NCBI GenBank assembly: GCA_011389935.1
Contig: JAABTJ010000003.1
Span: 1-64,000, forward strand
Direction: 5' to 3'
DNA length: 64,000 bases
DNA from: Desulfobacteraceae bacterium
GTDB lineage: Bacteria > Desulfobacterota > Desulfobacteria > Desulfobacterales > Desulfosalsimonadaceae
The notes beneath the pieces were generated by a model, which worked only from the letters and a program-made list of their open reading frames with translations, had not been told where the DNA came from and searched no databases. Shown here piece after piece: positions 1 through 64,000 of the stretch. The translations under genes and the position numbers were made by a program. Numbering within the stretch: position 1 is the first letter of the stretch; each line of letters opens with the position of its first letter.

Positions 1-90
1 AAGTACGCTGCATTCTTCGAAATCACACAAGCCTTGATCTTGAACTTTTTACGGAGCCATCTGAAAATCGACTTTTTACGAGTGCATCAA
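1..90 (+). repeat. MITE-like repeat family 1, copy A (cut by window edge)
   Basis: This is the right half of a dispersed element found at four other places in the window. The shared text includes the phrase CCTTGATCTTGAACTTTTTA and the right terminus CTTTTTACGAGT-CATCAA. It is closest to the copy at 52.8-52.9 kb. The left end lies outside the window. No coding capacity. Confidence 0.85.
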
Positions 91-178
91 ATATGATTTC
101 CCCACAAAAAAATTCCATTCCTGCAGAAGCGGCTGCGGGCCCGGTTGCACCGCTTTCCGTAAAACAAGAAAATTTCAT

Positions 179-212
179 AAGGACGGCTGTCGCAGCGCGG
201 ACAGCCGTCCTT
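179..212 (-). terminator. Hairpin terminator of the oxygen-defence operon
   Basis: A perfect 13-bp inverted repeat (arms 179-191 and 200-212, arm GGACGGCTGTC plus two A-T pairs) lies 30 bp past the rubredoxin stop codon. Read leftwards the stem is followed by a short T/A-rich stretch rather than a strong T-run. The position suggests a terminator for the whole leftward operon. Confidence 0.6.
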
Positions 213-241
213 TGAAATCTTACCGCTTTTTCCAGCAGGGA

Positions 242-403
242 TTATTCCTGCTTTTCAAAATCATCCTTGGCCGCACCGCAAACCGGGCAGACCCAGTCAT
301 CCGGCAGGTCCCCGAAACTGGTCCCGGGTTCTATGCCATTGTCCGGATCGCCGTTTGCCGGATCATAAACATAACCGCATACACCGCACACATACTTATC
401 CAT
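242..403 (-). CDS. rub: Rubredoxin
   Basis: Small iron electron carrier of 53 residues. The Fe(Cys)4 site is formed by two knuckles, CGVCGY near the N-terminus and CPVCGA near the C-terminus, which is the classic rubredoxin layout and length. I chose the ATG at 403 because a strong ribosome-binding site (AAAGGAGGCG) sits just upstream and the conserved [11 protein letters not shown] start follows; a longer in-frame reading adds an unconserved lysine-rich tail. It is the last gene of a leftward cluster with superoxide reductase and rubrerythrin. In sulfate reducers rubredoxin passes electrons to such enzymes, so it probably supplies them here. The identity is clear; the partner assignment is inferred from context. 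Confidence 0.95.
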
Positions 404-502
404 GATTTTCGCCTCCTTTTGCTCTTTTCTTTGTTTATCCATTGTTTCCTGTTTTCATTTATCCGGATCTCCGCCGTGCAGCGAGCAGAATGGTCCGCCC
501 GA

Positions 503-934
503 TTACATCATTCCGGCGATTTCACGGCCATAATCCTGGGCCATTTTGATGCCGCCGCCAAGGGCGCTGTTTTTCAGCATCAACGGAGCGCCGGCCATGT
601 TCATCTTGAATATGTTTTTCATGGTACCGTATATGCGCTCCGGGGATTCGCCGCTCCATCCGAATGCACCGAAAGCCCCGCCAGGCTGGTTTTCAAGGCC
701 GGCCTTTTCCGCCATAAAAAGCATTGTTTTCATGGATTGAAGCATATCGCCATGGTACGTGGGAGAACCGAACACATAGGCGTCATAGCCGTCCAAATCT
801 TTTTCAGACTTGATCTCCTTTACGTCAACCACCGTTACATCCACGCCGGAAAACCGCATTCCTTCGGCGATCAACTCGCCGATCTGGCGCGTCTCCCCCG
901 CCCTTGTGGAATATACAATAAGGGCTTTTGCCAT
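503..934 (-). CDS. Flavodoxin-family protein
   Basis: 143 residues with a flavodoxin-like FMN fold. The N-terminal phosphate-binding stretch reads IVYSTRAGETRQIG, followed by the FGSPTYHGDM loop and a GAFGAFGWSGE loop that would flank the flavin. The length fits a stand-alone flavodoxin. It starts 11 bp after the Rdl-like gene, inside the oxygen-defence operon. In Desulfovibrio a flavodoxin-like domain forms part of rubredoxin:oxygen oxidoreductase, but here there is no metallo-beta-lactamase diiron domain, so this is only an electron carrier or a flavodoxin/NAD(P)H-type protein. Acting as redox partner for the neighbouring iron proteins is an inference. Confidence 0.88.
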   Translation of the reverse strand: MAKALIVYSTRAGETRQIGELIAEGMRFSGVDVTVVDVKEIKSEKDLDGYDAYVFGSPTYHGDMLQSMKTMLFMAEKAGLENQPGGAFGAFGWSGESPERIYGTMKNIFKMNMAGAPLMLKNSALGGGIKMAQDYGREIAGMM

Positions 935-945
935 GGCGAAATCTC

Positions 946-1110
946 CTATTTATCGGATCCGATTCGTTCATCCACCCCTTTGTCCGCACAATCGGGCGTA
1001 TAGCAGGAATTATCCACAAACTCGCATTTGGCCTTACAGGACGGGCATTTCTCCGGCGGCGCGTCCGCCTGGAAAGTATATCCGCAATTCGTGCATTTCC
1101 AACTGGTCAT
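946..1110 (-). CDS. Rubredoxin-like small protein (Rdl-type)
   Basis: 54 residues with seven cysteines. CTNCGY (Cys6, Cys9) and CPSCKA (Cys22, Cys25) make a rubredoxin-type metal knuckle pair with a shorter spacer than in rubredoxin. Three more cysteines follow (29, 36, 41) in a CxxxxxxC-xxxx-C pattern. The start at 1110 is preceded by a GAGGGAG ribosome-binding site, and the gene begins 14 bp after the desulfoferrodoxin stop. A comparable rubredoxin-like gene (rdl) accompanies rubrerythrin in Desulfovibrio vulgaris. The metal and the exact role cannot be read from sequence. Confidence 0.85.
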   Translation of the reverse strand: MTSWKCTNCGYTFQADAPPEKCPSCKAKCEFVDNSCYTPDCADKGVDERIGSDK

Positions 1111-1124
1111 GACATGTTCTCCCT

Positions 1125-1499
1125 CTATTTTACCCAATGCCCATGAAGGTTGCAATATTCCCGCGCCTTGATATCTGCGGCATCGATGCAGAAAAAGGCT
1201 TCCGGTGCGTCGCCCGGCTTCAGAAACTTCGTATAGCACCTGCCGTCCGCAACCACTTCAACCCAATGAATATAATGTTTCTCCTCCATGGGATGAGGCA
1301 CTTCTCCGATCTTGACCTTAACACCGCCTTCGACCTTCTCGATAACCGGGACATGCTTTTCTTTGGCCGCGTCCACCGTATTTTCCGTCTGCAGCTGCAT
1401 GGGTTGTCCGCAACAGACAAGCTCTCCCTTGCCTCCCTGGAAAACCTCTACAATATTGCCGCACACGTCGCACTTATAAATTTCGAGCTGTTTTGCCAT
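1125..1499 (-). CDS. dfx: Desulfoferrodoxin (2Fe superoxide reductase)
   Basis: Reduces superoxide to hydrogen peroxide without releasing oxygen. The 124-residue protein has both family domains. Center I is an N-terminal desulforedoxin-type FeCys4 site (Cys10, Cys13, Cys29, Cys30). Center II is the catalytic site with His49, His69, His75, Cys116 and His119; the Glu47-Lys48 pair before His49 is also present. All ligands are intact, so it should be active. It lies in the middle of the oxygen-defence operon, between the ferritin-like gene and the Rdl-like gene. Rubredoxin at the operon end is the probable electron donor, and rubrerythrin would remove the peroxide produced. Confidence 0.96.
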
Positions 1500-1585
1500 T
1501 GCTTTCTCCTTTCCCTGTTTTCGATGTTTGTCTGACTTTCGGAAAAATGAACTCGCCTTGCCTTTGCTTTCACATGGACCGAACT

Positions 1586-2071
1586 TTATTTTTTCAGCTT
1601 TTTGAGTTCCGCGCTTAAAAGGCGGATATGGCCCATTTCTTCCTTAATGATATTATCAATCCGGTTTTTACCGAATTTTTCAGGCACCATCTCCTTCATT
1701 CCCGTGTAAAGAACAATGGAGTCCTTTTCCGCAATAAGGGCTGCTTTCAGGATTTCCTCCATGGAGGAGGTGTCAATTTCTTTTTCAAAAAACACGCGGA
1801 TGTCCGCAAGGGCTTTTATGTAGGCCACAGCTTCCCCATCAGGGTCGAAAACGGTTTCGGCCTTTTCCTTTGCTGCCAGTTCCCTGCGCATTTCCGCAAA
1901 TATCTTTTGATGGGTAAGCTCCATGTCCGCAAGATCCGTAAGCAGCTTCTTGTGGGCCGGATCGTTTACGTTTTCCGCGGCATTCTTGTAGAATTCCTTG
2001 CCGTTTACTTCAATATCCTCTGCCAGTTCAAAAACATCATCCGCGCTGAAATCATATGCTGTTGCTGTCAT
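1586..2071 (-). CDS. Ferritin-like diiron protein (rubrerythrin-related)
   Basis: 161 residues forming a four-helix ferritin-like bundle without a rubredoxin tail. Diiron ligands appear as Glu21 in helix 1, Glu51-x-x-His54 in helix 2, a glutamate in the AEKDSIVLY segment of helix 3, and EMGH in helix 4. The start at 2071 is preferred over the ATG two codons upstream because the GGAGG ribosome-binding site is then at normal distance; a further in-frame N-terminal extension has no family resemblance. It is transcribed with rubrerythrin and Dfx. Likely roles are peroxide reduction or iron handling; the substrate is not determinable here. Confidence 0.85.
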
Positions 2072-2147
2072 ATACATGCCTCCGGCTGTTGTCACGATGC
2101 AGGGTAGTCTACCATCGCTTTTGTTTATTTTGAAAATATAATACCCG

Positions 2148-2726
2148 CTACCAGTTTTCGCCAAGTAATTCAAAATATGCCCGGGGATGAGCGCATGCAG
2201 GGCATGTAGCAGGGGCCTCGGCAGCATCCTTTTCAAGGTAGCCGCAGTTAAGGCATCGCCACGTAACCGTTTCATTCCGCCGGAACACCCGGTCGTTTTC
2301 AATATTGGCAGCCAGGTCCCGGTAGCGCTTTTCATGCTGCTTTTCCGCAACGCTTACCATGTCAAATACCGTTGCAATGGCTTCAAAGCCTTCTTCCCTG
2401 GCGATTTTGGCATACCCGGGGTACATCTCCGTATGCTCGTGCTCTTCCCCTGCCGCCGCAGCTTTGAGATTTTCCAGCGTTGTACCGATGACCCCCGCGG
2501 GGAACGCGGCCGACACCATTGCATCTCCGCCTTCCAGAAACTTGAAAAAGCGCTTGGCGTGCTCTTTCTCCTGGTTAGCGGTCTCGGTAAAAACGGCTGC
2601 AATCTGTTCGTATCCTTCTTTTTTGGCCGCACTTGCAAAGTATGTGTAGCGGTTTCGCGCCTGCGATTCCCCGGCAAACGCGGTCAACAGGTTGCTTTCC
2701 GTGCGGGTCCCTTTTACACTCTTCAT
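2148..2726 (-). CDS. rbr: Rubrerythrin
   Basis: NADH-linked peroxide reductase of anaerobes, 192 residues. The N-terminal diiron domain shows Glu20, Glu53-x-x-His56, Glu94/Glu97 and Glu128-x-x-His131. The C-terminal rubredoxin domain has CLNCGY (Cys158, Cys161) and CPACAH (Cys175, Cys178). Both centres are intact and the length matches the family. The ATG at 2726 has a GAGGAGG ribosome-binding site; an upstream in-frame extension is not conserved. It is the first clearly identified gene of the leftward oxygen-defence operon and probably disposes of peroxide made by superoxide reductase. Confidence 0.95.
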   Translation of the reverse strand: MKSVKGTRTESNLLTAFAGESQARNRYTYFASAAKKEGYEQIAAVFTETANQEKEHAKRFFKFLEGGDAMVSAAFPAGVIGTTLENLKAAAAGEEHEHTEMYPGYAKIAREEGFEAIATVFDMVSVAEKQHEKRYRDLAANIENDRVFRRNETVTWRCLNCGYLEKDAAEAPATCPACAHPRAYFELLGENW

Positions 2727-2813
2727 CCAATCCTCCTCACTCAGTTGAAAATTACAGGTTACCAATCCTCTGAAAAATCATGAAATCAAAAATCCCTTGA
2801 GAACAATCGCGAA

Positions 2814-3074
2814 TCAGGACCATTTGCCTTTTTTTATATGCAGCGCCTTTTCTGCTTCCGCCAGTTTTTTAATTCTATAGGCAGAATCCCGGACAATACC
2901 ATACAGAATGCCGCATCCGACGTCGTCCCGTTCAAGATCCCCTTTATCAGCCAATGCAAGCAGGGATTTTACGAGTTGTAAAGTCGTTTTAATATTTTCA
3001 TTCGACGCTTTCAATAGTTTCGTCCGAAATAAATGTGTTTGATATAAAATAATCAGGCATTTTGTTTTTTCCAC
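2814..3074 (-). CDS. Small hypothetical protein
   Basis: 86 residues, not recognised. The C-terminal two thirds looks like a genuine compact helical protein (TLQLVKSLLALADKGD, then a GCGILYGIVRDSAYRIKKLAE stretch). The first 20 residues look unlike it, and no clear ribosome-binding site precedes the ATG at 3074. The true start may be the TTG at 3014, giving 66 residues. It lies 87 bp upstream of rubrerythrin on the same strand, so it may lead the oxygen-defence operon. No metal-binding motif is visible. Function unknown. Confidence 0.5.
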   Translation of the reverse strand: MEKTKCLIILYQTHLFRTKLLKASNENIKTTLQLVKSLLALADKGDLERDDVGCGILYGIVRDSAYRIKKLAEAEKALHIKKGKWS

Positions 3075-3166
3075 CCCTTTGCGCCCGAAACTGTGACAAA
3101 AATACTATTCGCATATATTGTCCACTGGGAAACGGGGTGGGTTTCCCTGCAATCCTGATCCAATTC

Positions 3167-3256
3167 TTTGCATTTATCAACAGACATGACGATCCGGCAG
3201 GCCTCGTAGGGGCACATTCTGCGGAAGTATCTATCGTGTCTATACAAGAATGCAAA
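3167..3256 (+). repeat. Dispersed repeat family 2, short copy
   Basis: A 90-bp element bounded by the inverted octamers TTTGCATT (3167) and AATGCAAA (3249). It matches a second copy at 12200-12344 at both ends, including TTTATCAA-AGACATGA near the left end and TATACAAGAATGCAAAAATT at the right. It keeps only one arm (GTAGGGGCAC) of the internal palindrome of that copy. The rest of the gene-free stretch 3075-3589 shows nothing else I can name. Confidence 0.75.
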
Positions 3257-3589
3257 AATTAGTAAATGTCATCGCGAAACCGGAAAACCGAAAACAGATA
3301 TTCAAATTGCATGCCAGATTTACCGATTGTTGATCGCAGCAGCCCAACCCAATCCATCCGCATTCCTGTGGAAGTCCAAAGAGCAGCTGGTCAAAGGCGT
3401 TTGCCGGCAATCACAGCAAACGGCCTGAAAAAAACGATAACCGGCCCGTGCCGTGCCAGCCAATGACAAGAACGGAAAAACGCATTGATTGTATCAGGTT
3501 TTATGGTACAGATATGTTTCACCGTCACCCGGATATTTCGTATGAGCTGTTTTTATTGACATCCGGAAGAAAGACAACGGAGGAAGCAA

Positions 3590-4336
3590 ATGGAGGCAAT
3601 ACCACATGGCGGGCGAACCATGAATACAGGGCTTTCTCTTGCGTGGCCCGAACTTATCCCCGGCACCCTGATAAAACGATACAAACGGTTTCTTGCGGAT
3701 ATCCGGCTGGAGACCGGCGAGACCATTGTCGCCCATTGCCCCAATTCCGGCCGAATGACCGGATGCAGCCAGCCCGGCAGGCCGGTATATATTTCGCGCC
3801 AGGATGCACCGAAACGAAAGCTGAAATTTACATGGGAAATGATCCATATGCCGGACTCCCTGGTGGGGATCAACACCCAGGTTCCCAACCGCCTGGTCTA
3901 CCATGCCGCAAAAGCCGGGGCGATTGCTCCGCTTACGGGATACGATACGGTCCAAAGGGAAGTGCGTACCGGGGACCACACGCGCCTTGACTTGATGCTG
4001 CGCAGCAATCGCGGGAAAGTATGCTACGTAGAGATCAAGAATTCCACCCTGGTTGAAAACCGGACTGCTTTTTTCCCGGATGCGGTTACAAACCGCGGAA
4101 AAAATCACCTGGTGGAACTGCAGAAACTGGTTGGCGCCGGAAATCGATGCGTGATGTTTTTTCTCGTGCAGCGGATGGATGCGGACCGTTTCATGCCCGC
4201 GGATCATATTGATCCGGCATACGGGAGAGAACTCCGCAGCGCGGTGAACAACGGGGTCGAAATCGTGGTGTACGATGCGCATATGGATCTTGAAACCATA
4301 CGCCTGAGAAATCGTCTGCCATGGAAGCTTTCCTGA
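3590..4336 (+). CDS. sfsA: SfsA-family nuclease-like protein
   Basis: 248 residues, the usual SfsA size. Recognisable family segments include the N-terminal IKRYKRFLADIRL, then AHCPNSGRM-GC, the nuclease core VEIKNSTLVEN followed by FPDAVT-RG--H-EL, and C-terminal hydrophobic strands. The acidic and lysine residues in this core match the restriction-endonuclease-like fold assigned to the family, members of which have been reported as DNA/RNA nucleases. SfsA was first described from maltose-related phenotypes in E. coli, so its cellular role is uncertain. The start at 3590 has GGAGG at good distance. It stands alone, convergent with the sigma-54 activator gene. Confidence 0.92.
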   Translation: MEAIPHGGRTMNTGLSLAWPELIPGTLIKRYKRFLADIRLETGETIVAHCPNSGRMTGCSQPGRPVYISRQDAPKRKLKFTWEMIHMPDSLVGINTQVPNRLVYHAAKAGAIAPLTGYDTVQREVRTGDHTRLDLMLRSNRGKVCYVEIKNSTLVENRTAFFPDAVTNRGKNHLVELQKLVGAGNRCVMFFLVQRMDADRFMPADHIDPAYGRELRSAVNNGVEIVVYDAHMDLETIRLRNRLPWKLS

Positions 4337-4415
4337 TACTGCATGCGCTTTGTACTGGAACCTGTCTCAAAATTGTCTTTCGGCCCAATCTCTTTGCTGC
4401 GATGGGGTCTGGTTC

Positions 4416-5786
4416 TCATACGATTTCCGGGATGCTTTCCGGATGATCGCTTAAAAAGCGGTACAGCGTCGCCCGGCCGACGCCAAGCAGCCTGGCTGCT
4501 TTGACCTTGTTGCCGCCGGTTTTTTCCAGGGCCGATCGGACGGATCTTTCATCCAGTTTTCTTTTCGGCCCTTTTTTGGGCACCACGGCAATATCTCCCC
4601 TCAATTCCATCGGCAGATGGGAGGGCCTGAGGATTTTTCCACCGCTCTTGACAATGGCAAACTGCAAAATATTCTGGAGCTGCCGGACATTTCCGGGCCA
4701 GTCGTAGTCCATTAAACACGACATGGCCTCCTTTGACACGATCCGGGGCGCGGCGCCCGGATTTTCCCGGGAAAACACGTCCAGAAAGTGGTTGATGAGC
4801 AGGGGGATGTCATTTTTTCGCTCGCGCAGCGGCGGCAGGTGAATCGGGATCACATTGAGCCGGTAATACAGATCTTCCCGGAAATTCTGAGTGCGTATCT
4901 CATCGCTGAGATTCCGGTTGGTTGCACTGATAATACGCACATTCACCCACAGCGTCTTTTCCCCGCCGACCCGTTCGAACCTGCCCGTCTGGAGAAACCG
5001 GAGCAGCTTGACCTGCAGTTCATTCGGCAGTTCGGCCACCTCGTCGAGAAAAAGCGTTCCCCCGTCCGCCAGTTCAAAGCGCCCTTTTTTATCCCGCACG
5101 GCCCCTGTGAAAGCCCCCCTTACATGGCCGAAAAGCTCGCTCTCAATAAGCCCGGACGGCAGCGCACCGCAATTGATCGGCACAAAAGGGGCACCGCTGC
5201 GGCGGCTTTCATGGTGAATGGCTTCGGCGACCAGTTCTTTTCCCGTGCCGGTTTCACCGTAGATGTGGACAGGATAATCATAGCCGGCCAGATCCCGTAT
5301 CTGTTGAAACACCTGGAGCATCTGGTGGTCTTGGCCGACGATGTTTCCGAAACCGGTCATTTCCGCGGTTTTCATCTTGTAGCGGAGAAACTCCGTCATG
5401 TCCTGGATCAGTGCAAGCACCCCCACGACCCTGCCTTGTTCATCCCGAAGCGGATTGATCGACATTTCAACCTTTCGGGTTTCTCCGTCTTTCGTGACAA
5501 TGTTGAGCGGATATTCAACGCCGCCGGAAAGAATATCCCGGCGGTTTTCATCGACCTGCGAAACGAACAGGCATCGCTCTCCGCAAAACGGCGCGCCAAA
5601 AGCCTCGTGGCAGTCCTTGTAAAGCACGTCTTTTCTGTCATAGCCGGTAATGGATTCGGCCGCATGATTGAAAAAAAAGATGCGCCGGGACAAATCGTGG
5701 GCGATAATGCCCTCCTTAAGGTTGTCCAGAATACGGATCAGGTTGCGGGAATCCGACAACAGCTTTTCAAAAATCTGCTCCTGCAT
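4416..5786 (-). CDS. Sigma-54-dependent transcriptional activator with PAS sensor
   Basis: 456 residues in the order PAS (about 17-130), AAA+ sigma-54 interaction domain (about 148-370), Fis-type HTH (about 415-450). Walker A is GETGTGKE (177-184), the sigma-54 contact loop GAFTGA is at 224-229, and Walker B is GGTLFLDE (242-249), so activator function is intact. The PAS domain carries a cysteine trio (Cys59, Cys68, Cys72) that could sense redox state or bind a cofactor; this is only suggestive. It lacks a receiver domain, so it is not a classic response regulator. No neighbouring -24/-12 promoter was found, so the target genes are unknown. Confidence 0.93.
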   Translation of the reverse strand: MQEQIFEKLLSDSRNLIRILDNLKEGIIAHDLSRRIFFFNHAAESITGYDRKDVLYKDCHEAFGAPFCGERCLFVSQVDENRRDILSGGVEYPLNIVTKDGETRKVEMSINPLRDEQGRVVGVLALIQDMTEFLRYKMKTAEMTGFGNIVGQDHQMLQVFQQIRDLAGYDYPVHIYGETGTGKELVAEAIHHESRRSGAPFVPINCGALPSGLIESELFGHVRGAFTGAVRDKKGRFELADGGTLFLDEVAELPNELQVKLLRFLQTGRFERVGGEKTLWVNVRIISATNRNLSDEIRTQNFREDLYYRLNVIPIHLPPLRERKNDIPLLINHFLDVFSRENPGAAPRIVSKEAMSCLMDYDWPGNVRQLQNILQFAIVKSGGKILRPSHLPMELRGDIAVVPKKGPKRKLDERSVRSALEKTGGNKVKAARLLGVGRATLYRFLSDHPESIPEIV

Positions 5787-5986
5787 ATCGCTTTCTTTTT
5801 CATGGGTGGAAGAATTGTGCGCTCAGGTCGTACGGTTTTTCATGCCTCTTCTGAATACTGCCATCTGTGTTGCCGTGTCAAGCAAATGTCTCATGTTCCA
5901 TGATTGCTGATACAAAACAGACAACAAAAAAGCGGCACGCGGAAGCAGTCGTCCGGGGAGATGCGCAGAGGGGGCACGGAAAAGGG

Positions 5987-6022
5987 CGTCAACAGGACCG
6001 ATAGGGACGGGTCCTGTTGACG
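5987..6022 (-). terminator. Perfect 13-bp inverted repeat, probable terminator
   Basis: Arms CGTCAACAGGACC (5987-5999) and its exact complement (6010-6022) are separated by 10 bp. The element sits 22 bp beyond the stop codon of the leftward 84-residue gene. On that strand a short C/T-rich tract follows the stem, not a strong T-run. It is probably a terminator for that gene; an operator serving the sigma-54 activator promoter is an alternative. Confidence 0.5.
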
Positions 6023-6044
6023 TATTCTACCATTCGGCGCGGTA

Positions 6045-6299
6045 TCAGGAAACGCCCCGGTTGATATTGTCCTTCAACTGTGCGATCTGGAGGCCAAGGC
6101 CGATGCATTGTTTACCGTTCATGCATGTTTCCGCATCCTCGGACTCAAGGTAGGTCTTCAATTCATGCTGGTCTTTTTTCAGGTCGACGACCCATGCCTT
6201 TTTCTCGTCGTCGTACTCGACGTCTACGTTAATGCCACATTCCCCTATGTCGGGGTAGATGTCCCTGATTTTGTCGCAAAGTTCTTTCTTGTCGTACAT
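6045..6299 (-). CDS. Hypothetical protein, 84 residues
   Basis: Not recognised. The small acidic protein has an N-terminal helix (ELCDKIRDIYPDIGECG), a beta-rich centre ending VEYDDEKKAWVVDLKK, and a C-terminal part with Cys-containing EDAETCMNGKQCIGLGLQIAQL. It has three cysteines (one in GECG and a CMNGKQC pair), which might bind metal or form a redox pair. The ATG at 6299 is chosen because GGAGG lies six bases upstream; the ATG two codons earlier touches that site. It is divergent from the HD-protein/ferredoxin operon across a Crp/Fnr-like palindrome, so co-regulation is possible. Confidence 0.7.
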   Translation of the reverse strand: MYDKKELCDKIRDIYPDIGECGINVDVEYDDEKKAWVVDLKKDQHELKTYLESEDAETCMNGKQCIGLGLQIAQLKDNINRGVS

Positions 6300-6517
6300 G
6301 TACATCCTCCTCGTTGGTTCGTGCCCGCCCGGATCGGACGGATTTCTCCGGTTTTCGTTCGGACACTCGTTCAAGATAACCGGTCTCAAGTATTTCTCCA
6401 GAAAACATAGAAACAGCGGCGACATCTGTCAATACAATCCGTTTTCAAAATTGCCCGGCGCCGCAGGACGAGCCGGCCCCATGTTTTGCCATCGTCATGT
6501 CCTTTTATTATGTTTTC

Positions 6518-6531
6518 TTGACATAAGTCAA
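6518..6531. promoter_or_regulatory. Crp/Fnr-family-like operator palindrome
   Basis: TTGACATAAGTCAA is a perfect TTGAC-N4-GTCAA palindrome, the shape bound by Fnr/Dnr/HcpR-type regulators. It sits in the 369-bp divergent region between the 84-residue gene and the HD-protein/ferredoxin pair, about 138 bp before the latter. Apart from this site I see no gene or repeat in 6300-6668. The regulator is not in the window. Confidence 0.5.
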
Positions 6532-6668
6532 TGTTATTGCGCATCAAAAGGCGTAAAAAAGAAAACAAACAACATGTGGCGTCCAATCAAACCAGACATT
6601 ATTTTTTTGAAACGGGTTGATGGGACGCCCCTGACATAAAACCAATGTGAAAAAAAAGAGGTGCTGCA

Positions 6669-7415
6669 ATGAAATGCCCGGGACAGGACAGCCGATACTG
6701 GAAGCCCGGTTCGATATTCGAGGCGAAATGCCCCCAATGCGGTGAACCGATCGAATTTTTCAAGGACGACCCCACAAGAAAATGCGTCAATTGCGGCCAT
6801 AAAATGGTCAATCCGAACATGGATTTCGGTTGTGCCGCCTATTGCAGGTTCGCCGATCAGTGCATCGGCGAATTACCCCCCGAACTGCTGGCGGAGCGGG
6901 AAGGGTTGATGAAGGACCGGATCGCGATTGAAATGAAAAAGTATTTCCATAAAGACTTCAAGCGCATCGGGCATGCCACGCGCACGGCCCGGCATGCCGA
7001 GGCGATTGCCGGCGAAACCGACGGGGATCTGGCGATCATCCTCGCTGCGGCGTACCTTCACGGCATTGTTTGCCACGGGGCCGAACCCGGTCGGGATTCT
7101 GCCGGGAAAAAAACGGCAAATGCCAAAGAGGCGACCCCTATACGGGAAATCCTGGAAAAGGCAGGCGCAAAAGAGGCAATGATCGAATCCGTCTGTGACA
7201 TCATTTCCCGTCACGGCCGTCGGGCAAAAGATGACGATACCAATTTCAAGGTCGTCTCCGATGCGATACGCATTGCAGAGATTGAAAACCGATTCCGGGG
7301 GGAAAAACACCCACCGGAAGAAATAAAAAAAATGATTGAAACGGAATTTTTCACAGAAAGTGCCGCCAGGCGCGCTGAAGAACTGTTTCTGCATAAGGAG
7401 AAGGAGACACTCTAA
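6669..7415 (+). CDS. Zinc-ribbon plus HD-like domain protein
   Basis: 248 residues. The N-terminal part has a CxxC-x14-CxxC zinc ribbon (Cys21, 24, 39, 42) followed by Cys55, Cys59 and Cys65. The C-terminal part (about 85-210) follows the HD phosphohydrolase pattern: His102/His109 in the first helix, then AAYLHG where the family has LHD, then a RHG segment at His182 and Asp198 in VVSDAIRIAE. The catalytic Asp of the HD doublet is therefore Gly132, so hydrolase activity is doubtful. The stop codon overlaps the next gene's start (TAATG), so the pair is translationally coupled. A sensor or scaffold role is plausible but not shown. Confidence 0.75.
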   Translation: MKCPGQDSRYWKPGSIFEAKCPQCGEPIEFFKDDPTRKCVNCGHKMVNPNMDFGCAAYCRFADQCIGELPPELLAEREGLMKDRIAIEMKKYFHKDFKRIGHATRTARHAEAIAGETDGDLAIILAAAYLHGIVCHGAEPGRDSAGKKTANAKEATPIREILEKAGAKEAMIESVCDIISRHGRRAKDDDTNFKVVSDAIRIAEIENRFRGEKHPPEEIKKMIETEFFTESAARRAEELFLHKEKETL

Positions 7416-8134
7416 TGAAAACAATGAGAAAAATCATAGAAATCGACGACACCCTTTGTGACGGCTGCGGGCAGTGTGTTCCCGCCTGCGCCGAAGGCGC
7501 CATACAGGTCATTGACGGCAAGGCGCGCGTGATATCCGACAACCTGTGCGACGGCCTTGGCGCCTGCCTCGGGGAATGCCCCGCTGGTGCATTGAAAATC
7601 GTCGAACGGGAAGCCGATGAATTTGACGAAGAGGCGGTGGAAGATCACCTGAAAACCATTGAAGAAAAAGAAAAGCCGGAATCGCCGGCGCCTGAATGCG
7701 GGTGCCCCTCCCTGCAGATGAAAACCTTTGCCGCAGACAAACCCGCCGAAAGATCTCCTGCAGCCGGCTTTTCAGCGCTTACCCACTGGCCGATCAAAAT
7801 CCGCCTGGTGCCGCCGAAAGCGCCGTTTCTGAAAAATGCCGACCTTCTAGTACTGGCCGACTGCGCAGGGGTGGCCCACACCCGTCTGCACGAGGAGCTG
7901 TTAAACGGCAAAGTCGTGATGATGGGATGCCCGAAATTCGATAACGCCGATGAATACATCCAGAAATTTGCGGAGATATTCAGAACCGCCGGAATTAAAA
8001 GCGTGACTGTGGCAACCATGGCAGTCCCCTGCTGCAGCGGACTGCCGTGGATTGTCAAAAAAGGCCTTGAAAAATCGGGCAAAAGCGTACCCCTCACCGA
8101 AATCGTGTTCAATCCGAAGGGGGATATGGTTTAG
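7415..8134 (+). CDS. 4Fe-4S ferredoxin-domain protein with C-terminal extension
   Basis: 239 residues. The N-terminal ferredoxin domain (about 5-63) has a complete first cluster motif (Cys15, 18, 21, 25). The second motif lacks one cysteine (Cys45, Leu48, Cys51, Cys55), so the second cluster may be [3Fe-4S] or absent. An acidic linker leads to an ECGCPSLQM segment and an alpha/beta domain with conserved-looking cysteines (VLADCAG, MMGCPKFDN, AVPCCSGL). The whole looks like the ferredoxin/iron-sulfur proteins common in anaerobes rather than a soluble electron carrier alone. It is coupled to the HD-like gene upstream, and its stop codon overlaps the convergent stress-protein gene by 4 bp. Confidence 0.85.
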   Translation: MKTMRKIIEIDDTLCDGCGQCVPACAEGAIQVIDGKARVISDNLCDGLGACLGECPAGALKIVEREADEFDEEAVEDHLKTIEEKEKPESPAPECGCPSLQMKTFAADKPAERSPAAGFSALTHWPIKIRLVPPKAPFLKNADLLVLADCAGVAHTRLHEELLNGKVVMMGCPKFDNADEYIQKFAEIFRTAGIKSVTVATMAVPCCSGLPWIVKKGLEKSGKSVPLTEIVFNPKGDMV

Positions 8135-9036
8135 GCCGGTAGCACGGACAGTACTGGGCAGGGGGCGCGCCGGATGACACGATCCGTGGTCGACCCGACC
8201 AGGAGCTCTTCCACTTTTCCGTGCCCCCGCACGCCCAGGGCGATCAGGTCGATGTCCTTTTCCCCTGCATAGGAGACGATCTCGGCATAGGGTTTCCCCA
8301 CGAGTATTTCCGCCTGGATCTCGCACCAGTTAAACGCTTCCATGGGAACCAGCTCCAGGATGCCTTCCTTCAGGGAATCATGAATATCTTTCGGCAGAGG
8401 CTCGCCCGGCGAACCCGGAAACTTGAGAAAGTCTTTGTAGGCGGTGGGTTCCACCACGTGAACGATATGAAGGTTGGACTCGAATTCCTGCGCGATGCTG
8501 AGGCTTGTGCTGAACGCCTGCTCCGAATCTTTTGAGAAGTCATATGCCACGAGGATATTTCTGAAGGGGAAACGCCGGCGAAGATGGTCTTCATCCGCCG
8601 TATCTTCAGACGGGAGAACAAGCAACGGGCACGTCAGCGTTCTCATGAGCCGTTCCGTCACGGAACCCAGGAAAAGCCGCCGCAGCCCTGAACGGCCATG
8701 CGTGGAGGTGACAACCATGTCGATGTTGTTTTCCAGCACAAGGCGCACAATTTCATCGGGGGTCTGGCCGATGGAAATCAGCGCCTCCCATTCGATATCC
8801 GCCCCTGCGACCTGGTTTTCTATTTCTTTTCTGGCAAAATCGATAAAGTACTGCTGATGAGAGATGGGATCGAAAACCGATTCGCCGTATACGGAAATGG
8901 CTGGGAGATCGATGATATGACAGACATAGAGCTTGGCGCTTATCTTTTTCGCCATTTCTATTCCGTATGGGACGACGCTTCTGGACACCTCGGAAAAATC
9001 GGTTGCGCACAAAATGCGCTCAAGCGGTTTTCTCAT
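8131..9036 (-). CDS. Tandem universal stress protein (UspA family)
   Basis: 301 residues made of two Usp domains (about 1-148 and 152-300). Each keeps an ATP-binding-type motif near its end: THGRSGLRRLFLGSVTERL in the first and GVRGHGKVEELLVGSTTDR in the second, both G-x2-G-x9-G(S/T). Tandem forms of this size are common and probably fold as an intramolecular dimer that binds ATP. The start at 9036 has GGAGG nine bases upstream. It stands alone and converges on the ferredoxin gene, with overlapping stop codons. The stress it responds to is unknown. Confidence 0.93.
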   Translation of the reverse strand: MRKPLERILCATDFSEVSRSVVPYGIEMAKKISAKLYVCHIIDLPAISVYGESVFDPISHQQYFIDFARKEIENQVAGADIEWEALISIGQTPDEIVRLVLENNIDMVVTSTHGRSGLRRLFLGSVTERLMRTLTCPLLVLPSEDTADEDHLRRRFPFRNILVAYDFSKDSEQAFSTSLSIAQEFESNLHIVHVVEPTAYKDFLKFPGSPGEPLPKDIHDSLKEGILELVPMEAFNWCEIQAEILVGKPYAEIVSYAGEKDIDLIALGVRGHGKVEELLVGSTTDRVIRRAPCPVLSVLPA

Positions 9037-9195
9037 GATGCCGGTCCTCCTTTTCTGGGGTTGAAAGATTGGCACGATAGTAAAACAATAACCTTGATTG
9101 AAGCCTGATTCAAACGGCCGCCGTCAAAGCCCCCCGGTCCGAATCCACTGTTTCCCGAAAATGACCGCCGGATTGCCGGCCGTCGATCCTTGCGC

Positions 9196-9585
9196 CTACC
9201 CCGTGATATGCGGTTTGATATCCAGAATCGGGGTGCCATCGATCATATCGATGCCGCTGACCTCGATGATATTGCCGCGAACATTGGTAACGCTTAATAC
9301 GGAAAGCCCGATCGGGTTGGGACGTCTCGGGGAGCATGTTGAAAAAACCCCGGTTTTCGTACCTTTATGGGGTGGGGTCTGCATAAGCAGATCCTTTGTG
9401 AACGGCTCACTTTGATGGAAATAAAAAATCACCACGATTTGCTGGCCGCTGCGGATATGCTTCAAGCCTTCCGTGTATTGCGGATCGATTTCAATTCGCC
9501 CCTTTTCGTCTGAAATGCTCCAATGCCTTGGAATGTCGGTTTCATCCGTATAAAAACGGCCGATCGGTGTCAGGGTAACCTTCAT
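9196..9585 (-). CDS. trmO: tRNA (A37) N6-methyltransferase, TrmO/TsaA family
   Basis: 129 residues of the TsaA/TrmO beta-barrel fold, which uses S-adenosylmethionine to methylate N6 of t6A37 in certain tRNAs. The signature segments are present: the N-terminal PIGRFYT, the central FYFHQSEP, and the strongly conserved GVFSTCSPRRPNPIGLSV. The E. coli protein is longer; archaeal and deltaproteobacterial forms near this size exist. It starts 10 bp after the rlmD stop, so the two RNA methyltransferases form an operon. The substrate in this organism is inferred from the family. Confidence 0.88.
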   Translation of the reverse strand: MKVTLTPIGRFYTDETDIPRHWSISDEKGRIEIDPQYTEGLKHIRSGQQIVVIFYFHQSEPFTKDLLMQTPPHKGTKTGVFSTCSPRRPNPIGLSVLSVTNVRGNIIEVSGIDMIDGTPILDIKPHITG

Positions 9586-9595
9586 ACGTGCTCCT

Positions 9596-10987
9596 TCAGC
9601 TTTTTTTTGTAAGCTTTGCCACGGCTTCAATGTGATACGTGTGGGGAAACATGTCCACGGGTTGAATTTCGTCGATGTGGTAGTCCGGGGCAAGCATGGA
9701 AAGATCGCGGGCCAGGGTGGCCGGGTTGCACGACACGTAAACGATCCTTTTGGCCCCCAGCATGCCTGCCCTGGCTGCCACATCCTTGTGCATGCCGGCC
9801 CGGGGAGGATCGATAACCAAAACATCGGGGCGAACCGGTATGGATGAAATGGATTCCCGAACATCTCCCGCTGTAAAGCTGCAGTTGGTTATCCCGTTGC
9901 GGAGGCAATTTTTCCGTGCATCGGCAACGGCGCTTTGGGCGATTTCAAGGCCCAGGACCTTTCCGGCATGTTTTGAAAGCCATATGGCGATGGTGCCTGT
10001 GCCGCAGTAGAGATCCACGACGTATTCCCTCCCGGTAAGCCCGGCATAGCGTGCAACGGTTTCATATAACGTTTGCGCCCCCCGGGTATTGGTCTGAAAA
10101 AAAGAATTCGCCGATATTTCAAATACAAACGGCCCCAGGCGTTCCTTCAGGCAGCTGCTTCCGGCAAGCGGCTTTTCGAAATCCCCCACGCTGATCGCCG
10201 CCTTTTTGCCGGATACGTTGTTGACCACCCCGGCGATATTGCCATGACCGGCCATCAGCATTTCCGCCAGCGGCCCCACGGCTTCCGGCCTGTCATCCGA
10301 CGTTATCAGGTTGACGAGCCACTGGTCATCGGCCACGCTGTGGCGAAGCATCAGGAAGCGCCAGAATCCCTCGTGGCTGCGTATGCCATATGCCGGAAAG
10401 CCGGAGGCTTTCATGTGTCTTTTCACATCGTCCAGGATCTGGTTTCCCTGGGCCGGGTGGAGCATACATTCATCGATATCAATAATTTTATCAAATGTTC
10501 CGGGAACATGCAGCCCCAATGCAAATGATTTTTCAATGTCCGGATTTCCCAGCTCTTCCGGCAGAAGCCACCGGCGGTCCGAACAGGAAAATTCCATTTT
10601 ATTCCTGTAGCCGAATACCCTTTCAGAAGGGATTGTTTCATGTACCGTCGTGCCGGTTATTGCGCCTATCCGCTCCATGGCCTCGACCACGTGCTGCCGT
10701 TTGTAGACAAGCTGTTTCTCGTAATTCAAAAACTGCCACTTGCACCCGCCGCAAAGACCGCTGTACCTGCAAGGGGCATCCACGCGGTCCGGCGACGGTT
10801 CGACAACCCCCACGGTGCGGGCTTCGGCATACGACTTTTTCTTTTTAACGATTCTGGCGACAACCCTGTCCCCCGGGATGGCCTTGTCGACAAATACCGT
10901 ATACCCGTCCACCCGGGCAATACCCCTTCCCCCGAACGCAATGCCCGTTATGTCGAGCGATATTTCCTGTTTTTTTTTGATCGTCAT
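9596..10987 (-). CDS. rlmD: 23S rRNA (uracil-C5)-methyltransferase, RlmD/RumA type
   Basis: 463 residues. An N-terminal TRAM/OB domain (1-60) is followed by an iron-sulfur motif Cys73-x5-Cys79-GG-Cys82 typical of RumA proteins. The SAM fold shows DLYCGTGTIAIWL, DPPRAGMH, and the catalytic cysteine in VSCNPATLARDL. All catalytic signatures are intact. The ATG at 10987 has AGGAAG upstream and gives the expected N-terminus; the in-frame extension to 11257 is unconserved. Family members methylate U1939 (RlmD) or related uracils of 23S rRNA, or tRNA U54 in some paralogs, so the exact site is not certain. In operon with trmO. Confidence 0.92.
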   Translation of the reverse strand: MTIKKKQEISLDITGIAFGGRGIARVDGYTVFVDKAIPGDRVVARIVKKKKSYAEARTVGVVEPSPDRVDAPCRYSGLCGGCKWQFLNYEKQLVYKRQHVVEAMERIGAITGTTVHETIPSERVFGYRNKMEFSCSDRRWLLPEELGNPDIEKSFALGLHVPGTFDKIIDIDECMLHPAQGNQILDDVKRHMKASGFPAYGIRSHEGFWRFLMLRHSVADDQWLVNLITSDDRPEAVGPLAEMLMAGHGNIAGVVNNVSGKKAAISVGDFEKPLAGSSCLKERLGPFVFEISANSFFQTNTRGAQTLYETVARYAGLTGREYVVDLYCGTGTIAIWLSKHAGKVLGLEIAQSAVADARKNCLRNGITNCSFTAGDVRESISSIPVRPDVLVIDPPRAGMHKDVAARAGMLGAKRIVYVSCNPATLARDLSMLAPDYHIDEIQPVDMFPHTYHIEAVAKLTKKS

Positions 10988-11198
10988 TTGTTGTCTTCCT
11001 GTATATGTGAGACGGAAGGTCGAAGCGCCGCCCCCCGGCCTGCTGTTCTTTGCTGTATCTTCCGCCGGGACGGCCTCGCAGAAGGCGCCGCCGCGATCCC
11101 GAACCGAAATCCGAATATTGAGCTCGTCAGGTGCTATGCAAACAAAAATTTGTAATGCAGCGTATGGTAATATACTGTATACTGTATTGCAAACAAAC

Positions 11199-11389
11199 TT
11201 GACGGCTTCGTAAAAAGTCCAATATCTGCGTTGCGCGCAATCTTTGAAGAATCTCATGTACGGATAAGTACGATCAATTCTACAAAAATTGCACGCGCCT
11301 TGATCTTGAACATTTTACAAAGCCGTCTGAAAACGAGTTTTAACGTAGCCATCTGTTCCTTATCTTGTGACTTTTTACGAGTCCATCAA
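11199..11389 (+). repeat. MITE-like repeat family 1, copy B
   Basis: Left terminus TTGACGGCTTCGTAAAAAGT and right terminus CTTTTTACGAGTCCATCAA form an imperfect inverted pair. The interior matches the other copies (CCAATATCTGCGTTGCG, then CGCCTTGATCTTGAACA). This copy is longer (191 bp) because the right part contains an additional partly duplicated tail. It sits in the gap between the divergent rlmD and hydrolase genes. Confidence 0.9.
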
Positions 11390-11423
11390 ACTCCCTTACA
11401 ATAAGCGCGCCGGAAACAAACCG

Positions 11424-12149
11424 ATGATCAAAAAAATCGATTTTTATGCAGACAATTTCCGTTTGAATGGAACCCTCCATCTGCCGAAAAGCGCACCCGA
11501 TAAACGGAGAATTCCCGTGGTCATCGGATCCCACGGTCTTTTAAGCGACGGGGAATCCCCAAAGCAGAAAATTCTTGCCGAAAGACTGAACGAGCATGGC
11601 ATCGCATTTTTTCGCTTTGATCATCGCGGCCGGGGGAAAAGCGACGGGAATTTTTCAACGGCTACGACCTATGAAGGACGCGTGAGCGATCTGTCTTCGG
11701 CCATTTCGACGGTGATGGAATACCCGGCCATCGGCAAGCCCGTCGGGCTTTTCGGCAGCAGCATGGGGGGTGCTGTATGCCTGGGCATTGCATCAGCGCA
11801 TGAGATCAGGACCATTGTCACGCTTGCCGCCCCGGTGCGCCTGGAAGCCATAACCATCCCGCCGGATATCGACAAAGATCCGCAATTTGACGGCATGAAA
11901 ATCGAACAAATGGCTTTTGATATTTCTTCCAGACTCGAAAAAATATGCAATATCCTTATCTTTCATGGGGATGCAGACGAAGTCGTATCGTTTTCCAATG
12001 CTGAGGAACTCTACGAAAAAACCGTCTCTCCCAAAAGGCTCGTCCGGTTCCCCGGCGGTGATCACGGCATCAGTGATCCGGATTTCCAGGAAACCTTCAT
12101 CGAAGAAGCCGTTAGATGGTTCGCTGACGCGCTTACGGCAAAGCCGTAA
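11424..12149 (+). CDS. Alpha/beta hydrolase
   Basis: 241 residues of the alpha/beta-hydrolase fold. The nucleophile elbow is GSSMG, the oxyanion region is IGSHGLLSD, the acid is in FHGDADEVVS and the catalytic histidine in GGDHGISDP, so the Ser-Asp-His triad is complete. The sequence resembles serine aminopeptidase/acyl-hydrolase-like members (with FRFDHRGRGKSDG), which are mostly uncharacterised esterases. I prefer the ATG at 11424 (MIKKIDFY) over the upstream in-frame ATG at 11367, which lies inside repeat copy B. There is no clear ribosome-binding site. Substrate unknown. Confidence 0.88.
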   Translation: MIKKIDFYADNFRLNGTLHLPKSAPDKRRIPVVIGSHGLLSDGESPKQKILAERLNEHGIAFFRFDHRGRGKSDGNFSTATTYEGRVSDLSSAISTVMEYPAIGKPVGLFGSSMGGAVCLGIASAHEIRTIVTLAAPVRLEAITIPPDIDKDPQFDGMKIEQMAFDISSRLEKICNILIFHGDADEVVSFSNAEELYEKTVSPKRLVRFPGGDHGISDPDFQETFIEEAVRWFADALTAKP

Positions 12150-12199
12150 ACAGCGATGCGCGGACAAAGCGGCCCTTGGCTTTTACCGGATTACAAATC

Positions 12200-12344
12200 T
12201 TTGCATTTATCAATAGACATGATGATCAGGAAGACCTCGTAGGGGCACCCCTTGCGGGTGCCCGGAATCCGGTCACCCGCAAGGGGTGCCCCTACGGGCC
12301 TACATTTTGTGGGAATATGGTTCGCGCCTATACAAGAATGCAAA
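12200..12344 (+). repeat. Dispersed repeat family 2, long copy with nested palindrome
   Basis: Bounded by TTTGCATT (12200) and AATGCAAA (12337), 145 bp, matching the 90-bp copy at 3167-3256 at both ends. Inside, a perfect 22-bp inverted repeat (arms 12239-12260 and 12274-12295, starting GTAGGGGCACCCC) with a 13-bp loop makes a strong hairpin. It lies between the hydrolase gene and the ilv operon control region. Confidence 0.8.
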
Positions 12345-12376
12345 AATTAGTAATTTGAAATATGTAAAACAAATGC

Positions 12377-12405
12377 TTGACAAAGGATTTGTTTTATTGT
12401 TAATG
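12377..12405 (+). promoter_or_regulatory. Candidate promoter of the ilv-leu operon
   Basis: TTGACA at 12377-12382 is a consensus -35 box. A 17-bp spacer leads to the weaker -10-like hexamer TTAATG at 12400-12405. It lies about 110 bp before the leader peptide start. No stronger match occurs between the upstream repeat and the leader. Confidence 0.4.
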
Positions 12406-12513
12406 ATCAAAAATTCGATCGCATTTATGCGACGGATTGCCTGTTTATTTCAATCATCGCTGCATTTACCGATGATAATCGCAAACGTAAAAAGCAATAC
12501 GGGCCGTTTTTCA

Positions 12514-12618
12514 ATGATATTCAGGATAGTCATTATCGACCTTATTCTCCTTATTGTACCCGTACTGGGCGTAGTTGACGTCCTTGGGGGCAGCGGGGCT
12601 GATAATGGCGCAAGATAG
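12514..12618 (+). CDS. Branched-chain amino acid leader peptide
   Basis: 34-residue reading frame in which 17 residues are Ile, Val or Leu (six, six and five), densest in the first 24 (MIFRIVIIDLILLIVPVLG, then VVDVL). This is the composition of attenuator peptides such as E. coli IlvL. Its stop codon lies just past the left arm of an antiterminator stem, the geometry needed for ribosome-controlled attenuation of the ilvD operon downstream. There is no strong ribosome-binding site before the ATG at 12514; an in-frame ATG at 12472 would give a 48-residue peptide. Not a functional protein: its role is translational sensing. Confidence 0.78.
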   Translation: MIFRIVIIDLILLIVPVLGVVDVLGGSGADNGAR

Positions 12619-12687
12619 AATATAAGCCTGTCCATCTCTTTAAAAAAACCGTTATCAGCCCCCAAAGCTGGTAGCGGTTTTTTTTTT
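12595..12687 (+). promoter_or_regulatory. Transcription attenuator (antiterminator/terminator) of the ilv-leu operon
   Basis: Two mutually exclusive stems share one strand. The antiterminator pairs 12595-12608 (GGGGCTGATAATGG) with 12649-12662: 14 pairs, one of them G-U. The terminator pairs 12646-12659 with 12667-12680: 14 pairs, two of them G-U, followed by a T-run to 12687. A ribosome that finishes the leader peptide covers the antiterminator arm and lets the terminator form. A ribosome stalled at Ile, Val or Leu codons leaves it free. The terminator ends 25 bp before ilvD. Confidence 0.85.
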
Positions 12688-12712
12688 AACAAAGGGTCAA
12701 ACTGGAGGGAAA

Positions 12713-14383
12713 ATGATGAAGAGTGATATTGCAAAAGAAGGTATTGGAAGGGCCCCCCACCGTTCCTTGCTGAAAGCCATCGGATATACCGATGCGGAAA
12801 TACGCCGCCCCCTGATCGGCGTAGCCAACTCCCACAACAGTATCGTTCCCGGGCACGCAGACCTGAACAAGATTGCCGACGCGGTCAAGGCAGGAATATA
12901 CATGGCAGGCGGTACACCGGTGGAATTTGGCACCATCGGCGTCTGCGACGGCATCGCCATGGGGCATGAAGGCATGAAATACTCCCTTGGCAGCCGCGAA
13001 ATCATCGCTGATTCCATCGAAATCATGGCAACAGCGCATGCGCTGGACGGACTGGTCATGATCCCCAACTGCGACAAAATCGTCCCGGGAATGCTCATGG
13101 CGGCAGCCCGGCTGGATCTGCCCACCATCTTCATCAGCGGCGGGCCAATGCTCGCCGGCAGACATCCCGATGACCCCTCTCAAAAAGTGGATTTGATCTC
13201 GGTTTTCGAATCCGTGGGAAAGGTCCGGTCGGGGAAGATGACCGAAGAAAAACTTCGCGAGATCGAGGATGCCGCGTGTCCGACGTGCGGTTCCTGCGCC
13301 GGCATGTTCACGGCCAATTCCATGAACTGCCTTACGGAGGCCATCGGGTTGGGCCTTCCCGGAAACGGCACCATTCCAGCGGTCATGTCCGCCCGGGTGC
13401 GCCTGGCGAAACAGGCCGGCATGCAGATCATGGATCTTTTTGAAAAACAGCTGACACCGTCTAAAATTCTTACAAAAGAGGCATTTGAAAACGCCCTTTG
13501 CGTGGACATGGCAATGGGATGCTCCACCAACACGGTGCTGCACCTGGCCGCACTCGCCCATGAAACCGGCATGCCCATGGATCTGGACATGATCAACACG
13601 ATCAGCAACCGGATCCCCCATTTGTGCTCCCTCTCACCGGGTGGGGCCCATCACATAGAGGATCTGGACAATGCAGGCGGAATTTACGCCGTGATGAAGA
13701 CCTTATTCGAAGCCGGGTTCATAAACGGCGAAAGTCTTACGGTTACCGGAAAAGCCGTAAAAGAAAACATTGCCTCTGTTACAGCCAAAGACACCGGGGT
13801 GATTCGCCCGGTAAGCGATCCCTATCACAAGACCGGCGGGCTTGCGGTTCTTTTCGGCAACCTCGCGCCTTTTGGCTGCGTGGTAAAACAGTCCGCCGTA
13901 GCAGAGGAGATGATGCGCCACGAAGGTCCGGCCCGGGTGTTCGAATCGGAAGAGGATGCCACCGATGCCATCATGTCCGGAAAAATCACCAAGGGGGATA
14001 TCGTCGTCATCCGCTTCGAAGGCCCCATGGGCGGCCCCGGCATGCGGGAAATGCTCACGCCCACCTCCGCCATTGCCGGCATGGGGCTTGACGGGCACGT
14101 CGCCCTGATCACGGACGGTCGTTTCTCCGGCGGCACCCGGGGTGCGGCCATCGGGCACGTCTCTCCGGAAGCCATGCAAAAAGGGCCTATTGCCATCGTG
14201 GCTGAGGGTGACCGGATCGCCATCGATATTCCCGGAAAAACCATTTCCCTGCAGGTACCGGAAGCGGAAATCGAAAAACGGTTTTCACAGTGGACGGCGC
14301 CGCAGCCGAAAATCACCCGTGGATACATGGCGCGCTATGCGCAGCAGGTCACGTCCGCGGACAAAGGGGCGGTATTGAAATAA
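12713..14383 (+). CDS. ilvD: Dihydroxy-acid dehydratase
   Basis: Converts 2,3-dihydroxy-isovalerate and its 3-methylvalerate homologue to the 2-oxoacids of valine and isoleucine. 556 residues, full length. Iron-sulfur ligand candidates are Cys120 in PNCDK and Cys192/Cys195 in [15 protein letters not shown]. The segment [12 protein letters not shown] has no cysteine at the place used by plant-type [2Fe-2S] enzymes, so an oxygen-sensitive [4Fe-4S] type is likely. AGGGA ribosome-binding site; ATG at 12713 or 12716. First structural gene after the attenuator and first of six genes for branched-chain synthesis. Confidence 0.97.
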
Positions 14384-14477
14384 AAAAAGAGCCTGGTCAG
14401 GATCCACAGGGATTATTGGTCTGGTTACGGCACGGTTCCAGATTACGAACGATTCAGATGATAAAGGAAGGTCGATC

Positions 14478-16163
14478 ATGAAGCTGAAAGGTGCCCAGAT
14501 TTTAATGAAAATGCTTCAGGCAGAAGGCGTTGACACGATATTCGGGTATCCGGGCGGGGCTGTTCTGGATATCTATGACGCGCTCATGGATACGGATTTC
14601 CGGCACATACTGGTGCGGCACGAGCAGGGGGCCGTACACGCCGCGGACGGATATGCCAGGGCAAGCGGTAAAGTCGGTGTATGCCTGGTGACATCCGGCC
14701 CTGGCGCCACCAACACGGTCACCGGGATTGCCTCGGCATACCTGGATTCCATTCCGGTAGTGATTTTCACCGGCCAGGTGCCGACGCACCTGATCGGAAA
14801 CGATGCGTTCCAGGAAGTCGATATCGTTGGGATTACGCGCCCCTGCACCAAGCACAATTACCTGGTAAAGGATGTCAGGAACCTGGCGAAAACCATCAAG
14901 GAAGCGTTTCACCTTGCCCGCTCGGGACGCCCCGGACCGGTCCTCATAGACCTGCCCAAGGATGTCGTCAACGCGACGGCAACGTTCAAGGCCCCCGGTG
15001 AAGTGCGGATGCGAACCTATAATCCGACCTACAAACCCAACATCCGGCAGCTCCAGAAAACTATCGACCTGATCGGAAAGGCGAAAAAACCGGTCATCTT
15101 CAGCGGGGGGGGGATTGTTCTCTCCAAAGCGCATGAGGAACTGACCCGATTTGCCAGAAAAGCGCAGATTCCTGTCACCAGTTCCCTGATGGGGCTCGGC
15201 GGATTTCCGGGCACGGACGATCTGTGGCTGGGCATGCTGGGCATGCACGGCACGTTCCGCGCCAATATGGCCGTTACGGAATGCGACCTTCTCATTGGCA
15301 TCGGGGTACGGTTCGATGACCGGGTCACCGGGAAGACCGACGAATTCGCGCCCAATGCCAAGGTCGTGCAGATCGACATCGACCCGACATCCATCCAGAA
15401 AAACGTGCCGGTTTCCGTGCCGGTGGTCGGGGATTGTCGAACGTCATTGTCCATGCTCAATGACCTGCTGGAAAAAATCGATCAGGAAGGCACGGATGAA
15501 AAAAGGGAACCATGGCTCAAACAGATCCATGAATGGAAAAGCACAACGCCCCTTGCCTACAAGCAGACCGATACCATTAAACCGCAATACGTGATCGAGA
15601 TGCTGTATGAAATCACAGGCGGCGAAGCCATTATAACAACGGAAGTGGGGCAGAACCAGATGTGGGCCGCCCAGTACTATCACTTTACGGAGCCGGGACA
15701 TTTCATCACCTCCGGCGGACTCGGCGTCATGGGGTTCGGCTTGCCGGCTGCCATCGGCGCGCAGGTGGGGGCGCCCGGCAAAATTGTCGTGGATGTTGCC
15801 GGGGACGGGAGCATTCAAATGAATATCCAGGAACTTGCAACGGCGGTCCAGTACGGGCTGCCGGTCAAGGTGGCCATTCTCAACAACGGTTTTCTGGGCA
15901 TGGTGCGGCAGTGGCAGGAACTGTTCTACCAGCGGCGATACTCCTCAACACGCTTTGAACATGCGCCGGATTTTGTCAAGCTGGCCGAGGCTTACGGCGC
16001 AACGGGCCTGCGTGCGACCAAACCCGAAGAAGTGAAAAAGGTGCTCAAGAAGGGACTTGAAACCAAGGGGCCGGTCATCATGGATTTTGTGGTGGCACAG
16101 GAGGAGAGCGTCTACCCCATGGTGCCGGCGGGAGCGCCCATCAAGAAGATGCTTCTGGTCTGA
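14478..16163 (+). CDS. ilvB: Acetolactate synthase, large (catalytic) subunit
   Basis: 561-residue ThDP- and FAD-dependent enzyme that condenses two pyruvates, or pyruvate with 2-oxobutyrate. The N-terminal [15 protein letters not shown] leads to the ThDP-activating Glu49 in [16 protein letters not shown]. The C-terminal cofactor motif [12 protein letters not shown] followed by ILNN is intact, as is the [11 protein letters not shown] segment of biosynthetic synthases. AAGGAAGG ribosome-binding region. The small regulatory subunit gene follows 43 bp later, so this is the biosynthetic AHAS holoenzyme and not a catabolic acetolactate synthase. Confidence 0.97.
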
Positions 16164-16206
16164 TCAATCATATAACCCCAAATTCGGCAAAACAAAGGAT
16201 TTGACA

Positions 16207-16713
16207 ATGGAAGAACAAAGACACCTGCTTTCCATTCTCGTGGACAATGAGCCCGGAGTCCTCTCCCGCATTACAGGGCTTTTTTCCGGCCGGGGATACA
16301 ATATCGACTCGCTCAGCGTGGCCGAGACCGTGGAACCCAATGTTTCCCGGGTTACCATGGTAACCCATGGAAGCCCCGGCATTATCGAACAGATCAAAAA
16401 ACAGCTCAACAAGCTGATCAACGTCATCAAGGTCACGGACCTGACCGGCATGCACTATGTCCTGCGGGAGATGGCCCTGATCAAGGTCAACGCGAAATCG
16501 GAGCATCGGGCGGAAATCCTCCGGATAACCGATATTTTTCGCGGTCAGATCGTGGATGTGGGAATCGAGCATTTTACGGTAAAGGTGACAGGGGAACCTG
16601 AAAAAATCGGGGCTGTTCTGAACCTGCTCAAGCCCATGGGGATACGGGAGATCGCCAGAACCGGGTGCGTCGCTCTCCCCAGGGAAAACGGTACTTCAAA
16701 TAAAAACGCATAA
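16207..16713 (+). CDS. ilvN: Acetolactate synthase, small (regulatory) subunit
   Basis: 168 residues. An N-terminal ACT domain ([20 protein letters not shown], then SRGYNIDSL-like [11 protein letters not shown]) binds valine for feedback inhibition in this family. A C-terminal ALS_ss_C domain ends [13 protein letters not shown]. The length matches IlvH/IlvN proteins of the long type. The ATG at 16207 has AAAGGA upstream. Placed between ilvB and ilvC in the operon. It should confer both stability and valine sensitivity on IlvB. Confidence 0.96.
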
Positions 16714-16731
16714 CACGGAAAGGATTGAAAA

Positions 16732-17784
16732 ATGGCCAAAATAGATTTCGGCGGCACGGTTGAAGATGTCATCATGTCAGATGAATTCCCTCTGGATAAA
16801 GCCAGGGAAATCCTTAAAAAGGAAACAATTGCCGTACTCGGCTACGGCGTGCAGGGACCGGCCCAGGCGTTAAACCTGAGGGACAACGGCATCGATGTCA
16901 TCGTCGGCCAGCTCGAAGGCGACGAATACTGGGAAAAAGCCATAAAAGACGGATTCGTCCCCGGCGAAAGCCTCTTCCCCCTGGAAGAAGCGGCGAAAAA
17001 AGGGACCATTATTATGGAACTCCTCTCCGATGCCGGACAGGTGGCCACGTGGCCCAAAATCAAGGACTGCTTAAACGAAGGGGATGCGCTTTTCTTCTCC
17101 CACGGCTTTTCCATTGTTTATAAGGATCAGACCGGCGTGATCCCCCCCGAAAACGTGGACGTCATCCTGGTTGCCCCGAAAGGCTCCGGACGCAGCGTAC
17201 GGCAGAATTTTCTTGCGGGCAGCGGCATCAACTCCAGCTTCGCCGTATTTCAGGACTATACCGGACGCGCCAGGGAACGGACCCTTGCCCTTGGCATCGC
17301 CATCGGCTCCGGCTACCTGTTTCCGACCACTTTCGAAAAAGAAGTCTTCAGCGACCTCACCGGCGAACGCGGCGTTCTGATGGGCTGCCTGGCCGGTGTC
17401 ATGGAGGCCCAGTACAACGTGCTTCGCCAGCATGGCCACAGCCCCAGCGAAGCCTTTAACGAAACCGTGGAAGAGCTGACCCAGAGCCTCATCCGGCTGG
17501 TCGACGAAAACGGTATGGACTGGATGTTTTCCAATTGCAGCGCCACGGCGCAGCGGGGGGCCCTTGACTGGGCGCCGAAGTTCCGCGATGCCGTCAAGCC
17601 GCTTTTTGACGAGCTTTACGAATCCGTCGCATCGGGCAAGGAAACCGAGCGGGTCCTTACCGTAAACAGCGCACCGGATTACAAGGTGAAACTTGACAAG
17701 GAACTCGAGGCCATACGAAATTCGGAGATGTGGTCGGCCGGCGCGGCCGTTCGTGCTCTTCGCCCGGATCGGAGAAAGAAGTAG
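16732..17784 (+). CDS. ilvC: Ketol-acid reductoisomerase (class I)
   Basis: 350 residues, class I (short) form. It isomerises and reduces acetolactate or aceto-hydroxybutyrate with NADPH. The Rossmann nucleotide motif is VLGYGVQGPAQALNLRDNG, and the C-terminal knotted domain carries the Mg-binding acidic segments (SDLTGERGVLMG, and NETVEELTQSLIRL). The loop after beta-2 (VGQLEGDEYW) is unusual in lacking the two-serine/arginine pattern of typical NADPH enzymes, so cofactor preference may deviate. This is an observation only. It begins 18 bp after ilvN. Confidence 0.96.
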   Translation: MAKIDFGGTVEDVIMSDEFPLDKAREILKKETIAVLGYGVQGPAQALNLRDNGIDVIVGQLEGDEYWEKAIKDGFVPGESLFPLEEAAKKGTIIMELLSDAGQVATWPKIKDCLNEGDALFFSHGFSIVYKDQTGVIPPENVDVILVAPKGSGRSVRQNFLAGSGINSSFAVFQDYTGRARERTLALGIAIGSGYLFPTTFEKEVFSDLTGERGVLMGCLAGVMEAQYNVLRQHGHSPSEAFNETVEELTQSLIRLVDENGMDWMFSNCSATAQRGALDWAPKFRDAVKPLFDELYESVASGKETERVLTVNSAPDYKVKLDKELEAIRNSEMWSAGAAVRALRPDRRKK

Positions 17785-17917
17785 AAGCGGCGGACCCCTT
17801 GACGATCCCGCCTCAATACGGTTTTTCCGGTATCGGGGTCGGGGTCGGAAACGGGGTTGAATTCCGGTGACGGGACTTTTTCATTGTTCAATATTCATAT
17901 GAAACAGGTTGGAAAAA

Positions 17918-19522
17918 ATGGATTCAATTCAGTTCTACGATACCACGCTGCGGGACGGCACCCAGGGTGAAAAAATCAACTTCACCGCCAGCGACAAGCT
18001 CAAGGTCGCTCTGAAACTCGATTCTCTGGGCATCCACTACATCGAGGGGGGATGGCCGGGTGCCAGCAGCAAGGACTGGGAGTTTTTTCAGATGGCCGCC
18101 GGCCACCGGTTTGAAAATGCCCGGCTTACCGCTTTTGGCAGCACCCACAAGCACGGTATCCGGCCGGAAGAGGACCGGCATTTGAACGCGATTATTGAAA
18201 GCCGGGTGAGCGTGGGCACCATTTTCGGCAAAACATGGGACCTCCATGTTGAAAAAATTCTGGGGATCACCCTTGATGACAACCTGGCCATGATCCATGA
18301 CTCCGTAGCCTACCTCAAGGAAAATGAACTGGAAGTGCACTACGACGCCGAGCATTTTTTTGACGGCTACCTCGACAATCCCGATTACGCGGCAAAAACC
18401 GTGGAAGCCGCCGCCAGGGCCGGGGCCGATGCGATCGTGCTCTGCGACACCAACGGCGGCACCCTGCCCCATGACATCGAGCGAATGGTCGGTGAAATAC
18501 GCCCGGTTATCGAAGGGGCGGCACAGAAAACAATCCTTATCGGTATCCATTGTCACAACGATTCCAACCTTGCCGTTGCAAACAGTATCGCCGCCGTTCG
18601 CGCAGGCGCGCGCATTATCCAGGGCACGATAAACGGGTACGGGGAGCGTTGCGGCAACGCGGATTTGATGTCGCTGATTCCGATCATGAAATTGAAAATG
18701 GGATACCCCTGCATCAGCGATGAAAGCCTGAAAAACCTGCAGCGGGTATCGCTTTTCGTTTCCGAGACCGCCAACATGACGCCCGTAAACAGCCGGCCGT
18801 TTACGGGGAAAAGCGCATTCGCCCATAAGGGAGGCGTACACGTGCACGCCATCATGAAGGAACCGAGGGCGTACGAACACATGGAGCCGGAACTGGTCGG
18901 AAACCGTCGCCGCGTCCTGATCTCCGACATGGGGGGGAAAAGCAATATCGAATACAAGGCGAAAGAGCTCGGCATCCAGCTCGACAGCGCCGGCAGCAGC
19001 CACATTATATCCGAAATCAAACGGCTCGAACAGGACGGCTACCAGTTCGACGTCGCGGACGGATCCTTTAAAATCATCATGGAAAAACTCTCCAACCATT
19101 TCAAACCGCATTTTGAACTGGAGTCTTTCCGGGTAACCATTGAAAAGGACAAGGACCAGCCAGCCCATTCCCATGCCATGATTAAAATCAACGTGGACGG
19201 GGAAGAGGAAATTACCGCGGCCGAGGGGAACGGCCCGGTCAGCGCCCTTGACAATGCGCTCCGGAAGGCGCTGTACCACATTTATGAAGACATCCTCGGC
19301 CCCATTCACCTGGTCGATTTCAAGGTTCGCGTGATCGAAGGGCGGGAAGGGACGGCCGCCCGGGTACGGGTCCTTATCGATACGCGCGACGAAGACAGCA
19401 TATGGAGCACCATCGGGGTTTCCGAGGATATTATCGAAGCCAGCTGGCAGGCGCTCTCGGACAGTTTCCAGTATAAACTGGGCAAAATCAAAAGCGATCC
19501 GGCAAACGGGCTGAAATCATAA
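17918..19522 (+). CDS. cimA: Citramalate synthase
   Basis: 534 residues of the LeuA/homocitrate synthase superfamily, CimA-like. It condenses pyruvate with acetyl-CoA to (R)-citramalate, the first step of the threonine-independent route to 2-oxobutyrate. The catalytic barrel begins FYDTTLRDGTQGEKI (DGTQ where LeuA has DGEQ) and includes HCHNDSNLAVANS and the metal ligands near NGYGERCGNADL. The C-terminal regulatory domain (about 395-520) follows. I start at the ATG at 17918; an in-frame TTG three codons upstream is less likely. Placed between ilvC and leuA, it makes isoleucine precursors independent of threonine deaminase. Confidence 0.92.
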   Translation: MDSIQFYDTTLRDGTQGEKINFTASDKLKVALKLDSLGIHYIEGGWPGASSKDWEFFQMAAGHRFENARLTAFGSTHKHGIRPEEDRHLNAIIESRVSVGTIFGKTWDLHVEKILGITLDDNLAMIHDSVAYLKENELEVHYDAEHFFDGYLDNPDYAAKTVEAAARAGADAIVLCDTNGGTLPHDIERMVGEIRPVIEGAAQKTILIGIHCHNDSNLAVANSIAAVRAGARIIQGTINGYGERCGNADLMSLIPIMKLKMGYPCISDESLKNLQRVSLFVSETANMTPVNSRPFTGKSAFAHKGGVHVHAIMKEPRAYEHMEPELVGNRRRVLISDMGGKSNIEYKAKELGIQLDSAGSSHIISEIKRLEQDGYQFDVADGSFKIIMEKLSNHFKPHFELESFRVTIEKDKDQPAHSHAMIKINVDGEEEITAAEGNGPVSALDNALRKALYHIYEDILGPIHLVDFKVRVIEGREGTAARVRVLIDTRDEDSIWSTIGVSEDIIEASWQALSDSFQYKLGKIKSDPANGLKS

Positions 19523-19573
19523 ACACCTGCTTCACCAGGCAGCTGGATGTTCTTTCCATCGGGAGAAAGCGTC

Positions 19574-21112
19574 ATGAAAGAAAAAATTTACATATTCGAC
19601 ACGACCCTGCGCGACGGGGAACAATCCCCCGGCGCGAGTATGAATACGGCGGAAAAGCTGAGAATCGCCACCCACCTCGAAAAACTGGGCGTTGACGCCA
19701 TTGAGGCCGGTTTTCCGGCCGCTTCGGAGGGGGATTTCGAAGCAGTCAGCGAAATTGCACGAAAAATCGTCAACTCTGAAGTGGTTGCCCTGGCACGGGC
19801 TTCCGTGCACGATATCGACCGGGCATGGAACGCCGTATGCCATGCAAAACGGCCCAAAATCCATACGTTCCTGGCAACTTCCGATATCCACATGGAATAC
19901 AAACTCCAGATGAGCCGGGAGGAAGTCATCAAAACGGCCGTGGAAGCCGTAACGTATGCCGGCAATTTCACGGAGAACATCGAATTTTCCGCCGAAGACG
20001 GTTCCCGGAGCGACCCGGACTTTCTCTGCAAGGTTTTTGAAGCGGTGATCAACGCCGGGGCAAAAGTCGTTAACCTGCCGGATACCGTAGGCTATGCCGT
20101 TCCCCATGAATTTGGCAAGCTGGTCGAATACGTGATGAAAAACACGCCCAATATCGGCAAGGTTCGGTTGAGCGTCCATTGCCACAACGACCTGGGCCTG
20201 GCAACGGCCAACACCCTGGCCGCCATACACGCCGGGGCCCGCCAGGCGGAGGTCACCATCAACGGCATCGGCGAACGGGCGGGCAACACGTCCCTGGAAG
20301 AACTGGTAATGACGCTCAACACGCGCCCCAATTATCTGCCGGTGACCACGGGTATTGAAACGTCGCGCATTTACAGGGTGAGCCGCCTGGTTTCCATGAT
20401 CACGGGGATCATGATCCAACCGAACAAGGCCATCGTCGGCGCCAACGCCTTCGCCCATGAAGCCGGCATTCACCAGGACGGCCTGCTCAAAAACCCCATG
20501 ACCTATGAAATCATGAAGCCCGAAACCATCGGCCTGACGAGCAGCCGGATGGTCATGGGCAAGCACTCGGGCAAGCATGCCCTTCGCAAGCACCTGAAAA
20601 ACATGGGGTATGATCTTTCGGACGAAGAAGTTCGGCAGGTGTTTGAAAAATTCAAGGCGCTGTCAGACAAAAAGAAGGTGGTCCTGGACGAGGATATCGA
20701 GGCGCTTGTCAACGAACGCGTGCTCCGCACGGAAGACGTTTACGGCCTGAAGTATCTCCATGTCAGCTGCGGCACAACGGTGATGCCGGTCGCCACGGTC
20801 GTTTTATTGGCAAACGACCAGGAATACCGATGCACCGGCAGCGGCAACGGCCCCATTGACGCAGCTTTCAACGCCATTGCCGAACTGACGAAGACCAAGT
20901 CCGCCCTGCTCCGCTTTTCCGTAAGCGCCCTGACCGGGGGGACGGACGCCCAGGGGGAGGTTACGGTAAGGCTCAAGGAAGACGACCTGATCGCGCTGGG
21001 GCGGGGGGCCGATCCCGATATCATCACGGCAAGCGCCCTTGCCTACGTAAACGGGTTGAACCGCCTGGAATACCTGAAGCAGAATCCATCGAGGATTTCG
21101 GAGTCGTTGTAG
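19574..21112 (+). CDS. leuA: 2-Isopropylmalate synthase
   Basis: 512 residues. Condenses 2-oxoisovalerate with acetyl-CoA, committing carbon to leucine. The catalytic barrel has [29 protein letters not shown] and [14 protein letters not shown], followed by the LeuA dimerisation/leucine-binding domain near the C-terminus ([12 protein letters not shown], then [12 protein letters not shown]). GGGAGA precedes the ATG at 19574. It is the last gene of the operon and is followed by a clear terminator. leuB, leuC and leuD are not in the window, so the leucine branch must continue elsewhere. Confidence 0.96.
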
Positions 21113-21116
21113 TCGG

Positions 21117-21153
21117 CTGCCGGTTGCGGGGAAAAACCGGCAGGTATTTTTTT
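21117..21153 (+). terminator. Intrinsic terminator of the ilv-leu operon
   Basis: Arms CTGCCGGTT (21117-21125) and AACCGGCAG (21135-21143) form a 9-bp perfect stem, followed within three bases by seven T residues. It begins four bases after the leuA stop codon. The remaining 268 bp up to the pyrD stop show no gene or repeat. Confidence 0.88.
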
Positions 21154-21421
21154 CAGCCTTATTGGCCGTATTGGTGCGATGGACCCGGGATCGTGGTCAG
21201 CGTGATCAGCGTGGTCGGGCGGCAGGTCGGTGGGGGGTAATTCAAAAGCCGATTACGACAACGACAACGAAAAAAATCAGCAATGGACAATTCCCCCCGG
21301 AAGGCGAGTTTGCAGGGGGCCGCGGAACGAGCCTTATAGATATCCCAATCCCCCGCGGTTGCAACGGGTAATACCGGTCCGCCCCCATAGAAGAATTCAC
21401 CGTTGTTCTGTGGGGAGAGGG

Positions 21422-22363
21422 TCAATCAAGCGACAAGGTACCGGTGAGTTCCCGGATACACGAGATTTCGTGGCGCGCGAGGTAATCCGCCATGCCGTCG
21501 ATGATGTCAATGCAGGCCGAAGGGTTCACGAACGTCGCCGTCCCCACCTGAACGGCCGTTGCTCCGGCGATAATGAACTCCAGAGCGTCCGCGGCCGTCA
21601 TGATGCCCCCGATCCCGATAACGGGAATATCAACGGCCCGTGCGACCTCCCAGACCATGCGAAGCGCCACGGGTTTGATGGCGGGGCCGGACAGCCCGCC
21701 GGTGATATTCCCCAGCACGGGGCTCCGGGTTTCGGCATCGATGGCCATGCCGGTGATGGTATTGATCAAAGAAACCGCGTCCGCCCCGCTTGACGCCGCG
21801 CTTTGGGCAATCCCGGCCACGCTGGTGACATTGGGGGAAAGCTTGACGATAATGGTTTTGCCGGTCTGCTTTTTCACCGCCGCAACCACCTGGGCCGCCA
21901 TCTCCGGGTCAGTCCCGAAAGCGACGCCTCCTGCCTTCACGTTCGGGCATGAAATATTGACCTCAATGCCGTCGATGCCGTCGATGCCGTCGATCTTTTG
22001 GGCAAGCCGGGCATACTCGTCAACGCTTTTACCATAAATATTGGCGATCACCGGAGTGTTGAAGCCTTTTAAAACGGGCAGCTTCTCTTTCACGAACGCC
22101 TCGATACCGATATTTTCAAGACCGATGGCATTGAGCATGCCGCAGGCGGTTTCCGCAATCCGGGGGGGCGGATTCCCGGGGACCGGCTCAAGGGAAAGCC
22201 CCTTGACCACGATTCCTCCCAATTGGTTCAAATCCATGAGCCCGGAAAATTCAACGCCGTAGCCGAAGGTCCCGGATGCCGTCATCACCGGGTTTTTCAT
22301 TTGAATGGCGCCGATTTGAACGCACAGTGCCGATACATCCGTTGGTTGCGTTATTTGAACCAT
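21422..22363 (-). CDS. pyrD: Dihydroorotate dehydrogenase, class 1B catalytic subunit
   Basis: Oxidises dihydroorotate to orotate in pyrimidine synthesis. 313 residues. Family segments are NPVMTASGTFGYG, the active-site EVNISCPNVKAGG (Cys base of class 1B), IIVKLSPN, and GIGGIMTAADALEFI with GATAVQVGTA for FMN phosphate. The class 1B form normally pairs with the electron-transfer subunit PyrK, which is not adjacent here. A run of three 9-bp repeats encodes GIDGIDGID just before the active-site strand (see findings). The ATG at 22363 has AAGGTGA upstream. Confidence 0.95.
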   Translation of the reverse strand: MVQITQPTDVSALCVQIGAIQMKNPVMTASGTFGYGVEFSGLMDLNQLGGIVVKGLSLEPVPGNPPPRIAETACGMLNAIGLENIGIEAFVKEKLPVLKGFNTPVIANIYGKSVDEYARLAQKIDGIDGIDGIEVNISCPNVKAGGVAFGTDPEMAAQVVAAVKKQTGKTIIVKLSPNVTSVAGIAQSAASSGADAVSLINTITGMAIDAETRSPVLGNITGGLSGPAIKPVALRMVWEVARAVDIPVIGIGGIMTAADALEFIIAGATAVQVGTATFVNPSACIDIIDGMADYLARHEISCIRELTGTLSLD

Positions 22364-22581
22364 ACTGTCACCTTGCTTTGTGTTGGAAGGTGCCTGGTTG
22401 TCTGTGGCGATAACATGAAAAAACGGCGGCGGCATCGACGTGGGCGATACCGACAGCCGGCTTGTGAAGAAATGGTACCGGGCCGCCGTCCTTCAGCTTA
22501 CAACATACAACCGGCAACCCGCAATCCAAAAAACAAAAACGTCTTGACGAAAAGACGCCGTCAGCGTATTTGAAACATTTA

Positions 22582-23859
22582 ATGTCCAACCCGGAAAACA
22601 ATGCGAAACACATGATCCCCAACACGGAAAAACCATTGCGCATCTGCCTGCTCAGCTACCGGAGCAACCCCCACTGCGGCGGCCAGGGGGGATACGTCCG
22701 GAACCTGAGCCGGGCTTTGACGTCATTGGGGCACCGGGTGGACGTACTTTCCGGCCAGCCCTACCCGGAACTCTCCGACGGGGTGAACCTGATAAAAATT
22801 CCAAGCCTGGACCTGTACAATGCCGACAACCTTTTTCGGATACCGACAGCGGCAGAGCTTTCAGACATGACGAACCTCGTCGAATGGCTGGGCACCTCCA
22901 CCATGGGGTTTCCGGAGCCTTACACCTTCGGGCTTCGGTCCTGGCAGTACCTGAAAAAGCGGTTGGACCGCTACGATATCATCCATGACAACCAGAGCCT
23001 GTCCTACGGCCTGTGGGCCGTCAAACGCAAAATACCGACCATTGCCACGATCCACCATCCGATTACGGTCGACTGCGACATTGCCGTAAAAACCGAAGCC
23101 GCGTTCTGGCGCAAGCTCAAGCACCTCCGCTGGTACTCGTTTCTGGATATGCAGAAGCGCGTATCCCGGACGATCCCCCACTTCATCACGGTTTCCAGCT
23201 GCGCAAGAAAGGATATCTGCCGCGAGTTCAAGCTGCCGGAAAACCGCTTTTCCATCATACCCAACGGCATCAGCACGGATCTGTTCTATCCCTTTCCCGG
23301 CATCGAGCGGGAAAAAAACCGGATCATGGTGACAAACAGCGCAGACACCCCTTTAAAAGGCCTGCATTACCTGCTTTTTGCCATCGCTGAAATTGCAAAG
23401 ACCCGGGATATCCACTTGGTCGTCATCGGCAAACCGAAGAAAAACTCGATTGTGGCAAGGCGCATACGATCACTGGGCATCGGTCATCTGATCACCTTTA
23501 CGGGCCGCATCTCCCACGAGGAATTCGTCCGCCAATATGCCCGGGCCACCATGGCCGTCGTGCCGTCCATATACGAAGGGTTCGGCCTGCCCGCAGGGGA
23601 AGCAATGGCCTGCGGGGTCCCGCTCATCAGCACCACCGGCGGCGCGCTGCCGGAGGTGGTCGGTGATGCCGGCCTGCTGGTCCCCCCTGCGGACGCCCCG
23701 GCCCTGAAGGAGTCCATCGAAAAATTGCTGGATGACCCGGATCTTGCGGACGAACTCGGCAGGGCCGGCTACGAACGGGTGCAGAAGCACCTCACCTGGA
23801 ACGCCGCGGCCCAGAACACGGTGGCCGCCTACCGGAAGGTGATACGTGATTACCATTGA
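22582..23859 (+). CDS. Glycosyltransferase family 4
   Basis: 425 residues with the GT-B fold. The N-terminal domain opens RICLLSYRSNPHCGGQGGYVRNLSRAL, with the typical glycine-rich acceptor loop. The C-terminal GT4 domain has a PNGIST-F hinge, NSADTPLKGLHYLL and the EGFGLPAGEAMACGVPLISTTGGALPEV donor-binding motif with both glutamates of the EX7E pattern. It overlaps the following methyltransferase by 14 bp. The start is uncertain: ATG at 22582 or 22612, neither with a good ribosome-binding site. It probably acts in glycan or lipid glycosylation; the sugar and acceptor are unknown. Confidence 0.9.
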   Translation: MSNPENNAKHMIPNTEKPLRICLLSYRSNPHCGGQGGYVRNLSRALTSLGHRVDVLSGQPYPELSDGVNLIKIPSLDLYNADNLFRIPTAAELSDMTNLVEWLGTSTMGFPEPYTFGLRSWQYLKKRLDRYDIIHDNQSLSYGLWAVKRKIPTIATIHHPITVDCDIAVKTEAAFWRKLKHLRWYSFLDMQKRVSRTIPHFITVSSCARKDICREFKLPENRFSIIPNGISTDLFYPFPGIEREKNRIMVTNSADTPLKGLHYLLFAIAEIAKTRDIHLVVIGKPKKNSIVARRIRSLGIGHLITFTGRISHEEFVRQYARATMAVVPSIYEGFGLPAGEAMACGVPLISTTGGALPEVVGDAGLLVPPADAPALKESIEKLLDDPDLADELGRAGYERVQKHLTWNAAAQNTVAAYRKVIRDYH

Positions 23860-24553
23860 TTACAAGCGGCTGAATATATCCCCCGGCGACCGGATTCTCG
23901 ACATGGGATGCGGTCCCGGGCGGCATGTAAGCGGCGCATGCGCCGATTACGAAGCAAAGGTCGTCGGTGCGGATATCAATATCGAAGATTTGCTCGAGGC
24001 AAAAACCAATATCTTCGTACATGAAGCATACGGCGGTAAACTTCGGGGAAGCTGGGGCCTTTCAGCGGCGGACATCACCGCCCTCCCCTTTGCCGATCAT
24101 GCCTTTGACCACGTCATCTGTTCCGAGGTGCTGGAACACATCCCCGACGATCATAGCGCCGCCAAAGAGCTGAATCGGGTACTGAAACCCGGGGGAACCC
24201 TTACGCTCAGCGTACCGCGATTTTTCCCGGAAAAGATCTGCTGGACGCTCTCCCGCGCCTATTGCAATACCAGGGGGGGGCACATACGGATCTACAAAAA
24301 AAGCGAAATAGTCGTCCTTTTTGAAAGCCTCGGCCTTAAAAAACGATTTTCCCACCATGCGCACAGCATCCACACCCCCTACTGGTGGCTCAAGTGCCTC
24401 GTGGGGCCGGAAAACGACGCCGCCCTGCCCGTTGCTTTGTATAACCGGTTTTTGACCTGGGACATCATGAAAAAACCGAAATTGACCCGCAGCCTCGATT
24501 CGCTTTTCAATCCGGTGCTGGGCAAGAGCATTGTTGTCTATTTCAGAAAATGA
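23846..24553 (+). CDS. Class I SAM-dependent methyltransferase
   Basis: 235 residues, Methyltransf_11-like. SAM motif I is ILDMGCGPGRHV, motif II begins VVGADINIEDL, the post-motif reads ADITALPFADHAFDHVICSEVLEHI, and then LKPGGTLTLSVP. All SAM-binding elements are intact. The GTG start overlaps the end of the glycosyltransferase, with AAGGTG just upstream, so the two are translationally coupled. It may methylate a glycan or a lipid-linked product made by its partner. No specific substrate can be named. Confidence 0.9.
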   Translation: MITIDYKRLNISPGDRILDMGCGPGRHVSGACADYEAKVVGADINIEDLLEAKTNIFVHEAYGGKLRGSWGLSAADITALPFADHAFDHVICSEVLEHIPDDHSAAKELNRVLKPGGTLTLSVPRFFPEKICWTLSRAYCNTRGGHIRIYKKSEIVVLFESLGLKKRFSHHAHSIHTPYWWLKCLVGPENDAALPVALYNRFLTWDIMKKPKLTRSLDSLFNPVLGKSIVVYFRK

Positions 24554-24621
24554 TCCAGGGGATAGCATGCGCGGTACCGGGATGCTGTGCTGCCGGGCGC
24601 AATGGCATGAGGTAGTAAAAG

Positions 24622-24641
24622 GGGCACGGCGCGCCGTGCCC
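24622..24641. repeat. 20-bp perfect GC-rich palindrome
   Basis: GGGCACGGC-GC-GCCGTGCCC reads identically on both strands, within the 220-bp gap between the two methyltransferase genes. Its outer bases (GGGGCAC / GTGCCC) resemble the ends of the nested palindrome in repeat family 2. There is no T-run on either side, so a simple terminator is unlikely, although the two genes converge on it. Confidence 0.6.
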
Positions 24642-24773
24642 GTACAAGATAAGGAGGGGGCCGGCGGGAAAGCCCAAAAAGACGGGCACAGAGGCTACCG
24701 GAAACGGGGTAAGCCGAATGGTTTTGGGAAAAATATAAGATACGGGGATTTTTCAAGCGGGACGTGCGTTTTG

Positions 24774-25424
24774 TCAGAAATCCGGAAGGGTATCGGGCAT
24801 CCTGCCGCATTCGCGGCGCTGTAAAACGCCCAGCGTCCCGGTCATGGGCATCTCGTCGAAAAACCCGGACGCAATGGCCAGCCGGTAGATGTAATACGGT
24901 GCCTGCCCCCCCTCTTCCGGATTTTTGAATATGTCATGGATGAGCAGGTATCCGCCGGGAATGATATGCCGGGACCAGTTGCCGTAATCGGTAAAAGCGG
25001 CGTCATAGGTATGCCCGCCGTCGATAAAAACAAGGCCCAACGGCGTCGCCCACATGCGGGCCGCCACGGATGACCGGGTGACAAGGGGTACCACCGTATC
25101 CTCCAGCCCCCCCTTTGCCAGCGTTTTCCGGAAAAGGGGGAACGTATTCATGGATCCGGCAGCCATATCATATGTTTCCGGATCGAAATACCCTTCGCCG
25201 GGCTGCTGTTCTTCCGACCCCCGGTGATGGTCAATGGAAAACAGGATGCTGTTGTTCTTTCGACAGCCGGCACCGAGGTAAAGGGTGGACTTCCCGCAAT
25301 AGGAACCGATCTCCAGGCAGGGGGCTTTTCCGGACATTTCCGCCGCCAGCGCATAGAGGCGCATTCCCTCCTGCTTGTCCAGGAATCCCTTTACCGAATC
25401 AATTGTTGTTTCATCAATATTCAT
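24774..25424 (-). CDS. Class I SAM-dependent methyltransferase (Methyltransf_24 type)
   Basis: 216 residues. The glycine-rich motif reads CLEIGSYCGKSTLYLGAGC, followed by FSIDHHRGSEE, then LVFIDGGHTYDAAFTDYGNWSRHIIPGGYLLIHDI, the pattern of Methyltransf_24 proteins such as cephalosporin hydroxylase-like and polysaccharide-linked methyltransferases. The start at 25424 has AAAGG seven bases upstream; a longer frame to 25550 is unconserved. It is convergent with the glycosyltransferase-methyltransferase pair and lies 31 bp after ftsK on the same strand. Substrate unknown. Confidence 0.88.
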   Translation of the reverse strand: MNIDETTIDSVKGFLDKQEGMRLYALAAEMSGKAPCLEIGSYCGKSTLYLGAGCRKNNSILFSIDHHRGSEEQQPGEGYFDPETYDMAAGSMNTFPLFRKTLAKGGLEDTVVPLVTRSSVAARMWATPLGLVFIDGGHTYDAAFTDYGNWSRHIIPGGYLLIHDIFKNPEEGGQAPYYIYRLAIASGFFDEMPMTGTLGVLQRRECGRMPDTLPDF

Positions 25425-25455
25425 TGAGCGCCTTTCCCGGCACGTGCCCGCCCCG

Positions 25456-27717
25456 TCAGGACATGTCGTCATAGTCGCGCCTTGCGAGGATTTCCCTGGG
25501 CTTGACCCCGTCCGAAGGCCCGACGATACCTTCCGCTTCCATGGTTTCAATGATTCTCGCCGCCCGGTTGTAACCGATCCGAAGGTGCCGCTGAACCATG
25601 GATATGGAAGCCTGACCGGTTTTTGTCACCAGCGCGACGGCCTCGTCATAGCGTTCATCATAGTCTTTCTCCTCGTCTTCCTCATTGTCAGGCGCCTTTG
25701 CCTCCACGATATCATGGTCATATTCCGGCGTTTTCTGGGATTTTAAAAATTCGATGATTCGGGTCACCTCGTCTTCGGAAACGTACGCACCATGAATGCG
25801 CTGGAGCTTTGCCGTTCCGGGCGGAAGAAACAGCATGTCGCCGTTTCCCAGCAAGGCTTCGGCGCCGTTGGCGTCGATAATCGTCCGGGAATCCGTTTTC
25901 GATGACACCTGGAAAGACAGCCGGGTGGGAAAATTCGCCTTGATCAGCCCGGTCAATACGTCCACCGAGGGGCGCTGGGTGGCGATGATCAAATGAATAC
26001 CGGCCGCCCTTGCCATCTGGGCAAGGCGGGTGAGACCGACCTCGACATCCCTGGACGAAACCATCATAAGGTCTGCAAGCTCATCAATGACGACCACAAT
26101 ATACGGGATCTTTTCCGGGGGTTCGCCCTCCTTCGGGGGGGAGGGCTCTTTTTCGATTTTTGCGTTGTACTGACGAATGTTGCGCACTTTTTTCTCGGAA
26201 AGAAGCTTGTAGCGCCGCTCCATTTCCCGGACCGCCCAGAACAACGCATTTGTCGCCTTTTTCATATCCGTCACAACCGGTGCGATCAGATGGGGAATGC
26301 CGTCATATATGGACAGTTCGATGCGCTTGGGGTCAATCATGATGAACTTGACATCATCCGGGGTGGATTTATAGAGAATGCTGGTAATCATGGTATTCAA
26401 TGCAACACTCTTCCCCGTACCCGTTGCGCCGGCAATAAGCAGGTGGGGCATCCGCTCGAGATCCGTAACAACCGGGTGCCCCACGATATCCTTTCCCAGT
26501 GCGATCGTCAGCTTTGATGCCGATTTTTTATAGACATTGGAGGTGACGACATCCTTAAAACCGACCGTTTCCCGGTGATCGTTGGGAAGTTCTATGCCGA
26601 TCACCGCCTTGCCCGGAATGGGCGCGATGATTCTTACGCTCAGCGCCCTGAGCGCCAGCGCAAGGTCATCGGCCAGGTTGACGATCTTGTTGATCTTCAC
26701 CCCGGGGGCCGGGGCGAATTCATACCGCGTAATCACCGGGCCGGGCAGCACCTCGGTCACCTTTCCCTGCACCCCGAAATCGGAAAGCTTTTCCTCCAGA
26801 AGCTTGGAGAGCATCCGGAGGTGGTCATGGTCCACCTCGCCGTTCACCCGGACCGGATCTTCCAGAAAGTGAACAGGCGGAAGCTGAAACCCCGCTGTAA
26901 TCCGCATGGACTCCAGTTCCTGCTGCCTCGGCGCCAAGGCGGATTGAACGGTTAGCGGGGGGAGCGCCGTTTTGATCCGGATCCCATCCTTTTCCGGGTT
27001 CACGGGCTTTTCCGGTGCCGGAGTCGTTTTCTGGCGCTCCGGTTTCGCCTGGCTTTTTTCGGCCTCCGCCCCATTGCTCTTTTTCTTCGGCTCTTTTTTC
27101 GGAGAGGGGGGCGTGTTCTTCCCGGACCGGATACGTTTTGGACGCCGCTGGAAAAGACCGGATATTGCAGAAAAAAAAGATTTGACAGCCCGTGCCGCAC
27201 GAAGCAGCAGCACGGAGGCGTTTTTTGAAGCCTTTATTACGGAGATGCCGGTTGTCAGGATAAAACCGATGATAAAAAGAAGCGCGAGTATCGCAAAGGC
27301 ACCATAAATGTCCGCGTAATTCATCAAAAAGGCGCCCACCGGAAACCCGATCATTCCGGATGCGGGGTACACTCTTGAAAACAGCAGGTACTGCTCGGAA
27401 AAAAGAGAGGCCAGTGCACCGGTCGTCACGACCAGCAGCAGCCCGCCCGCGGCAATAAACCAAGCGGAATGCCCGTTTTTTCCGGTATAAAACCGGATGC
27501 AGGCGATAAGGAGAAGGACGGGAATCCAGAACGCGCCCAAACCGAAAAGACCGATTAAAAAACCGGCCAAATGTGCGCCTGCAAGGCCGAAAACATTACC
27601 GGTCTCGCCGGAGGCCGCATTGTGAAGCGATGGGTCGGCCGGGCTGTAGGAAAGCAGGCTGGCAGCCGTAAACAGAACCAGAAAAAAAAGAAGAATGCCT
27701 GTAATTTCTTTTCTCAT
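25456..27717 (-). CDS. ftsK: DNA translocase FtsK/SpoIIIE
   Basis: 753 residues. Four N-terminal membrane segments (about 7-25, 47-73, 86-104, 138-157) anchor it at the division site. A Lys/Pro-rich linker (about 190-250) leads to the alpha/beta motor: Walker A GATGTGKS at 430-437, a Walker B-type VVVIDELADLMM, and the ATQRPSVDVLTG region. The C-terminal gamma winged helix (about 690-745, SISMVQRHLRIGYNRAARIIE) would read KOPS-like sequences. The linker is short compared with E. coli FtsK, closer to SpoIIIE. It pumps chromosome ends for dimer resolution at septation. RNase J lies just upstream, 22 bp away. Confidence 0.96.
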   Translation of the reverse strand: MRKEITGILLFFLVLFTAASLLSYSPADPSLHNAASGETGNVFGLAGAHLAGFLIGLFGLGAFWIPVLLLIACIRFYTGKNGHSAWFIAAGGLLLVVTTGALASLFSEQYLLFSRVYPASGMIGFPVGAFLMNYADIYGAFAILALLFIIGFILTTGISVIKASKNASVLLLRAARAVKSFFSAISGLFQRRPKRIRSGKNTPPSPKKEPKKKSNGAEAEKSQAKPERQKTTPAPEKPVNPEKDGIRIKTALPPLTVQSALAPRQQELESMRITAGFQLPPVHFLEDPVRVNGEVDHDHLRMLSKLLEEKLSDFGVQGKVTEVLPGPVITRYEFAPAPGVKINKIVNLADDLALALRALSVRIIAPIPGKAVIGIELPNDHRETVGFKDVVTSNVYKKSASKLTIALGKDIVGHPVVTDLERMPHLLIAGATGTGKSVALNTMITSILYKSTPDDVKFIMIDPKRIELSIYDGIPHLIAPVVTDMKKATNALFWAVREMERRYKLLSEKKVRNIRQYNAKIEKEPSPPKEGEPPEKIPYIVVVIDELADLMMVSSRDVEVGLTRLAQMARAAGIHLIIATQRPSVDVLTGLIKANFPTRLSFQVSSKTDSRTIIDANGAEALLGNGDMLFLPPGTAKLQRIHGAYVSEDEVTRIIEFLKSQKTPEYDHDIVEAKAPDNEEDEEKDYDERYDEAVALVTKTGQASISMVQRHLRIGYNRAARIIETMEAEGIVGPSDGVKPREILARRDYDDMS

Positions 27718-27739
27718 GAGGCGGCGTACCTGTTTCCGG

Positions 27740-29389
27740 CTATAATTCGATGATAAACGGCAAAATCACCGGGCGCCGTTTAATGGTATAGTTGAAATGT
27801 TCCCGCAAGGCGCCCGGCAGGCGCTTTCGGAGCAATTCGGCCCGGTGCGGCATATCCGAGATGTCTTCTATGATTTCAAGGATGATGCATTTGGCTTCTT
27901 CCAGGATATGGCCGGTTTCGGTTTCAAAAATAAATCCCTTGGATACGATTTCCGGCCCGAAGATCACGAAACCGGTTTCCTCGTCTATGATCATATTGAT
28001 CACGACCAGCCCTTCCTCGGAGAGGACACGCCTTTCCTTGAGCACCGAACGGCCTACGTCGCCGATGCCTTTGCCGTCGACCAGCACGCGGCTCGTCCCC
28101 ACTTTTCCCCGCACATCCGCCATGCCGCCGGAAAATTCGATCACATCGCCATTTTCCGCCAGCAGAACATTCTCCTTTCCGATACCGGCCGCCTCGGCAA
28201 GCCTGGCGTGATGGTACAGGTGCCTGTATTCCCCGTGGATCGGGATAAAGTAGGTCGGCCGGACCAATTCCATCATCATCTGCAGCTCTTCCTTAAAGGC
28301 GTGACCGGACACATGAATGTCTGAAATCTTTTCATAGATGACATTCGCCCCTTTCCGGAAAAGGTTGTTGATAATCTTTGCAATTGCCTTTTCATTTCCG
28401 GGGATGAACTTGGAAGACAAAATGACCGTATCGTTTTGCCGGGCCTTGATCTGCTTGTGCATGCCGGTGGACATCCTGGCCAGGGCGCTCATGGGCTCCC
28501 CCTGACTGCCGGTGGTCATTATCAGGATATGCTCGTCCGGATAATCGTCTATCTCATCAATGCCGATCTCCATTCCGGACGGTATTTTCAGCAGGTTCAG
28601 TGATTTTGCGATCCGAACGCTCAGCTCGATGGACCGCCCGTTGAAAATGATTTTTCGCGGTTCCGTTTTTAAAATGTTTACAATCTGTTGGATTCTTGAC
28701 ACGTTGGAAGCGAAAAGGGCGACAATGACACGCCCCGGGCTGCCCTGAATCAGTGTTTTCAGGGTATCGCTGACATGCTCGTCCGAGGGGGTCCGCCCTT
28801 CCCTTTCCACGTTGGTCGAATCCGACAGGAGGGCGAGAACCCCCTCGTCCCCGTACCGGGTAAACGCGTCCACATCCGTCTGCATCCCCTCGATGGTGGA
28901 ATCGGATATTTTAAAATCACCGGAGTGAACGATCACTCCCTCAGGCGTTTGTATCGCAATGCCCACCCCGTCGACAACGCTGTGATTGACGCGGATGAAT
29001 TCGAACGCAAAGGGACCGATCGTCAGGCGATCATTCGGATGAATGACATGAAGCAATTCTCCGGAAGCGGAAAGGCCGTGCTCTTCGAGTTTGCTTTCAA
29101 TAAGACCCAGCGTAAAGGGCGTGCCATACACCGGTACGCTGACCTCTCTGAGCAGATACGGCAAGGCGCCGATATGATCTTCATGGGCGTGGGTCAGCAC
29201 AATCGCCTTGAACCTGGATTTGTTCTGCAGAACATACCCCATGTCGGGTATCACGTAATCCACGCCAAGCATGTAATCTTCGGGAAACATCAAGCCGGCG
29301 TCAATAACGACCAGTGTATCCTCGCATTCCAGCACCATCATGTTCAAGCCGATTTCCCCGAGTCCGCCCAGGGGTATGATTTTCAACAC
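27740..29389 (-). CDS. rnj: Ribonuclease J
   Basis: 549-residue metallo-beta-lactamase/beta-CASP ribonuclease with 5'-3' exo- and endonuclease activity in mRNA and rRNA processing. The zinc motif is His67-x-His69-x-Asp71-His72 in LTHAHEDHIGALPYLL. Other signatures are VNHSVVDGVG, HSGDFKI, a SDSTN segment, the beta-CASP TTGSQGEPMSAL, VSGHAFKEEL and FIPIHGEYRHL. The C-terminal domain is present. It is upstream of ftsK with 22 bp between them. An RNase J-bearing Gram-negative fits Desulfobacterota. Confidence 0.95.
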   Translation of the reverse strand: MLKIIPLGGLGEIGLNMMVLECEDTLVVIDAGLMFPEDYMLGVDYVIPDMGYVLQNKSRFKAIVLTHAHEDHIGALPYLLREVSVPVYGTPFTLGLIESKLEEHGLSASGELLHVIHPNDRLTIGPFAFEFIRVNHSVVDGVGIAIQTPEGVIVHSGDFKISDSTIEGMQTDVDAFTRYGDEGVLALLSDSTNVEREGRTPSDEHVSDTLKTLIQGSPGRVIVALFASNVSRIQQIVNILKTEPRKIIFNGRSIELSVRIAKSLNLLKIPSGMEIGIDEIDDYPDEHILIMTTGSQGEPMSALARMSTGMHKQIKARQNDTVILSSKFIPGNEKAIAKIINNLFRKGANVIYEKISDIHVSGHAFKEELQMMMELVRPTYFIPIHGEYRHLYHHARLAEAAGIGKENVLLAENGDVIEFSGGMADVRGKVGTSRVLVDGKGIGDVGRSVLKERRVLSEEGLVVINMIIDEETGFVIFGPEIVSKGFIFETETGHILEEAKCIILEIIEDISDMPHRAELLRKRLPGALREHFNYTIKRRPVILPFIIEL

Positions 29390-29469
29390 GGCAAACCTCC
29401 GATGGCTGCACAGGGAAGAAGGGTTTCCCAGACAATTTTTCCATCTCTGATAAACATGGACAACCCTTT

Positions 29470-29802
29470 TCAGGTGATAATGGAAAGACGTTCAAAAATG
29501 GCATCCACCATATGGATAAGCCAGTTCCGTTGCGCAACGTCCGCACTGGCAATGCAATCGCAGCGGATCCGGTTGTCGGTGCGCACCAGGAATTCACAGC
29601 AGAGCGCATCCTGGGTTAATTCCAGGGCAAAATAAAAGGGCTGACAGTCCGTATGGGACGCCTGGCACGGTGAATAAAACGCCGGATCCAGCGGCATACA
29701 GTACACGCCGTTCATCCGGGCCGGGCCGTAATGCTCATCCAGGTAGCTTTTCAATACCTTGAGATCACCGGGTCTTATTTCATCGATCACGTATTGTTTC
29801 AT
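29470..29802 (-). CDS. Hypothetical protein, 110 residues
   Basis: Not recognised. Mixed alpha/beta sequence beginning MKQYVIDEIRPGDLKVLKSYLDEHYGPARMNGVYCMPLD. Four cysteines are spread through the centre (VYCMPL, YSPCQASHTDC, DALCCEFL) and an RCDCIASADVAQRNWLIHMVDAIFERL tail follows. The alternation FALELTQDALCCEFLVRTDNRIRCDC looks like paired beta-strands. AAGGGA lies close to the ATG. It is 80 bp upstream of RNase J on the same strand. The composition looks like a real protein rather than a shadow frame. Confidence 0.65.
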   Translation of the reverse strand: MKQYVIDEIRPGDLKVLKSYLDEHYGPARMNGVYCMPLDPAFYSPCQASHTDCQPFYFALELTQDALCCEFLVRTDNRIRCDCIASADVAQRNWLIHMVDAIFERLSIIT

Positions 29803-29861
29803 AATCCCTTAAACTACCATACAGGGCAGCAGTACGCAAGAAATGGTTATATCGGGCAGCC

Positions 29862-30015
29862 TTGACAGTCTCGAAAAAAGTCGCTTTGGGACGGCAAAGT
29901 AAAAAGTTCAAGATCAAGGCTTGCGCAATCCCGAAGAATGCAGCGTACTTAAGTGTACGTGAAATTCTGAGGGATTGCGCGTAACGCAGATATTGGACTT
30001 TTACAAAGCCGTCAA
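29862..30015 (-). repeat. MITE-like repeat family 1, copy C (inverted)
   Basis: Reverse-complement copy, 154 bp. Its ends (TTGACAGTCTCG-AAAAAGTC on the left as written and a terminus ending GCCGTCAA on the right) are the family's terminal inverted repeats. The ogt stop codon (30012-30014) falls inside its last bases. It lies between ogt and the 110-residue gene. Confidence 0.88.
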
Positions 30016-30521
30016 CCTTCAAAGGCCACAAGTTTTCTTTTTATGGAGATGCCGCTGCCAAATCCTCCCAGGCCGCCGTCTTTGCGAATGATCCGGTGGC
30101 AGGGGATAATAATGGGAAACGGATTTTTCCCCAGGGCGTTGCCGACAAAACGGGCCGCACCGGGGCGGCCAATGGCTTCTGCGATGGCACTGTAGGCCGA
30201 AAGCCCGCCAAAGGGGATCTCCGCCGTTTTTTCCCATACCAGGCGGATAAGGGGTGTAAATCCGTCAAGCTGCAGAAGATCCCACGGAACAGAAGCGGGT
30301 CGTTTGTCAAAATAGGATTGGAAGAACGGTAAAATCCGTGATGGCGGTCCTTCTTCCGGCGGGCGGCGCAGTGCCCGGCCGGCCGGAGGAACCATGGCGC
30401 CCCCCTGCCGCGGCAGCACCACACCCGTCAGAGCAAACGGGTCGTCTGCGAACAGAAGCGTAATCCTGCCAATGGGCGAGTCGAATGGGAAAAAAAATTC
30501 CCCTGCGCGGGTTGCGTTCAT
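30012..30521 (-). CDS. ogt: Methylated-DNA-protein cysteine methyltransferase
   Basis: Removes O6-methylguanine lesions by suicidal transfer to its own cysteine. About 169 residues from the ATG at 30521. The active site IIPCHRIIRKDGGLGGFGSG is intact, preceded by the DNA-binding helix segment GLSAYSAIAEAIGRPGAARFVGNALGKNP. The usual PCHRV motif reads PCHRI. The N-terminal domain is short and divergent. The start is uncertain (a TTG at 30578 would add 19 residues; neither has a strong ribosome-binding site). The stop codon lies at the very edge of repeat copy C, so the repeat inserted exactly at, or supplies, the gene end. Confidence 0.9.
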   Translation of the reverse strand: MNATRAGEFFFPFDSPIGRITLLFADDPFALTGVVLPRQGGAMVPPAGRALRRPPEEGPPSRILPFFQSYFDKRPASVPWDLLQLDGFTPLIRLVWEKTAEIPFGGLSAYSAIAEAIGRPGAARFVGNALGKNPFPIIIPCHRIIRKDGGLGGFGSGISIKRKLVAFEG

Positions 30522-30598
30522 AAGACAGGGTTGAAACCCGATCGATGGAAAGGCGGGGTTTTGGCGAAGGCGGTTCAAACCACCCGTTTATCGGAAAT

Positions 30599-30626
30599 AT
30601 CCCCGGCCCGGAAACAGACCGGGGAT
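30599..30626 (-). terminator. Hairpin after the ferredoxin gene
   Basis: Arms ATCCCCGG (30599-30606) and CCGGGGAT (30619-30626) form an 8-bp GC-rich stem just beyond the ferredoxin stop codon on the leftward strand. A T/A-rich run follows, but no long T-tract. Terminator function is likely, not certain. Confidence 0.5.
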
Positions 30627-30641
30627 CAAAAAACCGATTGT

Positions 30642-30830
30642 TTAGGTTTCTTCGACGGTTATGGCACCGGGCTCGCAAACCTCTATGCAGCTTTCGCACC
30701 CGAGGCATTCATCCGCATTCACGGGTACGGATTTCCCGTCCTGCATTTCAAACACTTCAACCGGACACACATCCACGCATTCTTCACAACCTTCACATTT
30801 TTCCGCATCGACCGTAGGAATAAAAGCCAT
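30642..30830 (-). CDS. 2[4Fe-4S] ferredoxin
   Basis: 62-residue electron carrier with two complete cluster motifs, CEGCEECVDVCP and CLGCESCIEVCE, the second followed by PGAI rather than the first motif's PVEV. The length and the acidic character match bacterial-type dicluster ferredoxins. AAGGAGATG ribosome-binding site. Probably monocistronic, as a hairpin follows and the next upstream gene is 170 bp away. Which enzymes it serves cannot be told from the neighbourhood. Confidence 0.95.
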   Translation of the reverse strand: MAFIPTVDAEKCEGCEECVDVCPVEVFEMQDGKSVPVNADECLGCESCIEVCEPGAITVEET

Positions 30831-31003
30831 GTTACATCTCCTTTTGATTTATTATTACAAAGCAGGCCCTTGGTTATTCATCATTTTAAGGTTTCTGCCA
30901 TATCCCAAATAAACACCGTAGTCAAGTGAACATATACAATATTTTTCTTTTTTTCCGCTGCGGGGTTATAAAATTTTCTTCTCCCGTCCGCGCTTTTCTG
31001 CCA

Positions 31004-31984
31004 CTACCCGCCGGATCGGGACACCAGGCAGAAAAACGAATGCCGTGGCCCGGATGTTGACTGGTCTTCCTGCATCGGGAGATCCGTGAACGATTCAAGC
31101 GCTTTTTCAGAAGACACATCGGGTACTGCGCAGACCTCAAGGAAAAATCCGTCTTCGCAAGCGCGATCCAGGTATGAAAAAATCTGCGCACCCGCTTTTT
31201 CCCCCGCCCACGGTTGGTCGGCGATGGACCGAAATCCACCGGAAAGCGCCTGGGCTGCCGTTTCCGGATCGCCGGCAGCATCTGTCGTCTTCAACAACTG
31301 GACCATTGACGGAAACCGCTCGAACAGGGCCTCCATGACGGCGCTGCTGTCGGTAACATAAATATCCGGCGGGGCCGAATCATTTTTGCAGAGAAGTGCC
31401 CATGCCGCGAGACGCGCTTCGGTCATGACGGCGCATGCATCATATGTTGCAGCGCCGGCGCCCACGCCAAAAGGTTCGCCCGTTGCGAGGTCTTCCCCCC
31501 GGAGCTGCTCAAACAGCTGTTTTGAAGCATAATCTGTTTTTTCAAGGCTTTGCCGGATTTCCGATTCCCGGAGATCGAATTCCTGGGCCAGCTGCAAAAA
31601 CATGCGCGCATTGACCACAGGGTCTGTTTTCGGGGGGGCTTCCCTGGAAACGCCGTTTTTGCGCTTCAGCACCTCGGTCCGGATTTCTGCGGCAAAATCC
31701 TGGTTGTAAAAGCCCTCACCGGCCAGTTGGTTAAGCCGCAGCGCATCCTTCTGGTGGACGTTCCCCCAGGTGCTGTACGCCCTGCATAATTCAAGGAGAT
31801 ACGCCTCGTTTCCGAGTACCGGGTGCCTGAGTTCGATGGCGGATGCTTCGCAAAGATGCGCAAGCACCGCTGGCGTCTGGTCCATTATCGGCTGATAAAG
31901 AACGAATCGTCCCAGGCGCCGGTTTATGGCCGCAGCAGCTTCCTGCGTGATGAACGTGGATGGGAAAAATATTTTTTTTATCAT
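31004..31984 (-). CDS. Conserved-looking protein of unknown function, coupled to cysM-cysS fusion
   Basis: 326 residues, not recognised. Predominantly helical, with no signal peptide, membrane segment or classical catalytic motif visible. The N-terminus (IKKIFFPSTFITQEAAAAINRRLGRFVLYQPI) looks structured; the middle has FLQLAQEFDLRESEIRQSLEK, then an AAWALL-rich helix. Its ATG overlaps the stop of the upstream fusion gene (ATGA), the arrangement of a tightly coupled pair, so its function is probably tied to that protein. Possible roles range from adaptor to regulator, and none can be supported from sequence alone. Confidence 0.75.
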   Translation of the reverse strand: MIKKIFFPSTFITQEAAAAINRRLGRFVLYQPIMDQTPAVLAHLCEASAIELRHPVLGNEAYLLELCRAYSTWGNVHQKDALRLNQLAGEGFYNQDFAAEIRTEVLKRKNGVSREAPPKTDPVVNARMFLQLAQEFDLRESEIRQSLEKTDYASKQLFEQLRGEDLATGEPFGVGAGAATYDACAVMTEARLAAWALLCKNDSAPPDIYVTDSSAVMEALFERFPSMVQLLKTTDAAGDPETAAQALSGGFRSIADQPWAGEKAGAQIFSYLDRACEDGFFLEVCAVPDVSSEKALESFTDLPMQEDQSTSGPRHSFFCLVSRSGG

Positions 31985-34278
31985 TTTTGATGATCAACCT
32001 TTTTGGTGTCTTGGACGTGGATGCCCATGTTTTTCAATTGTTCACGGATACGGTCCGCTGCCTCGAAATCGCCCGCGCTTCTGGCCGCAGCCCGCTCTTC
32101 CACAAGCTTTTGTACCTCCGGCGGATATGCTGCCGCCTGTTCAAAATCGAATATCGAAACGACCGAATCAATCCCTTTAATGGTTGTAAAAATTTTTTCC
32201 GCATCGGCTTTGCCGATCCGGTTTTCATCGATCAGGCGGTTGATGCGCTTGATCATGTCAAAAAGGGCGGCCATGGCGCGGGGCATGTTCAGATCGTCAT
32301 CCATGGCGCTCACAAATCCCTGCCGCAAATCATAGAGCAGCTGATCAATGTCAGGAAATTCCATGCCCCCTTTGACCTGGGCGAGAGACCGGACAAAGGC
32401 GTCGAGCCGTTTCAAGGCGCTTTTCGACTGTACGAGGCGGTCTTCGGAGAAGCGCACGGGTTTCCGGTAATGCGCGGCAACGAGCCAGTAGCGAATTTCA
32501 CGGGAAAAATACCCCTTTTCCATCAGCGATTCAAGGGTCGGCAGGGCATTGTCGCCGGATTCACCGCCTTCCTCTTCTGTCAGAACGCGTTCGCAGTGGA
32601 CCCAGCACCGGGCAAGGGGCTTGCCCGTAACGGCGCGGGCAATGGCCCGCTCGTTTTCATGATGCGGGAAAATCAGCTCCCGTGAACTGGCATGAATGTC
32701 AAAGGTTTCCCCCAAATATTTCATGGACATTGCCGCGCACTGGATATGCCAGGAAGGGCGGACGTTTCCCCACGGCGTCTTTACGTAAAATCCCCGCTTC
32801 AATTCGGCGAGCCGCGCCCGCTTGAGAAGTGTGAAATCCCTTGGATTGTTCTTTTCATATTCATCCAGGTCGACCGTCGCCCCCAGTTTTATTTTATCGA
32901 GGTCTATCCCGGAGAGCTTCCCGTAGTCTTCAAACGCGCTGATATTAAAGTAAAGGGACCTCAGCTTTTCATAGGCATATCCCTTTTCATAAAGCTTTCT
33001 GGCGATCGCCACCATATCATCCACATGTTCCCCGGCACGGGGATAATGGTCCGCCGGACGGATATTGAGCGCAGCCAGGTCGGACTTGAAAAAATCAATG
33101 TATTTGCCCGTAAACGCTTCCAGCGGCACGCCGGCGGCTTCGGAGGCCGCGATGGTCTTGTCGTCGATATCGGTGATGTTCATTGCATGGTTTACCCGCA
33201 GTCCCCGGTATTCAAGATACCGGCACAACAGGTCCGAAAACAGAAAACGCCTGCATTCGCCCAGGTGGATGCGCCGGTCAACCGTGGGGCCGCAGGTATA
33301 GACCGTTGCGCTTCCCTCCCGCAGCGGCTCAAAGGGAATCTTTGACCGGCTCATGGTATTGTACAGATAAATATCGGCTTTCTTTTTTTCGGCAAACAGC
33401 GTGGTGCTCAGATATCGTTCACCGCTGTCCGGAAATATCACCACGATGGTGCCTTTCTCCATCCTTTCCGCTTCCCGTGCGGCAATGAGCATGGCCGCGC
33501 CGCTGCTCATCCCCACAAACAACCCCTCTTCCTTGCCGAGGCGCCGGGTCATATCGAAGGCCTCTTCATCATCGACATTGATCTTAACATCCAGCAGGCT
33601 TTTATCGTAAAGCTCCGGCCGATACGCCTCCTTCATGTTTTTCAGCCCCTGGAGCTTGTGCCCCAGATACGGCTCCACCCCGATCACCTGTATCGCCGGA
33701 TCATATTCGCGAAACCGCCGCGAGCATCCCATGAGGGTGCCCGTCGTCCCCATGGTGGCGACGAATGTATCGAACGCGCCACCCGTCTGCTCGATGATTT
33801 CCAGGGCTGTCGTGTTGTAATGGGCCATCCAGTTCGCCGGATTGTTGTACTGGTCGGTCATGAAAAAACGCTCCGGGGCTTCCCTTACCAGGTTGTATAC
33901 CTCCTCGATGGCCCCATCGGTCCCCAGGTGCCCCGGCGTAAGCATGATTTCCGCCCCCCTGGCCGCGAGTATCTGCCTCCGTTCCATACTTACCGCTTCG
34001 GACATTGCCAGAAGGAGCCGGTACCCCTTTATGCTGCAGATCATGGCAAGGCCGATGCCGGTATTGCCGGAAGTGGCCTCGATAACCGTCTTGTCAGGGG
34101 TAAGCTGGCCGGAGCGCTCCCCTTCCTCGATCATAGCCAGCGCCGGGCGGTCCTTGACGGAGCCGCCGGGATTGAGATATTCAATTTTGGCGTAAATCGT
34201 CACGTTGGGATTCGGGTTCAGCCGCCTGATTTCCACAAGCGGCGTGTTTCCGATGGCCTCCAGTATGGAATGGGTCAT
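31981..34278 (-). CDS. Cysteine synthase (CysM type) fused to a CysRS-like domain
   Basis: 765-residue fusion. Residues 1-292 form a PLP cysteine synthase with Lys42 in NPGGSVKDR, the TSGNTG substrate loop (69-74), the GTTGT phosphate loop (177-181) and FPDSGERYLST, the last two resembling CysM more than CysK. Residues about 303-765 align along a whole cysteinyl-tRNA synthetase including the anticodon-binding helices. Zinc ligands are kept (Cys329, Cys514, His539, Glu543). However HIGH reads HLGE (338-341), and the KMSKS region is replaced by acidic EEEGGESGDN (568-577). Aminoacylation is therefore doubtful. Preceded by repeat copy D and coupled to an unknown gene downstream. The start at 34278 follows a GGGAAAG site. 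Confidence 0.93.
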   Translation of the reverse strand: MTHSILEAIGNTPLVEIRRLNPNPNVTIYAKIEYLNPGGSVKDRPALAMIEEGERSGQLTPDKTVIEATSGNTGIGLAMICSIKGYRLLLAMSEAVSMERRQILAARGAEIMLTPGHLGTDGAIEEVYNLVREAPERFFMTDQYNNPANWMAHYNTTALEIIEQTGGAFDTFVATMGTTGTLMGCSRRFREYDPAIQVIGVEPYLGHKLQGLKNMKEAYRPELYDKSLLDVKINVDDEEAFDMTRRLGKEEGLFVGMSSGAAMLIAAREAERMEKGTIVVIFPDSGERYLSTTLFAEKKKADIYLYNTMSRSKIPFEPLREGSATVYTCGPTVDRRIHLGECRRFLFSDLLCRYLEYRGLRVNHAMNITDIDDKTIAASEAAGVPLEAFTGKYIDFFKSDLAALNIRPADHYPRAGEHVDDMVAIARKLYEKGYAYEKLRSLYFNISAFEDYGKLSGIDLDKIKLGATVDLDEYEKNNPRDFTLLKRARLAELKRGFYVKTPWGNVRPSWHIQCAAMSMKYLGETFDIHASSRELIFPHHENERAIARAVTGKPLARCWVHCERVLTEEEGGESGDNALPTLESLMEKGYFSREIRYWLVAAHYRKPVRFSEDRLVQSKSALKRLDAFVRSLAQVKGGMEFPDIDQLLYDLRQGFVSAMDDDLNMPRAMAALFDMIKRINRLIDENRIGKADAEKIFTTIKGIDSVVSIFDFEQAAAYPPEVQKLVEERAAARSAGDFEAADRIREQLKNMGIHVQDTKKVDHQK

Positions 34279-34305
34279 TTTCTTTCCCGTTTTCTGTAAA
34301 CAATA

Positions 34306-34462
34306 ATGACGGCTTCGTAAAAAGCCCAATATCTGCGTTGCGCACAATTTTTGAAGAATCTCACGTACGGATAAGTACGCTCAATTATTCAAAAATTGCA
34401 CGCGCCTTGATCTTGAACTTTTTACTTTGCCGTCCAAAACCGACTTTTTACGAGTTCATCAA
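34306..34462 (+). repeat. MITE-like repeat family 1, copy D
   Basis: 157 bp between the fusion gene and tmk. It has the left terminus GACGGCTTCGTAAAAAG, the interior AATTTTTGAA/TTCAAAAATT inverted pair and the right terminus CTTTTTACGAGTTCATCAA. The nine-base string CAATAATGA occurs at both borders (34301-34309 and 34460-34468), a candidate target duplication that partly overlaps the terminal repeats. Confidence 0.9.
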
Positions 34463-34523
34463 TAATGAGAACGTCGGCCAAAGGCCGCCCGGAGCAATTG
34501 TTTTTCAGGGCTTTTCGCTACAA

Positions 34524-35180
34524 TTAATAATACGTGGTCATATTATGAGCTGGCAAAACACTTCCCAGATGCGCAAGGATGGCTTCCTTCACCTCCTCCG
34601 GCGGGAGCGCGGCGTCAATGACCTTTATGCGCTGCGGTTCGGCGCCGGCCAGGGCCAGGTAGCCCTGCCTGACCTTTTCGTGAAACAGGATCTTCTCGTG
34701 TTCGAATCGGCTTTGTGCCGTGTCCCGCATGCCGGCGTCGATTTCCTTCCAGGCGCGCATCAAACCGGTTTCAGGGGGGAGATCCAGCAGAAACGTGATA
34801 TCCGGAGATATATCCTTCAGCACCAGCCGGTTGAGACCCGATATAATCGCGGCATCGATCCCCCTGGCCGCCCCCTGGTACGCGATTGTCGAATCAAAGA
34901 AGCGGTCGCATATGACAATTTTTCCGCCGTCAAGGGCCGGCTTGATCGTTTCGCTGACATGCTGCGCGCGGTCAGCGGTATACAGAAGCAGTTCCGCCAT
35001 GGCATCGAGCATGTCATGATCCCGGTCAAGAAGGATCTGCCGGATCTTTTCGCCGATTTTCGTGCCGCCGGGTTCCCTGGTGACCGTGCACGGGTAGCCG
35101 TTTTTTTGCAGATATCCGGATATATGTGCAATCTGGGTGGTCTTTCCCGAGCCCTCGATCCCCTCCATGGTAATAAACAT
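34524..35180 (-). CDS. tmk: Thymidylate kinase
   Basis: Phosphorylates dTMP to dTDP. 218 residues. The P-loop is EGIEGSGKTTQ, followed by the DRY-like TREPGGT segment, the conserved CDRFFDSTIAYQGAARG and the LID region. All motifs are intact. It begins 9 bp after the YhaM-like gene, so the two form an operon. The ribosome-binding site is distant, and translation may depend on the upstream gene. Ordinary nucleotide metabolism. Confidence 0.95.
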   Translation of the reverse strand: MFITMEGIEGSGKTTQIAHISGYLQKNGYPCTVTREPGGTKIGEKIRQILLDRDHDMLDAMAELLLYTADRAQHVSETIKPALDGGKIVICDRFFDSTIAYQGAARGIDAAIISGLNRLVLKDISPDITFLLDLPPETGLMRAWKEIDAGMRDTAQSRFEHEKILFHEKVRQGYLALAGAEPQRIKVIDAALPPEEVKEAILAHLGSVLPAHNMTTYY

Positions 35181-35189
35181 GAGCGTATT

Positions 35190-36158
35190 TTATTCCTGTG
35201 GTGTGTCGGCGCCGTCAGGGGCGGCCTTGTAGAAAAACCGTTCCAGGGGAGCGTAGAAGCCGGTCCAGTCGGCATCCGGATCCTGGCTGCGCATAAAATC
35301 CCGGATACCGTTTATCTTCGAATCGATCTCATCCAGGTAATTCAACAAAACGGCTTCCAGTGTTTTCGGCGGTTCCGGCGAACCGAATTCCCGGCATCCA
35401 TGATGACTCACAACCAGGTGTTTCAGCATAAGGGCCGTTTTCGGCGGAAAATTCGCGACTTCCGCCATTTTTTCCTCAATCATGCCGATCCCGATCACAA
35501 TATGATTTACCAGGCGCCCTTCGTCGGAATAATCAATCCGGGTCTCAAACGAAAACTCGCGGATCTTGCCGATATCATGGAGCACGCATCCCGCAAGAAG
35601 CAGGTCCCGGTCGATGCCTTCGTAATGGTCCGCCACCCGCTCGGCGAGAAGCACCAGGGACAAGGTGTGCTCGAGCAGGCCGCCGATATATGCATGATGC
35701 ATCATCTTGGCTGCGGGGGCCTTCTTGAACGCCGAGACAAAGCCGTCATCCGCCCAGAACCGCTCGATCAAAAGACGCAGGCTCGCCGTCCGTATGGTTT
35801 GCGTTATGGACCGGAGCCGTTCAAACATCTGTTCGGTATTCCGGGCGGTCGCGGGCAGAAAATCGGCGGGGTCAATACCGGCGCTGACCTTTTCGATCCG
35901 CTTGACCACCACCTGCGGGTTTCCCCTGTACTCGGAAACGCTCCCCTGGATCCGGACAAAATCACCGGCGGCGCATATCGCCGATAAATCGTCTGCATTA
36001 TCCCATGCAACCCCCTTGATACGACCGGTTTTATCGGCTATGGTCAAATTCAGGTACGCCTCCCCGTCCCGTTTTACACCGCGTACCTTTTCTGCCAGGA
36101 CAAAAACGTCGTTAACCGTGTCGCCGGCTTTCAATTGATTTGCAAACCTGTTTTTCAT
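35190..36158 (-). CDS. YhaM-like 3'-5' exoribonuclease (OB-fold plus HD domain)
   Basis: 322 residues. The N-terminal OB-fold nucleic-acid-binding domain (about 10-95, with LNLTIADKTGRIKGVAWDN and FVRIQGSVSEYRGNPQVVV) is followed by an HD domain (about 150-290). Metal ligands are visible as HHAYIGGLLEHTLS, CVLHDIGKI, and then LVVSHHGC, with an aspartate in NYLDEIDSKI. This matches the Bacillus YhaM family, which degrades single-stranded RNA and DNA. The HD doublet is intact, unlike in the HD-like protein at 6.7 kb. In operon with tmk. Divergent from lptD. Confidence 0.9.
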   Translation of the reverse strand: MKNRFANQLKAGDTVNDVFVLAEKVRGVKRDGEAYLNLTIADKTGRIKGVAWDNADDLSAICAAGDFVRIQGSVSEYRGNPQVVVKRIEKVSAGIDPADFLPATARNTEQMFERLRSITQTIRTASLRLLIERFWADDGFVSAFKKAPAAKMMHHAYIGGLLEHTLSLVLLAERVADHYEGIDRDLLLAGCVLHDIGKIREFSFETRIDYSDEGRLVNHIVIGIGMIEEKMAEVANFPPKTALMLKHLVVSHHGCREFGSPEPPKTLEAVLLNYLDEIDSKINGIRDFMRSQDPDADWTGFYAPLERFFYKAAPDGADTPQE

Positions 36159-36326
36159 TTTCCAAGCGCAGCCCCGTATCCGATGCGTTCGATGTTATTG
36201 CCTTGACTTTTTTAAGATTTCGGTTTTTTATACTCAAAATTTCCTGCGCATTCAAGGATATTAATCAGAATAAAGACTTTTTACGGCATCGCCCGTCTTT
36301 GCCGCTCCCCAAAAGGCATAACCGTA

Positions 36327-38585
36327 ATGGCAATGATGAAATACCGGCTTGTTGAATATGCAGCGCGTCTGATCCGGATTATCAGCCCGTCAGCCTGCAT
36401 TTTCCTTTTGCTTGCAAGTGCGGGACAAGCGGAAACCGTATCAGGAGGCCTCGACAAGGATGCGCCGTGGCGGATACAGGCGGACCGGATCGCCTATCGC
36501 CCGTCCATGGATACATACACTGCCGAAGGAGATGTCGTCATCACCCATTTGGGCAACCGACTCACCGCAGACACGGTCCAATTCCAAAGCGGTGAGATGA
36601 TCGTTGACGCATCCGGCAACGTTTTTTTCTCCGCGGGGGAAGACACCCTTGAAGGCGACCGGCTCGTCATCGACATGGCCGACCAGACCGGCACCCTTTA
36701 TTCCGGCAGTATTTTTATCAAGGAAAACAATTTCCGCATCAAGGGCGACCGGATCATGAAAACCGGTCAGGACAGCTATTCCATAGGGCAGGCCTGCCTG
36801 ACCACGTGCGATCCCGAAAATCCGGATTGGAGCATCACCGGCACAAACGTCAACGTCACCGTGGAAGGATACGGCACCGCAACCCATGCCGCGTTCCGGA
36901 TCCGAAACACGCCGGTTTTTTACGTCCCCTACCTTGTCTTTCCCGCCAAAACCAAACGCCAGTCCGGTCTTCTCTTCCCGCACCTGGAATATTCCTCCAG
37001 AAACGGGTTCGAATTCATACAGCCCTATTTCTGGGCCATCAGCGATCACACGGACGCTACCTTTTACTACCACCATATCCAGAACCGGGGGGAAAAGGGC
37101 GGCCTTGAATTCCGATACATGGCAAGCGAAAGATCCAAGGGAGCCTTCATGATCGACGCCTTTGAGGACCGCAAGGTGGATGACGATATGGAAGATCCCC
37201 ACCGGGAATGGGGATACACCGAAGACGGACTTCTCCGGCCCAATTCCGATCGCTACTGGCTCCGGATGAAGGCCGATCAGACGCTTCCGTCCGACTTCAT
37301 GGCCAGGCTCGATCTCGACGTGGTTTCCGACCAGGATTACCTGCGCGATTTTCGCCACGGGTACACCGGCCACGGGGATACCGAGAGTTATTTCGCGTCT
37401 GCATTCGACCGGGGCATCGACGACAGAAACGACCATGTACGGGAAAACCGCCTGAACGTGAGCCGCAACTGGACCTTCTCCTCCGTCAATGCCGACCTGA
37501 TATGGTATGACGACGTGGTCAAACGCCGGCTGGAAGAAAAAAATGATACGCTGCAGCGCTTGCCCATGATCCGCTACGACACACTGAAACAGCCCCTCTA
37601 CCGGGACCGGTTGTATGGGTCGGCCGGGAGCAGTTACAGCTATTTTTTCCGTGAAGACGGCGTGACCGGCCACCGGGCGGATCTGTATCCGCGCCTTTCC
37701 ATGCCGTTTTACCCTTTTCGACATTTTACGTTCGAGCCCTCGGCCGGCTACCGGCAAACCGTCTGGTATACGGACGCCGACCGGGACGACATCGCAGCGG
37801 ACAGCGATGTGTCCGCGGACATGCAGCGCTATACCCACAGGGGAATCTATGATATCAGCGCGGATCTCTCCACGGATTTTTACCGGGTCTTTCCGGTCTC
37901 CGCATTCGATCTTGAAAAAGTCAAACATGGCATCCTTCCGCGGCTGCGATATTCCTATATTCCGGATGTGGATCAGTCCGAATACCCGGATTTCGACGAC
38001 ATCGACCGAATCGAAGAAGAAAACCGGATATCGCTTTCCATGACGCATTTTTTCACGTCCAAAAGAACCCTGACACGGCCGGACAACGCCCCGGAGGCAT
38101 CCTACAACATGTTTGCGCGATTCATGATCGAGCAGCCCTATGATTTCGATTATGAGGAAAAAGAGGATGCCTTCCTGCCGCTTTATGTTGAACTCGACGT
38201 CACCCCGGAACGCCTTTTCACCCTCCATGCAGACGCCCAATACGGACACCGCGAGGACGCATTCATCAAAGCCAACACCTCTCTCCGGGTGAAAGATTTG
38301 CTCGGGGCCGATTTCCGTACGGACTACCGGTATACCCGGGACACCAATAAAACGCTTTATTTCCGGATAGAAGCACCCGTCCGGGCGTGGCTTACCGTCT
38401 ACGGCGATCTGGAAAGAAGCCTCATCGATCATATAAATATGGAAATGAGCGCCGGTTTCCAGTATAGAACGGGCTGCTGGAGCGCCGATATTTCATACAG
38501 GGCGCTCGAAGATATCGACGGTTCCAGGGATGAGCGGTATTATCTGCTGATCCACCTTTACGGTCTCGGGGAATTCGGGAAATAG
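36327..38585 (+). CDS. lptD: LPS-assembly protein LptD
   Basis: 752-residue outer-membrane protein that inserts lipopolysaccharide into the outer leaflet. A signal peptide (about 1-36, hydrophobic IISPSACIFLLLASAGQA, cleavage before ET) precedes the OstA/LptA-like beta-jellyroll (about 45-190, with AEGDVVITHLGNRLTADTVQF). Then comes the family-specific CLTTCDPENPDW segment and a beta-barrel with aromatic-rich strands. The C-terminus ends GLGEFGK, not a terminal Phe. The cysteines of the CLTTC segment are the main disulfide candidates. No other lpt genes lie nearby. The ATG at 36327 is chosen for weak AAAGG spacing. Its presence shows the organism makes an LPS-type outer membrane. Confidence 0.93.
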   Translation: MAMMKYRLVEYAARLIRIISPSACIFLLLASAGQAETVSGGLDKDAPWRIQADRIAYRPSMDTYTAEGDVVITHLGNRLTADTVQFQSGEMIVDASGNVFFSAGEDTLEGDRLVIDMADQTGTLYSGSIFIKENNFRIKGDRIMKTGQDSYSIGQACLTTCDPENPDWSITGTNVNVTVEGYGTATHAAFRIRNTPVFYVPYLVFPAKTKRQSGLLFPHLEYSSRNGFEFIQPYFWAISDHTDATFYYHHIQNRGEKGGLEFRYMASERSKGAFMIDAFEDRKVDDDMEDPHREWGYTEDGLLRPNSDRYWLRMKADQTLPSDFMARLDLDVVSDQDYLRDFRHGYTGHGDTESYFASAFDRGIDDRNDHVRENRLNVSRNWTFSSVNADLIWYDDVVKRRLEEKNDTLQRLPMIRYDTLKQPLYRDRLYGSAGSSYSYFFREDGVTGHRADLYPRLSMPFYPFRHFTFEPSAGYRQTVWYTDADRDDIAADSDVSADMQRYTHRGIYDISADLSTDFYRVFPVSAFDLEKVKHGILPRLRYSYIPDVDQSEYPDFDDIDRIEEENRISLSMTHFFTSKRTLTRPDNAPEASYNMFARFMIEQPYDFDYEEKEDAFLPLYVELDVTPERLFTLHADAQYGHREDAFIKANTSLRVKDLLGADFRTDYRYTRDTNKTLYFRIEAPVRAWLTVYGDLERSLIDHINMEMSAGFQYRTGCWSADISYRALEDIDGSRDERYYLLIHLYGLGEFGK

Positions 38586-38603
38586 GGGAAGCCCTTTAAC
38601 ACC

Positions 38604-38632
38604 TTGACTTTCTATAAATTTACGTATATTGA
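38604..38632 (+). promoter_or_regulatory. Promoter of the HU/IHF-holB genes
   Basis: TTGACT (38604-38609) and TATTGA (38627-38632) are separated by 17 bp, within an A/T-rich stretch, about 48 bp before the HU/IHF gene start. Good match to a sigma-70-type promoter. Confidence 0.6.
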
Positions 38633-38680
38633 AGGGAAATAATCGCAATAACAGGTATTCTTGGATGAACAGGAGGAACA

Positions 38681-38956
38681 ATGAATAAGCTCGAAATGAT
38701 CTCAGCGCTTAAAAAAGAAGCCAATATATCGAAATCGGAAGCAGCAAAAGTGGTCCAGATTTTCTTCGATTCCATGGCCGATGCCCTTTCCGAAGAGGAA
38801 AGAATTGAAATCCGGGGCCTTTGCAGCTTTTTCATCAAAAACTACAAAAGCTACACCGGCAGAAATCCCAAAACCGGCGACAAGGTCCAGATTCAACCGA
38901 AAAAGCTGCCCTTTTTCAAATGCGGTAAAGAACTGAGAGAACGTGTCAACAAGTAA
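38681..38956 (+). CDS. HU/IHF-family DNA-bending protein
   Basis: 91 residues. Two N-terminal helices (NKLEMISALKKEANISKSEAAKVVQIFFDSM) are followed by the beta-arm region. The arm carries GRNPKTGDKVQIQPKKLPFF, with the intercalating proline of the RNP motif, and ends CGKELRERVN. Length and sequence place it in the HU/IHF family; IHF-beta-like features (YTGRNPKTG) are suggestive but HU cannot be excluded. AGGAGG ribosome-binding site and a good upstream promoter. Its end overlaps holB by 14 bp, coupling a nucleoid protein to a replication-clamp-loader subunit. Confidence 0.94.
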   Translation: MNKLEMISALKKEANISKSEAAKVVQIFFDSMADALSEEERIEIRGLCSFFIKNYKSYTGRNPKTGDKVQIQPKKLPFFKCGKELRERVNK

Positions 38957-39986
38957 CCGCAGCCGCCTCGGAAAACGCGCCACCGGATTTGATGCGATTA
39001 TCGGTCAACAGCGGCAGATACGAATGCTTGCCGCGGCATTGCAGAAAAAGGAAGTGCCGCATGCCATGCTTTTTACAGGCGAAGCGGGAATCGGGAAAAA
39101 AACAACCGCCATTCATTTTGCCATGGCCTGCAACTGTGGACACCCGATGCCTATGGCAGGCGGTTTTGTATTTTCAGGCAGCGTAAACCCCTGCGGTGAG
39201 TGCCGGCCCTGCAGAAAAATTGCATCCGGCAATCATCCGGACGTCTACCATATCCAGCCGCCCGGCGCAACCATCAAGATAGAGCAGATACGCACGCTTT
39301 GCAGCGCCCTCTCGTTGAGGCCGCATGAAGCGCTGCTGCGCATTGTACTGCTCTCGGATGCGCACCTGATGAATGCGGAAGCCGGAAACGCACTGCTCAA
39401 GGTGCTGGAAGAGCCGCCGGAAAAAACGGTTTTCATTCTGACGGCGCCGGAAGCTGCCGACATTCTGCCGACCATTGTCTCCCGTTGCAGGCACCTCCGC
39501 TTCAACCCGATCCCCGAAGATCAGCTGGAGGCCTACCTGGTTGAAAAACGCGGCATGCCCCCTGAAAATGCCATGATCATCGCATCGATGGCCAACGGCA
39601 GCATCGGTCGCGCCCTTTCCATTTGTGATGACGACTGGATCCTTCTTCATCGCCGGCGGGTCATCGAACAAATGGAGATAATTTTCAGGAAACCCGCCGG
39701 CCGTGATCTGCATTTCGCGGAAATGCTGGCGCAAGACAGAAAAAAGCTGCGCTTTTCCCTGGAAATCATGAAATCATGGTTGCGCGATCTGGCCGTTTCG
39801 CGGTATTTTCCAGAGAAGGTTTGCAACCGGGATATCCGCAGCCGTCTTGCGGCATTGTCCAGAACCGTTGACATGGACGGGCTTATTGAAAAAACGGACG
39901 CTGTCTGGCAGGCCGAGCGCGCCATTACGGCCAATGCAAACGCCCGTCTTGCCATCGAGGCCATGATGATGCGGCTTTCGGAATAA
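38943..39986 (+). CDS. holB: DNA polymerase III delta-prime subunit
   Basis: 347-residue clamp-loader AAA+ subunit. It has IIGQQRQIRMLAAALQ, a P-loop GEAGIGKKTTA, the zinc-binding region with CGECRPCRKIASGNHPDVY, then NALLKVLEEPPEKTVFIL and the SRC motif (IVSRCRHL), all typical of DnaX/HolB proteins. It starts with GTG inside the HU/IHF gene. The C-terminal domain is less conserved but of expected length. Works with DnaX and delta to load the sliding clamp. Confidence 0.93.
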   Translation: MSTSNRSRLGKRATGFDAIIGQQRQIRMLAAALQKKEVPHAMLFTGEAGIGKKTTAIHFAMACNCGHPMPMAGGFVFSGSVNPCGECRPCRKIASGNHPDVYHIQPPGATIKIEQIRTLCSALSLRPHEALLRIVLLSDAHLMNAEAGNALLKVLEEPPEKTVFILTAPEAADILPTIVSRCRHLRFNPIPEDQLEAYLVEKRGMPPENAMIIASMANGSIGRALSICDDDWILLHRRRVIEQMEIIFRKPAGRDLHFAEMLAQDRKKLRFSLEIMKSWLRDLAVSRYFPEKVCNRDIRSRLAALSRTVDMDGLIEKTDAVWQAERAITANANARLAIEAMMMRLSE

Positions 39987-40039
39987 CCCGCAATACGGTC
40001 CAATATCATTATAAAAAAACCAACGATAAATGACATATC

Positions 40040-40792
40040 ATGATTAAAGTAATCGGAATCCGTTTCAAACCCGCCGGAAAAATCTATCATTTCAATTGCG
40101 GTGCATACGTACTGAAGGTAGGGGACAAGGTGCTTGTTGAAACCGAGCACGGCCTCGGGTTCGGCGTTGTGACAACGCCGCCGGTGGCCATCGAGCCGGA
40201 TCAATGCAGGCATCCCTTGAAAAAAATCTACCGCCCGGTAACCGAGGAGGATATACAGCAGCTCGAAGCAAACATGGCCATTGAAAACGAGGCCTATCAA
40301 TACTGCAGCGAAAGCATTAAAACCCTTGGCCTGGAGATGAACCTGTTTGCCGTGGAAAGCAATTTCGAAGGGAGCAAACTGACGTTCTTTTTTACCGCGG
40401 ACGGACGTGTCGATTTCAGAAAGCTGGTCAAGTTGCTGGTCAAACAGTTCCGGAGCAAGATTGAAATGCGGCAGGTGGGCATCCGAAACCAGGCCAAGAT
40501 GTGCGGCGGCATCGGGCGATGCGGCCGCCAGTTGTGCTGCTCCTGTTTTCTGACGAAATTCGATCCCGTTACGATCAAGATGGCCAAAAAACAGGGATTG
40601 TCGCTGAACCCGACCAAAATTTCGGGCGTATGCGGAAGACTGATGTGCTGCCTGACATTTGAATACAATTACTACGAAAAAGGAAACGGCGGTCGGTACA
40701 ACAAGGATCCCCGACCCGAAGAAAAGCCGCAGCCCGAAAACAAAAACCACAAGCATGCGAATCACACTCAAAATACGGAAAAACCAAAATGA
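40040..40792 (+). CDS. ricT: RicT/YaaT-type PSP1-domain protein
   Basis: 250 residues. The PSP1 domain includes the N-terminal VGDKVLVETEHGLGFGVV, the cysteine-rich CGGIGRCGRQLCCSCFL and the CGRLMCCLTFEYNYY segment, all diagnostic. In Bacillus RicT works with RicA and RicF in the Y-complex that guides RNase Y mRNA processing and contains iron-sulfur clusters; the conserved cysteines here fit cluster binding. The C-terminal tail (Pro/Lys/Asn-rich) is low-complexity. The stop overlaps the metG start by 4 bp (ATGA). The Ric partners are not in the window. Confidence 0.92.
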   Translation: MIKVIGIRFKPAGKIYHFNCGAYVLKVGDKVLVETEHGLGFGVVTTPPVAIEPDQCRHPLKKIYRPVTEEDIQQLEANMAIENEAYQYCSESIKTLGLEMNLFAVESNFEGSKLTFFFTADGRVDFRKLVKLLVKQFRSKIEMRQVGIRNQAKMCGGIGRCGRQLCCSCFLTKFDPVTIKMAKKQGLSLNPTKISGVCGRLMCCLTFEYNYYEKGNGGRYNKDPRPEEKPQPENKNHKHANHTQNTEKPK

Positions 40793-42711
40793 CCGATCCT
40801 TTTTATATCACAACGCCCATTTATTACGTGAACGCGAAGCCCCACCTCGGGCACACCTATACCACCATCGTAACGGATGTTGCCCGGCGCTTTCATGCAA
40901 TGAAGGGGGCGGAAACCTACCTGCTGACCGGTACGGACGAGCACGGCGACAAGATTGTGAAGGCCGCGGAACAAAACGGGCAGAGCCCCAGGGAATATGT
41001 GGACAGGATCAGCCAAATGTTTGCAGACCTCTGGCCCGAACTCAATATCTCCTCCGACCATTTTATACGGACCACGGACGCGTCGCATATCGCGGTCGTC
41101 ATCGATATCCTTCAAAAAATATATGACAAAGGAGACATCTATTACAGCGAATACGAGGGGTTGTACTGCTTTGGCTGCGAACGCTTTTTCAACGAGAGGG
41201 AGCTCGTGGACGGCAAATGCCCCGATCACGGGACGCCACCGGAAGTCATCAAGGAATCCAACTATTTTTTCAAAATGAGCCGCTACCAGCAGTGGCTCAT
41301 CGACACCCTCAAAGAAAATCCGGACCGGATACGCCCGGAACGATACAGAAACGAGGTGCTTTCCTTTTTGAAAGAACCCCTTGAAGACCTGTGCATCTCA
41401 AGGCCCAAAAGCCGACTCCAGTGGGGCATCACGCTGCCCTTCGACGACCGTTACGTCACGTATGTCTGGTTCGACGCCCTGATCAACTATATCTCGGCGC
41501 TGGGGTATCCGGACGGGGCGCTTTTCAAAAAGTTCTGGCCCCACGCCCATCACGTGGTGGCAAAAGACATCCTCAAGCCCCACGGCATTTACTGGCCGAC
41601 CATGCTCAAGGCTGCGGGCATAGACGTTTACAAGCATCTCATGGTCCACGGCTACTGGAACGTGGAAGACTCGAAAATGTCCAAAAGCCTCGGCAACGTG
41701 GTGGACCCCATATACCTGAAGGAAACCTATTCCACGGATGCCATACGATACTTTCTCATGCGCGAGATGGTCTTCGGGCTGGACTCCGGGTTTTCCGAAT
41801 CCGCCATTATCAACCGGATCAATTCGGATCTCGCCAACGACCTGGGCAACCTGTTTTCCCGGGTACTTGGCATGTTTCACAAATATTTCAAGTCGACGGT
41901 TCCGCACTACGATCCCGCTGTCCAAAACGATTTTCAACTGGATTTGCGGGCGGATGCGGAAACGGTGATTTCCGATTACTGCACGGCAATGGAGAACTTC
42001 GAATTCCACAAGGCCCTGGCGTCCGTATGGGAATATATCGGCAAAATGAACAAATACGTGGACGTGACCGCTCCCTGGGAGCTGGCGAAAAAAAAGGATG
42101 CGAAAAAGCAGCTCGATACCGTGATCTGCAACCTGCTCGAAGGCCTCCGGGTGGTATCCGGACTGATATATCCCGTAATGCCGGAAACCGCTGCCACAAT
42201 GCAGAAACACCTGGGCATGGATCCGGACAGGCCCTTTTATCGTATCGCGGAAATCCGGGAATGGCCACAGATCCCGGCCAACCGGGTATTGCCGAAAGCC
42301 GTCAGCCTGTTCCCGAGAATTGATCCCGAAACCATCCTGAAGCCGGAGGCGGGGCCGGAAGAAAGCGTATCAACGCTTCCGGTGGAGCCGGAAATCGGGT
42401 TTGACGATTTTTCCAAAATCGACTTGCGCGCCGCAACGGTCATCCATGCGGAAAACATACCAAAAGCCGACAAGCTGCTGAGGCTTGAAATAGACCTCGG
42501 GGACCATACCCGGACCATCGTTGCCGGCATTGCCAAATTCTACCGTCCGGAGGAACTTTTGGGGAAACGTATCGTGGTACTGGCCAACCTGAAGCCGGCC
42601 AAGCTCATGGGCGTGGAATCCAGGGGAATGCTTCTGGCTGCCGTGGAAAAAGATGCCTGCTCCGTTGCGGTACTGGACCGGGATATTCCCGCAGGCACCC
42701 GCCTGAAATAA
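40789..42711 (+). CDS. metG: Methionyl-tRNA synthetase
   Basis: 640 residues. Class I signatures are intact: HIGH as HLGH in NAKPHLGHTY and KMSKSLGN. A zinc knuckle CFGCERFF with CPDHGT (CxxC plus CxxH) sits in the connective peptide. A C-terminal tRNA-binding OB domain (about 540-640, FSKIDLRAATVIHAENIPKADKLLRLEIDLG) matches the MetG/Arc1p type. The intact motifs contrast with the degenerate CysRS domain at 32-34 kb. Overlaps ricT by 4 bp. Essential housekeeping gene. Confidence 0.96.
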   Translation: MTDPFYITTPIYYVNAKPHLGHTYTTIVTDVARRFHAMKGAETYLLTGTDEHGDKIVKAAEQNGQSPREYVDRISQMFADLWPELNISSDHFIRTTDASHIAVVIDILQKIYDKGDIYYSEYEGLYCFGCERFFNERELVDGKCPDHGTPPEVIKESNYFFKMSRYQQWLIDTLKENPDRIRPERYRNEVLSFLKEPLEDLCISRPKSRLQWGITLPFDDRYVTYVWFDALINYISALGYPDGALFKKFWPHAHHVVAKDILKPHGIYWPTMLKAAGIDVYKHLMVHGYWNVEDSKMSKSLGNVVDPIYLKETYSTDAIRYFLMREMVFGLDSGFSESAIINRINSDLANDLGNLFSRVLGMFHKYFKSTVPHYDPAVQNDFQLDLRADAETVISDYCTAMENFEFHKALASVWEYIGKMNKYVDVTAPWELAKKKDAKKQLDTVICNLLEGLRVVSGLIYPVMPETAATMQKHLGMDPDRPFYRIAEIREWPQIPANRVLPKAVSLFPRIDPETILKPEAGPEESVSTLPVEPEIGFDDFSKIDLRAATVIHAENIPKADKLLRLEIDLGDHTRTIVAGIAKFYRPEELLGKRIVVLANLKPAKLMGVESRGMLLAAVEKDACSVAVLDRDIPAGTRLK

Positions 42712-42742
42712 AAGAATACAAAAGCACGCTGAACAGGCCGGT

Positions 42743-44155
42743 ATGTTTAAAAAAAAACAGAAATTCAACGGATATCGGTTCCAGAAGCTGGCAACGCCGG
42801 ATGCCACCTGGCGGGGATATCAGCAAAAAATGAAAATGCGCGACGAAAAACAGCAGGCGCTGCGCAGAATCCCCTGGTATTTCGTCACGATGGTCATTTT
42901 TGCCGCGTTGATCCATGGCGGATTCCATGCCGCCGAATACCTGCTGCTCTCCCCGTCCAACCAGCAAACATCGATCTATCCGCCGGACGTGACGCCCCTT
43001 GACCGCGCCGAACTGCAAAAAATTCTATCCCCCGGGCGGTTTCACAACCTTACCGAAAAAAACTTTGCGCTCAATACCGGTGACGGTGCATACCAGATAT
43101 ACACAAGCATCAACCCCGGACTGCAAAAGGCCATACTCGACGCGCTTGACACCCGATATGCCAATCGGATCGGCATTGTCGCCATAGAACCCGACACCGG
43201 GCGGGTGCTGGCAATGGTATCGCACAATGCGGACGATCCGGATCAAAATGCCTGTCTTGCGGCCGACCTTCCCGCCGCCAGCCTGTTCAAAATTATCACG
43301 GCAGCGGCCGCCCTGGAAGCAGGGGGCTTTGACGACCAGAGTCGAATGTCTTTTAACGGGGGGAAGTTCACTTTGTACAAAAGACAGCTGCTTGATCAGG
43401 AAAACCGGTATACCAATTATGCCAGCCTGAAATCCGCCTTTGCCGAATCGATCAACCCGGTATTCGGAAAACTCGGGAAAAATGAACTGGGCAAAGACCT
43501 GCTTGTCGACTATGCCGGGGCGTACTGTTTTAACCAGCCCATTGCCTTTGACCTGCCAATGGAACAAAGTACCATGATGATTTCGGATACACCCTATAAT
43601 TGGGCGGAGATCGCCTCCGGATTTAACCGGACGACCACGCTCTCCCCCATGCATGCCGCAATGATCGCCGCATCCATGGTAAACGGCGGCAAAATCGTGG
43701 AACCAACGATTGTCGACGTTGCGGCAAAAGACCACAAAGCCGTATACCGTCGCCGCTCGGCCACGGCCAGACCCGCAGTCGATGCCGCTACGGCAAAGGA
43801 CCTCAACCGGTTGATGAATGCCACCATCACCCAGGGAACAGCAAGAAAGCTGTTTTCAGGGATCTCAAAAGACCCGGTTTTGTCCAGACTCCACATGGGC
43901 GGGAAAACCGGTGCGCTGAATAACAACGCCCGAAAAATCCGGTATGACTGGTTTACCGGTTTTGCAGCCGATCCGGAAGGCACCGGTAAAATTGCCATCG
44001 GCGTCATCGTTGCCCATCAGGACTATATTGGAAAACGGGCGGCCACGTATTTCAGGCAGGCGGTTTCCTGGTATTTTAAGAACAGGCCTGCACCGGCCGA
44101 AAACACGCAAAGGACAAAAGATGTTGCCGGCGAAAACAAAAAAAACCCTGCATGA
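42743..44155 (+). CDS. Penicillin-binding-protein-like transpeptidase
   Basis: 470 residues with one N-terminal membrane anchor (about 44-68) and a transpeptidase domain, but no glycosyltransferase domain. Penicillin-binding motifs are SxxK (SLFK in PAASLFKIITAAAAL), SxN (SIN in FAESINPVF) and KTG (GKTGALNNN). All three are present, so activity is plausible. Preceding features include the YTSINPGLQKAILDAL segment that resembles class A proteins after loss of the glycosyltransferase domain. It lies downstream of metG and overlaps the GlmS-like gene by 35 bp. Likely peptidoglycan cross-linking or carboxypeptidase in the periplasm. Confidence 0.88.
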   Translation: MFKKKQKFNGYRFQKLATPDATWRGYQQKMKMRDEKQQALRRIPWYFVTMVIFAALIHGGFHAAEYLLLSPSNQQTSIYPPDVTPLDRAELQKILSPGRFHNLTEKNFALNTGDGAYQIYTSINPGLQKAILDALDTRYANRIGIVAIEPDTGRVLAMVSHNADDPDQNACLAADLPAASLFKIITAAAALEAGGFDDQSRMSFNGGKFTLYKRQLLDQENRYTNYASLKSAFAESINPVFGKLGKNELGKDLLVDYAGAYCFNQPIAFDLPMEQSTMMISDTPYNWAEIASGFNRTTTLSPMHAAMIAASMVNGGKIVEPTIVDVAAKDHKAVYRRRSATARPAVDAATAKDLNRLMNATITQGTARKLFSGISKDPVLSRLHMGGKTGALNNNARKIRYDWFTGFAADPEGTGKIAIGVIVAHQDYIGKRAATYFRQAVSWYFKNRPAPAENTQRTKDVAGENKKNPA

Positions 44156-47100
44156 AACCATGCGGCTGATACTGTCTTGTATCGCCAGGATATTGAACCA
44201 AAAGGTGTATTTCGGGCGCAGCCCGGCCCTTGTGCCGGAAAATGCCGTCATCTTTTTTCCGTACCACGCCGGTCGTCTCTCGTGCGGATTTACCGGTCTT
44301 ATCGCCTTCAACCCGGAGAAACGGCCGTCGGCATCCATCGACGCAGCGGATTTGCGAACCCGCATCGAGCGGGCCGGCAAAAACGGCTTTTCCGCATGCG
44401 CAAACCTGCCGCCGGACGATTTCATCGCCGGATACCTTGGCGGCGAAGACCACGTGCTGCAACTCTTTGCGGCGGTTCAGGCCTTGAAGCAAAACGACAA
44501 CTTCCACCGCATTTACAGCGACCCCGCAATTTTCGACGGGCTTTCCCAAGGAACCGCGGAGCTAAAGGCCTTAATTCAGACAGAATCCCGGCATCTGGGG
44601 GAGCAGATGGGCGTTATCTCCTCGCTCCAGTTTGACGCCATGTCCATGCGGATTGAAAAACTGAAAGATGCCGCGTGGTGCCTGGAAACGGAGATCCTTC
44701 AAAACATTCTTCGGGTACGGGATCTCGCAGGGGACTCAAAAGCGGAGATGAATGTGTTTGGCATATCCGCGGCCCGGCAGATCAACGCCGTTTTAAACTC
44801 CATCGATCGCCTGGAAGTCCGCGGCCGGGATTCCGCCGGCATTTCCCTCCTGTTCGTGGTCGATGACAAGACCTACACCGCCTTTATCGACGACATTTCC
44901 TCGGCAGGGGACTACGAACCGTTCACCGCGCGAACGAACCGGGAGGTCCTTACCGGCCAGGGGATCTCCATCAACCGGGACGGCAGCAATACCGCCATTG
45001 CCATGACCTACAAGGTCGCGGCCGAAATCGGATCCCTGGGCGACAACATCCGCTCCATACGGGAGCAGATAAAAAGCGATCCCCTGTTTTCCGCAATCAT
45101 TTCGCGCCCCCGCCTTTTTTTCACGGTTTCGGCGCATACCCGCTGGGCCTCGGTAGGCGCCATCAACGAGGCCAACTGCCATCCCTTAGACAACCGGACC
45201 ATGACCTCGGTATCCACCCATACGGGAATCATTCACGTCTGCCTGAACGGCGACATCGACAACTACCAGGAACTCAAAGCAGACCATGAAAAGCGCGGCG
45301 TCCGCTTTTTCGACGACATCACCTGCGACACCAAGATCATCCCCGTGCATATCGAATACTACTGCAAGCAAGGATACACGGTGGAAGAATCCTTCCGGCT
45401 GGCGGTCAATGATTTTGAAGGCTCCCATGCCATATCCATGCACACGGATTTGGCCCCGGGAAAATTTTTCCTGGCGCTCAAGGGGAGCGGGCAGGCGATT
45501 TTTATCGGCCTTGCCCCGGACCATTACATCCCCACCTCCGAAGTCTACGGGTTTGTCGAGGAAACATCGATGTTTCTCAAAATGGACGGGGAAGCGGTCA
45601 ACCCCTCCGGCAAGGCAAAAAGCGTCAGCGGCCAGATATGCATCATCGACCAATCAGGCAAAGGCGGCATAAACGGCATCAGGGGCATGTATTACTGCGG
45701 CGCCCCCATCCCTTTCAGCGATGCGGACATTCGAACGACCCAGCTGGTTTCCCGGGATATCGACCGCCAGGATTTCAACCACTATTTTTTAAAGGAAATC
45801 TCAGAAGCCCCGGGCTCGGTGAGAAAAACGCTGGCCAACCGGTGGCGGCTCTCGGAAAATGAAAAAGGCCGGTATTATGAAATTCACCTGGACGATACCT
45901 GCGTACCGGTATCTGTCCGAACGGCGCTTTCCAAAAACCGGATACGGCGGATCGCCTTTATCGGACAGGGGACCGCAGGGGTTGCCGCCCATGTCTGCGC
46001 CAACCAGCTGCGCCATTACATCGGGGATACGGATATCCGGATTGACGCCATGAAATCTTCAGAACTCAGCGGATTCATGGTTCACGACGGCAAAACCGGC
46101 AGCATGGACGACACGCTTTTGGTCCCCATCAGCCAATCCGGCACCACAACGGATACCAACCGCACCGTCGACATGGTCCGGAAGAAAGGCGGCAAAATCA
46201 TCTGCATCGTCAACCGCCGGGATTCGGACCTGACCTTCAAGAGTGACGGGGTGATCTATACGAGCTCCGGGCGGGATATAGAAATGTCGGTTGCCTCGAC
46301 CAAGGCGTTCTACTCCCAGATCATCGCCGGTGCCATCCTCGGGCTTTTTATCGCCGCTTTCACCAAAAAACGGGGGGGGCGCTTCATATCCAGCGAAATC
46401 CAGGAAATGATCGGCATACCGGACATGATGGAAAGGGTCCTTTCCATGACCGATCAGATCAAGGCCTCCGCCAACCGTCTGGCATTGCAGCGCACTTACT
46501 GGGCCGTCGTGGGAAGCGGCCCCAACAAGGCCGCGGCCGACGAAATCCGGATCAAGCTGAGCGAGCTGTGCTACAAGACCATATCCTCGGACTACGTGGA
46601 GGACAAAAAGCACATCGATCTTTCCAGCGAACCCCTGATCATCGTCTGCGCGGCGGGCACGCCCAGGCGCGTGCTGGGCGATATCGTCAAGGACACGGCC
46701 ATTTTCAAATCCCACAAGGCCCTTCCCGTGGTGATCTGCGATGCGCACGAGGACCGGTTCACCCCCTATGCCGAAGACGTGTTCCACGTGCCGCAGACAA
46801 ACGAACATTTCGCCCCCATATTGAATACGCTGGTCGGCCATATATGGGGGTACTACGCCGCGCTCGCCATCAACGAGGGCTCAAAATTCCTCCATGACTT
46901 CCGGGAGGAGATACAGGCGCTGATCCGGACATGCACGAACAACCATCTGGATATTTTCGAAATCGCCCTCGAAGAAACGTTCCGGGAAAAAATTCTGCAG
47001 TTTTACCGCGAGTTTCGGCGAATGCAGCAGGAAAACCGCCTCCCCGGCACCATCGGGCTCAAGGGGGCGACCAACCTGACGCTTCTGCTCAAGTATCTCG

Positions 47101-47867
47101 CCGGACGCCTGCCGGTCAATGATTTTGAATTCGATTTCGGCGTCAAGGGGACGGCCAAAAACATGTTCGCCCTGTTTTTCGATGCCATAGGGGAGTCCAT
47201 CAACGCCATGGCGCGCCCGGTGGACGCCATCAAGCACCAGGCAAAAACCGTCACGGTGGGGACCAGCCGGATCGAGGAAAAAGCCGAAGGCCTGCTGTTT
47301 GACATCCTTTCGGAAAAAGGGTTCGGCATTGACCACCTGAGTCTCACCAACGTGATGGTGCTGCGCAATATCCAGAAGATTCTTTCGGGCATCCGGGGAT
47401 TGACCCTGTACCGGGTCTCGGGCGTGAACCTCTTGGGAGAACCCACAGACGAGACCACCATCACCGTGGTTGAAAAAGAAGGGACGTCCGCATCCATACC
47501 GTCGCGCAGCGAAACTGACCAGGCACTCAAGGGGTCCAAGCGAATTATCGTTCGCCAGGGGAACATCTATCTCGGAAAGGGGAGAAAGGACGACCGCTCG
47601 GTTCTGATTATCCCCATCATCTCGAGCGACCCGGCGCACCCCAACATGATCGAGCACCTATTGCTCCTGGAAGTGGCCTTCAAAACCGACGTGGACCTTG
47701 CCACCCGGGTCAAGGCGCTTGGCGGCAAGCACGAGCATATCAAGAACATCGTCCAGGAAAACTCCGTCACCTGGAAGGACGAGTACCTGGACATGGTCCC
47801 CATGGACGATCTATTCGGCCGCTCCGCGGAAAAAATCGCCGAAATGATCATAGAAAAAATCGGTTGA
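44121..47867 (+). CDS. Giant GlmS-like amidotransferase/SIS protein (1248 residues)
   Basis: About twice the length of GlmS (near 610). Order: leader 1-54; CGFTGLIAF at Cys55, matching the CGIVG nucleophile start of class II amidotransferases; a mostly helical insertion about 65-215; the rest of the glutaminase fold (RLEVRGRDSAG at 230-240, HTRWASVGAINEANCHP at 339-355, NGDIDNYQELK); the GlmS-type linker FLKEISEAPGSV; SIS1 about 605-740 with SQSGTTTDT and SVASTKAF; SIS2 about 790-900; and about 350 unrecognised C-terminal residues. If Cys55 is the nucleophile, the leader must be cleaved. It overlaps the transpeptidase gene by 35 bp, and the ATG at 44121 has AAGGA. Amino-sugar synthesis is an inference; no equivalent is known to me. 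Confidence 0.85.
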   Translation: MLPAKTKKTLHETMRLILSCIARILNQKVYFGRSPALVPENAVIFFPYHAGRLSCGFTGLIAFNPEKRPSASIDAADLRTRIERAGKNGFSACANLPPDDFIAGYLGGEDHVLQLFAAVQALKQNDNFHRIYSDPAIFDGLSQGTAELKALIQTESRHLGEQMGVISSLQFDAMSMRIEKLKDAAWCLETEILQNILRVRDLAGDSKAEMNVFGISAARQINAVLNSIDRLEVRGRDSAGISLLFVVDDKTYTAFIDDISSAGDYEPFTARTNREVLTGQGISINRDGSNTAIAMTYKVAAEIGSLGDNIRSIREQIKSDPLFSAIISRPRLFFTVSAHTRWASVGAINEANCHPLDNRTMTSVSTHTGIIHVCLNGDIDNYQELKADHEKRGVRFFDDITCDTKIIPVHIEYYCKQGYTVEESFRLAVNDFEGSHAISMHTDLAPGKFFLALKGSGQAIFIGLAPDHYIPTSEVYGFVEETSMFLKMDGEAVNPSGKAKSVSGQICIIDQSGKGGINGIRGMYYCGAPIPFSDADIRTTQLVSRDIDRQDFNHYFLKEISEAPGSVRKTLANRWRLSENEKGRYYEIHLDDTCVPVSVRTALSKNRIRRIAFIGQGTAGVAAHVCANQLRHYIGDTDIRIDAMKSSELSGFMVHDGKTGSMDDTLLVPISQSGTTTDTNRTVDMVRKKGGKIICIVNRRDSDLTFKSDGVIYTSSGRDIEMSVASTKAFYSQIIAGAILGLFIAAFTKKRGGRFISSEIQEMIGIPDMMERVLSMTDQIKASANRLALQRTYWAVVGSGPNKAAADEIRIKLSELCYKTISSDYVEDKKHIDLSSEPLIIVCAAGTPRRVLGDIVKDTAIFKSHKALPVVICDAHEDRFTPYAEDVFHVPQTNEHFAPILNTLVGHIWGYYAALAINEGSKFLHDFREEIQALIRTCTNNHLDIFEIALEETFREKILQFYREFRRMQQENRLPGTIGLKGATNLTLLLKYLAGRLPVNDFEFDFGVKGTAKNMFALFFDAIGESINAMARPVDAIKHQAKTVTVGTSRIEEKAEGLLFDILSEKGFGIDHLSLTNVMVLRNIQKILSGIRGLTLYRVSGVNLLGEPTDETTITVVEKEGTSASIPSRSETDQALKGSKRIIVRQGNIYLGKGRKDDRSVLIIPIISSDPAHPNMIEHLLLLEVAFKTDVDLATRVKALGGKHEHIKNIVQENSVTWKDEYLDMVPMDDLFGRSAEKIAEMIIEKIG

Positions 47868-47868
47868 C

Positions 47869-48783
47869 ATGGTACTGAACACCCTTTTCCCGGTTTTTGC
47901 GGTCATTTTTCTGGGCAGTGGTTTAAAAGCCGCCGGGTTTGTCTCCCGGGAATTCTTTTCTTCCTCGGACCGGCTCGTTTATTATATCCTCTTCCCGGCC
48001 ATGCTTTTCTGGAAAATCGGCACCGGCCAACCGTCGTCCGGGGTAGACCTTTCCCTGTTCGCCGCCGCCCTGTGCGCCGTGCTGCTGGTGTTTGCCATAA
48101 GCACGCTGTATATTATTCTCTCCGGCATGCCTACCTTCCAGGCGGGCAGTTTTTCCCAGAGCTGCTACCGTTTCAACACCTATATCGGCATGGCCATCAT
48201 TCAAAAGACGACCGGTGATGAAGGGGTTGTCCTGTTTGCCGTTATGATCGGGTTTATCATTCCGGTAATCAACCTTCTGTCCGTTTCCATTCTGATCTGG
48301 TTTTCCGGAAAATCCTATCGGCCGGCGGAAAAGCTCCGGCATCTTGTTCGGGCGATCATCACCAACCCCATTATACTGGGCTGCTTTGCCGGAATCGCGT
48401 TTTCCTTGACCGGCCTGGCTCTTCCCCTGTTTATCGACAACACGCTGTCCCTTGTTTCCATGCTCACGCTCCCCCTTGCGCTGATTTCCATCGGCAGCGC
48501 ATTCTCCTTTTCAAAGATCGAAGGGTATCTGCTGCCTTCGGTGGCTGCGGCCATGTGCAAACTGCTCCTGCTGCCGGCGGCGGGCCTCTTTTTCATGACA
48601 TGGTTTTCCATCACCGGCCCCGCATTTCAAACCGGAATCATCTTTTTCTGTCTTCCTACGTCTACGGCCATCTACGTACTGTCTTCCCAGATGAACAGCG
48701 ACACGGAACTGGCATCCGCCTCAATCGTTGTCTCAACGCTTTTTTCCGTTATTTCTCTCTCCGCAGCCCTTGCGCTGACGTGA
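47869..48783 (+). CDS. AEC-family (auxin efflux carrier-like) transporter
   Basis: 304 residues with about ten hydrophobic membrane segments and an internal five-plus-five arrangement, as in the AEC/BASS-related permease family (VFAVIFLGSGLKAAGF at the N-terminus, a GCFAGIAFSLTGLALP segment at the start of the second half, and LPLALISIGSAFSF). Bacterial members carry malonate, malate or other small organic anions. It starts one base after the GlmS-like stop codon, so it is co-translated with that unusual protein. Substrate unknown. Its position raises the idea that it exports or imports a product related to that enzyme. Confidence 0.85.
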   Translation: MVLNTLFPVFAVIFLGSGLKAAGFVSREFFSSSDRLVYYILFPAMLFWKIGTGQPSSGVDLSLFAAALCAVLLVFAISTLYIILSGMPTFQAGSFSQSCYRFNTYIGMAIIQKTTGDEGVVLFAVMIGFIIPVINLLSVSILIWFSGKSYRPAEKLRHLVRAIITNPIILGCFAGIAFSLTGLALPLFIDNTLSLVSMLTLPLALISIGSAFSFSKIEGYLLPSVAAAMCKLLLLPAAGLFFMTWFSITGPAFQTGIIFFCLPTSTAIYVLSSQMNSDTELASASIVVSTLFSVISLSAALALT

Positions 48784-48993
48784 TCCGTCGACAAAAATTT
48801 TCTGGCATTTTTGGTAAACAAGGTTTATATTTACAGACAAAGATTTGATGCCGAACCAATACCTGTTTGTCTGAAAAAAGGGGTTTTGCCGGGGTATCCA
48901 GACAACCTGCGCCTGTAGCAGGAAATACAGCGCGCGTCTGTTGGCAAGACCATTTCAAAAACCAACCAATGAAAAAATTATGGGGGGTATGCA

Positions 48994-49986
48994 ATGACAC
49001 GGTCGATTTTTACAGCGTTACTTGGAGTTTTCATGCTTTGCTGCCTGGGGATGTATCCCAATCAGGCGGATGCGAGAAGCGAATTTGTTTCCATAGGTGG
49101 GGGGCCCACGGGGGGAACCTTTAACTACTTTGCAAACGGTTTTTCCACCTATGTCCCGAAACAGATCGAGGGCCTCAGAATGTCTTCAGAAGGCTCCGGC
49201 GGATCCGTGGAAAATGTCCGCAGGGTCCATTCCGGGGACTTTCACTTCGGCATCTCCTATGCCGTCGACATCGGCCTCGGGGCTCAGGGGAAGCTGCCGG
49301 AAGATGACAAGAAATATGACAAGGTCCGCTGCATCGGCTACCTTTACGGGGCGCCTGCCCAGCTGATTGTCCGTGCCGACAGCGAATTCCAAAGTGCCAT
49401 GGACCTCAAGGGGAAACGGGTCGCCGTAGGGAATGCGGGATCCGGTGCCGCCACATCCGCGGAGCGGTTCTTCCGGCATATCGGCGTGTGGGAGGAATTC
49501 AGCCCGCAATTTCTGGGGTATTCCACAGCTGCATCGGCTTTTCAGGACGGCAAAATAGACGCTTTCTGGGTGCTTGTGGGCTACCCCAACGCCTCGGTCA
49601 TTGAAGCCTCCACTCAGTCCGACGTCCGTCTGATCGATGTCGGCAAAGATGCCGAAGAAACCGGTTTCTACGATGCATATGCCTATGCACCGGCAACCAT
49701 CCCCGCCGGTACCTACCGGGGACAGGACAAAGACTGCATAACCTTCCAGGACTCGACCCTGCTGACCACACGCTCCGATGTGGATGATAAGATCGTGTAT
49801 GAAATTACCAAGACCATCTGGTCGGAAGAAGGGATCGAACATATGCGCCAGGCTCATGGCGCGGCCAAGGAACTGTCCATCGAAAACGGCTTCAAGAATG
49901 CATCCCGGCCCCTGGCAAAGGGCGCGGCCAAATTCTGGGAGGAAGAAGGCAAGGAGATCCCGTCAAATCTGAAACCCATCGACTAA
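48994..49986 (+). CDS. TAXI-family TRAP solute-binding protein
   Basis: 330 residues with a signal peptide (about 1-28, SIFTALLGVFMLCCLGMYPNQADA). The mature part has the TAXI pattern: FVSIGGGPTGGTFNYFANGFSTYV, then RRVHSGDFHFGISYAVD, YGAPAQLIVRADSEFQSAMDLKGKRVAVGNAGSGAATSAERFF and later FWVLVGYPNASVIE. It delivers an unknown solute to the following permease. TAXI proteins of this kind often bind amino acids or dicarboxylates, and no specificity can be assigned. GGGGGG ribosome-binding site. A terminator-like hairpin separates it from the permease gene. Confidence 0.93.
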   Translation: MTRSIFTALLGVFMLCCLGMYPNQADARSEFVSIGGGPTGGTFNYFANGFSTYVPKQIEGLRMSSEGSGGSVENVRRVHSGDFHFGISYAVDIGLGAQGKLPEDDKKYDKVRCIGYLYGAPAQLIVRADSEFQSAMDLKGKRVAVGNAGSGAATSAERFFRHIGVWEEFSPQFLGYSTAASAFQDGKIDAFWVLVGYPNASVIEASTQSDVRLIDVGKDAEETGFYDAYAYAPATIPAGTYRGQDKDCITFQDSTLLTTRSDVDDKIVYEITKTIWSEEGIEHMRQAHGAAKELSIENGFKNASRPLAKGAAKFWEEEGKEIPSNLKPID

Positions 49987-50026
49987 TCTAATCCGGAAAG
50001 CGGTTGATACCGCTTGCACCACATGA

Positions 50027-50066
50027 ACGAGGGGAGAAGATCCTGCTTTTTCTCCCCTCGTTTTTT
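50027..50066 (+). terminator. Intra-operon intrinsic terminator of the TRAP genes
   Basis: Perfect 12-bp stem (arms ACGAGGGGAGAA at 50027-50038 and its complement at 50050-50061) followed by a run of six T residues (50061-50066). It lies between the solute-binding protein stop and the permease start. It probably stops most transcripts so that binding protein is made in excess of permease. Confidence 0.85.
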
Positions 50067-50079
50067 GGAGAACAGCGCC

Positions 50080-52206
50080 ATGCCGCAGGAAAAAAACAAT
50101 GGGATTCACCCGGACCCATCCCAGGGGCAAACGCCGGAGGATACGGCAGATACTGAAAAAATTGCCGAAGAGTTCGCGAAAAAAGAGCAAAAAACCGCCC
50201 GAGATATCAAAGGCTTCTGGTATTGGCTGACGGCCGGCATGTCTGCCTTCATGGTACTGTTCTATTTTTACAATGCCGGCGTGCATCCTGTTTCGGCCCA
50301 GTACCACCGGGGCGTCTACGTTGCCATCACTTTTGCCATGGTTTTTCTTTTGTTCCCCATGCGCGCCCGCTCACGAAAAGACCGTCCCGGCATTTTTGAT
50401 ATGATCCTCGCGCTGGTGGCGATTTTTGTAGTGGGCTACTGGATGGTCGAATTCGAGGCGCTCAATTACCGGATGGGCAATGAAAACCAAATGGACTTCA
50501 TTGTCAGCACCCTGGGCATATTTATCTCCCTGGAGGTCTGCCGGCGGGTGTTGGGATGGTCCCTGACTCTTACGGGAACAGCCTTTCTGCTCTACTGCTA
50601 TTTCGGGCCATATATGCCGGATATGATTGCCCACAGAGGATTTTCGTTCGAGCGGATCGTCAATCACGTCTATTTGAAGCAGGAAGGCGTCTTTGGCATC
50701 ATGGCGGATGTTCTGGTTTCCTATGTCATTCTGTTTATTTTTTTCGGCTCATTTTTAAAAAAATCCGGTGCAGGCCAGTTTTTTCTGGATCTTCCCATGG
50801 CCCTTGCCGGTAAAACCACGGGGGGACCGGCAAAGGTCTCGGTGCTGGCCTCCGGGTTTTTCGGTTCCATTTCGGGGAGCGCTATTGCCAACACGGTTAC
50901 CACGGGGGCTTTCACGATCCCGTTGATGAAAAAAGCCGGCTTCAAACCCCACGTGGCGGGCGCCATCGAACCGGCCGCATCCGTCGGGGGAATGTTCATG
51001 CCGCCCATTATGGGCGCCGGTGGGTTTCTCATGGCGGAAATGACCGGCGTTCCATACGTCACAATCATGAAAATGGCAGTCTTTCCGGCAATTCTCTATT
51101 TTCTGGCCGTATTGGTCATGGTGCATTTCGAGGCAAAGCGCCACGGCATCGTCGGCATAGACGACCCGGATCAACTGACCGTCAGGGAGATCCTCAAAAA
51201 TGAATGGTTCATGAGCCTTCCCCTGATCATTATCGTCGCGCTCATGCTCATGAAATATTCCCCGGGGTATGCGGCAGTATTGGCAACGGGCTCCTGCGTT
51301 GTCGTCTCCTGGTTTACCAGGGACAAGAAAATGGGGCCGAAACAGATATGGGAGGCCTTGCTGGAAGGGGCAAGAAATACGCTCGTCATCGGGGCGACGG
51401 TCGGCGTTATCGGCATTATCGTCGGATCCATCGCACTGACGGGAATCGGGCTCCGGTTTTCCGATATGATTCTTAGCTTTTCCGGTGGGATTCTTCCCCT
51501 TGCCATATTTTTAATCGCCATCGCAAGTCTGATCCTGGGCATGGGCGTACCGGTAACCGCCTCCTATCTGATCGTGGCCGTCCTTGCCGTACCGGCCATG
51601 AGCAGCATGCTGGCCATGCATCACTACGGAATGGAAACGATATCACAACTTGGCTTGACCCAACCCGAGGCGGCCGCCTGGACCCTCCTTGCCTCGCACA
51701 TGATCATCTACTGGTTCAGCCAGGACTCCAACATCACGCCGCCGGTATGCCTTGCGGCATATGCCGGGTCGGCCCTGGCCAACTCGGATCCCTGGAAAAC
51801 CGGATGGACGTCCTTCAAATTCGCCAAAATGATATACCTGGTACCCTTTTTGTTCGCATATTCACCGGGCCTTTTGCTGAACGCAACCCCGATTCAGATT
51901 GTCAGTACATTTCTGACCTGCATTCTGGGTACGATCACGTTTTCCATGGTGACCATGGGGTATTTCAAATGCCCCACCAATATCCTTGAATGGACCATCG
52001 CTGCTATAGGCACCGTAATCCTCCTGTTTCCAAGGGTTGTTCCCGGAATCACCGGCATGGAGATACCCATTCTGGCCATAGATTTCACCGCCATATGCTT
52101 TTTTATCCTGGTCTACATATTGCAGACCCTCAGAATCCGAAGGAACCCAACGCTGGTTCTGCCGCTGGCCGAAAGACAGCGGCTGAAAAAACTGAAAACC
52201 GCTTAG
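50080..52206 (+). CDS. TRAP transporter fused permease (DctQM-like)
   Basis: 708 residues with an N-terminal cytoplasmic stretch rich in acidic and lysine residues, then about 15-16 membrane segments. The first few correspond to the small DctQ-type subunit and the rest to the DctM-type (GSFLKKSGAGQFFLDLPMALAGKTTGGPAKVSVLASGFFGSISGSAIANTV and GAFTIPLMKKAGF, which are diagnostic of the large subunit). This fused architecture is normal for TAXI systems, which use a sodium or proton gradient. The start at 50080 has GGAG upstream. The GG-rich region GAIEPAASVGGMFMPPIMGAGGFLMAEM is well conserved. Confidence 0.93.
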   Translation: MPQEKNNGIHPDPSQGQTPEDTADTEKIAEEFAKKEQKTARDIKGFWYWLTAGMSAFMVLFYFYNAGVHPVSAQYHRGVYVAITFAMVFLLFPMRARSRKDRPGIFDMILALVAIFVVGYWMVEFEALNYRMGNENQMDFIVSTLGIFISLEVCRRVLGWSLTLTGTAFLLYCYFGPYMPDMIAHRGFSFERIVNHVYLKQEGVFGIMADVLVSYVILFIFFGSFLKKSGAGQFFLDLPMALAGKTTGGPAKVSVLASGFFGSISGSAIANTVTTGAFTIPLMKKAGFKPHVAGAIEPAASVGGMFMPPIMGAGGFLMAEMTGVPYVTIMKMAVFPAILYFLAVLVMVHFEAKRHGIVGIDDPDQLTVREILKNEWFMSLPLIIIVALMLMKYSPGYAAVLATGSCVVVSWFTRDKKMGPKQIWEALLEGARNTLVIGATVGVIGIIVGSIALTGIGLRFSDMILSFSGGILPLAIFLIAIASLILGMGVPVTASYLIVAVLAVPAMSSMLAMHHYGMETISQLGLTQPEAAAWTLLASHMIIYWFSQDSNITPPVCLAAYAGSALANSDPWKTGWTSFKFAKMIYLVPFLFAYSPGLLLNATPIQIVSTFLTCILGTITFSMVTMGYFKCPTNILEWTIAAIGTVILLFPRVVPGITGMEIPILAIDFTAICFFILVYILQTLRIRRNPTLVLPLAERQRLKKLKTA

Positions 52207-52245
52207 ACGGAAAACACCTTCTTTCCTGTAAATGACGCTTGGCCC

Positions 52246-52854
52246 ATGGGAATGGCAATGAAAAACGCATACGCGCTGATCGGCATGTCACTGGTTGCGA
52301 TCCTGATTGCCTTCACATGGTGGACGTTTTACCGGGACATTCCCGTGGATCCTGTTGAAATCGATTACACGGACGAAGCGTATGCCTGGAAAGCGGTTAT
52401 CGGTTCCGGCAGGGGGGATTTTCTTGTTCGGGGCGAAAAAATCGACGAGATCAACCATGACATCCAAAAACTGATTTTCGCCGTCAACCGGTCGGGGAAA
52501 AAACCGGAGCGCTTCCAACCTCCGGACGACGAAGAACCCCTGTCTTTGCCAAAACTGAAATTTCTGGACCAGCAGGGGGGGATCGTCACGGTTGCGGTCA
52601 TCAACGGAGAGTACCTGACCCAGCGGATGGGGACGACCGGTGCCCATGCGTTCATGGCAACGGCCACATTCACCCTGACCGAACACGAGGATATCGATGC
52701 CGTAAACTTTGTGTTCCAGGAAGGGGATCACGCAATTCCGGGCATCTATCGGAGAGACATGTTCCGAAAATACTGGAAAGTCAAAATTAATGGCGCCGTA
52801 AAAAGTCCAATATCTGCGTTACGCGTGATTTCTCAGAATTTCACGTACGGCTAA
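52246..52854 (+). CDS. TRAP-operon membrane-anchored protein, C-terminus altered by repeat E
   Basis: 202 residues, not confidently recognised. An N-terminal membrane segment (MKNAYALIGMSLVAILIAFTWW) is followed by a soluble domain with TQRMGTTGAHAFMATATFTLTEHEDIDAVNFVFQEGDHAIPGIY. The LTE and beta-alternating pattern faintly resembles the GerMN fold. The last 22 residues and the stop are encoded by repeat copy E, so the natural C-terminus appears truncated or replaced. Starts 39 bp after the permease, probably co-transcribed. Start ambiguous: ATG at 52246, 52252 or 52258. Confidence 0.6.
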   Translation: MGMAMKNAYALIGMSLVAILIAFTWWTFYRDIPVDPVEIDYTDEAYAWKAVIGSGRGDFLVRGEKIDEINHDIQKLIFAVNRSGKKPERFQPPDDEEPLSLPKLKFLDQQGGIVTVAVINGEYLTQRMGTTGAHAFMATATFTLTEHEDIDAVNFVFQEGDHAIPGIYRRDMFRKYWKVKINGAVKSPISALRVISQNFTYG

Positions 52855-52942
52855 GTACCCTGCATTCTTCGAAATCACGCAAGCCTTGATCTTGAACTTT
52901 TTACGGCGCCATCTGAAAATCGACTTTTTAGGAGTTCATCAA
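52788..52942 (+). repeat. MITE-like repeat family 1, copy E
   Basis: 155 bp, running from TTAATGGCGCCGTAAAAAGT to the right terminus CTTTTTAGGAGTTCATCAA, with the same interior as the other copies. The left end lies inside the upstream reading frame. It ends about 40 bp before the stop of the ABC ATPase gene on the other strand. Confidence 0.9.
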
Positions 52943-52981
52943 AATGGATACCGGCCCCGAAATGGAATCCACACAAGTTTT

Positions 52982-53974
52982 TCACGCCTGGGAGTAAAGA
53001 TGGCACATCACTTGGTGCCCGTCTTTCTCCATGACATTTGGCGCGGTGTGCCTGCAGACCGGCATCACCTCGGGGCACCGCGGATGAAAGCGGCATCCTT
53101 CCGGCGGGGATGCGGGAGACGGCGGTTCCCCCCGGACCGCATCGGATGCGATATGCTTCCCCCCGGCCACCGGGACGGCTGCAATCAGTGCCCGTGTATA
53201 GGGATGCAGCGGATTGCGGACGATGTCCGCCGTGTTTCCGAATTCCACGATCTGGCCGAGGTACATGACCGCCACCCGGTCTGCGATATTGCTGACCACG
53301 CTCAAATCATGGGAAATAAACAGATACGACAGCCGGTGGTCTTTCTGGAGCTTCAAAAACAGGTTGATGACCTGCGCCTGCACGGAAACATCGAGGGCAC
53401 TGACCGCCTCATCGCATATGATCAAGTCCGGCTTCAAGGACAGGGCCCGGGCAATACTGATACGCTGACGCTGTCCGCCGGAAAACTCGTGGGGCCAGCG
53501 GTATATGGCGTCCCGGTTCATCCCCACCTCGCCTAACAGCCGCGCAGCATGCTCCTGTTTGGAACCCTCGACCATGCCAAACTGCACCAGCCCTTCCGTA
53601 ACGATATCCATGACATTCATCCGGGGGTTCAGCGAGGAAAGCGGATCCTGGAAAACCACCTGGATGTGCCGCCGGAGCCGGTTCATTTGCCGGCGACCAA
53701 GGGTCGGAATCGAAACGCCGTCAAATACGATATCTCCTGCCGTCGCCTGCTCCAGCCCGAGCAGCGTCCGGCCGAGCGTGGTCTTGCCGCACCCGGACTC
53801 GCCGACCAGGCCAAGGGTTTCATTCCGGTCAAGGACAAAAGAAATCCCGTCCACCGCACGGACGTATCCGTCGGTAATCGAAAACAGCCCCCGTTTTATG
53901 GGAAACCACGTCTTGAGGTCCCTGACCTCAAGAAGCGGGGCTTTCACCGGGGTGGGTTTACGCGTTTCGGGCAT
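52982..53974 (-). CDS. Peptide/nickel ABC transporter ATP-binding protein (OppF type)
   Basis: 330 residues. Walker A GESGCGKTTL, Q-loop VFQDPLSSLNPRMNV, signature SGGQRQRISIARAL, Walker B LIICDEAVSALD, and the H-loop SHDLSVV are intact. A C-terminal cysteine set (CRFHPRCPEVMPVC) matches the iron-sulfur/zinc-binding tail of OppD/DppD/OppF-family ATPases. It overlaps the oppD-like gene by 17 bp. E. coli YejF is a fused ATPase; here the two halves are separate genes. AGGGGGG ribosome-binding site before the ATG at 53974. Confidence 0.93.
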   Translation of the reverse strand: MPETRKPTPVKAPLLEVRDLKTWFPIKRGLFSITDGYVRAVDGISFVLDRNETLGLVGESGCGKTTLGRTLLGLEQATAGDIVFDGVSIPTLGRRQMNRLRRHIQVVFQDPLSSLNPRMNVMDIVTEGLVQFGMVEGSKQEHAARLLGEVGMNRDAIYRWPHEFSGGQRQRISIARALSLKPDLIICDEAVSALDVSVQAQVINLFLKLQKDHRLSYLFISHDLSVVSNIADRVAVMYLGQIVEFGNTADIVRNPLHPYTRALIAAVPVAGGKHIASDAVRGEPPSPASPPEGCRFHPRCPEVMPVCRHTAPNVMEKDGHQVMCHLYSQA

Positions 53975-54944
53975 CTTCCCCCCTATAAAGAAAGCATGCC
54001 GCAAAATGCCCTTCCCCGACACTTCGCAATTCCGGCGTATTTTCCCGGCAGACGTCAAATACGTGCTCACAACGGTCCTGAAAATGGCACCCCCGGGGAT
54101 AGTCAAAAGGGGACGGTACCTGGCCGGGAATTGCCTGCAGACGGGTTTTATCAACGGAAAGCCTGGGAATCGCCGCAAGCAGGCCGGTGGTATACGGGTG
54201 GGCAGGCCTGTTGAAAACATCCTGCCTGGACCCGCTTTCAACGATCCGCGAGGCGTACATGACCGACACCCGGTCGCACATCTCCCATACCACGCCCATG
54301 TCATGGGTAATGAGCAGCAGGGAGGTGTCGTTTTGCTTCATCTCCCGGATCAGGGAAAAAATCTGCGCCTGGGTAGTCACGTCAAGGGCGGTCGTGGGTT
54401 CGTCCGCGATCACCAGGGAAGGCGACAGCATCAGTGCCATGGCGATCATAATCCGCTGCTGCATGCCCCCGGAAAGCTGAAAAGGATAAGCGTACATGCG
54501 TTCTTCCGCATCCGGCAATCCGACTTTTGACAGCCATTCGCGGGCATAGGCCCAGGCCTCTTTGTTGGATACATCCCGGTGAAAACGGATCCCTTCCACC
54601 ATCTGCCGGCCGATCCGGTGCAGGGGCGACAGGGCGGAAAGAGGCTCCTGGAATATCATGCTGATAGCGGCCCCGCGAACCTGCCGCAAAACCGCCGGTT
54701 TCTGGAGAAGCAAATCCATGTTGTCGAAAAGAATGCGTCCGGAGGAGATATGACCCGGCGGCGAGGGGATAAGACGGGTAATACCCAAAGCGGTAACCGA
54801 TTTACCGCAGCCCGACTCTCCGACCAATCCCACGGACTCCCCGCGTCCGATGGAAAAGGAAACATCGTCGACCGCGTGAAACGATCCCTCATCCGTGTCG
54901 AATCGGACCGAGAGGTGTTGTATGTCAATCAATGGCGCTATCAT
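53958..54944 (-). CDS. Peptide/nickel ABC transporter ATP-binding protein (OppD type)
   Basis: 328 residues. Walker A GESGCGKSVTALG, Q-loop IFQEPLSALSP, signature LSGGMQQRIMIAMAL, Walker B LVIADEPTTALD and an H-loop THDMGVV are intact. The C-terminal cysteine-rich tail CHFQDRCEHVFDVC matches the OppD-type domain. It pairs with the OppF-type gene downstream and two permeases upstream to make a four-subunit Yej/Opp-like importer. The substrate is probably peptides; no solute-binding protein gene is in the window. Confidence 0.93.
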   Translation of the reverse strand: MIAPLIDIQHLSVRFDTDEGSFHAVDDVSFSIGRGESVGLVGESGCGKSVTALGITRLIPSPPGHISSGRILFDNMDLLLQKPAVLRQVRGAAISMIFQEPLSALSPLHRIGRQMVEGIRFHRDVSNKEAWAYAREWLSKVGLPDAEERMYAYPFQLSGGMQQRIMIAMALMLSPSLVIADEPTTALDVTTQAQIFSLIREMKQNDTSLLLITHDMGVVWEMCDRVSVMYASRIVESGSRQDVFNRPAHPYTTGLLAAIPRLSVDKTRLQAIPGQVPSPFDYPRGCHFQDRCEHVFDVCRENTPELRSVGEGHFAACFLYRGEDARNA

Positions 54945-55022
54945 AAACGATTCTTTCCGGCAAACCCCTCTTGCAAAACCTGTTGACGGCGGCAAGACAA
55001 CAGCCCTTTTCCGCCATAGCCG

Positions 55023-56612
55023 CTAGGCCATGCGGCTGTATTGCCTGGGATCATACGCGTTTCTAACGCCCTCGCCGATGAACACCCCAAGGAGCATCAC
55101 CGTAAACAAGGCAAGGGAGGGATAAAGGATGAGCCACCAGGCCCACCGGTACTGCTGCGCCTGAAAAATCATTTCCCCCCAGGACGGCGTTGGCGGGGGC
55201 ATGCCGAATCCCAGGTAATCCAGGGCAGCAAGCGCACCAATGGCGCCGACCAGGGAAAAGGGGAAAAAAGTGATCACCGGCACCAATGCATTGGGGAGAA
55301 TATGCCGGACAATAATTTTTCGGGTCGGAATCCCCATGCACCTTGCGGCTTCCACGAACGGCCGGCTGCGAAGGTTCAAAAATTCCGCCCGCATGTAATA
55401 AGAGATGCCGATCCAGTTGAAAAGACCGTATATAACTAACAGCAGGATAAAACTGCGGCCGTAAATCGAGCCCATGAGGATCATGACATATAAAAACGGC
55501 AGGGCGCTCCAGATCTCTATGAAGCGCTGGGCGGTAATATCGATTTTTCCGCCGTAATACCCCTGCAGGGACCCGGTAAGGATGCCGAGCATCATGGAGA
55601 ATCCCACGAGAAGAAATCCGAAGGAGAGCGAAATGCGAAGACCGTAAAAAATCCTGGCCAGAACATCCCGGCCGGCGGAATCGAGCCCAAGGGGGTGGCC
55701 TGCAACCGGGGGAAACGGGAATCGAACATCCGTTTTCACATAGGAAACCCGGTACTGCCGGTCGCCGGCAACAATCCGCCGGTCGTCTACGGGCTCTTCA
55801 AAACGCTTCAGCACCAGGCTTTCCAAAAGGGCACGCTCCTCTGCGTCGATTTCCTCCCATACGCCAGGCAGGGGAATCACGGCATCGAGATCCCGATCAA
55901 AGACCGCTTCATCGATTTGACCGTCACTGTTTCCTGGCACCTCCCGAAAAATCAGGCGCAGGGTTTCCGGCGGCCGATCACGGGGCGTATAAGTGGACAC
56001 AGACACATCGAATACCTTGCCGCCCCGGGATATGCGAACTTCCTCGTAAGCGGCCCGCCGGTTGTCAAAACGCCTTTCAATGGCTTCCCTGAATTGCGCC
56101 GGGAAGTCAAAGGACGCCCATAGATTGGCCTGCCCGGCCGCAACGGCATCCGCGTCCATGAAAAACCCGATAAAGCGGCCATCCACCGCACTCCCCCCCC
56201 GCGTTATATCGAGCGTGCCAACCCGGACCACGGGCGTAAACTGCAAGGTCACTTCGTCATCCACCGCGATCGTATCGGCACGTACCGTTTCGTAGGGGCC
56301 GTAGGGATGCGGCGGAAAAATCATGGTATTTCCGGGATTTTCCGAAAATACCGGTTCCTGCTGAAGCAACTTGTAATCGGGGCGCGTCTCTTCTCCGTCA
56401 ATCAGAAAAGCAGACTCCGGATAATATGTAACCAGTGGGAAATACGACTTTCCTTCAAAGCGGACATATAACGGAATACCGTTGCAGAGCAGTTCCGCGG
56501 CAAGGCTCAGGAGGAAAAGAAATAACAGTACCCAGAAGGAATAATAGGCGCGCCGGTTTTCAGAAAACCGGGACAGGCGTTTTTGAGTTACCGGATTTTT
56601 TATAATGCCCAT
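55023..56612 (-). CDS. yejE: Peptide ABC transporter permease, YejE-like with large insert
   Basis: 529 residues, far longer than E. coli YejE (about 341). An N-terminal membrane segment (about 24-44) is followed by a roughly 260-residue extracytoplasmic region rich in aromatic and acidic residues. The conserved permease core then starts with HPLGLDSAGRDVLARIFYGLRISLSFGFLLVG and includes the cytoplasmic EAA-type loop (EAARCMGIPTRKIIVRHILPNALVPVI) and five membrane segments. The insert is too long for a loop and probably forms a separate domain, perhaps replacing part of a binding protein's job. Its stop lies 78 bp before the oppD-like start. Confidence 0.9.
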   Translation of the reverse strand: MGIIKNPVTQKRLSRFSENRRAYYSFWVLLFLFLLSLAAELLCNGIPLYVRFEGKSYFPLVTYYPESAFLIDGEETRPDYKLLQQEPVFSENPGNTMIFPPHPYGPYETVRADTIAVDDEVTLQFTPVVRVGTLDITRGGSAVDGRFIGFFMDADAVAAGQANLWASFDFPAQFREAIERRFDNRRAAYEEVRISRGGKVFDVSVSTYTPRDRPPETLRLIFREVPGNSDGQIDEAVFDRDLDAVIPLPGVWEEIDAEERALLESLVLKRFEEPVDDRRIVAGDRQYRVSYVKTDVRFPFPPVAGHPLGLDSAGRDVLARIFYGLRISLSFGFLLVGFSMMLGILTGSLQGYYGGKIDITAQRFIEIWSALPFLYVMILMGSIYGRSFILLLVIYGLFNWIGISYYMRAEFLNLRSRPFVEAARCMGIPTRKIIVRHILPNALVPVITFFPFSLVGAIGALAALDYLGFGMPPPTPSWGEMIFQAQQYRWAWWLILYPSLALFTVMLLGVFIGEGVRNAYDPRQYSRMA

Positions 56613-56683
56613 ATGCGTCTATACAAGATAGCTGATTTCTGTAATTCGCGGCATCCAGGGATCAAATGGGTTTTCCGGATAAA

Positions 56684-57724
56684 TCACTGCCGCTGAAAAT
56701 TGATCCGGGGATCAATCAGAACATAGCACAAATCCGACACGATATTTCCCAAAAGCCCCAGTACCGAGGTCAGGGCCAGGATCCCCATAAAAACCGGGTA
56801 ATCCCGTCCGACAATGGCCTCCAGGCTCAACCGTCCCATGCCCGGTATTTCGAAAACCTGCTCTATGATCACTGAACCGGCAAACATAACGGTCAAAATG
56901 GCGCCAATGCCGGTGGCTATGGGAATTAGCGAATTTCTGACCGCATGCCCCCATATGGCCCTGGAATAGGAACCCCCCTTGGCCAGAACGGTTCGGACGT
57001 AATCTTTGCTGATCTGCTCGATCAGTGAATTTTTCATCAAGAGGGTGAGAATGGCAAAATTGCCGATGACATAGCAGAGCACCGGAAGAAACATGTGCAT
57101 GAAAATGTCCTGTATTCTGCCCAGTGTATCCAGACGGGAATACGCATCGGAGTGGAAGCCGGAAGCCGGAAAGATATCCCACAGGCCGTCCACGGTTCCA
57201 CTGAAAAGCATCTTCAGAATCATGCCAAGGGCGAATGGCGGAATCGCATACCCCACAAAGACGATAATGCTCGACGTAACGTCAAACAGGCTGTTGTGTC
57301 GAAGCGCCTTTATAATCCCCAATGGAATGCAGATCAGGTAGGACAGGAGCAGCCCGGTCACGCCAAAGATCATGGAAACCTTGAACCGGTCGCGGATCAA
57401 CTCCCAGGCGGTTCGGTCGGGATACCGGTAGGAGGTCATCCGCATGCCGACCTTGTCATCTATGAGCCACTTCTTATAGCGGAGGTAAAAAGGTTGGTCA
57501 AAACCGTAGTAGCGCTCAATCTCCTGGCGCTGCCGCTCGGTGATGCTTTCCGCGCTGCCGGCGGAACGCTGCTCCCCTTCACCGATCCCCTTCATTCCCA
57601 TAATGGCCTGCTCTACAGGGCCGCCCGGAACAAACTGGATCAAGCCGAAACAGAGCAGCGTAATCCCGATAAAGGTAGGGATTACAAGAAAAATTCGTTT
57701 TATGAAATAATCGATTCTTTCCAT
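56684..57724 (-). CDS. yejB: Peptide ABC transporter permease, YejB-like
   Basis: 346 residues. N-terminal IKRIFLVIPTFIGITLLCFGLIQFVPGGPVEQAIMG is typical of YejB, as are YYGFDQPFYLRYKKWL, the VGYAIPPFALGMILKMLF segment and the C-terminal DYPVFMGILALTSVLGLLGNIVSDLCYVLIDPRINF. Six membrane segments and the EAA loop (KDYVRTVLAKGGSYSRAIWGHAVRNSLIPI) are visible. First gene of the ABC operon; the E. coli order A-B-E-F would put the binding protein yejA upstream, but none is present in the 250-bp gap to rpsI. Confidence 0.93.
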   Translation of the reverse strand: MERIDYFIKRIFLVIPTFIGITLLCFGLIQFVPGGPVEQAIMGMKGIGEGEQRSAGSAESITERQRQEIERYYGFDQPFYLRYKKWLIDDKVGMRMTSYRYPDRTAWELIRDRFKVSMIFGVTGLLLSYLICIPLGIIKALRHNSLFDVTSSIIVFVGYAIPPFALGMILKMLFSGTVDGLWDIFPASGFHSDAYSRLDTLGRIQDIFMHMFLPVLCYVIGNFAILTLLMKNSLIEQISKDYVRTVLAKGGSYSRAIWGHAVRNSLIPIATGIGAILTVMFAGSVIIEQVFEIPGMGRLSLEAIVGRDYPVFMGILALTSVLGLLGNIVSDLCYVLIDPRINFQRQ

Positions 57725-57908
57725 GGCAAAAGGAAATCGAGGCCCGGGATTTATTCAAAGCCCTGTTTACAGACAGGTGGAAAAGGTACGGAGTTGTCAT
57801 TATTACCGCATCCACGGCATCTTTTCAAGACAATTAATGATTTACTGAAAACGTCAGGGAATGAAACTTACAAGGGTGAACGGGCTGCGGCGGGAATAAA
57901 GGGCCGGG

Positions 57909-57946
57909 AAAAAAGGGGTATAACTCCAGATCGAATCATACCCCTT
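57909..57946 (-). terminator. Intrinsic terminator of rplM-rpsI
   Basis: Arms AAGGGGTAT (57913-57921) and ATACCCCTT (57938-57946) form a 9-bp stem. On the leftward strand the stem is followed directly by a run of six T residues (complement of 57909-57914). It lies about 30 bp past the rpsI stop codon and separates it from the ABC operon. Confidence 0.85.
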
Positions 57947-57974
57947 CCTGATAATGGATTTTTGTACGTATATT

Positions 57975-58367
57975 TTACCGCTTGGAGAACTGGAACCGGG
58001 CGCGGGCACCGCGCTGACCGTATTTTTTCCGCTCCTTGCTCCGCGGGTCGCGTTTGACCAGGCCGGCTTTTTTCAACACCACCCGGAAATCCGGGTTGGA
58101 CTGGAAAAGCGCCTTTGTTATACCATGGCGTATCGCGCCTGCCTGCCCCAGAATACCGCCGCCCTTGACGCTCACCTTGATATCGAATTCACCGGTCGTG
58201 TTGGTTAATGCGAAAGGCTGCATGATCATCTCGCGCGCCGATGCCAGCCCGAAGTATTCCTCCACCGGCTTGCTGTTGATGGTCACCTCGCCCGTGCCGG
58301 GCTTCAACCATGTTCTGGCGACCGACATCTTCCGTTTACCGGTTGCGTAAAAAAGCTGTTCTGCCAT
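57975..58367 (-). CDS. rpsI: Ribosomal protein S9
   Basis: 130 residues of full length. N-terminal FYATGKRKMSVARTWLKPGTG, then GGGILGQAGAIRHGITKAL, and the C-terminal basic tail RSKERKKYGQRGARARFQFSKR that reaches the P-site tRNA. Follows rplM by 49 bp in the usual rplM-rpsI order and is followed by a terminator. Confidence 0.98.
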   Translation of the reverse strand: MAEQLFYATGKRKMSVARTWLKPGTGEVTINSKPVEEYFGLASAREMIMQPFALTNTTGEFDIKVSVKGGGILGQAGAIRHGITKALFQSNPDFRVVLKKAGLVKRDPRSKERKKYGQRGARARFQFSKR

Positions 58368-58416
58368 TTATCCCCCACATATGAAATAATATTTCCCGTC
58401 TTTACACAAGAAGGCG

Positions 58417-58851
58417 CTACAAAGTGAACGGTTCCGGCTGCTGGGCGTCGTGCGGATGCTGATCGCCGGCATAAACTTTCAGTTTTTTCAACATCGAATA
58501 GCCGAGGCTGTTTTTTGGAAGCATCCCTTTGACAGCAAGCCGGATCAAATCTTCCGGCCGCTTTACAAGAAGCTTTTCCGCGGTCGTCTCTTTTAACCCG
58601 CCAATGTACCCGCTGTGGCGATAGTACGTTTTTTGAAGCCATTTACGCCCTGTCAGGCGCACCTTGTCGGCATTGATAACGATGACAAAGTCGCCGGTAT
58701 CAACGTTCGGGGTAAACATCGGGTTGTGCTTGCCCCTCAGGCGGTGGGCCACGACAGAGGCCAGTCTTCCGAGAACAAGATCCCTGGCGTCAACCACGTA
58801 CCACTTTCGCCCGACTTCGCCTTTTCTGGCACTTTTCGTATATTTTTTCAA
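58417..58851 (-). CDS. rplM: Ribosomal protein L13 (TTG start)
   Basis: 144 residues: [29 protein letters not shown], the nucleotide-like [28 protein letters not shown] and a [21 protein letters not shown] core, all typical of L13. No ATG fits the expected N-terminus; the frame begins with TTG (58851) before [19 protein letters not shown], and GGAG lies nine bases upstream. The longer in-frame reading would add unrelated residues. A TTG start in a ribosomal protein gene may limit translation. Confidence 0.95.
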
Positions 58852-58998
58852 TTTCCTTATCTCCTGTGCGTAATATAATCTGAAATATGTAGCGAAAACA
58901 CCTCTTGCTGTCAAGGAAAAAACAGCGTAAATTCGAATGCACGGAAAATACTTTTCCCCAAAACACCAGGTCGGTATTTGCTCAGGAAAGGCGGTAAT

Positions 58999-59607
58999 AT
59001 GACAAATCTTGAAGTAGAGGTCAAGTTTTATCTCGAAGATATCGGGGATGCCCGGAACAGAATTGGAAAGGCAGGCGGCGTATTTGAAAAAAAAGAAAAG
59101 GAAAACAACCTCCGCTTTGAGGACGAACAGTTCAGCCTGATTAAAAATGGCGCCCTGCTGCGCCTTCGGCACACGGATGGAAAAACCCTTTTGACATACA
59201 AGGGGAAAGTGAAGCACCCGGCAGCAGGATGCAAAGTTTACGACGAACGGGAAGTCACGGTATCCGATCTGGATGAAATGACAAACATCCTGGCTTTTAT
59301 CGGGTACAGGCCGGTCCAGCGCTACGAAAAGATCCGGGAAACATGGCGCCTCGAAGGCGCCCTGCTCTGCCTGGATACCATGCCTTACGGCAACTTCATT
59401 GAAATCGAGGGGGAACCGGGGGGCATCCGAAAAATCGCCGGGATGACAGGCTTTGACTGGAAGAACCGGATACTGACCAATTACCTGGCCATTTTCGAAA
59501 AACTAAAAGAGAAATTCAACCTGGATTTCAATGATGTGACATTTGACAACTTCAAAAACACGGACATTGATTTCAAAAAATGCCTTCACTGGTTTGTCGA
59601 AGGGTAG
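58999..59607 (+). CDS. CYTH-domain protein (class IV adenylate cyclase/triphosphatase-like)
   Basis: 202 residues. The CYTH signature [10 protein letters not shown] (ExExK) opens the protein, followed by [17 protein letters not shown] and the acidic strand [10 protein letters not shown]. Near the C-terminus the [30 protein letters not shown] segment forms the other half of the eight-stranded tunnel. Family members act on triphosphorylated substrates (thiamine triphosphate, inorganic triphosphate) or make cyclic AMP; CyaB-like members are of similar size. The activity cannot be told apart from sequence. AAGGCGG ribosome-binding site. Divergent from rplM, convergent with ruvB. Confidence 0.88.
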
Positions 59608-59661
59608 GAAACTGGCAGGGTTGGGGGGAAAATATTCTCTTTCATGTAAAAACATTCATCC

Positions 59662-60702
59662 TCAAGTCGAAGCGCATCCCCTGTCCCATCCCATATGGGC
59701 AAAGGCCGCCTCCGAAGCCCTCCTGCCCGAGGATGTGCGGACCACCAGCCCTATTTTCAGCAAAAACGGCTCCACCACGTCCACCAGCGTATCGGTTTCT
59801 TCCTGCAGGGTGGCGGCCACCGCCTCGATACCCACCGGTCCGCCATTGTAATACGTGATAATGGTATCCAGATACTGCCGATCAAGGGGGGTCAGGCCAA
59901 GGGCGTCAACCCCTTCCAGCTCCAGGGCCTCTACCACTGCGGCCCTGTCGATATGACCATGAGACTTTACCTGTGCATAATCGCGCACCCTTTTCAGGAG
60001 ACGATTTGCGATACGCGGCGTTCCGCGGGAACGCATGGCGAGTTCCACGGCGCCGTCCCCGTCGATCGTCTGGTTGAGCAGCTCGGCGCTTCTGCGCACG
60101 ATGGTCTCGAGATCTTCCGTGGAATAGAAATCCAGGTTCCGGAAAATCCCGAACCGATGGCGAAGCGGTGACGAGAGAAGGCCGACCCGTGTCGTTGCGC
60201 CGACAAGCACAAACTGCTTGAGGCGGAACCGGTGGCTGCGGGCATGCATTCCCTTGTCAAATACAAAATCGATGCAGAAATCCTCCATGGCCGGATACAG
60301 CAATTCTTCCACGGACCTGGACAGGCGATGAATCTCGTCGATAAAAAAAACATCCCCGTTTTCAAGCTGGGTAAGCATGCCAATCAGGTCGCCGCCTTTT
60401 TCCAGGGCGGGGCCCGATGTCACCATCAGCTTCCCCCCGATTTCGTTGGAAATAATATGGGCCAGGGTGGTTTTCCCCAACCCCGGGGGACCGTGAAAAA
60501 GCACGTGATCAAGTATTTCGTTTCTCTGACGCGCCGCCTCAATACCGATTTTAAGGGTTTCGATGGTCTTTTTCTGGCCGATGTACTGGCAGAGCTTCTT
60601 CGGGCGCAGGGAGACGATTTCCGGTTCGCTGTCCATGGGGAGGTTTTCGCTGTCAACGATTTTGCGCCCGAGATTTGAAAATGTAAACCCGTCTGTACTC
60701 AT
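59662..60702 (-). CDS. ruvB: Holliday junction DNA helicase RuvB
   Basis: 346 residues. Walker [13 protein letters not shown], Walker [16 protein letters not shown], sensor [19 protein letters not shown] with the arginine finger, and the C-terminal winged-helix region with [22 protein letters not shown]. Motor of branch migration at Holliday junctions with RuvA. Overlaps ruvA by 4 bp. Last gene of the ruvC-ruvA-ruvB operon. Confidence 0.98.
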
Positions 60703-61346
60703 TGATGTCCTTCACCGGCGATCCGTCCGCCCCTGTATACTTCCTCAAAAAGGGATTCCGGATCGGCAATTGAGGGGTTTCGGGTCATTGCCGCCGCAAC
60801 CATTTCCCGTGCTTCAAAGGGTTTGTACCCGAGCCTGGAAACCAGCACGTCGATCACCTGGGCGGCAGCCTCCTTTTCAACGGTCATGCCCCCGACGTCT
60901 TCGCGTTGTTCCACCACTTTTCGGAACGCTCCGAATTTACCGGTTTTCCCCTGCAGCGTGGCGACGATCTTGTTGGCCATCCGCTCCCCGATGCCGCTCA
61001 GCTGCTTCAGCACGCCGGTATCCCTGGATTCAATTGCCGCAGCGATCTCTTCCACCGGAAGGGTCATGGCTTTTACTGCTTTGAGGGGGCCTATGGTTTC
61101 CACGGAGATGAATATTTCAAAAAATTCCCGCTCCGCTTCCCGGTTGAACCCAATCAACACGGGGCGGGGGCTGCGCTCCGTCTGGTGAAAATAGATGTAG
61201 AGGGAGAGTTCATCGTCAACGCTGTTGTTCTCAAGGCTGTTCATCACAAACGCCGGCACGAGCACTTCATAGCCGACATGGTTGACCAGCAGCCAGATGC
61301 GGTCTGTTTCCTTTTTGAGCAGCCGGCCTTCCAGGTAAGCAATCAT
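60699..61346 (-). CDS. ruvA: Holliday junction DNA-binding protein RuvA
   Basis: 215 residues with the OB-fold N-domain ([31 protein letters not shown]), two HhH motifs (the second with [19 protein letters not shown]), and the C-terminal domain that contacts RuvB ([18 protein letters not shown]). Tetramers hold the junction square and recruit RuvB. Overlaps ruvC and ruvB by 4 bp each. Confidence 0.97.
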
Positions 61347-61822
61347 TTTCTTCCGCTCCGGTAAAGGCCCACCAGTGCCAGGGCCAACGCGTCCGATGCA
61401 TGGGAGGGTTTGATGGGGCCCGAATGATTCAGGCGCATGCGAACGCAGGTTTCAAGCTGGACCTTGTCGGCGCTGCCGCTTCCGGTCAATATCTGCTTGG
61501 CTTCCCGGACGGCGATTTCCATGATGGGCAACATGCAATGGCAGGCAGCCAGCAGAATGACGCCGGTCACTTTTCCCAGGGTAATGCCGGACTTGGGATA
61601 TCGGGTAAGGGAAAAAACGTCTTCTACTACCATGAGATCCGGTTGTATATCCTCGACCGCCTTTTTTACCCCGTCGTATATGGCCTTTAAACGCCCGGAA
61701 AGCTCCTGGTCAGCCGACGTCCGGATGGTGCCGAACGCGTAATCCGAAACAGAGAGCATGGATCCTTCCACCATGGCGATGCCGGTCGACGCCAGACCCG
61801 GATCTATCCCGATAACCTTCAT
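61343..61822 (-). CDS. ruvC: Holliday junction resolvase RuvC
   Basis: 159 residues. Catalytic acidic residues appear in GIDPGLASTG (N-terminus), VVEDVF, and the C-terminal SHASDALALAL, the expected D-E-D/D set. Cleaves Holliday junctions. I start at the ATG at 61822 (MKVIGIDPG), the conserved N-terminus; the upstream in-frame extension is not RuvC-like. First gene of ruvCAB, 37 bp after cpoB. Confidence 0.97.
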   Translation of the reverse strand: MKVIGIDPGLASTGIAMVEGSMLSVSDYAFGTIRTSADQELSGRLKAIYDGVKKAVEDIQPDLMVVEDVFSLTRYPKSGITLGKVTGVILLAACHCMLPIMEIAVREAKQILTGSGSADKVQLETCVRMRLNHSGPIKPSHASDALALALVGLYRSGRK

Positions 61823-61859
61823 TCTAAAAACTTCCGCTCCGCCCCGGCAGCCGCCCGGC

Positions 61860-62690
61860 TCATCGTTCCATCTCGGCGATTTTGCTCTTGGCGATATCCG
61901 CCTCATTCTGATCGGGAAATTTCCGGACAAGCTCTTTGAATATATACAGGGCATTGCTTTTTTCGCCAAGCTTGGAAAACGCCATCCCCTGTTTCAGGTA
62001 CGCAGCGGGCACCTTGTTGCCATCCGGATAGTCGTCGATGACTTTCTGGTATTCAACGATCGCTTTTTCGTACCATTCTTCCGCGAAATAAATCTCCCCG
62101 AGCCAGAACCGGGAATTGTCCGCCAGGCTGGAATCGGGAAACCGCTCCAGAAACATTGAAAACCCATCCAGGGCGGCATCATATTTTCCTTCGTCGAACA
62201 GTTTCCTGGAAGCGCGGTATAATTCCTCCGCTTCCATTTCTTCCGGTGCTCGATTTTCGTCGGAAGATGCCGCTTCCTCCGGTGCCTGGGCTTCTTCGGA
62301 CGCATCTAAGCCCAAATACGTTTCCAGGCGGGAAAGACGCCGGTCATAGCCCGCCAGCTCCTTTGCAAAATCGCTTTTCAACCCCCCGACATTCTGCTCC
62401 AGCTTGTATTCGATTTCTTCGATGCCCCCGGAAAGCCTTCGGATCTCCGTGCGCATCTCATACAACTCGGCGCTCTGGGTGGCGGCAAAGCGGCTGAGCT
62501 CGCTTCCGAGTTCATCCTGCTGCGCCATGACGCCGCCGCCTTCGGAAAGAAGCGTCTGCCTGAGCCTTTCATTTTCTTCCGAAAGACGTTCGACCCGCTC
62601 TTCCAGGTCCCACACCTGCGAACGGGTGGCACATCCCGTCATTGGCAATAAAAAGACAAGAATAATAAAAACAGGCAAATATCGGCGCAT
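61860..62690 (-). CDS. cpoB: Tol-Pal system coordinator CpoB/YbgF
   Basis: 276-residue exported protein. The signal peptide ends with a lipobox-like LLPMTGC, so a lipidated form is likely although most CpoB proteins are soluble periplasmic. A coiled coil (about 28-125, heptad-like LEERVERLSEENERLRQTL) precedes an acidic linker and three tetratricopeptide-type repeats (about 150-275). Follows pal by 97 bp with a GC-rich hairpin in the gap. In E. coli it links outer-membrane constriction and peptidoglycan synthesis. ATG at 62690 chosen for the signal peptide. Confidence 0.92.
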   Translation of the reverse strand: MRRYLPVFIILVFLLPMTGCATRSQVWDLEERVERLSEENERLRQTLLSEGGGVMAQQDELGSELSRFAATQSAELYEMRTEIRRLSGGIEEIEYKLEQNVGGLKSDFAKELAGYDRRLSRLETYLGLDASEEAQAPEEAASSDENRAPEEMEAEELYRASRKLFDEGKYDAALDGFSMFLERFPDSSLADNSRFWLGEIYFAEEWYEKAIVEYQKVIDDYPDGNKVPAAYLKQGMAFSKLGEKSNALYIFKELVRKFPDQNEADIAKSKIAEMER

Positions 62691-62732
62691 GTATATTACA
62701 TCCGTTATACTGCGGGGGTTATCAACATCTTT

Positions 62733-62758
62733 GGCCTGCCGGGACGGTCCGGCAGGCC
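62733..62758 (-). terminator. Hairpin between pal and cpoB
   Basis: Arms GGCCTGCCGG (62733-62742) and CCGGCAGGCC (62749-62758), 10-bp perfect stem, 6-bp loop. There is no T-run on the leftward strand, so it is probably an mRNA-processing or stabilising stem, or a partial terminator, that sets cpoB expression below pal. Confidence 0.45.
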
Positions 62759-62787
62759 GGCATCTGTTGTTTTTTGAGATCGGAAGC

Positions 62788-63345
62788 CTACCGGAGACGG
62801 AATTCAGCACGCCTGTTTTTGGCCCAGGCCTCTTCATTATTTCCCCTTACCGCGGGCTTTTCCTCGCCGTAGCTGATGGTGACAATCTGTGACAGCTCAA
62901 CACCGGCATTCACCAGGAAATCCTTGACGCTCTGCGCCCTTCGGGAGCCAAGGGCCAGGTTGTATTCCTCTGTTCCCCGGTTATCGCAGTGCCCTTCCAC
63001 AACGACCGTCCTGCCCCTGTTCTCCTTCAGCCAACGGGCCTGGGCCAGAAGTGTTTCACGGGCTTCGGCAGAAAGGCTGGAATCGTCAAATGCAAAATAG
63101 ATCTTTGTATCCAGAAATTTCGCCTTTTCCTCTTCTGCCTGCCTGGCACGGTCTTCGGCGATTTCTTCTTCTGCGATCCTTCTTTGTCTTTCTGCTTCGG
63201 ATTCCGCTTCAGCGCCTTCACCGGTGCCGGTGGTGATGCCCATGGGAGTTTCTTCGGATTCAGGGGCCTTTTTGGCGCATGACGCGAAAACCATCAGGCT
63301 CATCATCATGACAAGAACCAACCCCAAAGAAATGTTTTTTTTCAT
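62788..63345 (-). CDS. pal: Peptidoglycan-associated lipoprotein Pal
   Basis: 185 residues. A lipoprotein signal peptide with lipobox FASC is followed by an acidic, coiled linker (AEAESEAERQRRIAEEEIAEDRARQ) and an OmpA-like peptidoglycan-binding domain (about 80-185: IYFAFDDSSLSAEARETL, EGHCDNRGTEEYNLALGSRRAQSVKDFLV). The linker is longer than in E. coli. Tethers the outer membrane to the wall and works with TolB. AAGGAG ribosome-binding site. Operon order tolB-pal-cpoB is the usual one. Confidence 0.96.
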   Translation of the reverse strand: MKKNISLGLVLVMMMSLMVFASCAKKAPESEETPMGITTGTGEGAEAESEAERQRRIAEEEIAEDRARQAEEEKAKFLDTKIYFAFDDSSLSAEARETLLAQARWLKENRGRTVVVEGHCDNRGTEEYNLALGSRRAQSVKDFLVNAGVELSQIVTISYGEEKPAVRGNNEEAWAKNRRAEFRLR

Positions 63346-63438
63346 GCGGTTTTTCTCCTTAGTAAAATAGAGTTATGCTGCCCACGTATGCCGAAAGTGT
63401 ATCGGCAACCTCACAAATGCGCCAAAACAGCAACGTTT

Positions 63439-64000
63439 TCAGGGAGCCGCGACCGGCGGCGACCAGGCCGGCAGAGACTGGTTTCCCGGCATGTCAACAA
63501 GCGGTCTTTGATCCGATCCCGAAGCCGTCATGACATAAATACTCGAATCGCCTTTCCGGGTGGAGGAAAAAACAATCATATTACCGTCCGGCGACCAATC
63601 GGGGGATTCGTTTTTCCCGGAATTCCGGGTAAGCTGCCGCAACCCGCTTCCGTCGGCATTGATGACGAATATATCGCTTTCTCCCCCGCTCATACCGGAA
63701 TAGGCGATCCTGTCGCCCCTGGGGGACCAGGCCGGCTGGGTATTGTAGCGCCCTTCAAATGTCAGCCGACTCGTGCGTCCGGTTTCAAGATTCATCACAT
63801 AAACCTGGGGGGAACCGGCCCTGCCGGAGACAAAGGCCATTTTTTTCCCATCCGGAGAAAAGGCCGGGGACACGTCGACGCCCCAGCTCCTCGTCAATCT
63901 TTTATCAACTTTTCCGGAATCGGTCAAAAGGTAAATCTCCTCGTCCCCTTCAAAAGAAAGGGTTGCAGCAAGACGGGTGCCATCGGGGGGCACCCATGCC
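63439..64000 (-). CDS. tolB: TolB (partial, continues past window edge)
   Basis: The C-terminal half is visible: about 187 residues of a WD-like beta-propeller with [39 protein letters not shown] and three similar PxWSPxG repeats ([26 protein letters not shown]). Periplasmic partner of Pal and Tol proteins. The start is beyond 64000. Stop at 63439, 93 bp before pal. tolQRA are presumably further upstream, outside the window. Confidence 0.93.

Follow-up and report, generated by a model that had tools for sequence, protein, structure and literature searches.

The analysed window, a stretch of 64,000 nucleotides from a Desulfobacteraceae genome, carries on its reverse strand a gene which, according to ORF translation and profile searches, encodes a cysteine synthase and a full-length module resembling cysteinyl-tRNA synthetase (CysRS) in a single polypeptide of 765 residues. 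The gene, its functional parts and its neighbours are as follows, with the basis of each assignment given in brackets.

31981..34278 (-): fusion gene, 765 aa (ORF translation, Pfam, NCBIfam, AlphaFold model, PDB matches)
33385..34278 (-): cysteine synthase (CysK/CysM) domain, residues 1-298 (Pfam, homologue alignment)
31999..33372 (-): CysRS-like module, residues 303-760 (Pfam, NCBIfam, structure matches)
33292..33294 (-): zinc ligand C329, E. coli C28 (alignment)
33256..33267 (-): HIGH remnant HLGE, residues 338-341 (homologue alignment)
32737..32739 (-): zinc ligand C514, E. coli C209 (alignment)
32650..32664 (-): zinc ligands H539 and E543 in HHENE, E. coli H234 and E238 (alignment)
32548..32577 (-): KMSKS position reading EEEGGESGDN, residues 568-577 (alignment; low confidence in the model)
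31999..32127 (-): anticodon-binding domain CysS_C, residues 718-760 (Pfam, alignment, 1u0b contacts)
31004..31984 (-): downstream gene of 326 aa (4-bp overlap with the fusion gene; syntenic neighbour)
34524..35180 (-): thymidylate kinase (tmk), conserved upstream neighbour (named from sequence)

The Pfam families PALP (residues 6-284, 242 bits), tRNA-synt_1e (316-619, 264 bits), DALR_2 (655-701) and CysS_C (718-760) were all matched over their cut-offs. Among the NCBIfam models, the protein exceeds both TIGR01136 (cysKM; 357.6 bits, cut-off 344.15) and TIGR00435 (cysS, cysteine--tRNA ligase; 366.5 bits, cut-off 340), remains below the cut-offs of the narrower CysK and CysM equivalog models, and reaches 183 bits with the MshC model, for which 485 are required. 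Automatic naming is therefore a trap here, as the fusion passes the cut-off for a cysteine--tRNA ligase despite its missing catalytic motifs. The AlphaFold model (pLDDT 85.8, pTM 0.58) is of low confidence in the linker (residues 288-300) and in the loop at the KMSKS position (570-576). Its N-terminal part matches CysK structures in the PDB, and its C-terminal part is matched best by 8qhp (TMt 0.91), with the CysRS-tRNACys complex 1u0b also a top match over 472 columns. Pfam, NCBIfam and fold matches thus agree with the earlier note, which had described one protein of 765 residues joining a synthase whose catalytic residues are intact to a CysRS-like module, and its residue numbering is correct (K42, TSGNTG, GTTGT, C329/C514/H539/E543, HLGE 338-341, EEEGGESGDN 568-577). 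The fusion is far beyond chance, with full-length homologues of 44-89% identity in many genomes.

The protein of 326 residues encoded next to it has no Pfam or NCBIfam match, and its fold gave no significant match in the PDB (best Foldseek E 0.54); VIA-align reached Z scores of at most 4.3, to pantothenate synthetases. Its gene family follows the fusion in most members of the order and lies just upstream of it in two other families (L098, L104), and the fusion is present in 101 of the 108 genomes of the phylum with this gene (Fisher p 3e-44, a test that ignores phylogeny). Five genomes of the order (L315, L316, L317, L320, L321), however, keep the gene beside tmk with the fusion absent from the cluster; a strong match to this gene was also found in 9 of the 16 order genomes in which the fusion had been recorded as missing, and elsewhere in the phylum the surroundings of the gene vary. 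The idea that this coupled gene adds to the case for a small dedicated system was therefore dropped, and it is treated here as a syntenic neighbour with no assigned role in the function of the fusion. A search for a riboswitch or T-box near the fusion gene gave no Rfam match in the 28-38 kb region of the window.

Of the 146 Desulfobacterales-like genomes sampled to represent the order, 126 have the fusion (a manual count from the homologue table, with a few copies cut at contig ends). Across the phylum Desulfobacterota it is present in 156 genomes out of 395, with identity down to 44-46%, and many sulfate-reducing bacteria share it; the homologues are related to one another, so that such counts are not independent samples. 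All named matches belong to the Desulfobacterota, namely Desulfobacterales, Desulfobulbus, Desulfocapsa, Desulfopila, Desulforapulum, Desulfoluna, Desulfobacula, Desulfotignum, Thermodesulfobacterium, Caldimicrobium and Smithellaceae. Since about 14% of the order genomes, some of them fragmentary or incomplete, are without the fusion, it is not essential. In the phylogenetic tree, canonical CysRS sequences form one clade (100/93) with the fusions on the other side, which is compatible with a single origin of the fusion. A contig assigned to Moranbacteria (L163) shows a possible unfused arrangement, in which a cysK of the QGLKN type adjoins a cysS with HIGN and KMSKS.

The source assembly (2.84 Mb, 58 contigs, 94% complete) also contains the conventional genes for both activities. 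A canonical cysS with intact HIGH and KMSKS, the second copy whose presence the earlier note had left to be searched for, lies beside ispF at C5:52598-54043 (L001), and cysE and cysK are found away from the fusion locus in a cluster on C30 (iscU/nifU-iscS-cysE-cysK-metY, named from sequence). The fusion thus comes in addition to these enzymes and is neither the sole CysRS nor the sole cysteine synthase of the cell; the canonical cysS rules out the former role, in line with the earlier view that the module serves something other than aminoacylation. A third CysRS-like gene encodes 417 aa without an anticodon domain (L003). Another gene of the CysRS type was present in all 47 genomes tested, with or without the fusion, although in G314 it is split by an apparent frameshift. 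A single tRNA-Cys(GCA) was detected, and no second, specialised tRNA-Cys was found in this 94%-complete genome. A gene of the tRNA-Sec type is located at C1:52660.

The N-terminal half retains the PLP lysine and the TSGNTG and GTTGT loops in the window copy, and K42 and SGNTG are invariant in 110/110 homologues. SGNTG is part of the loop that binds the free alpha-carboxylate in the CysK/CysM family. The substrate loop of the fusion reads HKxQGLKN, with Q-G and K-N invariant, whereas the genome's own CysK has HKIQGIGAG. Judging by these residues, an active cysteine synthase is the best explanation of this half. No linkage to CysE or NifS was seen in the fusion loci.

The catalytic centre of the CysRS-like module presents a different picture. 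H338, the first histidine of HIGH, is kept in the window copy, and the lost histidine is that of the fourth position (H40, here E341). The degradation of HIGH to HLGE and the loss of KMSKS, read earlier from this copy, are conserved across the order, as both motifs are degraded in 70/70 members examined. A comparison of 110 fusion modules, 108 of them complete, with 32 canonical CysRS sequences showed that the canonical-invariant positions of the ATP site are kept in 0-71% of the fusions (median for the KMSKS region 0.16). The fourth HIGH position is a histidine in about 5% of all fusions and never in the KMS-bearing homologues, K269 is kept in 2%, GGG 225-227 is mostly gone, and the second lysine of KMSKS is missing from nearly every fusion. 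Outside the order, 19 of 40 homologues keep KMS(R)-like loops, and a graded series is seen from HLGN or HLGL plus KMSRS (L086, L099, L102) to others without both motifs. Well-supported branches of the tree require the KMS label to have changed at least three times; the catalytic motifs were lost several times independently. Some of the KMS(R)-bearing homologues outside the order could still activate cysteine, which is a point against reading the module as dead.

The CysRS-like catalytic part is nevertheless under strong purifying selection, its dN/dS (0.03-0.08) being as low as that of the CysK part (0.05-0.08); the value for the short anticodon stretch is noisy. Decay of a single copy is ruled out by the conserved motif loss together with this low dN/dS.

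The zinc site is more variable than the window copy suggests. This copy has all four ligands (C/C/H/E) as well as W205, and all four are kept in 54 of 70 order members. However, at least one ligand is lost in 35 of the 110 fusion homologues and two or more in 16, and the ligands are also gone in one group outside the order (L112-L117, L120, L123). That the pocket still selects cysteine, as had been proposed, thus fits the window copy and fails as a feature of the family, and because of these losses cysteine binding cannot be the function that the family shares.

The anticodon-binding domain behaves in the opposite way. CysS_C of the window copy keeps R729, A732, R733, F738, D742, R745 and D757, which correspond in this order to R423, A426, R427, W432, D436, R439 and D451 of the E. 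coli enzyme. In E. coli numbering, none of the 108 complete fusions departs from R423, D436, R439 or D451, and all 108 have R or K at position 427 and an aromatic residue at position 432. In the E. coli complex (1u0b), G34 of tRNA-Cys forms hydrogen bonds with R427 and D436 and a stacking contact with W432, and R423 takes part in the water network of this base (PMC12684709). For A426, R439 and D451 no contact role is cited, and the kept residues could be partly structural. The retention of canonical-invariant residues in the fusions is bimodal, low in the ATP site and high in the anticodon domain, where the median is 1.00 and six of the seven positions are kept in at least 96% of the fusions. 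The C-terminal part of the fusion evolves faster overall, and the invariant anticodon positions stand out against it; they also persist in all 16 fusions without two or more zinc ligands. This pattern suggests that anticodon recognition survives where the cysteine and ATP sites do not.

Several known systems resemble parts of this architecture. With CysK/CysM (TIGR01136) the fusion shares the PLP lysine, TSGNTG and GTTGT, and it differs in the QGLKN loop and in the synthetase-like C-terminal half. Canonical CysRS (TIGR00435; E. coli 1u0b) has the same fold, the zinc ligands of the window copy and the anticodon-binding residues, whereas the fusion lacks the fourth HIGH position, GGG 225-227 and KMSKS, is joined to a synthase and coexists with a canonical CysRS. 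MshC, the mycothiol cysteine ligase, is likewise a CysRS paralogue with another role, but it has kept the adenylation chemistry and has no anticodon domain, while the fusion has lost the motifs and kept the domain. In GCN2, a HisRS-like domain senses uncharged tRNA; as proposed below for the fusion, a degenerate synthetase domain there controls the enzyme to which it is fused, although GCN2 is a eukaryotic kinase and its domain is derived from HisRS. HisZ, a HisRS paralogue that serves as the regulatory subunit of ATP phosphoribosyltransferase, likewise stems from a synthetase, is catalytically dead and works in the pathway that makes its own amino acid (PMC9437257). The fusion is HisZ-like in this sense, its synthetase-derived module having lost the aminoacylation motifs and being joined to an enzyme of cysteine biosynthesis, a likeness in manner of working without homology to HisRS; HisZ is a separate subunit of a different synthetase class, described as mediating inhibition by free histidine, whereas the fusion is covalent and its anticodon-reading residues are kept. 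An extra CysRS paralogue in the same bacterial group, CysRS* of the Desulfobacterales (PMC9437257), has no anticodon domain and uses a selC-like tRNA as its substrate for charging, while the fusion has CysS_C. SepRS/SepCysS links cysteine synthesis to tRNA-Cys (PMC5424206), as the proposed role of the fusion would, yet these proteins are unrelated to it and the SepCysS synthesis occurs on the tRNA.

We propose that a tRNA-Cys-binding pseudo-synthetase, a former CysRS, adjusts the active cysteine synthase to which it is fused, and give this reading about an even chance. The C-terminal module would bind tRNA-Cys at the GCA anticodon but would not aminoacylate it, and occupancy by the tRNA, probably with discrimination of its uncharged from its charged form, would alter the activity of the synthase through the linker or the packing of the domains. 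Where the zinc pocket survives, as in the window copy, the cysteinyl end or free cysteine could also be read. Binding of tRNA-Cys is most likely, given the residues retained, and the architecture suggests that the synthase may be regulated and in which direction, our guess being that cysteine would be made when tRNA-Cys runs uncharged. A tRNA-Cys-sensing role, as already put forward from the window alone, appears the best reading in view of the anticodon residues kept in all 108 complete fusions and the separate CysRS. One point against regulation is that the synthase might be unaffected by tRNA.

The main rival is a cysteine sensor of the HisZ kind, in which free cysteine in the zinc pocket would feedback-inhibit the synthase and tRNA would be irrelevant. 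We consider this unlikely, as it does not accommodate the loss of zinc ligands in fusions that kept the anticodon residues, and it leaves unexplained the retention of an anticodon domain that MshC and CysRS* are without. It would, on the other hand, agree with the complete zinc site and W205 of the window copy, with the ligands kept by most order members and with the precedent of HisZ as a synthetase paralogue giving amino-acid feedback (PMC9437257). The repeated, independent loss of the catalytic motifs would also be expected if the former CysRS were a structural passenger that only stabilises the synthase, but the low dN/dS and the selective retention of anticodon residues make this improbable. 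Retained tRNA residues and an intact synthase are equally what channelling would need, with the module holding tRNA-Cys or meeting CysRS so that new cysteine is made beside the charging machinery; this we regard as quite improbable, since the module and CysRS would then contend for the same tRNA-Cys anticodon.

Two further explanations assign chemistry to the module or to its bound tRNA. A divergent active enzyme, activating cysteine and charging tRNA-Cys or, like MshC, a small amine, could be argued from the homologues outside the order that keep HLGN or HLGL with KMSRS and from the NCBI cysS score of the window copy; it is very improbable in view of the loss of KMSKS throughout the order members examined, the rarity of a histidine at position 40 and of K269 in the family, the mostly lost GGG 225-227 and the absence of an anticodon domain from MshC itself. 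tRNA-dependent cysteine synthesis, with an aminoacyl-tRNA-Cys on the module as the substrate of the PLP domain, is hardly credible: the invariant SGNTG belongs to the loop for a free alpha-carboxylate, which an esterified amino acid does not have, and a canonical CysRS is present. Its precedent is SepCysS, by which cysteine is formed on tRNA-Cys (PMC5424206).

A literature search covering open-access papers found no report of the fusion and no case of a tRNA acting directly on an amino-acid biosynthetic enzyme via a synthetase-like domain. Bacteria are known to respond to the charging state of their tRNAs through transcription and translation, and to our knowledge no such direct case is known. 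A tRNA-Cys-responsive synthase would extend the proposed reading to a phylum-wide biosynthetic enzyme under allosteric control by its cognate tRNA through a fused dead synthetase, to which we give somewhat less than an even chance. If true, it would be a protein counterpart of the tRNA-sensing leader RNAs, acting on enzyme activity instead of gene expression, and as one gene encodes the whole of this widespread and conserved fusion, the idea is open to ordinary biochemistry.

Besides the fusion of cysteine synthase with a CysRS-like module, the genome to which the window belongs contains a third CysRS-like gene and a tRNA-Sec-type gene, located as follows:

contig C31, 15495-16721 (locus L003, 1435-2688): CysRS-like gene encoding 417 aa, with HIGN and KMSKS and without an anticodon domain
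contig C1, 52660-52753: tRNA-Sec-type gene (RF01852, 76.5 bits)

The 417-aa protein resembles either CysRS*, the described paralogue of Desulfobacterales without an anticodon domain, or an MshC-like (mycothiol cysteine) ligase, but a search of the 10 kb around its gene yielded no tRNA gene.

Two diverged copies of the fusion are present in some genomes: G133 (L068 and L069), G107 (C38 and C44) and G170 (C16 and C58). The most diverged of all fusion copies is that of G314, a genome in which the canonical cysS is apparently split by a frameshift (C2, 129281-130649); this combination is either an unusual case or the product of a misassembly.

The 326-aa protein encoded downstream of the fusion (window 31004-31984, minus strand) belongs to an unannotated family with an FPFT-type motif at the N-terminus (alignment A3), which is present in 108 of the 395 Desulfobacterota genomes sampled, where its genes often adjoin tmk, the thymidylate kinase gene. 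For this protein and its homologues, the Pfam search gave no match and the fold search of the family no significant one.

The fusion itself falls into a CysK subfamily in which a QGLKN loop replaces QGIGAG (L149, L152-L164, L307-L313). Standalone members occur in Nitrospirota, Planctomycetota, archaea and some Desulfobacterales-like genomes without the fusion, sometimes adjoined by nifU-iscS or iscS (L149, L309, L312). On a Moranbacteria contig, such a cysK adjoins a cysS with HIGN and KMSKS as two unfused genes (L163, 99-2806). Compared with ordinary CysK, the QGLKN-type enzymes may use a different sulfur donor or substrate.

Follow-up and report, generated by a model that had tools for sequence, protein, structure and literature searches.

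A double-size GlmS-like protein, probably made as a pro-enzyme, that appears to replace canonical GlmS in Desulfobacterales, Syntrophales and their relatives

The giant GlmS-like gene and its domain layout

The window, a stretch of 64,000 nucleotides at the start of contig JAABTJ010000003.1 of a Desulfobacteraceae bacterium (GCA_011389935.1), carries at 44121-47867 on the forward strand an uninterrupted open reading frame of 1248 codons. Its start shares 35 bases with a transpeptidase ORF (42743-44155) and an AEC carrier gene begins at 47869, one base past its end, as the first-pass annotation had described. The overlapping gene encodes a 470-residue transpeptidase with a PBP2-like domain that stays under every NCBIfam cut-off, and its position at the start of the giant glmS is kept in relatives. 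A glmS ribozyme or other RNA element was looked for between 38000 and 50000; nothing reached the Rfam gathering score.

Pfam matches of the encoded protein are SIS and GATase_6, and in the PDB it is closest in sequence to E. coli GlmS (best hit) and human GFAT-1. The NCBIfam GlmS model matches with E = 8e-63; together with the best PDB match and the alignment of 80 full-length proteins encoded on separate contigs, this excludes a chance match. The score of 213 bits does not reach the TIGR01135 equivalog cut-off of 418 and therefore we file the giant form as a sister clade rather than as a member of TIGR01135. A weak similarity to the NagB-II deaminase model was also seen in the NCBIfam search. 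The features of the gene are listed below, with E. coli GlmS residues in brackets.

44121..47867 (+), giant GlmS-like gene: 1248 codons, class-II glutaminase and two SIS domains
44121..44201 (+), residues 1-27, variable N-terminal stretch: under little constraint, with dN near dS
44202..44282 (+), residues 28-54, leader core hhYhGR.P..VP..ShIhFP.....l, proposed propeptide: from conservation, dN/dS and spacing
44283..44285 (+), Cys55 codon, proposed N-terminal nucleophile after processing: invariant in 90/90, and the second codon of the gene in eight leaderless members
44313..44756 (+), helical insertion of about 150 residues between strand 1 and helix 1 of the glutaminase fold: from alignment with canonical GlmS and AlphaFold2
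44859..45125 (+), second glutaminase-domain stretch, exceeding that of canonical GlmS by about 60 residues and containing a conserved LGDN: from alignment
45135..45152 (+), HTRWAS glutamine-binding motif, H339-S344: from PDB profile match and residue conservation
45246..45329 (+), oxyanion pair N376-G377 to D403 (N98, G99, D123): from residue conservation
45945..46334 (+), first SIS domain: Pfam PF01380
46458..46865 (+), second SIS domain with K812/E815/H831 (K485/E488/H504): from structure match and residue conservation
46875..47216 (+), helical insertion of about 115 residues ahead of the catalytic C-tail: from models and alignment
47217..47270 (+), displaced catalytic C-tail PVDAIKHQAKTVTVGTSR with K1042 (Lys603): invariant in 90/90, and here the superposition extends to the C-terminus of GlmS
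47286..47864 (+), C-terminal alpha/beta domain with a weak PAS/GAF likeness and a proposed regulatory role: from a model of the C-terminal part

The AlphaFold2 model (pLDDT 84.5, pTM 0.74) places a helical insertion at residues ~75-202, after which come the glutaminase fold and the two SIS domains. The model, which covers residues 28-1227, matches E. coli GlmS (1jxa) with Z 40.8 over 586 residues, model residues 189-1019 lying on chain residues 9-606; the matches to the isomerase domain of GlmS (3tbf; Z 40.8, with an rmsd of 2.3 across 348 residues) and to human GFAT-1 (6r4h; Z 41.1) are similarly close. A glutaminase joined to a double-SIS fold is thus recovered at Z about 41 for both E. coli GlmS and human GFAT-1. 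The leader and the first strand are modelled with low confidence (block pLDDT 57-71), so that the placement of Cys55 in the active site is not given by the model. The ORF, alignment and model confirm the earlier description of a 1248-residue GlmS-like protein with two SIS domains and Cys55 within a CGFTG motif, and likewise its insertion of about 150 helical residues in the glutaminase domain; the second insertion, about 60 residues long, falls between RLEVRGRDSAG and HTRWAS.

The C-terminus had been called unrecognised, which holds in part. Its ~330 residues consist of the ~115-residue helical insertion, the C-tail PVDAIKHQAKTVTVGTSR, whose K1042 corresponds to the catalytic Lys603, and then about 200 residues of alpha/beta domain that are indeed without a credible match. 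Modelled alone (pLDDT 87), the C-terminal part forms a helical bundle followed by this domain. By sequence the domain gave neither a Pfam match at a credible E-value nor a PDB profile match, and by structure it is weakly matched to PAS/GAF domains (Z about 6-7, best Foldseek E 0.03); naming it from these matches was dropped because they are too weak. Among the genomes searched, this C-terminus occurs only in proteins of the giant-GlmS kind. Our guess is that the domain is regulatory, and the extra helical and C-terminal domains taken together are probably regulatory or oligomerising.

The domain order, the fold and all catalytic residues are those of canonical GlmS/GFAT (TIGR01135; 1jxa, 6r4h). 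However, known GlmS subunits, in which Cys1 is the N-terminal residue, are reported to have 589-716 residues (PMC9272926), whereas the giant form is twice that size and differs by a leader before the nucleophile, the ~150- and ~60-residue glutaminase insertions, the ~115-residue insertion before the C-tail, the ~200-residue C-terminal domain, fixed sugar-site changes and a score far under the family cut-off.

Catalytic residues and the leader before Cys55

All GlmS catalytic residues are invariant in the 90 long-form proteins. The glutaminase set (Cys1, Arg73, Trp74, Asn98, Gly99 and Asp123) is complete in every one of the 90 rows, as are the isomerase residues K812 (Lys485), E815 (Glu488), H831 (His504) and K1042 (Lys603). 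Cys55, the equivalent of Cys1, is present in 80/80 aligned full-length proteins and in 90/90 when added members are counted. Catalytic or binding roles of the compared residues other than Cys1, Glu488, His504 and Lys603 are those which we take to be general knowledge. Only four of the sugar-site residues that were tested deviate from canonical GlmS, namely C300 (Q/H), S303 (A), E351 (T) and S347 (S/T). Cys1, Glu488, His504 and Lys603 are catalytic residues of GlmS (PMC9272926). One option raised earlier, a dead glutaminase, is contradicted by the invariance of Cys55 and of the whole glutamine site in 90/90 and was rejected.

Residues 28-54 ahead of Cys55 are conserved, with P47 in 76/76, F46 in 73/76 and G32 in 75/76 leadered rows, and the spacing from the proline to the Cys is seven residues in 70 of the 76. 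In this core dN lies well below dS in most pairs, which is not so for residues 1-27, and the sequence comparisons indicate that the core is under purifying selection. The residue preceding the Cys is variable (Cys, Ser, Asn, Phe and others). An internal start right before Cys55 was rejected, as that codon is never ATG, GTG or TTG in leadered members.

Eight members are leaderless, and the tree puts them in two or three separate places. Three of them (L116, L117 and L121) begin ATG-TGC, that is Met-Cys, and in L121 the upstream gene has its stop codon three bases ahead of the ATG. The other five (L155-L158, L160) form a divergent subfamily of ~1133-1160 residues and start at the same Cys, with ATG-TGC except for GTG-TGC in L155. 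Since these proteins start at the Cys, Cys55 would act as the N-terminal residue and the leadered forms would need cleavage.

Members of the MEROPS C44 family include precursors of PurF and glutamate synthase that process themselves (PMC5753285), and PurF leaders are reported to be removed autocatalytically (PMC7056826; PMC5753285). In the manner of this family, the giant form has a conserved Cys behind a translated and conserved leader. The likeness to B. subtilis-type PurF and glutamate synthase (MEROPS C44) lies in an Ntn glutaminase whose Cys sits behind a short leader. The synthase half is different, being a phosphoribosyltransferase or glutamate synthase there and a SIS half here, and the giant GlmS leader has a 27-residue core of its own with an FP motif and a cleavage that is so far a proposal.

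The leaderless relatives and the conservation of the leader give strong support to the suggestion that its removal exposes Cys55, in the way of PurF and glutamate synthase. Both parts of the refuting check set out earlier also favour a processed amidotransferase, Cys55 being invariant and the search of the genome for a normal glmS being negative. The giant GlmS is thus, judging from sequence, very probably made as a pro-enzyme whose leader is cleaved. It is unlikely that the protein is instead an active glucosamine-6-phosphate synthase that retains its leader and either uses Cys55 internally or takes free ammonia. Conservation of the leader would also fit such a permanent structural role; however, an ammonia-only enzyme would not need the glutamine-site residues, all of which are invariant, and the leaderless relatives have the same Cys at the N-terminus. 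A literature search for a propeptide in GlmS, or for work on the GlmS enzymes of these bacteria, returned no relevant paper. To our knowledge no other GlmS requires a propeptide, and none was found in the papers searched.

Distribution and apparent replacement of canonical GlmS

A reference-genome scan gave 97 relatives, of which 80 were kept, mostly from Desulfobacterales and Syntrophales. The giant clade comprises proteins of about 1130-1300 residues from Desulfobacterales, Syntrophales and relatives, and in the tree the long forms make up one side of a branch separate from canonical GlmS (SH-aLRT 100). The window protein is matched in 56 of 60 relatives of its genome, nearly always by a long form, some of these genes being fragmented on broken contigs.

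In the phylum, the long form occurs in 50 of 395 genomes. Canonical glmS is missing from 49 of these 50 and is present in 310 of the 345 genomes without the long form, or 311 overall; a single genome (G240) holds both. Fisher's test for this exclusion gives p about 2e-38, a value overstated because the genomes are related. The first-pass annotation had proposed looking for a normal-length glmS in the window genome, and the TIGR01135 profile search found none above the cut-off, although at 94% completeness the absence alone is no proof. Only one of the 60 same-order genomes (G040) scores above the GlmS cut-off, and there the window protein matches nothing but that canonical GlmS. Incompleteness of metagenome-assembled genomes can account for single absences, not for the overall pattern. 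Neither long nor canonical GlmS was found in some genomes, among them the nearly complete G055, G305, G326 and G383, and a broad profile was also negative in them.

Genus g33 contains a case of exchange. In G404 the syntenic site (L184, G404:C42) has the long gene reduced to its first 63 codons, the rest being missing between two flanks that are 87-88% identical, and a canonical glmS encoding 608 residues lies on another contig; G058 and G423 of the same genus keep the whole long form. The relic and the canonical gene together show that a canonical glmS is able to supplant the long form.

The order PSP1-MetG-transpeptidase-giant GlmS is kept in the family of the window genome. The AEC neighbour is limited to the nearest genus and was rejected as a functional clue. 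In Syntrophales and relatives, a GlmU-type acyltransferase gene lies near the giant gene at 25 loci, glmM at 8 loci and pyrG (CTP synthase) also occurs nearby. An unusual amino-sugar or cell-envelope pathway, proposed earlier from the neighbours, finds no support here; the conserved GlmU-type acyltransferase, GlmM and PyrG neighbours point to the ordinary UDP-GlcNAc route. The window genome encodes a GlmM (564 bits) beside a GlmU-type acyltransferase gene, with a separate uridylyltransferase gene. GlmU is apparently split in this genome (G000:C7:59305-60030 and C16:24390-25028; L153, L154) into a stand-alone uridylyltransferase and an acyltransferase-like protein adjoining glmM.

A second giant GlmS-like ORF of ~1500 residues (L165; L003) is present in the window genome at G000:C13, about 44.6-48.5 kb. 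It starts Met-CGIVAYFG, has altered HGRWAL and NGQFSS motifs and carries the C-tail RNRAKSVTAG. Like the window protein it is a large glutaminase/SIS protein with an AKSVT motif in the C-tail; unlike it, it begins Met-Cys without a leader, has other insertions and partly changed glutamine-site motifs, and is rarer, its type occurring in about ten of the 60 relatives. It could contribute to GlmS function in this genome.

Proposed function and significance

The window protein, judged on its sequence, very probably works like GlmS, and it is highly probable that it is a functional GlmS that both replaces the canonical enzyme and is made as a pro-enzyme. We infer the cleavage, the cutting agent, the enzyme activity and the roles of the extra domains. 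The giant GlmS would be the essential glucosamine-6-phosphate synthase of the cell, synthesised with a leader. Removal of residues 28-54 and anything before them, probably by PurF-like self-cleavage, would leave Cys55 as the N-terminal nucleophile. Cys55 would free ammonia from glutamine, the ammonia would move to the SIS half, and K1042 on the displaced C-tail would act with E815 and H831 in turning fructose-6-phosphate into glucosamine-6-phosphate.

The fixed changes C300Q/H, S303A and E351T, and the L165-type ORF in the window genome, would also suit an amidotransferase that makes another amino sugar from another ketose phosphate, with glucosamine-6-phosphate supplied by L165 or by NagB in reverse. 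This is very unlikely, as the window type is found in nearly all of the 60 relatives against about ten for the L165 type, canonical GlmS takes the place of the long form in G404, and the neighbours are GlmM and GlmU-type genes. A pseudo-amidotransferase, with a dead glutaminase fused to SIS domains, a sensing or deaminase role and a canonical GlmS elsewhere, would agree with the low equivalog score and the NagB-II similarity but is scarcely credible against the invariant Cys55 and glutamine site, the lack of canonical glmS in 49/50 genomes and the pathway neighbours.

GlmS makes the first committed amino-sugar precursor of peptidoglycan and is a drug target (PMC9272926). In many sulfate-reducing and syntrophic bacteria, a GlmS of double size appears to replace the normal enzyme rather than to add to it. 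Chances are about even that the giant forms constitute a new, self-processing GlmS class of twice the usual size that has displaced canonical GlmS in several bacterial orders and is marked by a leader of its own, a relocated catalytic Lys tail and a C-terminal sensor domain governing how amino sugars enter the cell wall. The naturally leaderless and replaced versions offer material for comparison. If our reading is true, the sole GlmS of the clade is a pro-enzyme of ~1200 residues, which would explain why the standard GlmS model scores genomes of this clade as being without glmS.
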